IMG/VR virus record: IMGVR_UViG_3300034117_000605
Coordinates: 1-31,838 of that record
Reading direction: 5' to 3' (one strand)
Origin: a virus
Length of the DNA stretch: 31,838 nt
Below, piece after piece: positions 1 through 31,838 of this stretch; within the stretch, counting starts at the first letter, position 1, and each line of letters starts with the position of its first letter. A model generated the notes under the pieces. It was not told the origin of the DNA and did not search any database. It saw nothing but the letters and a program-made list of their open reading frames with translations. A program made the translations under genes and the position numbers.

Positions 1-122
1 ACGAAATACCTGAAAAATTAAAAATAGTTCGGGGAATAATTAGAGACTTTGACACGTACGTATTCGACAATCCAAAGCAAGCGCGGGAGGTTTTAAATGT
101 GATCATTGGAATATACAAATAA
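1..122 (+). CDS. 3' end of the NinG-like gene (duplicate of the right end)
   Basis: Reading from base 3 (GAA), this piece encodes the C-terminal ~39 residues of the NinG-like protein and stops at TAA 120-122. It is the same coding sequence as the end of the gene at 31204-31833 and exists twice only because the circular contig was opened inside that gene. It is not a separate gene or a broken copy. On the circle the stop codon is followed within about 25 bases by the promoter of the next operon. Confidence 0.93.
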   Translation, partial: EIPEKLKIVRGIIRDFDTYVFDNPKQAREVLNVIIGIYK

Positions 123-127
123 AAAAA
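1..127. repeat. Left copy of the 127-bp terminal direct repeat
   Basis: These bases are identical to 31712-31838. The repeat contains the last ~40 codons of ninG and the first bases after its stop codon. A length of exactly 127 and a position inside a gene fit a k-mer overlap left by a de Bruijn assembler on a circular or circularly permuted molecule. A true direct terminal repeat is possible but less likely. Confidence 0.95.
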
Positions 128-147
128 ATAAAAATAATTTCATAAAG

Positions 148-180
148 TTGTTGTATATTGAAATAAAGTTTATATATTTG
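148..180 (+). promoter_or_regulatory. Bacteroidetes-type promoter of the recombination operon
   Basis: TTGTTG (148-153), a 19-base spacer and TATATTTG (173-180) match the Bacteroidetes -33 TTTG/TTG and -7 TAnnTTTG elements. The start site would be near 184-188, giving a leader of ~22-26 bases before the ATG at 210. The block 148-182 differs from 26206-26240 at only two positions, so the two operons probably share timing and host sigma factor. Confidence 0.75.
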
Positions 181-209
181 TCTCAGTTAACAATTAAAAA
201 ATAGGAAAA

Positions 210-551
210 ATGGGTTATATTTCAACAGAACAAATTGCAGAAGTAAGAAACGAGATCAAAAAAGTTTTAACTTCAAAAGACGGGTTTAAATTTTCAATTA
301 AACGTGTTCACTATTCAACTATTAGTGTAAAACTTTTAAAATCAGGTATTGAGGTTAATAAACCAAACGGCATGGTAAATCATTACTACTTAGAAAACAT
401 CCAGTGTAAAAACACTAAAACAATTTTTCAATTAATTGACAAAGCAATTACTCGAGTTACTGGAGGTTCTTATGATCGCAACGCAGGCGATATGGGTGCA
501 GATTATTGTAATTGTAATTTTTACATTGATTATTCAATTGACTTAAATTAA
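210..551 (+). CDS. LPD29-like small phage protein
   Basis: The 113-residue product opens with a helical stretch (MGYISTEQIAEVRNEIKK), followed by F-K-F-S-I-K-R-V-H-Y-S and a C-terminal part with D-Y-C-N-C-N-F-Y-I-D. This layout resembles the large polyvalent protein-associated domain 29 family, small alpha-beta proteins common in Bacteroidetes phages and mobile elements; their function is unknown. It is the first gene behind the 148-180 promoter and precedes the ERF gene, so it is likely expressed early or mid-infection. The ATG follows an A-rich stretch (AAATAGGAAAA). The family assignment is from remembered pattern only. Confidence 0.72.
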   Translation: MGYISTEQIAEVRNEIKKVLTSKDGFKFSIKRVHYSTISVKLLKSGIEVNKPNGMVNHYYLENIQCKNTKTIFQLIDKAITRVTGGSYDRNAGDMGADYCNCNFYIDYSIDLN

Positions 552-607
552 AAATAAAGTTGGGCGACAACTTAAAGCGCATATTTTTAAACTTAAACAT
601 CAGAAAA

Positions 608-1345
608 ATGAACAAAAAAATCAATTTAAACGAAGTAAAAGAAGAAACATTTGATTCAATTCTAGCAAAACAGCACGCAGAACAATTAGAGGAAAGTGTT
701 TATTTAAATGAACCTATTGATTTACCAAGATCAAACGGGTTACACAATTCAATTATTAACGTAATGAAAGCCGTTAAAAATATTGATAAGTCAATGACTG
801 TAGGAAGCGGACAAAATTCTTACAAAGGAGTAGCTGATAAAGACGTAAAGTACATTATTGGTACAGCAATGGCAGAAAACAATTTAACGTGTTTACCTAT
901 TGACATACAACCAAAAGTGCAAATTGATCGTTGGGAAGCTCAAGAAACATACAACGGAAATACTCAAATAAAACAAAAGCAAAGTGTATTCACTGAAATT
1001 ATTGCTAAATTTTTAATAACGCATTCACTTACAAATGAAAGTTTAACCATTGTTGGTTATGGTCATGGAGTTGACACGCAGGACAAATCAGCTGGTAAAG
1101 CTACAACATACGCATTAAAAAACGCGTTATTATATTCGTTTTTAGTTCCAACGGGCGCAATTGATGATACAGATAAAACGCATTCAAACGCAATTGAAGT
1201 GCCAAAAACACGCGAAAAGAAAGTGTTAACAGATGCACGCTTTGAAAATGCTTTAATTGAAATAAGCAAAGGCAACGCGCAGGTGAAAGACCTTTACAAA
1301 TTCGATTTAACGGAATCACAAAAAACAGCTTTAAAAGGTTTGTAA
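608..1345 (+). CDS. erf: ERF family single-strand annealing recombinase
   Basis: A 245-residue protein of the ERF family (essential recombination function, as in phage P22), which anneals complementary single strands during phage recombination. The core reads N-V-M-K-A-V-K-N-I, then Y-K-G-V-A-D-K-D-V, then the hallmark GHGVDTQDKSAGKATTYALK, leading into a helical segment. I chose ATG 608 (CAGAAAAATG) over the in-frame TTG at 560, since the extra 16 residues look non-native and the ATG has the usual A-rich context. It is followed after one base by a 5'-3' exonuclease gene, forming an exonuclease/annealase pair like Red alpha/beta. The less conserved C-terminal third may bind partners. Confidence 0.9.
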   Translation: MNKKINLNEVKEETFDSILAKQHAEQLEESVYLNEPIDLPRSNGLHNSIINVMKAVKNIDKSMTVGSGQNSYKGVADKDVKYIIGTAMAENNLTCLPIDIQPKVQIDRWEAQETYNGNTQIKQKQSVFTEIIAKFLITHSLTNESLTIVGYGHGVDTQDKSAGKATTYALKNALLYSFLVPTGAIDDTDKTHSNAIEVPKTREKKVLTDARFENALIEISKGNAQVKDLYKFDLTESQKTALKGL

Positions 1346-1346
1346 G

Positions 1347-2135
1347 ATGAAAGATAAAGTAATTTTATTCGATGCTGACTCGCTTATTTATCAGGCCATT
1401 TACAAAGTGGTAACGTTTGGAGAAATTCGGGCGTTACTACTAAGTGGCGAAACTAGATTTGCAATAGAGCAGGAAATTTTACAACGCGGTTACGATCGAT
1501 TCGAAAAAATGGCGTTTGATATATTCAACGAGATTGAGCAGGATTATAACATTACAGAAATCAAGTATTTTTTTACTAATTGTAAGCGTAATTTTCGCAA
1601 AGAAATTGATGCAACTTACAAGGCAAACAGAAAGCGCAACAAATGGGTTTCAGATTTACGCAAATATTTAATTGATTACATGGAGGGCAGTTACGCCAGT
1701 GATGAATACGAAGCGGACGATTTGATATATTTTAGCTCACATCTTTACCACGTGGACGACTATATAATTTGTTCAATTGATAAAGACCTAAAACAGATCG
1801 AGGGGTTACATTTTGACTATTACCAAATGAAGTTGAAAGACGAAAACGGCGAATACTTAATGGACGAATTCGGAAAAGAAGTAAAAAAGCGCAAAGGGTT
1901 TCAATTAGTAAGCAAAGAAAACGCGGAAAACCTACTTTGGGAAATGATGTTAATTGGGGACACCTCAGACAATATAAAAGGCGTTAAGGGGATTGGCAAG
2001 GTAAAAGCTAGTAAACTACTCGCAGAACGCACGAAATGGGGTAAATTGCGCGTATTGTGTGAACAGTATAAACAAGAATCGGACAATTGGAAAGAAAGAA
2101 TAAGAATAAACGATAAATTAATACGATTTCAATAA
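1347..2135 (+). CDS. 5'-3' exonuclease / flap endonuclease (Pol I N-terminal type)
   Basis: This 262-residue protein has the full set of FEN/5'-3' exonuclease motifs: D-A-D-S-L-I-Y at 9-15, Y-K-A-N-R at 91-95, E-A-D-D at 122-125, S-I-D-K-D-L-K at 143-149, G-D-T-S-D-N at 204-209 and a helix-hairpin-helix G-V-K-G-I-G-K-V-K-A at 212-221. The acidic residues bind two metal ions and the GIG hairpin binds DNA. The enzyme degrades 5' ends or removes flaps and RNA primers. It lies one base after ERF, so it probably makes the 3' single strands that ERF anneals, and it may also mature lagging strands. It is a stand-alone nuclease without a polymerase domain, like T5 or T4 phage FENs. Confidence 0.92.
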   Translation: MKDKVILFDADSLIYQAIYKVVTFGEIRALLLSGETRFAIEQEILQRGYDRFEKMAFDIFNEIEQDYNITEIKYFFTNCKRNFRKEIDATYKANRKRNKWVSDLRKYLIDYMEGSYASDEYEADDLIYFSSHLYHVDDYIICSIDKDLKQIEGLHFDYYQMKLKDENGEYLMDEFGKEVKKRKGFQLVSKENAENLLWEMMLIGDTSDNIKGVKGIGKVKASKLLAERTKWGKLRVLCEQYKQESDNWKERIRINDKLIRFQ

Positions 2136-2153
2136 CAAATAAAAACAAGTAAA

Positions 2154-2321
2154 ATGACAGCAAGTTTTTCAGTTAATCTTCACGATAATGATGGAGATGT
2201 TTACCAAGAATGTTTATTAATTCATTTAGAAAATAAATGTATTTTACAATTAAAAAACAAAGCTGATTTAGAAGAATTAATTAAACATTTAAATCAAATA
2301 AAAAAAGAATTAGATGAATGA
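2154..2321 (+). CDS. Small protein of unknown function (55 aa)
   Basis: This 55-residue reading frame starts at ATG 2154 and ends at TGA 2319-2321. The start has the context AAACAAGTAAAATG, which recurs before the SSB-like gene at 2739. The sequence begins MTASFSVNLHDNDGDVYQEC, which looks like a short beta region with an acidic turn. It ends in a Lys/Glu-rich helix (ADLEELIKHLNQIKKELDE). Composition is strongly AT-rich with frequent TTA, AAA and GAA codons, like its downstream neighbour. I do not recognise the family. It fills an otherwise empty 259-base gap between the exonuclease and the next gene. Confidence 0.68.
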   Translation: MTASFSVNLHDNDGDVYQECLLIHLENKCILQLKNKADLEELIKHLNQIKKELDE

Positions 2322-2394
2322 TAATTCAATCAGTATTGAAACAGCTTTAATAATGGAATAGATTATTACAACGAAACCTTTAAAAACAAATAAC

Positions 2395-2721
2395 ATGACA
2401 GTAAAACAAACAGCACAAGAGTTAATCGGTAACTTTTACGCAATTCAAGACACAATTGGATGGACTAATGATAATAACTTAGTCAATGAATTAAACGAGT
2501 GGAATGAAACCAATAAAAAAGAATCAGTAAAGTATTGGTTGATATTAGCTACAAAGTCTGCATTGATTTTAGCACAAAATACATTACAAGCATTAATTGA
2601 CACACATCATAAAATTAATGTAAGGACATTAGAGGATTTATTAGAATACGATAAACAAATAAAATATTGGGAAGCAGTCAGAAATGAATTGAAAAAAGAA
2701 ATAAAAAGAGTAGAAAAATAA
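2395..2721 (+). CDS. Helical hypothetical protein (108 aa)
   Basis: The predicted protein is almost entirely helical, with heptad-like patterns in the last 35 residues (DLLEYDKQIKYWEAVRNELK) and a charged C-terminus. No catalytic motif, membrane segment or signal peptide is visible, and I do not recognise the family. It sits inside the recombination operon, 17 bases upstream of the SSB-like gene, and follows a 73-base spacer without an evident promoter. The start ATG follows AAAAACAAATAAC. A role as a DNA-metabolism accessory or an anti-host protein would be guesswork. Confidence 0.72.
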   Translation: MTVKQTAQELIGNFYAIQDTIGWTNDNNLVNELNEWNETNKKESVKYWLILATKSALILAQNTLQALIDTHHKINVRTLEDLLEYDKQIKYWEAVRNELKKEIKRVEK

Positions 2722-2738
2722 CACTTAAAACAAGTAAA

Positions 2739-3158
2739 ATGGAAAAAATGCAGTTAAACGGATCGATTCATTCAATCGGACAAACGGAAGTAAAAAGCGA
2801 GAAATTCGCAAAACGTGATTTAGTGTTGGCAATAGTTGACGGAAATTACACGCAACACTTGAACATTCAGTTTACAAATTCAAATTGTGAAAAACTAGAT
2901 GCTTTCAGGATAGGACAAAACGTTACAATTCCAATCAATTTGCGCGGTCGTTTATGGACTGGAGCGGATGGAGTCGAAAAGTGTTTCAACAGTATCGATG
3001 GGTGGGCTATTGTTGACCAGTTAGAAATGGAAAAATACAAAAGCCAAGCAAAGCAAGAAAGCGCTCCCAAAATGGGGAACATTGAACACAATTTTCAAGA
3101 AGCTGCAATACAAAACATGGTTGAAGATGATGACCAATTTTTGGATTTACCGTTTTAA
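2739..3158 (+). CDS. DUF3127 family, SSB-like protein
   Basis: A 139-residue protein whose first ~95 residues fit an OB-fold pattern of short strands (M-Q-L-N-G-S-I, D-L-V-L-A-I-V-D-G, H-L-N-I-Q-F, N-V-T-I-P-I-N-L-R-G-R). This matches DUF3127, a Bacteroidetes family related to single-stranded DNA-binding proteins. After a flexible Gln/Ala-rich linker it ends in E-D-D-D-Q-F-L-D-L-P-F, very like the acidic D-D-x-x-P-F tip by which bacterial SSB recruits repair and replication proteins. It probably coats single-stranded phage DNA and works with the exonuclease and ERF encoded upstream. The start has the AAACAAGTAAAATG context. Confidence 0.85.
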   Translation: MEKMQLNGSIHSIGQTEVKSEKFAKRDLVLAIVDGNYTQHLNIQFTNSNCEKLDAFRIGQNVTIPINLRGRLWTGADGVEKCFNSIDGWAIVDQLEMEKYKSQAKQESAPKMGNIEHNFQEAAIQNMVEDDDQFLDLPF

Positions 3159-3167
3159 TCTAAAGAC

Positions 3168-3380
3168 ATGACAACAAACGATTTATCAAACATCAATTCA
3201 ATAACGCGTAAATTAATCCGCGATTATATTACAAGAAACGGAATCACTGAGGCAAAATTCGCGCGTGATGCTGGAATACATCAAAACCAATTGTGGTTGT
3301 ATTTGAATTCTAACAACGAAAAAAAGGGTTTGCATACAACGACACTGGAAAAGATAGGTAAATTCTTAAGCAATGAGTGA
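3168..3380 (+). CDS. Small helix-turn-helix DNA-binding protein
   Basis: This 70-residue protein carries a helix-turn-helix of the XRE/Cro type: R-D-Y-I-T-R-N-G-I-T-E-A-K-F-A-R-D-A-G-I-H (about 19-39), followed by the recognition-helix region Q-N-Q-L-W-L-Y-L-N-S and a C-terminal helix T-T-L-E-K-I-G-K-F-L. It could regulate phage promoters. It lacks the C-terminal cleavage or dimerisation domain of lambda-type repressors and there is no divergent partner gene, so it is not by itself evidence for lysogeny. It overlaps the next gene by 8 bases. Confidence 0.75.
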   Translation: MTTNDLSNINSITRKLIRDYITRNGITEAKFARDAGIHQNQLWLYLNSNNEKKGLHTTTLEKIGKFLSNE

Positions 3381-3582
3381 TATAACAAAATGCACGGGAA
3401 AAGATTGCCTAATCAAAGAAAGCTGCAAAAGGTTTACAGCGGAGGGGAACGATTACTTTCAAAGCTGGTTTTTTGAACCCCCGTTTAAAATTGTAGAAGA
3501 CAAATTTACTTGTGAAATGTACTGGGGACAAAACGCGCAGGCAGTTTGGAATGAACTACTAAAGGCAACAAAAAACACGTGA
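3373..3582 (+). CDS. Small four-cysteine protein, conserved in Bacteroidetes phages
   Basis: The 69-residue product begins with C-T-G-K-D-C-L-I-K-E-S-C-K-R-F (cysteines near 7, 12, 18) and has a fourth cysteine in K-F-T-C-E-M-Y-W-G (near 47), after Q-S-W-F-F-E-P-P-F. The spacing suggests a metal site, either zinc or a small Fe-S cluster. I recall similar small proteins with the same C...C...C-x-R-Y/F and F-x-P-P-F patterns in Bacteroidetes phages and prophages, without a known function. Its start lies inside the end of the HTH gene, indicating translational coupling. Confidence 0.75.
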   Translation: MSDITKCTGKDCLIKESCKRFTAEGNDYFQSWFFEPPFKIVEDKFTCEMYWGQNAQAVWNELLKATKNT

Positions 3583-3583
3583 A

Positions 3584-3772
3584 ATGGAAACATCATTTTT
3601 TAGAAAATTATTAAGACTTTGGAGAAAGTATATTCATTGTAGCTGTAGATACTATAGTGTTCATGATACATATTGTTATAAATGCCGAAAGAAAACAAGA
3701 CTTAAAGATGAAGAGTATTATGCTAAAAAGTGGATTAAAAACCGTAAAAAAGAAAAATGGAATTCTTATTAA
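3584..3772 (+). CDS. Tiny basic protein with two Cys pairs (62 aa)
   Basis: This 62-residue product is rich in Lys and Arg and contains C-S-C near 19-21 and C-Y-K-C near 31-34, a possible zinc-knuckle pair. The C-terminal half is very basic (KKWIKNRKKEKW), suggesting nucleic-acid binding. It begins one base after the previous stop, with the repeated AAACACGTGAAATG start context. Base composition is lower in CG-containing codons than the recombination genes upstream. I do not recognise the family. Confidence 0.6.
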   Translation: METSFFRKLLRLWRKYIHCSCRYYSVHDTYCYKCRKKTRLKDEEYYAKKWIKNRKKEKWNSY

Positions 3773-3888
3773 AACACGTAAAAATGTCCAGTTTTTTATT
3801 ATAAAAACATGACAAATTGTATAAAATTATATGCAAAAACTACGTAAAACAGTTAAAAAGTTCAATGTAATATGCAAACACGTATAAA
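3773..3888 (+). other. Short gap with two minimal reading frames
   Basis: There is no convincing gene here. ATG 3784 has the repeated AAACACGTAAAAATG start context but opens only six codons (MSSFLL, stop at 3802-3804), and ATG 3810 opens 12 codons. These could be upstream peptides or remnants of a deleted small gene whose start region was kept. No strong hairpin or TAnnTTTG box is visible. Confidence 0.4.
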
Positions 3889-4104
3889 ATGGAAAAACAA
3901 ACAGCAGTAGAATGGTTAATAGATGAACACTTCGGAGGTATAGAAAATTGCACACCAGATTTTAGAAATAAAATTGAAAAGGCAAATGAAATGTTTAAAC
4001 AAGAAGTACTTCGTTCGCATATGCATAACAGATGTTTGCAAGACCAAACTTATGAATGTTCAATGAAACCATTGGTCAACTGCATTATATTTATTTTTTG
4101 GTAA
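3889..4104 (+). CDS. Small hypothetical protein (71 aa)
   Basis: The N-terminal half (M-E-K-Q-T-A-V-E-W-L-I, then F-R-N-K-I-E-K-A-N-E-M-F-K-Q-E) matches a pattern I know from small helical proteins scattered through Bacteroidetes phages. The last residues (L-V-N-C-I-I-F-I-F-W) are unlike those family members and may reflect a frameshifted or truncated end. The gene has the AAACACGTATAAAATG start context. Its stop overlaps the promoter spacer for the next unit, so it is the last gene of the recombination operon. Confidence 0.62.
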   Translation: MEKQTAVEWLIDEHFGGIENCTPDFRNKIEKANEMFKQEVLRSHMHNRCLQDQTYECSMKPLVNCIIFIFW

Positions 4105-4129
4105 ATTCAAACGAAAATTAATACATTTG
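4097..4129 (+). promoter_or_regulatory. Bacteroidetes-type promoter before the hairpin and small membrane gene
   Basis: TTTG at 4097-4100, a 21-base spacer and TACATTTG at 4122-4129 fit the -33/-7 pattern. Transcription would begin near 4133-4137, just upstream of a strong C5/G5 hairpin, and continue into the small membrane protein, terminase and virion genes. Confidence 0.62.
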
Positions 4130-4147
4130 TTCCGATGTTTAAAGTTC

Positions 4148-4186
4148 ACCCCCTTCGTGTTTTACCTATTTCACGTCGGGGGTTTT
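4148..4186 (+). terminator. C/G-rich hairpin with T tract, terminator or attenuator
   Basis: ACCCCC-TT-CGTG (4148-4159) pairs with CACG-TC-GGGGGT (4172-4183), ten base pairs interrupted by a 2x2 internal loop, with a 12-base apical loop, followed by TTTT ending at 4186. It would end the recombination operon. Because the promoter at 4097-4129 lies just before it, it may also act as an attenuator on the new transcript. Confidence 0.62.
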
Positions 4187-4207
4187 AAACACAAAAATTT
4201 AAACATT

Positions 4208-4426
4208 ATGAAAAAAGCACGCTTAATTTTAGGAATGATTTTATTACCAGTATTTGCAGTGATATACTTTATCGATCGCGCTTTATTGTTAATCATGCCA
4301 TGGATAGAACAGTCAAACATTAAAAAATGGTTCTCAGGCACAAAAGAAATGACAGCCTCGTTTATACGCGTTTTAACGCTGTTAATATGTTACGGGGTGT
4401 ATTCACTTATAAATTGGTTAATCTAA
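4208..4426 (+). CDS. Small membrane protein with two hydrophobic segments
   Basis: A 72-residue protein with a first hydrophobic segment at about 5-31 (ARLILGMILLPVFAVIYFID, then A-L-L-L-I-M-P-W) and a second near the C-terminus (F-I-R-V-L-T-L-L-I-C-Y-G-V-Y-S-L-I-N-W-L-I). I recall similar proteins close to phage packaging genes in Bacteroidetes; the function is unknown. I chose ATG 4208 over the TTG at 4127, because the latter would put the terminator hairpin inside the coding region. It could be an inner-membrane superinfection-exclusion or lysis accessory protein, but nothing in the sequence decides this. Confidence 0.72.
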   Translation: MKKARLILGMILLPVFAVIYFIDRALLLIMPWIEQSNIKKWFSGTKEMTASFIRVLTLLICYGVYSLINWLI

Positions 4427-4441
4427 GCTAAAAACGAACTA

Positions 4442-4654
4442 ATGAACATCAAAACACGCATTCAGAAACTAAAAAGAAAACTCAAATACTTATTCCTAAC
4501 AGATACAGAAAAAAGAATGATGTCACTATCTGCAAAAATTACGGATGAATACATACAAAATAGAAAATTCAGACGTCTTATAATAAAATGCGGATTTGAT
4601 GAGACTATTGAAAAAATGTTGAAAGAATGGGGGACAAAAAACCAATCCTTTTAG
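4442..4654 (+). CDS. Small basic hypothetical protein (70 aa)
   Basis: The product is helical and Lys/Arg-rich, starting M-N-I-K-T-R-I-Q-K-L-K-R-K-L-K and continuing with an amphipathic helix around D-T-E-K-R-M-M-S-L-S-A-K-I. No motif, membrane segment or cysteine pair is visible, and I do not recognise it. It sits 15 bases after the membrane protein gene, and its last 28 bases overlap the start of the 56-residue gene that follows. Codon use is ordinary for this genome. Confidence 0.6.
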   Translation: MNIKTRIQKLKRKLKYLFLTDTEKRMMSLSAKITDEYIQNRKFRRLIIKCGFDETIEKMLKEWGTKNQSF

Positions 4655-4797
4655 GGGACACATTAGAAACAATATTCAAACGCATGGGTATTGATTACGT
4701 GGTGCATAAAGTAGTTAAAAACTGCAATTGCAACAAAAGAAAAGACGCTTTAAACAAAGTTAATTTTCGAATAATTAAGCCCAAACAAAAAGATTAA
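4627..4797 (+). CDS. Small CxC-K-R motif protein next to terminase (56 aa)
   Basis: This frame opens at ATG 4627 inside the previous gene and stops at TAA 4795-4797. The protein reads L-G-D-T-L-E-T-I-F-K-R-M-G-I-D, then V-V-K-N-C-N-C-N-K-R-K-D-A-L-N-K. That matches a small Bacteroidetes phage family I recall with an I-G-L-G-D-T/V-x-K-x-T-G-I-D N-terminus and a C-x-C-x-x-R-x-x-x-L-N C-terminus, usually encoded close to the terminase genes. The two cysteines and the basic stretch could bind metal or nucleic acid. The function is unknown, and the 28-base overlap implies coupled translation. Confidence 0.72.
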   Translation: MGDKKPILLGDTLETIFKRMGIDYVVHKVVKNCNCNKRKDALNKVNFRIIKPKQKD

Positions 4798-4821
4798 GAA
4801 ACACCGAAAAAAAACCGAATA

Positions 4822-5133
4822 ATGGCAAACGAACAAAATTTACGACCAGCATGGAAAAAAGGTGAAACACCAAATCCTAATGGACGACCGAAAGGCAGAC
4901 GCAATAGAAGCACCATTTTAAAAGAGTTGTTAGACATGGACGACAACGAACTAAAGATGCACTTAGCTCAGATAAACAAAGCCATTGAAAAAGAAGATAC
5001 AAACGCTTACAAAGCTGTTTTGGATTCAGCATACGGCGCACCTATTCAACAAATAGAACAAACAAGCATGGAGGTTGACCTTTCAGACCTTACAACTGAT
5101 GAAATAAAAGAACTTTTAAAGGGTGATGAATAA
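4822..5133 (+). CDS. DUF5681-like protein, probable small terminase subunit
   Basis: The 103-residue protein starts with W-K-K-G-E-T-P-N-P-N-G-R-P-K-G-R-R-N-R-S-T (about 11-31), the signature of DUF5681, a domain common next to large terminase genes. Helices follow, with an acidic C-terminus (DLSDLTTDEIKELLKGDE). By position and family it probably recognises phage DNA and feeds it to the large subunit at the portal. The basic N-terminal block would contact DNA and the acidic tail could bind the motor. It overlaps the large terminase gene by 8 bases. Confidence 0.75.
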   Translation: MANEQNLRPAWKKGETPNPNGRPKGRRNRSTILKELLDMDDNELKMHLAQINKAIEKEDTNAYKAVLDSAYGAPIQQIEQTSMEVDLSDLTTDEIKELLKGDE

Positions 5134-6487
5134 TGAAAAGAAAGAATTTGCGCGCGAATTGCTCAAAAGGGAACTTTGCAGACGATCATTATGGGAGTTT
5201 TGTCTTTATTACGATGCTGATTTCTTTACTAAAAGACCTTTTCTCAGGGAAATAGCAGACGCCTTTCAGGAAATTGAAGAAAAAACAATCAAAAGTTTAA
5301 GCGTTTCTTTACCTCCAAGGGCAGGGAAAAGTTACATTACTTCGTTATATTGCGCGTGGACCATTGGACGAAACCCTGAAAAGTCAGTAATGCGCAACAC
5401 GTGTACGGCAACACTATTTCTCAAATTTAGTTACGACGTTCGCGCGATAGTAAAGTCAGACACTTACAAACGAATATTTCCAAACGTTCACCTTTCAGAC
5501 GACAAATCAAACCTGCAGGGCTGGAACACAAATCACTCGAAACAAGTGGGTTATTTTGGCGCTGGTGTTGGTGGTACCATTATAGGGTTCGGAGCTTCGA
5601 ATGTGGCCATTACGGATGACCTTTACAGAGGCATTGAGGACGCGTTGAGCGATACGGTAAACGATCGAATAAACCAATGGAAAGAAAGTACACATGACTC
5701 ACGGTTTGAAAGCGGTTGCGCGCGTATTGATATAGGTACACGCTGGAGTTTAAACGACGTAATCGGGCGCAATATAGAATCACAGATATACGACAAATCA
5801 ATAATTGTAAGCGCGTTAACTGATGAGGGGCAATCCTTTTGCGAGGACGTATTAACAACGGCTGAATACACGGAAAAAAAGAAGCGAACGGCACCCGAAA
5901 TTTGGGCGGCTGAATACCAACAAACTCCAGTTGATATGCAAGGGCGTTTGTTCAATGATATTAAGTTTATGCCTAAAGAAGAGTTTGAAAAGTTCAAAGA
6001 AACAAATCAAATTGAAGGTTGTATAGGTTACGTCGATGTAAGTGATCAGGGAACGGATTACACGGCCGTTGCAATTGGAGCAGTTATAAACAAAAAACTG
6101 TTTATTGTTGACTACCTAATGACTCGCGATAATACAGATATAACGATACCACAAACGGCGGCACTATTAAACAAATGGAACGTTGCTTATTGTAGGGTTG
6201 AATCCAACAGCATGGGTGCAATGTTTGGGCGACAATTACAGCTGTTGACAAAGACACGAATCCTGCAGGTGCATAACACGCAAAACAAAATAACGCGGAT
6301 TATAATGAATTCAGCCTACATAATGAACACAATGATTTTTGTACGCAATGAAGACAACCAAAGCGAGTTGTTTATACAAAATATGCTTAGTTTTAGCAAG
6401 GAAGGACGTAATAAAAACGACGACGCGCCAGATTGTTTAGCAGGATTGAGTATTTTTGTGCAGTCAATGTTTAAAAATTTAACGTAA
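5126..6487 (+). CDS. terL: Terminase large subunit
   Basis: The packaging motor, an ATPase fused to a nuclease, 453 residues from ATG 5126 (a GTG lies one codon earlier). Counting from that GTG, Walker A is S-L-P-P-R-A-G-K-S near 62-70, Walker B is V-A-I-T-D-D near 161-166, and the RNase H-like nuclease has Y-V-D-V-S-D near 303-308, E360 in C-R-V-E-S-N-S and the late acidic motif D-D-A-P-D-C near 433-438. It cuts concatemeric DNA and drives it into the prohead. Length and motif order are normal. The gene follows the small subunit with an 8-base overlap and is followed by portal. Confidence 0.95.
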   Translation: MNNEKKEFARELLKRELCRRSLWEFCLYYDADFFTKRPFLREIADAFQEIEEKTIKSLSVSLPPRAGKSYITSLYCAWTIGRNPEKSVMRNTCTATLFLKFSYDVRAIVKSDTYKRIFPNVHLSDDKSNLQGWNTNHSKQVGYFGAGVGGTIIGFGASNVAITDDLYRGIEDALSDTVNDRINQWKESTHDSRFESGCARIDIGTRWSLNDVIGRNIESQIYDKSIIVSALTDEGQSFCEDVLTTAEYTEKKKRTAPEIWAAEYQQTPVDMQGRLFNDIKFMPKEEFEKFKETNQIEGCIGYVDVSDQGTDYTAVAIGAVINKKLFIVDYLMTRDNTDITIPQTAALLNKWNVAYCRVESNSMGAMFGRQLQLLTKTRILQVHNTQNKITRIIMNSAYIMNTMIFVRNEDNQSELFIQNMLSFSKEGRNKNDDAPDCLAGLSIFVQSMFKNLT

Positions 6488-6492
6488 CTTTG
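6485..6492 (+). promoter_or_regulatory. Possible -7 box before the portal gene
   Basis: TAACTTTG overlaps the terminase stop codon and matches TAnnTTTG. The start site would be near 6496-6500, ~15-19 bases before the portal ATG at 6515. No well-spaced TTTG is present: the nearest, 6455-6458, is 26 bases upstream. It is therefore a weak candidate for boosting structural gene expression. Confidence 0.4.
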
Positions 6493-6514
6493 CTTAAATT
6501 CTAATCAATTAGGA

Positions 6515-7957
6515 ATGGAAATAAATTTTTTGGAGGCGTTTTTTGGTATTAATTCGGGACAACAGAACCGTTTTATTAATCAATTCAACCGTTTAAGACC
6601 TATACAAAACCAAGTCTGGGGTGTTAAGAACGCAATTTGGATCGATACCAATAACGCGTGGGAATGGTTTCTAACTATTCCTGAATTCAGAGCCGTTGTT
6701 GATAAACGCGCGTCCATGATGAGTTCAAACGTTCCTAAATTATACGATGCAAACGGCGATGAAATTTTAAATCACTGGTTTTTAGACATGGTTAAACACC
6801 CAAACCCCACGCAAAGTTGGGCGGACGTTGTTTATTCATTATCTGTAAACGATGCACTTTATTCAAACGCGTTCGGTTATTGCCCACTGCGTTCAATGAA
6901 TCAAAGAAATTTATTTGTTCCATTACCTTCAGATAAAATACAAATTCAAACATCAGGGAAAACGTTAAAACAAATGGATTTGAACGGCTTAATTGATAGC
7001 TACAAATTCAGATATGACGACGGCGAAATTGAAACCCTAGCGGTTGAGGATATAATTTATTTGGCTACTATGGACGGAATGAACATTGTAAAGCCTACAA
7101 GCCGAATTGACGCGTTAAAATACCCATTGAGTAACATCAAAGCAAGTTATCACAAAAGAAACGTACTACTTGAAAATATTGGAGCCATTGGTATATTGTC
7201 AGCTCAAAACTCAGACATGGGCGGGGCAATTCCAATGACTCCCGAAGAAAAAAGAACGATTCAACGCGATTGGTTTAACCGTTCAAAAGATGAGGTTATA
7301 ATTACAGAAAGCCAAGTTAATTGGCAGTCAATGAGCTACCCAACGCGTGATTTGATGTTGTTTGAAGAGTTGAACGCCGACAAAATGGCAATCATTGACG
7401 CGTATGGATTGAACTCAAACCTATTCAGTAGCGAAAAAGGCAGCACATTTAGCAACGTTCAGGACTCCATTCGTATGGTTTACACTGATACAATTATTCC
7501 TGAAACACAACAAATGTATGACGCAATTTGCCACCAATTAGGACTAGACAAAGAAGGCATTTACATTGAGGCCTCATTTGATCATTTGCCAGTCTTACAA
7601 CGTGATGAATTAACAGAAAACCAAGCATTAAACAGCAAGGTAAACACATACAATTTATTACTGCAGGACGGAATTATCAGCAAGGAACAATTTGCCAGTG
7701 AATTAGGGTTTGAATTACAGCCTATTGACAAAGCGGAAGCACAGCAAAACGGATTAATACAAGCACAAACGGAATTACGTGGAACTGTTGGAGGTTTAAA
7801 TGGTATCATTGCAATCAATACGGCCGTATCATTAAACCAAATGTCAAGAGATACTGCAGTTAATACGCTTGTAAATTATTACGGTTATGAAAGAACGGTT
7901 GCAGAATCAATGATTACTGCAGTTCCTGAAGTGATAACAACACCAAATACTTTTTAA
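6515..7957 (+). CDS. Portal protein (HK97/SPP1-type phage portal family)
   Basis: A 480-residue protein with the size and pattern of siphovirus portals. It has an early helical region with V-D-K-R-A-S-M-M-S-S-N-V-P-K-L-Y, then H-P-N-P-T-Q-S-W, a wing and stem region, and the long helical part E-E-L-N-A-D-K-M-A-I-I-D-A-Y-G-L with the conserved N-L-F-S-S-E-K-G-S-T-F-S-N. Twelve copies would form the ring at the head vertex through which terminase packs DNA. It lies between terminase and prohead protease, the standard order. The Gln/Ala-rich C-terminus probably forms the crown. Confidence 0.92.
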   Translation: MEINFLEAFFGINSGQQNRFINQFNRLRPIQNQVWGVKNAIWIDTNNAWEWFLTIPEFRAVVDKRASMMSSNVPKLYDANGDEILNHWFLDMVKHPNPTQSWADVVYSLSVNDALYSNAFGYCPLRSMNQRNLFVPLPSDKIQIQTSGKTLKQMDLNGLIDSYKFRYDDGEIETLAVEDIIYLATMDGMNIVKPTSRIDALKYPLSNIKASYHKRNVLLENIGAIGILSAQNSDMGGAIPMTPEEKRTIQRDWFNRSKDEVIITESQVNWQSMSYPTRDLMLFEELNADKMAIIDAYGLNSNLFSSEKGSTFSNVQDSIRMVYTDTIIPETQQMYDAICHQLGLDKEGIYIEASFDHLPVLQRDELTENQALNSKVNTYNLLLQDGIISKEQFASELGFELQPIDKAEAQQNGLIQAQTELRGTVGGLNGIIAINTAVSLNQMSRDTAVNTLVNYYGYERTVAESMITAVPEVITTPNTF

Positions 7958-7959
7958 GC

Positions 7960-8709
7960 ATGAAATCAAACACATACCAAACCAAAGGCGCAGCCGAAAT
8001 AAAAGACATTAGCTCAGATAAACGCCAAGTGGCAATTTATTTGGCTAAGTTCGACAATATCGACTCAGATAATGACATGATAAAAAAGGGAGCGTTTGCA
8101 AAGTCTATTCAAGAACGCGGACCAGATGCAACCAGTAACAGAAAAATTGCGTTTCTACGGTGGCATGATTGGGAGAAACCGATAGGAAAATTCCTTACTT
8201 TGGGTGAAGATGATATGGGACTTTTTGCAGTTAGTCAATTAGGCACAAGCCAACTTGGCGAGGACGCGTGGCGCGATTATGAGGACGGAATTATACGTGA
8301 GCATTCAATAGGTTTTCAATACATTCAGGACAAAATGCGATGGATTGACGACGAAAATACACCTGCAAAAGGTTATTGGATGGTAAGCGAAGTAAAATTA
8401 TATGAAGGTTCTGCGGTTACTTTTGGCGCTAACAGTGAAACAAACGTTATTGACGTAATGAAAAGCGAAGACAAAGTCGAAAAAGCTGTTAAAATGGCTG
8501 CAGAAATTGACTTGCTTATAAAAGGATTGGCAAACGGTAAAGGATCCGACGAACGCCTTTTTGAAATGGAAATGAAATTAAAATATTTGAACAGTCAGAT
8601 GTTAATACTCGCAAAAAGTGAGCCGTTCGTGAAAGAACATTCGCCAATTATCGAGCCAATAATAACAAATGAGCCGTTCAATTGGAGTGATGTAATAAAT
8701 AAATTTTAA
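7960..8709 (+). CDS. HK97-family prohead protease (peptidase S78)
   Basis: This 249-residue protein matches the S78 maturation proteases. The catalytic histidine is expected at H69 in F-L-R-W-H-D-W, and the nucleophile serine at S116 in I-I-R-E-H-S-I-G-F. E-G-S-A-V-T-F is a third conserved stretch, near 145-152. The N-terminal F-D-N-I-D-S-D-N-D-M-I-K-K-G-A-F resembles the usual start of the family. It would cleave the scaffold part of the capsid protein, and itself, before head expansion. It begins two bases after portal and precedes the capsid gene. The last ~80 residues are a helical extension that may direct it into the prohead. Confidence 0.93.
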   Translation: MKSNTYQTKGAAEIKDISSDKRQVAIYLAKFDNIDSDNDMIKKGAFAKSIQERGPDATSNRKIAFLRWHDWEKPIGKFLTLGEDDMGLFAVSQLGTSQLGEDAWRDYEDGIIREHSIGFQYIQDKMRWIDDENTPAKGYWMVSEVKLYEGSAVTFGANSETNVIDVMKSEDKVEKAVKMAAEIDLLIKGLANGKGSDERLFEMEMKLKYLNSQMLILAKSEPFVKEHSPIIEPIITNEPFNWSDVINKF

Positions 8710-8729
8710 AACAAAAAACACATTTAAAA

Positions 8730-9923
8730 ATGGAAAATTTAACACCAGAACAAGTAGTTGAAAAAATCAACGAAAAGTTCAACACAGCGTTGGAAGGAAT
8801 GCCAACAAAAGGAGATTTAGATTCTTTAAAGTCAGACGTTGAAACGTTGAAAACTTTAGAGGCTAAATCACAAGAAATCGAAAAAGCAATTGCACGTTTT
8901 GAAGGTAAAATGGAGGCAATGGCTGAAAAAGGTTTCAAGTCAGAAAAAGCACCTCGTTCAATGGGTGAGGCTATTTCAAAGGCTTATGTTGATAACATCG
9001 AAAAAATCAAAGAAACAGCTGAAAAAGGTGGCGTGATGTCATTAGAGACTAAAGCGTTATATGATACAACAATCGACGGTGATTTCACTGGAAATGTTGC
9101 ATTGTCTACTTTGGAGGCTGGAGTTTCTAAAATTGCACGTCCGATTATCAAAATTCGCGACATTGTAAACATGGGAATTACAAACTCAAAGTTTGTAACG
9201 TACATCTCGCAAAAAGTTCAAACGGCCTCGGCATGGGTTGATGAGGCTGCAGAAAAAGTTTCAGGACAACCTTCATATGAAGAAATTTCAGAAGAAGTTA
9301 AGAAAATCGCTGGAACGGTTAAAATTTCAAAAGAAATGTTAGCGGATTTGGCGTTTGTTCAATCAGAAATCAATTCAGATTTGATGGCTTCAATTGATCA
9401 AGCTATTGAAAACGCGTTATTGAATGGTGCTGTTGGTGGTATCAATGGAATCCTTACAAATGCAGTCAATTTCGCGGCTGGTACTTTTGCAGGAACTGTA
9501 GTTGCTCCAAACATTTCGGACGTACTTCGTATTGCTATTGCACAAATTCAAAATGCTAACTTCGAACCAACTCACGTTGTATTGAATCCTGCAGATGTTG
9601 CAAAAATGCAATTGACAAAAACAACAGCTGGAGAATACACGTACCCAATGTTTTTAATGGACACAAATCGCGTTGCAAACTTGATCGTTGTATCAACAAC
9701 TAACATGACTGCAGGTAATTTCTTAGTAGGTGATTTCAGTAAATCAAATGTAAGAATGCGTGAGGCAATGAACGTACAAGTTGGATATGTAAACGACGAC
9801 TTCCAAAGAAACATGGTTACAATCTTAGCTGAAGCACGTTTAGTTCAATATGTTAAAGAAAACGATTACCCAGCATTCGTTAAAGGTAACATTGCAACAG
9901 CTATTGCAGCGATTGCAGACTAA
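8730..9923 (+). CDS. Major capsid protein, HK97 fold with N-terminal scaffold domain
   Basis: A 397-residue protein whose first ~90 residues are a charged coiled coil (LTPEQVVEKINEKF, DVETLKTLEAKSQEIEKAIA) that acts as internal scaffold. The capsid domain starts around T-I-D-G-D-F-T-G-N-V (near 112-121), so protease cleavage probably falls near residues 100-115. Typical HK97-like stretches follow: V-T-Y-I-S-Q-K, A-A-W/S-A-W-V-D-E-A, K-I-A-G-T-V-K-I-S-K-E-M-L and V-V-L-N-P-A-D-V-A-K-M. It would form the icosahedral shell. The gene ends just before a strong terminator, as expected for a highly expressed product. Confidence 0.94.
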   Translation: MENLTPEQVVEKINEKFNTALEGMPTKGDLDSLKSDVETLKTLEAKSQEIEKAIARFEGKMEAMAEKGFKSEKAPRSMGEAISKAYVDNIEKIKETAEKGGVMSLETKALYDTTIDGDFTGNVALSTLEAGVSKIARPIIKIRDIVNMGITNSKFVTYISQKVQTASAWVDEAAEKVSGQPSYEEISEEVKKIAGTVKISKEMLADLAFVQSEINSDLMASIDQAIENALLNGAVGGINGILTNAVNFAAGTFAGTVVAPNISDVLRIAIAQIQNANFEPTHVVLNPADVAKMQLTKTTAGEYTYPMFLMDTNRVANLIVVSTTNMTAGNFLVGDFSKSNVRMREAMNVQVGYVNDDFQRNMVTILAEARLVQYVKENDYPAFVKGNIATAIAAIAD

Positions 9924-9937
9924 TAAAAGATAAATTT

Positions 9938-9966
9938 GGGGGTTGATTATTGTTAACCCCCCTTTT
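9938..9966 (+). terminator. Rho-independent terminator after the capsid gene
   Basis: GGGGGTT (9938-9944) pairs with AACCCCC (9955-9961), extended by a G-T and an A-T pair, with a 6-base loop and a following TTTT (9963-9966). It lies 15 bases after the capsid stop codon. A TAAATTTG octamer sits on each side of the hairpin, at 9931-9938 and 9966-9973. Confidence 0.8.
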
Positions 9967-9973
9967 AAATTTG
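9966..9973 (+). promoter_or_regulatory. -7 box TAAATTTG just upstream of the next gene
   Basis: TAAATTTG matches the Bacteroidetes -7 element, with a TTG at 9943-9945 spaced 20 bases upstream as a possible -33. The start site is predicted at 9977-9981, on the ATG at 9978, so the transcript may be leaderless. The terminator T tract overlaps the box. Confidence 0.5.
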
Positions 9974-9977
9974 CACA

Positions 9978-10277
9978 ATGGAAAAAAAGCCACGTAAAAA
10001 AAGGGATTTGAACATCAATGTTGATCTAGGTAAAACAGAAATCTCTTTAAAAAGAGACGTAAACGGAACACAAATCGACGTTGATTCAAGAATTATTGAC
10101 GTTCATATCGATAAAAACGATCAGGGAATCAGTATTGATGTTGAAGTTGACGACAAAACTGTTTACGAATTTGAATCGAATGGAGCTTCAAAGCACATGC
10201 CAAAGGGTGAATTGTTTAAAGTTACGGGTGAAATGGTTCGCCACTTCATTAAAAAAGGGTTTGGAAAATTAAAATAA
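9978..10277 (+). CDS. Small beta-rich protein after capsid, unknown function (99 aa)
   Basis: The product starts with a basic tail (MEKKPRKKRDLN) and then alternates short strands with many Val, Asp and Ile residues (NVDLGKTEISLK, G-T-Q-I-D-V-D-S-R-I-I-D-V-H-I-D). It ends in Y-E-F-E-S-N-G and a basic helix (MVRHFIKKGFGKLK). I recall this pattern at the same place in other Bacteroidetes siphophages and prophages, without a known role. Position between capsid and connector suggests a head protein or a regulator of head-neck assembly. Its start may be leaderless, given the TAAATTTG five bases before the ATG. Confidence 0.75.
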   Translation: MEKKPRKKRDLNINVDLGKTEISLKRDVNGTQIDVDSRIIDVHIDKNDQGISIDVEVDDKTVYEFESNGASKHMPKGELFKVTGEMVRHFIKKGFGKLK

Positions 10278-10284
10278 TAAGAAA

Positions 10285-11034
10285 ATGTTTGTAACAATTC
10301 AAGATTTCGTTGGAAAATATCAGTTGAGTACTGGAATGTACGACACTGCAAAACTGCAGGACTATATCGATAAATACGAAAAACAGTATTTAATTGAATT
10401 GTTTGGAGCGGAATTATACGACGAATTTATGAGCGATTTGGATGCAATGAATGTGCCTGAATCACCTAATTTTTTAAACGTATTTAATCCCTTTCACAAA
10501 AACGTTGCTTTTGGTCAATTGATAATGTCAGACGGTATTATTGAAATGCTAAAAGGTTTTATTTATTACGAATATTCCAAAGACATAACCAACCAAATGA
10601 CGACTGCAGGTAACGTTCGTCCAATAGGGGAAAATTCAGAAAATGTAAGTTCGACGAACTCCATGATTTACACGCGATACAACACCGCGATAATGTCATA
10701 TCGAGCGATTCAATTGTATATTATGCTGAATTTAAACACTCCTATTGCGCAGGTTTTAGAGATTGAACTTGATGCCAGCGGAACAAATTACCTAACAGCA
10801 ATCGATGTGCCAACGTCCACGCCAAACGGAACGGGTTTAACATTAAACATTGTTGACGACAGCGGAGGCGTTATCGAGGCATCAGTTGCAAATGGTGGGG
10901 AAAATTACGTTGTTAATGATACGGCTACTATTTTGGCAGGTGATTCAAACGCGACGGTAATTATCACAAAGGTTGGAAAAGGTAACTATCGTAACTTCAA
11001 AGGAATGCAAAAACAAACGGCTTATTGGTTATGA
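10285..11034 (+). CDS. Head-tail connector (DUF6712-like) with an inserted beta module
   Basis: The 249-residue protein has a helical N-terminal core (Y-I-D-K-Y-E-K-Q-Y-L-I-E-L-F-G-A-E-L-Y near 27-45, then K-G-F-I-Y-Y-E-Y and R-Y-N-T-A-I-M-S-Y-R-A-I-Q) and a short end Y-R-N-F-K-G-M-Q-K. This resembles the DUF6712-like connector proteins of Bacteroidetes phages, by position the gp6-type ring below the portal. Residues ~158-232 look foreign: Gly/Asn/Thr-rich strands (S-G-T-N-Y-L-T-A, G-T-G-L-T-L-N-I, V-A-N-G-G-E-N-Y-V-V-N-D-T) of a type I know from phage surface proteins, spliced into the loop before the final segment. Confidence 0.8.
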   Translation: MFVTIQDFVGKYQLSTGMYDTAKLQDYIDKYEKQYLIELFGAELYDEFMSDLDAMNVPESPNFLNVFNPFHKNVAFGQLIMSDGIIEMLKGFIYYEYSKDITNQMTTAGNVRPIGENSENVSSTNSMIYTRYNTAIMSYRAIQLYIMLNLNTPIAQVLEIELDASGTNYLTAIDVPTSTPNGTGLTLNIVDDSGGVIEASVANGGENYVVNDTATILAGDSNATVIITKVGKGNYRNFKGMQKQTAYWL

Positions 11035-11723
11035 TTAACGAACTTTCAAATATTGTTCAGGGTATTGTTGCCGATATGGATTGTACAATTCAGGGTGAAT
11101 TTATCGAAGGTGGGACACGAACTGAAACCTGCAAAACAAAATGGGCACGCGTTGGTAAAACGGTAATGGATTCAAACGACGTTATTTTTAAAATCACAGA
11201 TTTAGAAAGTGATGAGTACATTATAGCAGAAACCGAACCGTTAACCGATCCAGTTACCAATTTGAATGGTTTAATTCAGTTGAACGCTCCGTTGTTTATT
11301 CACGGTACCCAAAAAGCGACCAACTTAGAATGGACCAAAATAAGCAACAACGTAACGTTTAAAACGCCAATTATTTGGCTGTTAGGTTCTTTGAATTTTA
11401 AGCAATTTGGGCGTGAAAGTACAATCGATATTGAATCAGCTTTAAGAATCTTTTTTTTAGATGAAACCGACATTGTTAATTATTACACTGCAGACCATAT
11501 TTCAAACGTTGTTTACCCAATGGAGCAGCTAGTTAAAGAGTTCATTGATACAATTAATCGAGATCGTAAATTTAAGACTGTTGATAGCTGGGAAATAATC
11601 GAATTTAGTAGGTTTGGAGTTGAGCAGGAAAATGGAATGTTTAAAAATATTTTAGACGCAAATTTATCAGGGGTTGAGTTAAGAATAACACTAACCAAGT
11701 ACAAAGAAAATTGTAAATGTTAA
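11031..11723 (+). CDS. Probable neck or tail-terminator protein
   Basis: The gene starts at ATG 11031, sharing ATGA with the connector stop, and encodes 230 residues. The sequence is a mix of strands and helices with no catalytic motif. It ends in a strand region F-K-N-I-L-D-A-N-L-S-G-V-E-L-R-I-T-L-T and a Cys-containing tail K-E-N-C-K-C. Its place between the connector and the major tail protein is where siphoviruses encode head closure or tail-terminator proteins, and this is the basis of the call. I do not recognise the family. A TTG two codons upstream is in frame but less likely to be used. Confidence 0.62.
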   Translation: MINELSNIVQGIVADMDCTIQGEFIEGGTRTETCKTKWARVGKTVMDSNDVIFKITDLESDEYIIAETEPLTDPVTNLNGLIQLNAPLFIHGTQKATNLEWTKISNNVTFKTPIIWLLGSLNFKQFGRESTIDIESALRIFFLDETDIVNYYTADHISNVVYPMEQLVKEFIDTINRDRKFKTVDSWEIIEFSRFGVEQENGMFKNILDANLSGVELRITLTKYKENCKC

Positions 11724-11741
11724 ACTAAATAACAGAAAAAA

Positions 11742-12647
11742 ATGAGTATAGGATGTAATTGCGCGAGCGGATTAAGCAACACTGGGAGACCAAATTGCGT
11801 GTCCCTTCAAAGCGTAACAAGTAAATTAATCATGGTGCCATTAGTGGCAAATGATGGAACGCCAAACTTTATTGATTTGAGCGCGCCGCTACCAACTTGG
11901 GCGGATTTAATCAACGAGGCTGATGCTTCAAAACGTTGGTTTCCATTACCAAACTTTGAAAATGTTGAATTGCCTAAAGCTGATTCACAATTTGAAGAGG
12001 CAAACAGTGGACGAATGGTATTTTTACGCCAAGGAAAACGCTCTTTTGCGGGTGAATTATGGGCTGAAGATTCAACACCAACATTGTTAGGTAAATTACA
12101 AAACAATCGTTGTGTTGATTTTGGGGTTTATATCGTTGACGTAACTGGAAACCTAGTAGGTTCTAAAGTTAACGGCGGTTTGTACCCAATCGCAGTTGAT
12201 AACCCAAGTTTTAACCCAACTTTCACTTTTGCGACTGATTCAACAACGCAAAAAATCATGTTAGGGTTTGACTTTGACAGATTGTTTGATGAGTCAACAA
12301 TGTACATGATTACACCAACTGAAGCGGGTGTAAATTTCAATGATTTGAATGGATTGGTTGACGTTAATTTAATTAACGGCACTATCACATCAACTAATTT
12401 GACTTTTGACGCTGTTTTAGACTACGGTACTGCATTGAATCCAATTAAATTCACGGGTGCTGTTTCAGCTGATTTCGCTTTGTATAATAATACAACGGCG
12501 GCAACTGTTTCAATTACTGTTGTTGAAAATTTACCTGCAGAGGGTAATTATACGGCAACTTTCACGGCACAAACTGCAGGTGATTTATTGATTTTATCAG
12601 TAGACAAGGCAGGGTTTGACGGTGAGTTGAATTTAACAGCGGTGTAA
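11742..12647 (+). CDS. Major tail tube protein with C-terminal Ig-like domain
   Basis: This 301-residue protein stands where siphophages encode the tail tube. The first ~195 residues include G-K-R-S-F-A-G-E-L-W-A-E-D and a long strand-rich body (V-D-F-G-V-Y-I-V-D-V-T-G-N-L-V-G). From about 210 onward the sequence changes to a Thr/Ala-rich beta domain (T-F-D-A-V-L-D-Y-G-T-A-L-N-P-I-K-F, V-S-I-T-V-V-E-N-L, G-N-Y-T-A-T-F-T-A-Q) like the Ig-like decorations found on many tail tubes. The N-terminus is Cys-rich (G-C-N-C-A-S-G). Many copies would stack as rings around the tape measure. Confidence 0.75.
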   Translation: MSIGCNCASGLSNTGRPNCVSLQSVTSKLIMVPLVANDGTPNFIDLSAPLPTWADLINEADASKRWFPLPNFENVELPKADSQFEEANSGRMVFLRQGKRSFAGELWAEDSTPTLLGKLQNNRCVDFGVYIVDVTGNLVGSKVNGGLYPIAVDNPSFNPTFTFATDSTTQKIMLGFDFDRLFDESTMYMITPTEAGVNFNDLNGLVDVNLINGTITSTNLTFDAVLDYGTALNPIKFTGAVSADFALYNNTTAATVSITVVENLPAEGNYTATFTAQTAGDLLILSVDKAGFDGELNLTAV

Positions 12648-12808
12648 TGTTTGTTCAAGTCGGAAAAATACAGTTTGCGGTTGATCATTTAAAGGATAAA
12701 AGCCTTAAAGACGCGCAACTAATGTTTAAACACATTAACCCTATTGCGGTTAAAAAAGCGTTTGACATGGTAAATAAGACGGGTAAAAAACAAACTACAA
12801 AGAAATAG
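12647..12808 (+). CDS. Small protein after the tail tube gene (53 aa)
   Basis: The ATG at 12647 overlaps the tail tube stop codon (TAATG) and the frame ends at TAG 12806-12808. The sequence starts M-F-V-Q-V-G-K-I-Q-F-A-V-D-H-L and ends in a basic Lys/Thr tail (NKTGKKQTTKK). It is the last gene before a strong terminator. Translational coupling to the abundant tail protein suggests it is made in quantity. Tail assembly is the obvious context, but no family is recognised. Confidence 0.68.
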   Translation: MFVQVGKIQFAVDHLKDKSLKDAQLMFKHINPIAVKKAFDMVNKTGKKQTTKK

Positions 12809-12824
12809 TCTTTGTTAGATAATG

Positions 12825-12854
12825 AAAGGGCACGAGTGATTGTGCCCTTTTTTT
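12825..12854 (+). terminator. Strong Rho-independent terminator
   Basis: AAAGGGCAC (12825-12833) pairs perfectly with GTGCCCTTT (12842-12850) over nine base pairs with an 8-base loop, and seven T residues run through 12854. This is the cleanest terminator in the window. It separates the tail tube transcription unit from the tape-measure unit. Confidence 0.88.
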
Positions 12855-12858
12855 GTTG

Positions 12859-12866
12859 TAACTTTG
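12859..12866 (+). promoter_or_regulatory. -7 box TAACTTTG directly before the next gene
   Basis: TAACTTTG matches TAnnTTTG and lies immediately after the terminator. Its start site would be at about 12870-12874, on the ATG at 12871, again predicting a leaderless or near-leaderless message. A TTG at 12840-12842 is spaced only 16 bases upstream, so the -33 element is weak. Confidence 0.5.
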
Positions 12867-12870
12867 TTGT

Positions 12871-13329
12871 ATGGGAATAGTAAACACCGTTTTGGGGGAC
12901 TTAATGGAGCGCACAATACATATTTCACACCGTGAGGTTTGGTTTTATGTGTTTCAGGATATGCCGTTTAAACAAAAAGTGTTGGATTGGATTCGTATTG
13001 ATCAACTATTTGAGCAGGGAACGGATGAATTTGGCAACGTGATTGGTTATTATTCCATAATTACGGAAATGGTTTACAACCCTGAAAAGGTAGCAGGTAC
13101 ACCGTACACGTTAAAAGATAGTGGCGACTTTTACAAATCGTTTTACATTGAGGTTTTAAACGATGGAATTATAATAAATGCGGACGGGGTTAAACCAGAC
13201 GGAACAAATTTACTTGAAAAATATGGCAATGGCATTATTGGATTGGATGAAGAAAGCAAAAGAAAACTCATTGAAGAAATCAAAGACCGATATTACACCG
13301 AAGCCCTGCGCTTATTACGAGGGTATTGA
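12871..13329 (+). CDS. Conserved phage tail-region protein (152 aa)
   Basis: The sequence contains L-F-E-Q-G-T-D-E-F-G-N-V-I-G-Y-Y-S, then T-L-K-D-S-G-D-F-Y-K-S-F, G-I-I-I-N-A-D-G-V-K-P-D-G and G-N-G-I-I-G-L-D-E-E-S. I recall this pattern (L-x-D-T-G-x-F-Y-x-S-F, I-x-A-D, N-I-I-G-L) from a protein widespread in Bacteroidetes phages and prophages. The L-x-D-S-G-x-x-x-x-S piece also resembles HK97 gp10-like neck or tail-completion proteins, so that is the best functional guess. An alternative start is ATG 12904. Its last 83 bases or more overlap the next gene in another frame. Confidence 0.72.
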   Translation: MGIVNTVLGDLMERTIHISHREVWFYVFQDMPFKQKVLDWIRIDQLFEQGTDEFGNVIGYYSIITEMVYNPEKVAGTPYTLKDSGDFYKSFYIEVLNDGIIINADGVKPDGTNLLEKYGNGIIGLDEESKRKLIEEIKDRYYTEALRLLRGY

Positions 13330-13747
13330 CGAACTCCCGTTGCATAACTGGATAAAATGCTTGGCAAACGATTTAACGTGGCTTAGAAAGGATAAAAACG
13401 GTACAATTGATGACGACAAAAAGGCATGGGAAAAGATTTATGACAGTTACATTGAAGAATTTGGAATTGGTGAGGTGTATAAAAAGATGTTAAAGGCAAT
13501 GCAGAAAAAAGCGTTGTTAGAAGTTGATTTTATTTTAACACGCGATCGCTTTAAATTGACTGAAATAGAGATGCAAATCGCCAATTTAGATGCAATGATT
13601 GGGAATAGGGGCAATGGAATGACTATTGAACAGTCTTTAGTGCATTTGAGCAAATGGATGGGTAGCTGGATAAACCCTAAAATGATAACGACTAGAGAGT
13701 ATTTTAATTTAATGGACGAATATGGCAAAGAAAATAAGCGCAAGTGA
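13247..13747 (+). CDS. Probable tail assembly (chaperone-like) protein before tape measure
   Basis: The frame is open from 13178, but I prefer ATG 13247, giving 166 residues starting M-K-K-A-K-E-N-S. The core P-K-P-C-A-Y-Y-E-G-I-D-E-L-P-L-H-N-W-I-K matches a Bacteroidetes phage family with a Y-x-x-I-D-x-L-P-L/I-Y-N-W start, followed by helices with F-G-I-G-E-V-Y-K-K-M-L. It lies directly before the tape measure gene, overlapping it by 26 bases, where tail assembly chaperones are encoded. It overlaps the upstream gene by at least 83 bases in the +1 frame. ATG 13223 and TTG 13268 are other possible starts. Confidence 0.68.
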   Translation: MKKAKENSLKKSKTDITPKPCAYYEGIDELPLHNWIKCLANDLTWLRKDKNGTIDDDKKAWEKIYDSYIEEFGIGEVYKKMLKAMQKKALLEVDFILTRDRFKLTEIEMQIANLDAMIGNRGNGMTIEQSLVHLSKWMGSWINPKMITTREYFNLMDEYGKENKRK

Positions 13748-16739
13748 TATATTTGCAGAGGAAGATATATTTTTAGGAATAAGACAAAGCGCAGAAAAAA
13801 CGATTTTAACGTTTCAGGAGATTGACGCGGAGGTTAAAAAAATGGGTGCAAACCTAAAAAAAGAACTTACAAGCGCTGATTTCGGGAACACAAAAGGAAT
13901 AAATGAATTCGTTTCAGCCACTCAAAAGGCCAATCAGGCAAAAGAGGAGTCAATAAAAATTGATAAAATATTATCGCAGGCAACCAAAGACATGGCGGCG
14001 GCTGATAAGGCATTGATTGACATTGAAATTAAAAAACAAAAGTTAGCTCAAGAACAGTTAAGAACAAACCAACAGATTGCAAAGAGCGAAGAGGCAAAAG
14101 CAAAAGCGGCTACAAAAGCTGCGCAGGCTTCAAAAGTTCAAATGGATTCTTACAAAGGTTTAGCAGCTTCGACACGTGATCTAAAAAACCAATCAAAGGA
14201 ACTTGGTGCGCAATTACTTTCACTTGAAAAGTCAGGACAAAAAGGTTCGGCGGCTTATGCACAATTAGAACAGCAATTTCGTGAGGTTACAGCGGCGGCG
14301 CAGGCTGGTGATGCTGAATTAAAATCAATAGACAAAACAGTCGGGGACAATTTCCGAAACGTTGGTAATTACGAAGAGGCAACCAAAGGATTGAAACAAC
14401 AATTGCGCGAAATGACTCAGGCGCTTCAGAACATGGAAACAACAGATCCACGTTTCAGACAAATGAGCATTGACGCTGGTAACCTTAAAGACCAAATTAA
14501 CGATACAAACGCGGTTATTAAATCAACTGCAGGTTCGGCGGTTGAAAACCTAGGTAACGGAATTGCAAAAGCTGGGAAAGTTGGTATCGACGCGTTTGCT
14601 GGAATGACTGGGGCAATGGGGTTGTTTGGTATTGAAAGCGAAAGCGCAATGCAGGCAATGTTGAAATTACAACAACTTTCTGCAATGAGTGAAGCCCTTC
14701 AAAGTTTAGGAGCTTTAGGTGATACAATGACAGAAATACGAGCTTCATTTATGGCGGCAGCCTCAAAATTAGGATTGTTTACGACGGCCAAAGAGGTTGA
14801 CATTGTAGTAACTGAAACACAAGCGGCAGTGACTGAAGGTGCAACAGTGGCTACAAGTGGACTTGGAAAAGCCATGAAAGCGGTGCCAATTATTGCAATA
14901 ATCGCTGGAGTTGTTGCTTTGGTTGCTGCTATTACATCTTATGTTTCTTCATCTGATGAAGCGTCAAGGTCTATAAAATATAGAAAAGAACAAGAAGAAA
15001 AAGCATTAAAAGCAAGCAGGGAAATGAACAAAGCCGTTGCACAAGAAAGCTCGGAATTTGTTGGTTTAATTGCTCAATTGCAAAGTACAAACGCACAATC
15101 AAAAGAACGAACTGATTTAATTACTAAAATTAATTCTCAATATGGAACAACCTTAAAAAATCTTAGTGACGAGACGGCATTTCAGGCGGCTTTAAATTTA
15201 GCAATTGAAGATTATATAGCGTTTCAAACTGCAAAATACAAAATGCAGAAAAATGACAAATTGATACAACAAAATTTACAATATCAGGCCGATTTAAATT
15301 CAGTTTTAGCAACCCAAAAAATGGAAATGGAAGTTGCAGAAGCCAAATTAAACGATGTTAAAAGTAAAACTTTAAGCATTGACAAAGCATTAAACATGAG
15401 CGTACAACAACGCACAATGTGGGAAAAAGATCATAAAAATGCGGTTGATGCAGCAACGCGGGCTTATAATGATGCGCGTAAACAATACGGTTTAACATCT
15501 GCTTCAATGAGTGCTGCAAAAGGGCGTTTAATGTCATATGGTGCGGCAAATGTTCAATTAACAAGTCAAATTCAAGGTAAATATGTACCAGCTTTACAAA
15601 ATGCAACAACAGCAACACAAAAGGCAACCGAATCTAAAAAATTATATAACGATGAAACAGAACGTTCAATTGAACTTGGCAAACGTGATTTAATAAATGT
15701 TGAACGTACAATTGCAGTTTTAGAAGCGTCAGAACAACGCAAAATTGATTTAAAAGATATTGCAGTTTTAGAAGCTGAAATTTCACTGGAAAAAGCAAAT
15801 CAGGCAGGAAGTTTAAAAGATATTGCAGCAGCTGAAAAAGCCTTAACAGAAGCTAAAAAAGAGGCAATTACGGCTCAAATGGAATACGATTTAAAAAACG
15901 AATCCGATCCTGCAAAACAAGAATTAATTAAAAAACAAGCTGAATTAGACATTTTACAATTATATAATAAAAAAATTGAAAACGCTGAAGCATCTCACCA
16001 AAAAAAAATGCAGGAAATTGTTAAAATGGCAGCTGATTATTTTATACAAAATTCTGAAAAGAAAGTGGCACAAATTGACAAAGAAATAAGCGCAGCGGAA
16101 AAGCAATTTGAAACGCTTAAAACCCTAGCAGAAAACGGAAATATTAACGCCAAAGAATCCCTAGCAGAACAGCAAAGAATAATTAACGAAGCGAACGCCC
16201 GTAAAGAAAAGGAAATGAAACGTCAGCAAAGAATTAAATTGGCTGAATCGGTTTATTCGACATACACGGCTAAAGTTGCAGCAGGCAGTGAACACCCATT
16301 AATGGAGACAATAAAGGACACCATGTTATTACAGCAATTTATTGCAAGTTTACCAACGTTCTTTGATGGAACTGAAGACACGGGCAAAAATGGCAACGGT
16401 ATTGACGGTAAGGGCGGATTTCATGCAGTTTTACACCCGAACGAAAGGGTTATTCCTAAAAGTTTGAATGAACAAATTGGATCGTTAAGCAATGAAGCCC
16501 TTGCAAAAATGGCGAATGAATACCAAAACGGTAAATTAATGCGTTCAAATAGTCAAATGGGCAGCGCGCTTGAAACGGCTTTATTGATCAGTAAACTAGA
16601 TGAGTTAACAGATACAATAAAAATGAAACCAGAAACAAATATCGGTATTGGTGAGATAACTCAAAGCGTTATGGAAATAGTAAAAAGCACGAAACAAGGA
16701 AATACAACAACTTACAACCGTTATAAAGTAAGAAGATGA
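13722..16739 (+). CDS. Tape measure protein
   Basis: At 1005 residues this is by far the longest gene product and sets tail length. The N-terminal ~250 residues are Ala/Lys/Gln-rich coiled coil (KAKAATKAAQASKVQMDSYK). A hydrophobic segment P-I-I-A-I-I-A-G-V-V-A-L-V-A-A-I lies at about 389-404. More coiled coil follows to ~870, then a Gly/Asn linker (G-K-N-G-N-G-I-D-G-K-G-G-F-H-A-V-L-H) and H-P-N-E-R-V-I-P-K, which I know from other tape measure C-termini. Bases ~14,940-16,070 look more AT-rich than the flanks, consistent with module exchange. No lytic domain is visible. Confidence 0.93.
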   Translation: MAKKISASDIFAEEDIFLGIRQSAEKTILTFQEIDAEVKKMGANLKKELTSADFGNTKGINEFVSATQKANQAKEESIKIDKILSQATKDMAAADKALIDIEIKKQKLAQEQLRTNQQIAKSEEAKAKAATKAAQASKVQMDSYKGLAASTRDLKNQSKELGAQLLSLEKSGQKGSAAYAQLEQQFREVTAAAQAGDAELKSIDKTVGDNFRNVGNYEEATKGLKQQLREMTQALQNMETTDPRFRQMSIDAGNLKDQINDTNAVIKSTAGSAVENLGNGIAKAGKVGIDAFAGMTGAMGLFGIESESAMQAMLKLQQLSAMSEALQSLGALGDTMTEIRASFMAAASKLGLFTTAKEVDIVVTETQAAVTEGATVATSGLGKAMKAVPIIAIIAGVVALVAAITSYVSSSDEASRSIKYRKEQEEKALKASREMNKAVAQESSEFVGLIAQLQSTNAQSKERTDLITKINSQYGTTLKNLSDETAFQAALNLAIEDYIAFQTAKYKMQKNDKLIQQNLQYQADLNSVLATQKMEMEVAEAKLNDVKSKTLSIDKALNMSVQQRTMWEKDHKNAVDAATRAYNDARKQYGLTSASMSAAKGRLMSYGAANVQLTSQIQGKYVPALQNATTATQKATESKKLYNDETERSIELGKRDLINVERTIAVLEASEQRKIDLKDIAVLEAEISLEKANQAGSLKDIAAAEKALTEAKKEAITAQMEYDLKNESDPAKQELIKKQAELDILQLYNKKIENAEASHQKKMQEIVKMAADYFIQNSEKKVAQIDKEISAAEKQFETLKTLAENGNINAKESLAEQQRIINEANARKEKEMKRQQRIKLAESVYSTYTAKVAAGSEHPLMETIKDTMLLQQFIASLPTFFDGTEDTGKNGNGIDGKGGFHAVLHPNERVIPKSLNEQIGSLSNEALAKMANEYQNGKLMRSNSQMGSALETALLISKLDELTDTIKMKPETNIGIGEITQSVMEIVKSTKQGNTTTYNRYKVRR

Positions 16740-18454
16740 GACACTTTTTAAACGAAATAGAGATTTCACCCCGAAACCGTGAAGAAATTGGGGTGATTTC
16801 GGACTATACTGGTAACCCTGAAGTATTAAACATAAACGTTGATACAATTGTTTTACCACGTGAGGCCTACGATATAGTAAAAAATCACGTTGCAACAATC
16901 GGATTGTTTGAGGGTATTCCGTATAGGGTGCAAATGGCAAACGGTATTAATTTAAATTATTACGTTGATTTAACAGAAAATCCAATTTTTAGGAGTTATG
17001 AATGTGAATTAAAGATAAAAAGACGCAAGGCAACAGATTCATTTTTTGATAATGCAGACGGAACCAGCTTCGAATTGATGTTAAAAAAAGGCGTTAATTT
17101 CCCCACGTTTAAGGTGCCTTATTTAATTGTGCGCGACAATCAACTTGAATTGGCTGTTACGCTTTCACTGGCTTTGTTTTCAATGACTCAGGCAGCAATA
17201 CAAGCAATTAAAGACCTTGCAACAACTGTTTCGGACGGTGTTTCAGCATTCACGCCAAGCGTTGGTGTAACGGGACCAGTTGTAAACGTTGGAGCAATTG
17301 CGGCCTATTTTATGAACGTCGTAATTCAAACGATTTATGTGGCTTCTTTGCTTATTGCAATTACTGCAATGGCTACAAAACTATTTGGTTTAATTTTCCC
17401 GAAAGTACGTAATTTATTAGGGTGCAAATTGCGTGATTTGATTGCAGTAGGTTGTAACTTTTTAGGCTATCAATTAGATTCGACTTTATTGGACGGTTTG
17501 AACATGACTGTTTTACCAGTTCCATTGGTTCGCGATCGCAAAGGTATTTTTAAATTTGTTCCTGATGACTTAATACAACCTTTTAACAAAGGCGTTCCAA
17601 GTTCCAGTGACACTACAAGCACGCTTGGCAGTTTAATCAGGGCGGTTGAAGAAACGTACAATGCAAAAACAAAAGTAATTGATGGGGTTGTATATATCGA
17701 ACGCTGGGATTATTGGCTATCTATTACGACGAATCAATTAGCGCCTGCAATGGTAATACAAGCCGATCGCGTGGACGAATACACATACAATGCGCAGGAC
17801 GTTTGGAAAAGGTATTATATACACTACCAATTGGATGCAATGGATTTGAACACAATGGATGAATTGTATAATTTTCACGATGCTGAGTATTCAACCGAAC
17901 CAATAAACGTTGTGAACAGCGATTTGGTAAACATTAAGGGACTTATGGACGTATCGGTTCCCTTTGCATTAGGACAAAGAAAAGAAGCGCTTAATTGGCT
18001 TGAATTAATTGCCAAAGGATTGTTTTCTGTGATTGACGCGTTAACTGGTTTATTTGGTGGCGGCACAAATTTAGTACCAAAGATTGATGCAAGAATTGGC
18101 GTTTTAGTGATTAGCCAAAACTTTTTTACTGTTACGAAATTACTTTATACAATCAATGGAAAACAGCCTGCAAATTTTAGCGAATATGTAAGCGCTGGAG
18201 CTTTATGGGGTAACTATCACTATATAAATCAAATCACCAAAAACAGCTGGAAAATTAAAAGTGAGGTTCGACTGCGAATTATGGAGGAGGATTTTGTAAC
18301 TTTGTTAAATAATAATTGGGCGGAAATCAATGGGGTTGTTTGTGAAATTCTAAAATTGGAATGGATTGACGAAAAAAGTCTGGCAACAATAACCTATCGA
18401 GAGCCTGATAATTACGCAGCTGGTAAGGTGGCAACAATAACAATAAATGATTAA
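16736..18454 (+). CDS. Distal tail / tail-tip protein (572 aa)
   Basis: The gene starts within the tape measure stop (ATGA) and is placed where distal tail or tail-hub proteins are encoded. The N-terminal ~120 residues look like a beta-rich Dit-type domain (N-P-E-V-L-N-I-N-V-D, Y-E-C-E-L-K-I-K-R-R-K-A). Unusually, residues ~140-160 and ~188-222 are strongly hydrophobic (YVASLLIAITAMATKLFGLI), like transmembrane segments; in a virion protein these could sit buried in the tail tip and enter the host membrane at injection. The C-terminal half is again beta-rich. The exact family is not recognised. Confidence 0.68.
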   Translation: MRHFLNEIEISPRNREEIGVISDYTGNPEVLNINVDTIVLPREAYDIVKNHVATIGLFEGIPYRVQMANGINLNYYVDLTENPIFRSYECELKIKRRKATDSFFDNADGTSFELMLKKGVNFPTFKVPYLIVRDNQLELAVTLSLALFSMTQAAIQAIKDLATTVSDGVSAFTPSVGVTGPVVNVGAIAAYFMNVVIQTIYVASLLIAITAMATKLFGLIFPKVRNLLGCKLRDLIAVGCNFLGYQLDSTLLDGLNMTVLPVPLVRDRKGIFKFVPDDLIQPFNKGVPSSSDTTSTLGSLIRAVEETYNAKTKVIDGVVYIERWDYWLSITTNQLAPAMVIQADRVDEYTYNAQDVWKRYYIHYQLDAMDLNTMDELYNFHDAEYSTEPINVVNSDLVNIKGLMDVSVPFALGQRKEALNWLELIAKGLFSVIDALTGLFGGGTNLVPKIDARIGVLVISQNFFTVTKLLYTINGKQPANFSEYVSAGALWGNYHYINQITKNSWKIKSEVRLRIMEEDFVTLLNNNWAEINGVVCEILKLEWIDEKSLATITYREPDNYAAGKVATITIND

Positions 18455-18455
18455 A

Positions 18456-18674
18456 ATGGAAAACGCAAAAGATTTGGCAAAAGAACTTAGTAATTCATTC
18501 GACAAAGTGATGAAATTAAACGCAGATTTGTTGAAAACTTTGAATGAAGACCAGCTAAAGCAAGTTTTACCAATGCAAAATGATATTAATTCTATTCTAA
18601 ATGCAGTCAAAAAAGGCGACATTTTAGCAATAAACGAAATACAAAAGCGATATGCCGATTCAAATATACGATAA
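18456..18674 (+). CDS. Small helical tail-region protein (72 aa)
   Basis: A short helical protein (ENAKDLAKELSNSFDKVMKL, then L-L-K-T-L-N-E-D-Q-L-K-Q-V-L-P) with no cysteine or membrane segment. I chose ATG 18456 (TTAAAATGG) over ATG 18447, which overlaps the previous gene; either is possible. Its end overlaps the next tail gene by 23 bases. It may help assemble the tail tip or be a small virion part. The family is not recognised. Confidence 0.62.
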   Translation: MENAKDLAKELSNSFDKVMKLNADLLKTLNEDQLKQVLPMQNDINSILNAVKKGDILAINEIQKRYADSNIR

Positions 18675-20913
18675 GAATTTTACAGATATATTCAGCAATT
18701 CGTTAACATATTATAAAACGAACGCTGGCGATCCAATTACGCTAGAATTAACTTTACATTCGTCCATTCGAATAAGTTCAAATACAAATCCGTTGTTTTT
18801 GGACGCGTCAATTAATCAAATTACATCTAGTTCACAAAGTTGGATTTCTGAGGGTTTCAGAACTGGCGATTTAGTAGATTGTACTATTTACAGCACGGGC
18901 GGTTCGGTTGTTCACGCATGGACAACGGGAGTTTTGTATGTGGACGATTTACATATTGACTTATCTTCAGTTCCTTTTTGGATTGATTTAATGGTTGGTG
19001 AGTTTATTGTGATTGAAGTTACAGATAGAGACCGCGCAACTTTGGAGGTTCTTTTGAATCATTCGTTAAATTCAACTGTTGGTTTGCCTTTTTCTTTAAT
19101 TGACGGCGAAAGTACGCGCGTAAGGTTTGACGACACCGATTTAATGAACGTTAGTGACACCATAAACGGCATTAAACTTATAAACCAATCAGGACAATTT
19201 TTATTGGAGGCAGAAATTACCAGATTAGAAAATTTTAGCGAAAACGTACGCGCTTATAATTTGGTTTTATATTATGTGAATTCAGGAGTTTACAATTCGG
19301 ACTGGTTTTTAACAGCTGATTGTTTAAAAACTTTCGTGCAATTAGAATGGGCGAGTTTAGCAGGCGAACCTTTTGCCAAAACTGTAGCGGTTTTTAATGA
19401 TGAGGGCGACACTGGCTATTTCGACCAGCCTTTTAACACTGGAGTTGTTGATGCTGAATTAATTCAGGGAGTCAATACAATTGATTACTCAGTTCCAAAT
19501 TCATTTGACATTGTAGTTGATTCATTAAGCACTGATTTTGCAATTGGATCGGTTTATTTATCGAATGACATTGCGTATTATAAAAATAGACCGTACCCAC
19601 AACAGAAAATTTGTACTGCAATACCTTCAAACGCGTTCATTTTAACGGTGCCAATCGCTTCATATATAAATGAGTTTTTGGCTGGCTATACATTAACAGT
19701 TAATTCGGCTTCATATGCTGGAACAATTACCACGTTTAACGTTACATTCGAACCAAATGCAGAATTCACAGCTTTTATAGATTCGCGTGAGGTTGGTGAC
19801 CGTAATTTTAAACTATGGTTGAAAGTTGGGAATCTTAATTTATTGGCTTTTGACGATCAATTAACAAAAGAACCCCCAGTAGGAGGGCCATTGGTTCCAG
19901 TACAAAATATTTTTATTGATCATTCAGACAATACAACGGCCTCAGATACAACGGAGGCTGGATATGAGGCGAATACTGAGGATGATTTGGCGTTTTGTGG
20001 TAAGTTTTTACTTGAAAACGGTGCATTATATGAGTCGATTAACTATAAAATTGAAGCATTTAACACCGATACACTAGAAAGTTTTGATTTAAACAACTGT
20101 TTTTTCAACATTTCAACCGTTCCAATGGTTGGGGGAAAATACATTTTAAACCAAACTCAGACCGTTCAAAACACATTACCAACTACAAGCGAAAAAAGGG
20201 TTGCATCTTTGGTTTTAGATCCGTCAATTGACACCGCAACTGAATACGGAATCAAAGTTTATTTTCCATTTTTGTTACGTTGGGAATATTGGCTTCAGCA
20301 ATTAAACGCGGATGCGGATTTTTACCCTAACTACCAAACAAAAAACTGGGTGCCTTATGGTAACACGGGCGATTGGACAATAAGATTAAATATTGAATTG
20401 GTAAAAGATGGATTAGCGTATGTTTTTGAAGATACGATAATTGACAAAGACTATGATTCGGATCCTTTGATTGTTCAAAATATAGAACTTTACATTGATT
20501 CTACAAATACAAACGTTGGAATTGTTACGGAAGGTCAATTGATGCGTGTAATCGCAACCCATGCGTTAATAAATGGTCAAGTTTGGGACGACGCGCAAAC
20601 GTGGGGAATGATTACCGTTGAGCCAACAGAAAGCAATCCGCGCTTTATTTCAAGTACTGTTATCGATTACGATTATAATCCTTCGAACCCGTTAATCCCT
20701 TTAGTTGGAGAAAACAAATGTAAATTAACTTTTCCAACGCCAACGCTGGCAAAAATGGAGTGTTATTTTAACCCTGATTTAATCAATTTATCGAATGGTG
20801 TAAAATTCACAACGAAAATAAAAGGTTGTTCGGTTGAAACCCCAACTTTTAAAATTACGACAACCGATTTACAAAAGTTAACAACTGAGGACGACAATAA
20901 AATTTTATCTTAA
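18652..20913 (+). CDS. Large tail-tip / baseplate protein (753 aa)
   Basis: The protein is beta-rich throughout, with many short strands separated by Asp/Asn/Thr turns and few charged helices, as expected for a virion surface protein. It includes P-P-V-G-G-P-L-V-P-V-Q-N-I-F-I-D near 405-420, which looks like a domain linker, and W-E-Y-W-L-Q-Q-L-N-A-D-A-D-F near 545. Position after the distal tail gene and before the fibre points to a central hub or baseplate upper protein. I know proteins of this general layout from Bacteroidetes siphophages but cannot name a family. No enzymatic motif is seen. Confidence 0.68.
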   Translation: MPIQIYDKNFTDIFSNSLTYYKTNAGDPITLELTLHSSIRISSNTNPLFLDASINQITSSSQSWISEGFRTGDLVDCTIYSTGGSVVHAWTTGVLYVDDLHIDLSSVPFWIDLMVGEFIVIEVTDRDRATLEVLLNHSLNSTVGLPFSLIDGESTRVRFDDTDLMNVSDTINGIKLINQSGQFLLEAEITRLENFSENVRAYNLVLYYVNSGVYNSDWFLTADCLKTFVQLEWASLAGEPFAKTVAVFNDEGDTGYFDQPFNTGVVDAELIQGVNTIDYSVPNSFDIVVDSLSTDFAIGSVYLSNDIAYYKNRPYPQQKICTAIPSNAFILTVPIASYINEFLAGYTLTVNSASYAGTITTFNVTFEPNAEFTAFIDSREVGDRNFKLWLKVGNLNLLAFDDQLTKEPPVGGPLVPVQNIFIDHSDNTTASDTTEAGYEANTEDDLAFCGKFLLENGALYESINYKIEAFNTDTLESFDLNNCFFNISTVPMVGGKYILNQTQTVQNTLPTTSEKRVASLVLDPSIDTATEYGIKVYFPFLLRWEYWLQQLNADADFYPNYQTKNWVPYGNTGDWTIRLNIELVKDGLAYVFEDTIIDKDYDSDPLIVQNIELYIDSTNTNVGIVTEGQLMRVIATHALINGQVWDDAQTWGMITVEPTESNPRFISSTVIDYDYNPSNPLIPLVGENKCKLTFPTPTLAKMECYFNPDLINLSNGVKFTTKIKGCSVETPTFKITTTDLQKLTTEDDNKILS

Positions 20914-20915
20914 TT

Positions 20916-22667
20916 ATGGCAAATCAAAAAATACATGAATACCCACTGGAGCGTTTTACGTTTGGCGACGACGACTATTACGATATTGACTATTGGGACG
21001 GCGTAACATATCAAACGGCAAAAATTTTAGGTTCTACAATTAAGGCCGCAATGCTTTCAGGTATTGCCATAAGTTTGACGGCACCTGATGCCTTTATTGT
21101 TGGTGGGAGCCCTACGGATGGAACTGGAACTTTAAGTTTAACAGCTGCAGGAACAGCAAACCAATATATAAGAGGCGACGGAACACTTGCAACTTTTCCA
21201 ACTAGCGGCGGCGGTGGCAATAGTGTTAATTACTATTTGAACGGTGGGACTGCGGCAAGTGTTGGGACTTATTTCCAAATGAGTAAAACCCCAGTATTAG
21301 GAACGGGTGTTGATTTTTCCCTTGCTGGAAATGGTTTAATTAGTCAATGGCTAACAGATATAAACGATCCCAACGTTGTTGAAATTCCTGCAGGAAATTG
21401 GAACTTTGAAATGTATTTTTCTGCAAGTTCATCAGGCGGAACACCAGCTTTTTATATTGAAATTTTAAAATATGATGGCACAACGTTTACAAGTATAGCA
21501 GACAATTCAGCAAACCCCGAGGGAATTACAAACGGAACGGCAATAGATTTGTACGTTTGTGCAGTTCCAATGCCATTGACAACGCTTTTACCTACCGATA
21601 GGATTGCATTACGCGTATACATTGTAAATAGTACATTAGGACGAACGATTACGCACCACACGCAGGACTCACATTTAAGCCAAGTTATTACAACTTTTTC
21701 GAGTGGTATTTCTTCGATTAATGGACTTACAAAACAAACTCAATATTTGGCTGTTGGGACGTTGGGCACTGATTTTAACATTGATTCAACAACCGACACA
21801 CACACGTTTCATTTACCGACTGCGAGCGCAACAAATAGGGGAGCGTTAAGTTCAACGGATTGGACGACGTTTAACGGTAAACAAAACCAGTTGACGTTAA
21901 CAACTACTGGGAGCGGTGCGGCTACATTAACGGGTGCAACGTTAAACATTCCAGTGGCTTCAGGTGGGAGCGCTGCAGGTTCTACGGGACAAATACAATT
22001 CAATGATGCTGGTTCTTTTGGTGCTGATTCGTTATTGTTTTGGGACAATACAAATAAACGTCTTGGAGTTGGTGCAACGCCTGCAAGCACTGTGAGATTA
22101 GACGTAAGAGCGCAAGGAGCGTTATCAACTGACATTGCTTTTAGAGTTCGAAATAGTGCTGATACTGCAAATTTATTTAGTGTACAAGGCGATGGCACTT
22201 CAAATGTATTATCTAGGTTGAATGTTGGATTTCAAGGAATGACAACAACGGGAGGTGCGTTGTATGTGTACGCTGGTGGCTCAGCTGATTTTGTGAGTAG
22301 ATGGTACAACACCGCAGGCGTTAACATTATGTCAATTAGGACAGTAAGCAATGGAGCTCAATTAACTTTATCAAGTAGTTCGGGTATAGCTGGTGTAGTA
22401 TTAGATGGTCAAAATTCAAATGCTTTAACACTTGGAGCAGGTAGAGATATATATTTTGACACTGCAACGGGAACAAGAATTGGAGCTGCAACAAATCAAA
22501 AATTTGCTTTTTGGAATAAAACACCAATAGTTCAACCGACAACGGCAATCGCAGCAGCAACTTTTATAACAAATACTTCAGGAATTTTAAATGATAGTGC
22601 AACTTTTGACGGTTACACAATTGGACAAATGGCAAGAGCATTGAGAAATGTAGGAATACTAGCATAA
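20916..22667 (+). CDS. Tail fibre protein
   Basis: The 583-residue product shows the Gly/Thr/Ser/Ala-rich, low-charge composition of trimeric phage fibres. Recognisable pieces are L-S-S-T-D-W-T-T-F-N-G-K-Q near 310-322, T-G-S-G-A-A-T-L-T-G-A-T-L-N-I-P-V after it, and G-Q-I-Q-F-N-D-A-G-S-F-G-A, all common in Bacteroidetes phage fibres. The C-terminus D-G-Y-T-I-G-Q-M-A-R-A-L-R-N-V-G-I is a known fibre ending. The start D-D-Y-Y-D-I-D-Y-W-D-G probably attaches it to the baseplate. No S74 chaperone domain is seen. It likely takes part in host recognition. Confidence 0.85.
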   Translation: MANQKIHEYPLERFTFGDDDYYDIDYWDGVTYQTAKILGSTIKAAMLSGIAISLTAPDAFIVGGSPTDGTGTLSLTAAGTANQYIRGDGTLATFPTSGGGGNSVNYYLNGGTAASVGTYFQMSKTPVLGTGVDFSLAGNGLISQWLTDINDPNVVEIPAGNWNFEMYFSASSSGGTPAFYIEILKYDGTTFTSIADNSANPEGITNGTAIDLYVCAVPMPLTTLLPTDRIALRVYIVNSTLGRTITHHTQDSHLSQVITTFSSGISSINGLTKQTQYLAVGTLGTDFNIDSTTDTHTFHLPTASATNRGALSSTDWTTFNGKQNQLTLTTTGSGAATLTGATLNIPVASGGSAAGSTGQIQFNDAGSFGADSLLFWDNTNKRLGVGATPASTVRLDVRAQGALSTDIAFRVRNSADTANLFSVQGDGTSNVLSRLNVGFQGMTTTGGALYVYAGGSADFVSRWYNTAGVNIMSIRTVSNGAQLTLSSSSGIAGVVLDGQNSNALTLGAGRDIYFDTATGTRIGAATNQKFAFWNKTPIVQPTTAIAAATFITNTSGILNDSATFDGYTIGQMARALRNVGILA

Positions 22668-22680
22668 AAAAAAATAAATC

Positions 22681-22986
22681 ATGGCAATTTTAATAAAATC
22701 AAACGAAGAAAAAAGTATCACAATTTTAGGTACTCAGTTAAAACTAGAAAGTGTTTATGCGCGTCTTGAATTCGCAGCAAGAGCAGACGGAAAAACTCTT
22801 GAAATTGCGGTTGTAACATACGCAAGTGAAACAACTTTCGAAAGTAATCAGCCAATTTTTACAGACGTTCAACAAGGAAGTTTCACAGTGGAAATTTTAC
22901 CTACTGAAATGCAGGATATTAATGCAGCTAACAAGTATGCAAGTTTAGCTTTTGAACATTTAGGATACACAACGGAAATAATATGA
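22681..22986 (+). CDS. Small protein between fibre and receptor-binding candidate (101 aa)
   Basis: A 101-residue mixed alpha-beta protein (S-I-T-I-L-G-T-Q-L-K-L-E-S-V-Y-A-R-L-E-F-A-A, then V-E-I-L-P-T-E-M-Q-D-I-N-A-A-N-K-Y-A) with no cysteine or membrane segment. It shares ATGA with the next gene, so the two are translated together. A structural or assembly partner of the tail tip is the likeliest role. I do not recognise the family. The start follows AAAAAAAATAAATC. Confidence 0.7.
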   Translation: MAILIKSNEEKSITILGTQLKLESVYARLEFAARADGKTLEIAVVTYASETTFESNQPIFTDVQQGSFTVEILPTEMQDINAANKYASLAFEHLGYTTEII

Positions 22987-24155
22987 GCTGTGAATGTTTA
23001 AGAATAGAATTCAGAGTTGACGGTGAAGGACCAACAACACAAATTGAGGTTTATGTAGCTGGAACTTATAACGGTGAAAACTATTATACATGGTCGGCAG
23101 GTGGTGTTGATTTTTACCTTTATTACAATAATGTTGGTGGCCAATGGGAGGTTAGCCGTGGAGGTTTGGGATTCCCAGCATTTCCGTTGTGTACTTCTTG
23201 GAAAAATTCAGATGCACCGTGCCCGCCTTTGGGTTCTATTCCGTTTTGGATTCCTGATTATTTTAGTGTTTTTACAACGTCTGAGTGTCCGCCCGATCCA
23301 TTTAATTGTGGAATCGAAGACAGAATTTTTCGTGAATACAAGTCAATCAAATTGCCTCAGTCATTTGTTGAGCAGGATCGTGGATTAACGGATTGTTGTT
23401 GTACTCAGTTGGTTCTTGGGGGTGCTGGCGAAAGCTGGAAAAATGACAAAACGTCAATGTGGATAAAGCTAAGTGATGAAATAGACACGTATCAATTTTT
23501 ACTTTTAGACTGCAATCAAAATGTTTTAGAGACATACGACGCCATTGCTTTTCCAAATGAATCAAACGCGTATTATTGTACGGTTAATTGGTTAGATGTT
23601 TTGACTTCTTTTGGTCAAGGTAACTATACACTAGCAATTGCTTACAGTATTTCGGGCGTTTCAGGCTTACTTTTATGGGGTGATTATAAGTTATTGCCAT
23701 ACACTATTCAAAACGCGCTTAAAACAGCTCGCGTGCGTGCTATATTTAACGGCAAACAAACAATTGACGGAATAGATTTTACAAATAGTAACGTTGAAAG
23801 CACACATCGCTTTTATGGGTTTATTGGAAATCGCCAATCTAACATGGCAATTGATAATATTATTTACGATAACCGAGAAATGAAGCGCGTAATTCGTGAA
23901 AATTTAAATGATTACGAAATAATCACCGATCCTGAAGATGAGTGTATTTTGCGCCCATTGCTGGAGTTGTTTTTGATTTCTGAAAATGAACTTTATATTT
24001 CAGACTATAACGCGCACAATCATTCATATCGTTATTTAGATTTGCCAGTAATTGTTTCAGAAAGTCCAAGCGTAGAATACAAAGACTTAAGCCGAAAAGC
24101 TGTTTTAAAATGTAAAGTGGCTGATAAATTCAAGAACCAAAGAACATTTTATTAA
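22983..24155 (+). CDS. Candidate tail-tip receptor-binding protein with Cys-rich head
   Basis: The 390-residue protein begins with a ~130-residue domain of strands and cysteines: C-E-C near 3-5, T-W-S-A-G-G-V-D-F-Y-L-Y, G-G-Q-W-E-V-S-R-G-G, then L-C-T-S-W, P-C-P-P, E-C-P-P-D-P-F-N-C-G. The aromatic-Gly pattern recalls small carbohydrate-binding or lectin-like modules, which is an inference. A second part starts at D-C-C-C-T-Q-L-V-L-G near 137, probably a baseplate domain. The many cysteines are unusual for a phage structural protein. Last of the tail genes, it would be placed at the tip and contact the cell surface. Confidence 0.66.
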   Translation: MSCECLRIEFRVDGEGPTTQIEVYVAGTYNGENYYTWSAGGVDFYLYYNNVGGQWEVSRGGLGFPAFPLCTSWKNSDAPCPPLGSIPFWIPDYFSVFTTSECPPDPFNCGIEDRIFREYKSIKLPQSFVEQDRGLTDCCCTQLVLGGAGESWKNDKTSMWIKLSDEIDTYQFLLLDCNQNVLETYDAIAFPNESNAYYCTVNWLDVLTSFGQGNYTLAIAYSISGVSGLLLWGDYKLLPYTIQNALKTARVRAIFNGKQTIDGIDFTNSNVESTHRFYGFIGNRQSNMAIDNIIYDNREMKRVIRENLNDYEIITDPEDECILRPLLELFLISENELYISDYNAHNHSYRYLDLPVIVSESPSVEYKDLSRKAVLKCKVADKFKNQRTFY

Positions 24156-24156
24156 C

Positions 24157-24444
24157 ATGGAATATTTAAACTATATTATTTTCAGTCTCATTGCAATAAT
24201 TGGGTATTTTGTACGGGACATTTTAAACCAATTCAAAGAGCATAAAAAAGCAAGTGATCAACAGCACCTGCATTTTAGCGAAGAGGTTGGACGTTTAAAG
24301 GGTAAAATTGAAATGGCGCAACAACAAGCGCAAAACGACATCACACGAATTGAGCAATTAACACAATTGAAATTGGAGCAAATCAGTAAAGACGTTTTAG
24401 AATTAACAAAAGCCGTTCACCAACTTTTAAAGCAAAGATTATGA
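24157..24444 (+). CDS. Membrane-anchored coiled-coil protein, lysis region
   Basis: One N-terminal transmembrane helix (Y-I-I-F-S-L-I-A-I-I-G-Y-F-V near 6-19) is followed by a long charged coiled coil to the C-terminus (GRLKGKIEMAQQQAQNDI and onward). It starts one base after the receptor-binding gene and shares ATGA with the holin-like gene. The topology fits an anchored lysis accessory, such as a spanin-like or antiholin protein, or a phage membrane protein of unknown role. No lipobox is present. Confidence 0.7.
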   Translation: MEYLNYIIFSLIAIIGYFVRDILNQFKEHKKASDQQHLHFSEEVGRLKGKIEMAQQQAQNDITRIEQLTQLKLEQISKDVLELTKAVHQLLKQRL

Positions 24445-24644
24445 ATTTATTGGATCGTATAAAAAGGAAAACCCCAGCGCGTGATAAATTGCACGGTAAA
24501 ATTTCCACTGTTGTTGGCGTTGTTTGTGTTACGTTGTTAAGTCTGGAAACGTTCGAGAATAAAACAGTTGTTGCCCTTCTTACTATTGGAGCTGTTTTGT
24601 TTGGTGGGAAATCAATTTATCATGCACAAAAAATCAAAAAATAA
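24441..24644 (+). CDS. Probable holin (67 aa, two membrane helices)
   Basis: A very small protein with a basic N-terminus (LLDRIKRKTPARDKLHGK) and two hydrophobic helices, I-S-T-V-V-G-V-V-C-V-T-L-L-S-L near 21-35 and V-V-A-L-L-T-I-G-A-V-L-F-G-G near 43-56, then a basic tail H-A-Q-K-I-K-K. This is the usual layout of a two-helix holin, which would form the hole that releases the endolysin. It is flanked by a membrane coiled-coil gene (ATGA overlap) and the putative cell-wall enzyme (TAATG overlap). Holins share little sequence, so the call rests on topology and position. Confidence 0.7.
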   Translation: MNLLDRIKRKTPARDKLHGKISTVVGVVCVTLLSLETFENKTVVALLTIGAVLFGGKSIYHAQKIKK

Positions 24645-25216
24645 TGGTAAAAAACTATTCAGATGCGCAACTTTTAAGCAGGGTTAAAGCGATTCCAAGT
24701 TTTAAAGGAATTCCCAAAGGCTTTTGGCTTCTTGGCGTTCAATCAAATGAAGACACTTTCGACAGATTCGACGACAAAATATATCTATTCGAGGGCGAAA
24801 AATTCATATTGGTAACTTCAGGAACTACAAACGCAGGAAAAAACGGATTATTAAAATACGATTCTTATAATGCTGAGGGCGTTGCAGTAATTAAAACAAA
24901 TGAATGGTACTACGATGTTTGGAAATACGGGTTACACAAGGGCAAAGTCATTGCATTGCGCCAAGTGAAGCCTTTTTTAATCAGTAGGGACGGCGACAAA
25001 GACCAGCAAATCGAAGAGGGAAAAGCGCTCCCAGTAATGGCAGGAATTAACTTTCACCCGAACACCTATAATTTAGACACCAAAGAAGTAAAAGAAATAA
25101 TTGGCGGTTGGTCATTAGGTTGTCAAGTGGTAAACAATACTGAAAAATACGTTCAAATTATGAAGCTGTTAAAGCCTCAAAAAATCGTTTCTTATTGCCT
25201 ATTGAAAGAATTCTAA
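24644..25216 (+). CDS. Putative cell-wall lytic enzyme with L,D-transpeptidase-like SxGC motif
   Basis: A 190-residue protein directly after the holin. Its C-terminal part has G-I-N-F-H-P-N-T-Y-N (H138) followed 18 residues later by G-G-W-S-L-G-C-Q-V (S157, C160). That His...S-x-G-C arrangement is the active site of YkuD-type L,D-transpeptidases and related phage proteins that I recall beside holins in Bacteroidetes phages. Upstream, F-D-D-K-I-Y-L-F-E and V-T-S-G-T-T-N-A-G-K-N look like the family's strand region. It probably cuts or alters peptidoglycan at lysis, although transpeptidase rather than hydrolase activity cannot be excluded. No signal peptide is present, consistent with holin-dependent release. 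Confidence 0.65.
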   Translation: MVKNYSDAQLLSRVKAIPSFKGIPKGFWLLGVQSNEDTFDRFDDKIYLFEGEKFILVTSGTTNAGKNGLLKYDSYNAEGVAVIKTNEWYYDVWKYGLHKGKVIALRQVKPFLISRDGDKDQQIEEGKALPVMAGINFHPNTYNLDTKEVKEIIGGWSLGCQVVNNTEKYVQIMKLLKPQKIVSYCLLKEF

Positions 25217-25236
25217 TTGTCTAAAATCTAAAAAGT

Positions 25237-26106
25237 ATGGTTAAAAAACACGCGAATAATGTACATGAGATTGTACATGAGGGGTTAAATTTTAAAATGG
25301 CTATGCTTTCAGATTTACACTGGGACAATCCAAAATGCGATTGGGTAACGTTAAAAAGACATTTGGACTATTGCCTAGAAAACGACATCAAAGTATTCAT
25401 TAACGGCGATATGTTTTGTTTAATGCAGGGACAAGGTGATCGCAGAAAAAACAAAAGCGACATTCGCCCCGAACACAATAATTCTCATTATTTAGATTCA
25501 ATTGTTAACACGGCGGTTGAATGGTTTAGCCCGTATGCACAAATTTTAACGGTAATCGGTTACGGAAATCACGAAACGGCTATAATCAAATGGCAGGAAA
25601 CCGACATTTTGCGCCGCTTTGTTGACTTACTTAACATGAAGAACGGAACGCACGTCCAAGTTGGGGGTTATGGTGGCTGGATCATTATTAAACAAAAGAA
25701 TAATAAAACTCAAAGATTTATTACAAAGATTAAATACTTTCATGGATCAGGCGGCGGCGGAATTGTAACAAAGGGAGCAATCAATTTAACGCGTGCCCTT
25801 GAAATGTATGAAGACTTTGATGTTTTTACCATGGGACACATTCACGAAAACGCTTGCAGGGACGACGTACGCGACACCGTTACACATTGTAAAACGGGTT
25901 ACAGCAACAAACAAAAGAACATTCATTTAATGATTACGGGCGCTTATAAGGAGGAATACGGCGACGGTTCCAAAGGCTGGCACGTTGAAAGAGGCGCACC
26001 AGTTAAACCAATTGGAGGGCGTATTTTAACAATTGACATTGTAAGGGAATACAAAGACAATACAGAAACTGTAAGAAAAGTAATTGATTCGCATAAATTT
26101 AAGTAA
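25237..26106 (+). CDS. Calcineurin-like metallophosphoesterase
   Basis: The 289-residue protein carries the complete metallophosphoesterase motif set: D-L-H at 26-28, G-D-M at 57-59, G-N-H-E at 110-113, F-H-G-S at 168-171 and G-H-I-H-E at 200-204. These residues bind two metal ions and hydrolyse phosphoesters. Members include Mre11/SbcD-type nucleases and small-molecule phosphatases, so the substrate is open; the size is that of a single catalytic domain without an SbcC partner. It is the last gene before a terminator and lies with lysis genes, so late expression is expected. The motif-free C-terminus may give substrate choice. Confidence 0.88.
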   Translation: MVKKHANNVHEIVHEGLNFKMAMLSDLHWDNPKCDWVTLKRHLDYCLENDIKVFINGDMFCLMQGQGDRRKNKSDIRPEHNNSHYLDSIVNTAVEWFSPYAQILTVIGYGNHETAIIKWQETDILRRFVDLLNMKNGTHVQVGGYGGWIIIKQKNNKTQRFITKIKYFHGSGGGGIVTKGAINLTRALEMYEDFDVFTMGHIHENACRDDVRDTVTHCKTGYSNKQKNIHLMITGAYKEEYGDGSKGWHVERGAPVKPIGGRILTIDIVREYKDNTETVRKVIDSHKFK

Positions 26107-26141
26107 CTTTATACCTTCATAATCAAATTTTGTTTAGGTTG

Positions 26142-26166
26142 AAGCCCCTGCATTTGTGGGGGTTTT
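26142..26166 (+). terminator. Terminator after the late operon
   Basis: AAG-CCCC (26142-26148) faces GGGG-G-TT (26158-26164) around a 9-base loop, followed by a T-rich run (TTTTGTTATTT). The stem is short, with one G-G mismatch, so the call is moderate. It lies ~36 bases after the metallophosphoesterase stop and 40 bases before the next promoter, exactly at the late/replication boundary. Confidence 0.65.
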
Positions 26167-26205
26167 GTTATTTATTAACTTTTTTTTCACTTTTTTTGTT
26201 GGTAA

Positions 26206-26238
26206 TTGTTGTATATAAAAATAAAGTTTATATATTTG
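26206..26238 (+). promoter_or_regulatory. Bacteroidetes-type promoter of the replication operon
   Basis: TTGTTG (26206-26211), a 19-base spacer and TATATTTG (26231-26238) form a near-ideal promoter. The block is almost identical to 148-180: 26206-26240 and 148-182 differ at two of 35 positions. It would drive the small genes from 26269 through the DnaA-like gene, and perhaps on into the helicase genes. Confidence 0.77.
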
Positions 26239-26268
26239 TCAAACAGAAACGAAATAAAAATAGGAATT

Positions 26269-26412
26269 ATGAAAACTCAAGAAATTTTAGAAAACATCAA
26301 AAGATTAGAAAAAACTATTTCAATGAATATTTGGAATAAAGTGTATGTGTCTAATTGTAAAGAACAAATTGAAAACTATAAAAAACAATTAGAGAATGCT
26401 AATAACATTTGA
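26269..26412 (+). CDS. Tiny helical protein, first gene of the replication operon (47 aa)
   Basis: The frame is open upstream, but ATG 26269, behind AAAAATAGGAATT and ~27 bases after the predicted start site, is the sensible start. Forty-seven residues are almost wholly helical (TQEILENIKRLEKTISMN, then C-K-E-Q-I-E-N-Y-K-K-Q-L-E-N). No motif is recognised. It overlaps the next small gene by 17 bases. First position behind a strong promoter is typical of early phage proteins that act on the host, but this is inference. Confidence 0.65.
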   Translation: MKTQEILENIKRLEKTISMNIWNKVYVSNCKEQIENYKKQLENANNI

Positions 26413-26572
26413 AGCTGAAAGATTAGATAATGGCGAGTTGATTAATTCAACTTGCCTTATTCAAAAATACATTTGCGAAGATTTAAAAGTCCTTCTTTGG
26501 ATAGATGGAAGATGGATTTATGTTAAAACTGAAACTTTAAAAATTAAAAGCTATGAAAAGCAAAGTAATTGA
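26396..26572 (+). CDS. Small overlapping protein (58 aa)
   Basis: ATG 26396 lies inside the previous gene and the frame runs to TGA 26570-26572, overlapping the next gene by 20 bases. The sequence M-L-I-T-F-E-A-E-R-L-D-N-G-E-L, then K-V-L-L-W-I-D-G-R-W-I-Y-V-K, suggests a small strand-rich fold with a conserved-looking W-I-D-G-R-W hairpin. Overlaps at both ends and continuous coding pattern support a real gene in the gap 26413-26552, which would otherwise be empty. The family is not recognised. Confidence 0.62.
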   Translation: MLITFEAERLDNGELINSTCLIQKYICEDLKVLLWIDGRWIYVKTETLKIKSYEKQSN

Positions 26573-26780
26573 ACTACAAGAAAAAGCTAACCAAATTTTG
26601 CAAATGGCTCAAGACATGGACAATCGAATCGATAGAATGGAGTCAGATATTAAAACGTTTCATGGTTACGAAAGCTATTGTGAAAGACGAAAGCAACAAT
26701 TAGATACCTGCGAGCGTGGAAGTAAAAGACTTTGGTCGGCTTACTTTCAAGTATTAACACAAATTAAACTAGAGTTATGA
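26553..26780 (+). CDS. Small coiled-coil protein (75 aa)
   Basis: A highly helical protein with clear heptads (VIELQEKANQILQMAQDMDN, R-I-D-R-M-E-S-D-I), two cysteines (near 43 and 53) and a C-terminal L-W-S-A-Y-F-Q-V-L. No DNA-binding or catalytic motif is visible. It overlaps both neighbours (20 bases before, ATGA after), indicating coupled translation in this block of small genes. Oligomerisation is likely; the function is unknown. Confidence 0.68.
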   Translation: MKSKVIELQEKANQILQMAQDMDNRIDRMESDIKTFHGYESYCERRKQQLDTCERGSKRLWSAYFQVLTQIKLEL

Positions 26781-27013
26781 TCATTATTGAATTATTCGAA
26801 GATTACGCAAAAGTATTAGTAAACGGTAAAGAGTTTGATGTTGCAATACATCAACCATCTCAAGAAATTATTTTAGACATCAATTTTCTACGTGAGTTTA
26901 AAAACTTCGATGAGATGAACGAGTGCGACGAATGCGAACAAGGATGGTACGATGCAGGCGAAGGCGACGAAAGCTATTACGTGATATGTGAATGTCAACC
27001 TAAAATTAAGTAA
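26777..27013 (+). CDS. Small acidic protein with a Cys4 zinc-ribbon-like end (78 aa)
   Basis: The N-terminal half is a small strand region (M-I-I-I-E-L-F-E-D-Y-A-K-V-L-V-N-G-K-E). The C-terminal third has C-D-E-C-E-Q-G-W near 53-60 and V-I-C-E-C-Q-P near 71-77, a four-cysteine arrangement like zinc ribbons or the DnaJ-type C-x-x-C-x-G repeats. The middle is very acidic (G-E-G-D-E-S). It starts in the previous stop (ATGA). A protein-protein adaptor or host-directed protein is possible, but the family is not recognised. Confidence 0.68.
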   Translation: MIIIELFEDYAKVLVNGKEFDVAIHQPSQEIILDINFLREFKNFDEMNECDECEQGWYDAGEGDESYYVICECQPKIK

Positions 27014-27014
27014 T

Positions 27015-27278
27015 ATGAATTACAATATGAAAGATAAACTTCGGCATGAATTAGGAGTTTTAAATTTTCTTAATAAAAAAGGTTTAATTGATACTGGTAA
27101 AAGAGGCGTTATAAATAAAGTAGTTATTGAATTTCTGAATGAATATAATTTACCCATAGAAAAATACAACCCTAAATACAAGGGTAATTATGACGCACTA
27201 AATAAAAATTGCACTACCATACAAGAAAATTGGAATCAGTTTAATTTATGGGTTAATAAGCAACTTAAAATAAAATAA
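27015..27278 (+). CDS. Hypothetical protein in replication operon (87 aa)
   Basis: I start this at ATG 27015, one base after the previous stop, instead of the upstream in-frame GTG 26988; ATG 27027 is another option. The protein is basic and helical (K-D-K-L-R-H-E-L-G-V-L-N-F-L-N-K-K-G-L-I), with G-K-R-G-V-I-N-K-V-V-I-E-F-L-N in the middle and N-Q-F-N-L-W-V-N-K at the end. Composition is notably AT-rich and poor in CG compared with the helicase genes. The family is not recognised. Confidence 0.62.
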   Translation: MNYNMKDKLRHELGVLNFLNKKGLIDTGKRGVINKVVIEFLNEYNLPIEKYNPKYKGNYDALNKNCTTIQENWNQFNLWVNKQLKIK

Positions 27279-27279
27279 T

Positions 27280-27474
27280 ATGAAAAAATCAACTAAAATA
27301 AACCATTTCATTCCAGCCACTCCAAACATTGCGCGAATTATGCGCTATTGGAAAAGCCAAAGTTCGGAAAATGACAAAGGCGGAAGTTTCAATTTAACGC
27401 TTTATTTAGACTACTTGAATGTCATTAGTCATGAACAAATAGAAAGTGTCTCAAATCGCATAAAAACACACTAA
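27280..27474 (+). CDS. Hypothetical protein (64 aa)
   Basis: This short basic protein (INHFIPATPNIARIMRYWKS, then G-G-S-F-N-L-T-L-Y-L-D-Y-L) starts one base after the previous gene and ends one base before the DnaA-like gene, so it is embedded in a tight operon. No metal site or membrane segment is visible. The S-H-E-Q-I-E-S-V-S-N-R-I end looks helical. The family is not recognised. Confidence 0.62.
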   Translation: MKKSTKINHFIPATPNIARIMRYWKSQSSENDKGGSFNLTLYLDYLNVISHEQIESVSNRIKTH

Positions 27475-27475
27475 A

Positions 27476-27892
27476 ATGAGATTAAAAATAAACGAACTAA
27501 AAGAAGTTTTAAAACTAGAACAATACAATTACATTGATGTTTTAGGAGCGTGCCCTTTTACATTGTGTGAATTAGGCGAAAAAAATAGAATTCAGGAGGT
27601 TGTAATTTGGCGCCAATTCTTGGTAAGCGTTGCAAAAGCGCAGGGAATGACTTACTTTCATGCTGGGGCTTTGGTTAACTTGGATCATTCAACAGTGATT
27701 CACGCAATGAAAGCTGTATTTTTTAGGGTTCAGGACAAACAATTTCCTGAGTATCGCGAGGTGTTAAAACAAATCAAACAACACATTGAAATGAATGTTA
27801 CACTAAGTGATGATATTTGCGTAAATGAGTTGAATTGCATAGTCATGTTGGATAAATTAATCGGTAAAAAGTTTCAATTATGCGCGTATTAA
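27476..27892 (+). CDS. Stand-alone DnaA domain IV-like DNA-binding protein
   Basis: Residues ~38-85 (N-R-I-Q-E-V-V-I-W-R-Q-F-L, then L-V-N-L-D-H-S-T-V-I-H-A-M-K) match the C-terminal DNA-binding domain of DnaA, whose signature D-H-S-T-V-x-H-A contacts the DnaA box. The AAA+ ATPase and N-terminal helicase-loading domains are absent: total length is 138 residues. It may mark the phage origin, steer the phage initiator or titrate host DnaA sites. It is encoded in the replication operon, upstream of the initiator and helicase genes. The remaining C-terminal ~45 residues are not recognised. No clear DnaA-box cluster was spotted by eye. Confidence 0.82.
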   Translation: MRLKINELKEVLKLEQYNYIDVLGACPFTLCELGEKNRIQEVVIWRQFLVSVAKAQGMTYFHAGALVNLDHSTVIHAMKAVFFRVQDKQFPEYREVLKQIKQHIEMNVTLSDDICVNELNCIVMLDKLIGKKFQLCAY

Positions 27893-28131
27893 TCAAAAAA
27901 GAAAACCAGTATCGAACTATTCAAACAAGGTTTTTAAACTTTGACTTTGATGTTAAGCGTTTAGAATTCGTTGGGTACGTTAAAAACGACGGAATAAGCA
28001 AGTACAAAGGCGTTACAGTTTTCAACTTCGATACAATCAGTTATTTATCAACGTCCGAACTTGGCTTCATTCATTGCGTTGGGTTGGTAGGGAAACAAAT
28101 TTTTCAAATAGTCCTTAGAAATAAAAAATAA
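27880..28131 (+). CDS. Small beta-rich hypothetical protein (83 aa)
   Basis: The protein consists of predicted short strands (M-R-V-L-I-K-K-E-N-Q-Y-R-T-I, then F-D-F-D-V-K-R-L-E-F-V-G-Y-V, K-G-V-T-V-F-N-F-D) with a basic C-terminus. It overlaps the DnaA-like gene by 13 bases and ends immediately before the TATATTTG promoter and structured leader, so it closes the first part of the replication operon. The family is not recognised. Confidence 0.66.
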   Translation: MRVLIKKENQYRTIQTRFLNFDFDVKRLEFVGYVKNDGISKYKGVTVFNFDTISYLSTSELGFIHCVGLVGKQIFQIVLRNKK

Positions 28132-28143
28132 TTTATATATTTG
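28132..28143 (+). promoter_or_regulatory. -7 element TTTATATATTTG upstream of the structured leader
   Basis: The 12-base string TTTATATATTTG is identical to the -7 region of the promoters at 169-180 and 26227-26238. No good TTTG/TTG lies at the matching -33 position, so strength is uncertain. Transcription would start near 28147-28151, at the first bases of the hairpin described at 28149. Confidence 0.6.
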
Positions 28144-28148
28144 GGCTT

Positions 28149-28230
28149 CGAAGCGTAGGAACTTCAAGAATTTTAATTTAAAAGCTGGCATGAAAAGGTA
28201 ATCCTACGCACCTTGATTGCTGGCTTTTTG
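28149..28230 (+). ncRNA. Candidate kissing-loop / pseudoknot RNA leader of the replication initiator
   Basis: Hairpin 1 pairs GAAG (28150-28153) with CTTC (28162-28165) around loop CGTAGGAA. Hairpin 2 pairs AAGGT (28195-28199) with ACCTT (28210-28214) around loop AATCCTACGC. The loops are exactly complementary: GCGTAGGA (28153-28160) with TCCTACGC (28202-28209), counting the closing G. An outer pairing AAAAGC (28180-28185) with GCTTTT (28223-28228) encloses hairpin 2 and runs into five T residues. The start ATG of the next gene is at 28245. No matching known RNA family is recognised. It may be a regulatory leader, an attenuator or a free small RNA. Confidence 0.55.
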
Positions 28231-28244
28231 CATTTAAAAAAAAG

Positions 28245-28907
28245 ATGGCTAAAAATCGAGAGGCTTTTAATTTTTACAGATCTTATTTTTCAGTTTACAT
28301 GGAGTTAAACAATGAAGAAAAAGTTTTGTTTATGGACGCTTTACTAAACAAACAATTTAAAGGGGTTGAACCTGAATTAAACGGAATTGTAAAATTTGCT
28401 TATTTATCGCAAAAGCATTCTATTAATAAGCAAGTTGAAGGGTGGGAAAGTAAAACAAAAACAGTGTTATCAGAAGTAAATTTAATACCTAATGAAGACC
28501 CTACCGAAGGGGGTTGCAAAGGGGGTTCGCAAGGACCTTACCTACAAGAGAAAGGGAAAGAGAAAGGGAAAGTAGAATTAACTATTGCCACGACTAAAGT
28601 CGAAGCGGTTGAATCAATTGATTTTGAAAAGTTGTTGAGTTTTATAAATTTTTCCTTTGGCAGAAAATTTCAAATTGTAAGTAAAAAAGTACGCGCCAGT
28701 TTTAACGCACGAATAAAAGAGGGCTATACAAAGGATCAAATTACGGATGCCATAAATAATTGCAAAGAAAACGCATACCATAAAGAAAAAAATTATCAAT
28801 ATTGCACCCCTGAATTTTTTAGCAGGTCCGAAACGTTAGACAAATATTCAAACGTTACAAAACAAGAGAAAAAAGTATACGCATTTCACCCCGTAATATT
28901 CGACTGA
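28245..28907 (+). CDS. Replication initiator-like protein (DUF6291 plus Phg_2220_C-like)
   Basis: The N-terminal ~70 residues (N-R-E-A-F-N-F-Y-R-S-Y, then F-M-D-A-L-L-N-K-Q-F-K-G, K-F-A-Y-L-S-Q-K-H-S-I) look like DUF6291, a winged-helix-like domain at the front of phage replication proteins. A low-complexity linker with K-G-G-S-Q-G-P-Y-L-Q-E-K-G-K-E-K-G follows. The C-terminal part, from F-I-N-F-S-F-G-R-K-F-Q to Y-C-T-P-E-F-F-S-R-S near 131-200, fits the conserved phage C-terminal domain that contacts helicase. It probably binds the origin and loads the helicase encoded next (TGATG overlap). Expression may be controlled by the structured leader upstream. Confidence 0.78.
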   Translation: MAKNREAFNFYRSYFSVYMELNNEEKVLFMDALLNKQFKGVEPELNGIVKFAYLSQKHSINKQVEGWESKTKTVLSEVNLIPNEDPTEGGCKGGSQGPYLQEKGKEKGKVELTIATTKVEAVESIDFEKLLSFINFSFGRKFQIVSKKVRASFNARIKEGYTKDQITDAINNCKENAYHKEKNYQYCTPEFFSRSETLDKYSNVTKQEKKVYAFHPVIFD

Positions 28908-29896
28908 TGTATAAAAGACTTGAAAACATAAAACCCGAATTGGACCATTACCGAACACATGGGGTTGAACGTGGTAAATCAATTGGTTGGACGTGGGAAC
29001 AATTACCTTTGACAATTAAACTTGGATGTACAACGTTTATTGGTGCCGCTCCAGCTTCAGGGAAAACGGAATTTTGGTTTGAGATTTTAATTAACCTTAG
29101 CTGTTTACATGGTTGGAACCACGTAATTTATTCACCTGAAACTGGGGACTCTAAAGACATTTTTTCGGAACTTTGCCACAAGTACATTGGTAAAAAATAC
29201 GTATTGGGTGAAAACGCAATGGATGAAAGCGAACGCGCAATGGCTGAATACTTTATAAACGAACATTTTGTTGTTATTGATCCAGTTGATGAGGATTTAA
29301 CAGTGAATCATTTTTATAAAATTGTGGACCAAATAGAACGCGATTTAAACATTCAGATACACACAACAACAATTGATCCATGGAATGAATTAACTGAAGA
29401 GTTTGAACCAAACGATTTGGGACGTGAGGATAAATATTTGAGCAGGATTTTAGGCTACAGCCGTAAAAATGCACGCAAGAATAAACGGCATAATTGCATA
29501 ATAACACACGTAAGAGATCAGGCACCAATTACAAAAGACGGCGTAACATATTACCCAGCACCAAGCGCACGCGATTTAGCAGGCGGTCAAGTTTGGTTTA
29601 GAAAAGGTTTGTTAATGATTACTTTGTGGCGTCCCCCTGCAGGAATAGCAGAAAACGAAGAGGGTTATTACTTAGATAATGAATTGCACGTGAGAATTGC
29701 CAAAAGCAAACCGAAAGGCGTTTCAAAAAACGGGGTTTATAAAATGTTTTTGAATGTAGAAAGTTATCAATATTTTGTAAAAGACTATTTTGGAGCTGCT
29801 AAGTACGCGGATCGCGGAACACATACACGCATAAAATCCAAAGAAATAAAACCAGTTAATTTTTACGAACAAGAAAAAACAGAATTTAAATTTTAA
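28907..29896 (+). CDS. DnaB-type RecA-fold replicative helicase (core only)
   Basis: A 329-residue RecA-like ATPase: Walker A G-A-A-P-A-S-G-K-T at 46-54, Walker B T-T-I-D-P-W-N near 154-160, a T-H-V-R-D-Q motif at 200-205 in the place of the DnaB/RecA sensor region, and G-G-Q-V-W-F-R-K-G at 226-234. The N-terminal primase-binding domain of DnaB is missing; the first ~35 residues are a short lead-in, as in phage helicases of the Twinkle/KaiC-like group. It would form a ring and unwind phage DNA, loaded by the upstream initiator. No primase is encoded, so host DnaG is presumably used. Confidence 0.86.
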   Translation: MYKRLENIKPELDHYRTHGVERGKSIGWTWEQLPLTIKLGCTTFIGAAPASGKTEFWFEILINLSCLHGWNHVIYSPETGDSKDIFSELCHKYIGKKYVLGENAMDESERAMAEYFINEHFVVIDPVDEDLTVNHFYKIVDQIERDLNIQIHTTTIDPWNELTEEFEPNDLGREDKYLSRILGYSRKNARKNKRHNCIITHVRDQAPITKDGVTYYPAPSARDLAGGQVWFRKGLLMITLWRPPAGIAENEEGYYLDNELHVRIAKSKPKGVSKNGVYKMFLNVESYQYFVKDYFGAAKYADRGTHTRIKSKEIKPVNFYEQEKTEFKF

Positions 29897-29899
29897 GAC

Positions 29900-30190
29900 A
29901 TGGACTATTTAGACATCATTAACGCGAATTTAAACCTAGTAAGCGCAGTGCAATCAATGAAAATAAGCCTGCAGGAAATCAAAGACAAACGTCCTGATTC
30001 GGTTTATATTGAGGGACTGGAAAAGCACATTAAACAATTAACCCATTCAATGGCAGTTTTCAACCAATTACACACGCGAAATAAGCTGTTAAGCCAAATG
30101 AATTTCAATTACCATAAAGAAAACATGGAACTCAAATACGAAAACGAACAGTTAAAAAATAAGGTAAACAATTTAATGGATGGGATATGA
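29900..30190 (+). CDS. Coiled-coil protein between helicase and PP-loop gene (96 aa)
   Basis: A purely helical protein with long heptads (YIEGLEKHIKQLTHSMAVF, then MELKYENEQLKNKVNNLM). It starts three bases after the helicase stop and shares ATGA with the PP-loop enzyme. Helicase partner or structural adaptor are possible roles. No nucleic-acid-binding motif is visible and the family is not recognised. Confidence 0.72.
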   Translation: MDYLDIINANLNLVSAVQSMKISLQEIKDKRPDSVYIEGLEKHIKQLTHSMAVFNQLHTRNKLLSQMNFNYHKENMELKYENEQLKNKVNNLMDGI

Positions 30191-31047
30191 AAACAGTTAA
30201 CAGCATAAGCGGAGGCAAGACAAGTGCATACATTGCCGCAAATTATAAAGCAGATTATAATGTATTTGCATTAGTACGAACAGACGATAAAAATTGTTTA
30301 TTTCCTGATGCTAAGATTCGACAAATTGTATCTGATAAAATTGGGAAGGAATTTATAGGTACATTGGAAGAGGATTTAATAATTTATACAATGTTAGATC
30401 TTGAACAATTTATAGGTCAAAAAATCGATTGGGTTTCTGGTGAAACATTTGATAAAATTATTAAAAGAAATAAAGGAGGACGAAATACAATTTATTTACC
30501 AAATGTAACGCAAAGATTTTGTACAACAGAAATGAAATTACAGCCATTATTTGATTGGTGGAAAAATAATTTTACAGAACCAGTTGAAATGAGAATTGGA
30601 TTTAGGGCTAACGAAATGAGAAGAGCCAAGAACATGATTGAAAAATTAGATAATAACGGATTTTTAACATTTAAAGATATTGTTGGTCAATCAAAAAATG
30701 GTCGAAATAAATGGAAAAATATTCAATGGCAAAAACCAGAATTTCCTTTAATTGAAGATTCTATTTTCAAAGATAAAATTGAAAAATTTTGGCAAGACAA
30801 ACCAGTCAGATTTGCATACATGAATAATTGTGTGGGTTGTTTTCATCGAAATGAAATACTTTTAAAACTGATGTCTGAAAAGCACCCAAATAAATTTGAC
30901 TGGTTCGCTAATGCAGAAACTTGTGCAGAAGTAAAACGCACATTTAAAAACGGAATGACATATGAACAAATTAAAAATTGGAAAACACAACTTAAACTGT
31001 TTGAATCAGATTTCAATGAATGCGATTCTGGTTATTGTGGACTGTAA
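30187..31047 (+). CDS. PP-loop ATPase, CysH/DndC-like sulfur-activation enzyme
   Basis: The 286-residue protein opens with the PP-loop S-G-G-K-T-S at 8-13. It also has R-F-C-T-T-E-M-K-L-Q-P (C112) like the C-x-x-x-K-x-x-P stretch of PAPS reductases, and I-G-F-R-A-N-E-M-R-R near 137-146 like the G-I-R-A-D-E-x-x-R motif. Extra cysteines follow: N-N-C-V-G-C (215, 218), C246 and C-D-S-G-Y-C-G-L at the end (279, 284). Such enzymes adenylate or thiolate substrates: sulfate reduction, tRNA thiolation or DNA phosphorothioation. The substrate here is unknown. The gene is visibly more AT-rich than the helicase gene, suggesting later acquisition. Confidence 0.82.
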   Translation: MKTVNSISGGKTSAYIAANYKADYNVFALVRTDDKNCLFPDAKIRQIVSDKIGKEFIGTLEEDLIIYTMLDLEQFIGQKIDWVSGETFDKIIKRNKGGRNTIYLPNVTQRFCTTEMKLQPLFDWWKNNFTEPVEMRIGFRANEMRRAKNMIEKLDNNGFLTFKDIVGQSKNGRNKWKNIQWQKPEFPLIEDSIFKDKIEKFWQDKPVRFAYMNNCVGCFHRNEILLKLMSEKHPNKFDWFANAETCAEVKRTFKNGMTYEQIKNWKTQLKLFESDFNECDSGYCGL

Positions 31048-31058
31048 AAAAAATAGAT

Positions 31059-31217
31059 ATGAAAGTAAAAGTATATTTTAGACAAATTTTAACGCACCCC
31101 TACAGCCTCGCAGTTGTTCACGTACCTGATAATACGGAAAACGTAAAAGAGTGGCTTAAAACGCATTTAAAGGGCTTAGGTTTAAAAGCAAATTATATTA
31201 AATATGAGGAAATGTAA
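31059..31217 (+). CDS. Small hypothetical protein before ninG (52 aa)
   Basis: I start this at ATG 31059 (AAATAGATATG), after the PP-loop gene; the frame is open further upstream only by overlap with that gene. The product M-K-V-K-V-Y-F-R-Q-I-L, then V-K-E-W-L-K-T-H-L-K-G-L-G-L-K-A-N-Y, looks like a small alpha-beta protein. It overlaps ninG by 14 bases. Richer CG codon use than the PP-loop gene suggests it belongs to the older replication block. The family is not recognised. Confidence 0.62.
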   Translation: MKVKVYFRQILTHPYSLAVVHVPDNTENVKEWLKTHLKGLGLKANYIKYEEM

Positions 31218-31833
31218 AAATTGTATGGAAAAATTTGAACCTAGATTTTCAAGTCTGGAAAAATATTGCTGGAATTCAGATTGCAAATATATCGAAGCCA
31301 AGCAAAAACTAGAAGCGCACAAAAAAAGCGAAGTTAAAGACTGGCAGCAACGTAAAAAAAAAATTGATATTGAAATAAACCCAGCCAAGTACAAAAAGAT
31401 GCTTCAGGACGAAATAAACAAGCTGGCTAGAATGATTGACAACCGATTTGAATTAAATTGCATTGATTGTAATAAACCATTTGGAAATCAGCAGGACGGC
31501 GGACATTTTAAAAGTGTAGGATCCAACGCGTCAATTAGATTTAATTTGCACAATATACACAGCCAAAAAAGCGACTGCAATAAAAACGGTTTAGGTGGCG
31601 GACGTGAAAGACAATATTACGACGGCTTAATAAATCGATACGGCAAAGATTACGCCGAATTTGTGGACCTAGAACTACAAAAAACTTATAAGTATTTAGG
31701 TTTAAAGAACCACGAAATACCTGAAAAATTAAAAATAGTTCGGGGAATAATTAGAGACTTTGACACGTACGTATTCGACAATCCAAAGCAAGCGCGGGAG
31801 GTTTTAAATGTGATCATTGGAATATACAAATAA
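31204..31833 (+). CDS. ninG: NinG/Rap-like recombination nuclease
   Basis: This 209-residue protein matches phage lambda NinG (Rap), which supports ERF/Red-type recombination by cutting branched DNA. The N-terminal zinc module has C-K-N-C (4, 7), C22 and C27. A charged helical linker leads to a second metal or HNH-like region with C-I-D-C (86, 89), G-G-H-F (99-102), R-F-N-L-H-N near 112-117, H119 and C125. On the circle it is followed after ~90 bases by the promoter for the ERF/exonuclease operon, so the recombination genes are contiguous. The C-terminal 40 codons are the part duplicated at the window start. Confidence 0.88.
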   Translation: MRKCKNCMEKFEPRFSSLEKYCWNSDCKYIEAKQKLEAHKKSEVKDWQQRKKKIDIEINPAKYKKMLQDEINKLARMIDNRFELNCIDCNKPFGNQQDGGHFKSVGSNASIRFNLHNIHSQKSDCNKNGLGGGRERQYYDGLINRYGKDYAEFVDLELQKTYKYLGLKNHEIPEKLKIVRGIIRDFDTYVFDNPKQAREVLNVIIGIYK

Positions 31834-31838
31834 AAAAA
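31712..31838. repeat. Right copy of the 127-bp terminal direct repeat
   Basis: This copy is identical to 1-127 and contains the end of ninG plus five bases after its stop. Joining the two copies closes a 31,711-bp circle. Confidence 0.95.

Follow-up and report, generated by a model that had tools for sequence, protein, structure and literature searches.

We report that a non-coding gap at the head of a phage replication operon encodes an RNA that, judging from sequence comparison, almost certainly adopts a kissing-loop structure, in which two loops pair with each other, that of a 5′ hairpin (strand X) and that of a 3′ hairpin resembling a terminator (strand X′). The RNA apparently represents a widespread and undescribed family of Flavobacteriia phages, whose members keep the loop pairing while changing its letters, and it probably controls the replication operon that it precedes.

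Layout of the element in the window

The window analyzed here is an entire IMG/VR virus record of 31,838 bases, with terminase, portal, replication and NinG-type genes. An earlier note on this DNA had described a promoter, two hairpins and complementary loops within a 113-base non-coding gap; direct reading and folding place all of them, and the gap between its two bounding ORFs, exactly where the note had them (Table 1). The promoter follows the Bacteroidetes consensus TAHHTTTG, with G at −5 (PMC6847099), and from this geometry transcription is predicted to start at about 28148, 2 bases 5′ of the first hairpin. On direct reading, X (GCGTAGGA) and X′ (TCCTACGC) are exact reverse complements. 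The note's outer AAAAGC/GCTTTT pairing running into five T is present as well, although the stem proved longer, at 11 pairs, with four of the five T inside it.

Table 1. Positions of the element and its surroundings in the window, and of the elements in phages that carry two
Feature	Position	Strand	Basis or remark
Second TATATTTG promoter, preceding non-coding gap	26231..26238	+	sequence
Non-coding gap holding the element, 113 bases	28132-28244		between ORFs 27880-28131 and 28245-28907
Bacteroidetes -7 promoter element TATATTTG	28136..28143	+	sequence read; fits TAHHTTTG
5′ hairpin GAAG-CGTAGGAA-CTTC	28150..28165	+	GAAG 28150-28153, CTTC 28162-28165
X GCGTAGGA, 5′ strand of kissing helix	28153..28160	+	covariation; first G doubles as hairpin-closing base
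A/U-rich single-stranded linker joining both hairpins	28166..28179	+	sequence; 14 nt in window
3′ terminator-like hairpin	28180..28228	+	folding, covariation
Outer stem of 3′ hairpin	AAAAGCTGGCA 28180-28190 with TGCTGGCTTTT 28218-28228	+	
Inner stem of 3′ hairpin	AAGGT 28195-28199 with ACCTT 28210-28214	+	
Loop of 3′ hairpin AATCCTACGC	28200-28209	+	
X′ TCCTACGC, 3′ strand of kissing helix	28202..28209	+	sequence read, covariation
T-run, five T	28225-28229	+	
DUF6291 / phage replication initiation protein-like gene, directly downstream of element	28245..28907	+	
Helicase-like gene, next in operon	28907..29896	+	phrog_5482; weak primase/helicase match phrog_239
Two elements in one phage	L090:1088-1186 and 2490-2589		
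Two elements in one phage	L118 near 453 and 3081		
Two elements in one phage	L124 near 1869 and 9159		
Two elements in phage FL-1	L192 near 941; L227 near 3711		

The second promoter may also feed transcription through the element. In the window, no extragenic promoter was found from the element up to the replication genes, so transcription into the initiator and helicase genes has to pass the 3′ hairpin unless an intragenic promoter is used. Two genes upstream of the RNA, at 27476-27892, the window encodes a small protein whose match to the DnaA C-terminal (DNA-binding) domain falls just under the Pfam cut-off; in 20 loci, proteins like it are encoded ahead of the RNA.

Folding of the window sequence by itself recovered both hairpins at −22.5 kcal/mol, an unremarkable stability (z = −1.30; 24 of 200 shuffles were equally stable), and thermodynamics alone would therefore not support the structure. 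Support comes instead from relatives of the element in other phages.

Loop pairing across related phages

IMG/VR was scanned for GCGTAGGA-N30-60-TCCTACGC, and among the many stretches that matched was one coherent family, with TATATTTG, GAAG-CGTAGGAA-CTTC, an A/U-rich linker and a hairpin with the loop nATCCTACGC; a tighter pattern scan found the module with the window's loop pair in 49 IMG/VR contigs. Two other groups from the loop-pattern scan, with spacings of 70 and 75, were rejected as unrelated sequences sharing the same letters. In the spacing-70 group (L113, L114, L116 and others), which belongs to different phages, GCGTAGGAGG and CCTCCTACGC form an inverted repeat 70 bases apart in a strongly conserved, probably coding stretch. 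Because pattern scans fix the loop letters, they cannot test covariation, and loci were therefore gathered independently of the loops, from matches to the proteins of the two genes downstream. A covariance model built from five other phages (R2) recovers the window at 76.9 bits and, among the protein-found loci, picks out L013, L020 and L023, which carry GCGTGAGA/TCTCACGC: both loops are altered and their complementarity is kept. More distant loci have other loops and structural details on an unchanged plan. R2 E-values are rough; matches at E 0.03-10 mix subtype B and C relatives with chance, and a match at E 0.007 in phage FCL-2 (L217) was rejected as a simple hairpin outside the family.

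The least biased evidence comes from 57 loci selected solely by position and promoter. The element is present in 54 of them, representing 33 distinct sequences, and in all 33 the loop regions are complementary over 6-9 bp. In two of the loci, L034 and L044, the longest match reported by our script is another stretch, the loop pair GTTGCAG/CTGCAAC being present nonetheless. The three loci missed by the script are L066, which has the element, L036, which has it imperfectly (by eye, its loop pairing is kept with one mismatch and one G-U), and L007. The earlier note had named, as what would tell against it, homologous leaders whose loops change without compensating each other; here the two loops change together and the pairing survives.

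Covariation agrees. Among 16 sequences of the subtype that we call C, the covariation score is 0.735, compared with 0.233±0.024 for shuffled sequences and at most 0.127 for slid structures; 94.6% of cells are paired, and 6 of the 8 pairs of the kissing helix show changes on both sides. MAFFT misaligns the 5′ stem among these sequences, and that stem was read sequence by sequence instead. The window's own subtype (12 sequences) scores 0.196 against 0.083±0.014 and is 99% paired, with double compensatory changes in 3 of 7 kissing pairs and none in slid structures. Its 5′ stem, GAAG/CTTC, is nearly invariant, some members having CGAAG/CTCCG with a mismatch; because it hardly varies, that stem is not itself proved by covariation in this subtype. 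Loops complementary over at least 6 bp, combined with compensatory changes, place the element among kissing-loop RNAs, and the syntenic result and both covariation tests together exclude a chance origin of the complementarity. The promoter-led RNA with tertiary loop-loop pairing that the note had proposed is thus borne out, and this is a tertiary contact that can be proved from sequence.

The same comparisons make it very improbable that the stretch is a DNA feature, such as a repressor site or the palindromes of a replication origin, or the product of chance. Such a reading would accord with the adjoining replication initiator and with the unremarkable single-sequence fold, but it sits badly with the compensatory changes and frequent G-U pairs, with the strict strand and promoter geometry, and with a would-be binding sequence that varies freely. 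In subtype C, U-G is the most frequent pair at three positions of the outer stem, as expected of RNA but not of a DNA cruciform.

Three subtypes share the plan. Subtype A, that of the window, has loops of 8-9 nt and 10 nt; subtype B has 6-7-nt loops, for example GGGT-[GTTGCAG]-ACCC with GTG-[CTGCAAC]-CAC; subtype C has a 13-14-nt loop made of X and ACAnATA and a 10-nt loop made of two bases and X′. At least 21 classes of X were counted, with an additional one, GGGCTGAA, in phage FL-1; as the class detector demanded at least 6 complementary bases, the class list is a selected one and the unbiased evidence remains the 33 of 33 syntenic sequences. Predicted loop-pairing energies range from −6 to −15 kcal/mol. 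Of 420 comparisons between loops of different classes, only 15 reach a match of at least 6 bases, and most share just 2-4. The family supplies about 21 natural kissing-loop pairs, mostly mutually non-matching, for RNA design.

Promoter and 3′ end recur across members. TATATTTG is present in 54 of 63, the promoter often starting within ~15 nt of the preceding stop codon, and a T-run of at least four follows X′ by 8-42 nt in 62 of 63 (at least five T in 52). Many of these T pair within the stem, and in some members the stem ends in TTTTCGC, a weak terminator. A hairpin and U-run thus stand between promoter and operon, as in the sequence of an attenuator or intrinsic terminator. That the RNA begins at a 5′ hairpin just past the promoter and heads an operon would also suit a leader for processive antitermination or 5′ protection, whose folded 5′ end travels with the polymerase or shields the mRNA from RNases. 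We consider this improbable: a U-run right after the 3′ hairpin would favor stopping, and hypervariable loops and the start-codon copies of X described below would go unexplained.

As the note had supposed, the element matches no known RNA family: nothing in Rfam 15 reached the gathering cut-off in the window, and thresholds relaxed to E 10 for the region and to E 5 for ten loci drawn from all three subtypes gave nothing relevant. Our literature search, whose incomplete coverage could have missed one, found no published description. The exact type-A loop pair is absent from about 85,000 bacterial and archaeal genomes, and hence no prophage or host copy of type A was seen; a search with the helicase found no relative in the same genome set. 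Most family members come from metagenomic contigs. The window has no detected nucleotide similarity to cultured phages, which were reached by tblastn with the helicase. The cultured phage FCL-2 carries an element with loops CATCCAC/GTGGATG, and FL-1, also cultured, carries two, CGTCTCAC/GTGAGACG and GGGCTGAA/TTCAGCCC, all in unannotated gaps. Loops are predicted at NC_027125.1 37494-37500 and 37557-37563 for FCL-2 and at KY421186.2 18940-18947 and 18996-19003 for FL-1; no convincing element was found in Riemerella phage PT03. FL-1 also has, at about L192 1625-1800 (KY421186.2, about 19.6-19.8 kb), tRNA-like ends GGAGTGTGGCGGAACTGGTAGACGC ... GGGGGTTCGAACCCCTCCACTCCA some 190 nt apart, a candidate tRNA with an insertion or other tRNA-like RNA, and at L192:1838-2086 an 82-aa protein that by eye resembles an acyl carrier protein, with the motif NDSLDKVEFVMDLE.

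Helix renewal and genomic setting

Close relatives reveal how the helices evolve. L060 and L062 are 92% identical upstream and 99% downstream but 81% in the RNA (AGGCAG versus GTTGCAG); L028 and L037 are 97% identical downstream and 76% in the RNA; L208 shares 96% upstream identity with L037 yet belongs to a different subtype. For L210 and L045, with 100% identity downstream and 82% in the RNA, differences fall in 17 of 36 columns of stem 1, the kissing helix and the inner stem and in 2 of 62 other columns. Near-identical flanks with differing helices indicate turnover of the helices, with the pairing and the unpaired bases preserved; the route could be recombination with members of other classes or repeated compensated mutation. 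Helices that outpace neighboring genes with their pairing intact are an uncommon sign that RNA specificity is under selection. Where one phage carries two RNAs (Table 1), their loop pairs always differ, as if avoiding cross-pairing.

The position ahead of initiator and helicase genes that the note saw in one phage recurs: clusters of the two lie downstream, directly or one gene on, in nearly all loci, across about 60 distinct RNAs, and in L090 and L124 a BT4734-type primase follows. The gene that comes first downstream varies; in some loci its product is a small uncharacterized protein, in others an endonuclease of HNH/NUMOD4 or GIY-YIG type, which means that translation control of a single gene cannot be general. 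Genes of homing-endonuclease type are recurrently inserted exactly between the RNA and the initiator (HNH/NUMOD4 in L107, L078, L066 and L124; GIY-YIG in L145). In one subgroup (L108, L112, L122, L162, L184, L008 and L089), a second conserved stretch, AAAGTTACTGGT..AAAACCTTTATT, lies 60-70 nt past X′, with a small gene (MVSLKF... / MVQL...) following it.

Six of the 21 classes repeat X immediately before the start codon of the next gene (GTTGCAG-ATG, GTGCAGTAAG-ATG, AGGCAGTAAAA-ATG, GGACAGATT-ATG, ATGCAGA-ATG and CTTCGACA-ATG); when X of one class is compared with the start regions of others, only 2 of 420 comparisons give a match of this kind. Structure around the start codon tunes translation downwards in Flavobacterium johnsoniae (PMC6847099), so pairing of X′ there would plausibly repress. 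It cannot be a general mechanism, as the window has no third copy and the start-codon copy in L060 belongs to another class and no longer fits its own X.

Possible functions and comparison with known systems

We consider the chances evenly balanced that the element is a leader or attenuator that adjusts the replication operon self-specifically and releases a free small RNA as well. In this scheme, the replication operon of Flavobacteriia phages would open with an RNA of ~95 nt, started by the host-type promoter, and X would pair with X′ to give the kissing-loop fold. Part of transcription would halt at the 3′ hairpin, releasing a free small RNA, and the remainder would read into the replication genes, with X:X′ pairing setting the balance between stopping and read-through. 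In phages with a third copy of X, X′ could instead cover the next start codon and block translation. Since X′ would also fit X on other copies of the same RNA, and rarely that of another class, the element would act self-specifically in the manner of the copy-number RNAs of plasmids. This would account for an advantage of new loop pairs. Place, terminator-like end and start-codon copies favor cis control of the replication operon, with the small RNA as a by-product or co-regulator.

The main rival is a trans-acting, host-directed RNA: a stable early transcript whose conserved unpaired bases bind a host factor (polymerase, RNase or defense protein) or serve as its decoy. The kissing helix would then be scaffolding, with letters that drift or change under pressure from host nucleases or CRISPR. 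We regard this rival as unlikely, though deserving serious attention. It would be served by the RNA's own promoter and terminator-like end, by the varying neighboring genes, and by subtype C, where the unpaired linker is the best-conserved part (0.91, or 91%, versus 47% for the inner stem). X is also absent elsewhere in several complete phage contigs, its 7-mers recurring only within the RNA when a trans target was sought in the phage (G003, G004, G011 and the window). A trans-acting role leaves unexplained why the RNA so constantly heads the replication operon and why third copies of X stand at start codons.

A further reading, which we hold more tentatively still, casts the element as a new class of hypervariable, self-kissing RNAs that mark each phage lineage with an identity of its own, for copy number or superinfection ("incompatibility"). 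The sense RNA would act as its own antisense regulator, and diversifying selection would create new loop pairs.

Any self-complementary loop pair could also act between molecules, X of one with X′ of another, and yield dimers or rings akin to the phi29 packaging RNA or the ROOL and GOLLD cages; phage RNAs that multimerize by kissing loops are known (PMC12286853). Sequence cannot separate intramolecular from intermolecular X:X′ pairing, but the element precedes replication and not packaging genes, and by a rough count the 14-nt linker of the window should be long enough for pairing within one molecule, so we give multimers a slim chance.

Several known RNAs share part of this architecture. The put RNA of phage HK022 has two hairpins just past an early phage promoter; it is not known to have a loop-loop helix, and it differs in lacking a U-run and in host and sequence. 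ColE1 RNAI and RNAII meet through kissing loops of ~7 nt beside replication control, but they are an antisense pair from opposite strands and act on a primer and not on an initiator operon. The phi29 packaging RNA is a small phage RNA with two mutually complementary loops; unlike the element, which is located at replication genes, it pairs between molecules and serves the packaging motor. ROOL and GOLLD are phage-encoded RNAs with covarying kissing loops (PMC12286853). Unlike the element, which has no Rfam match, they span hundreds of nucleotides, lie near tRNA genes and form RNA cages.

The I-complex plasmids (IncI/IncB/IncK; RNAI and the rep leader) resemble the element in having short kissing hairpin loops upstream of a replication gene, and their rep leader also has long-range loop pairing. 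Their loop changes create new specificities, and one nucleotide change can alter compatibility (PMC10724649). The element likewise is a leader upstream of a replication initiator with loops that vary between groups. In the plasmids, however, the loops meet an antisense RNA transcribed from the opposite strand, whereas both loops of the element lie on one sense RNA; no opposite-strand TAnnTTTG, the promoter type tested, is conserved within 200 nt of it, and without a conserved antisense promoter we do not class it with plasmid incompatibility RNAs despite its class-specific loops. The replicons differ too, a plasmid in one case and in the other a phage for which no prophage copy was seen. If the RNA does set replication self-specifically, lytic phages would have an incompatibility logic of the kind known from plasmids.
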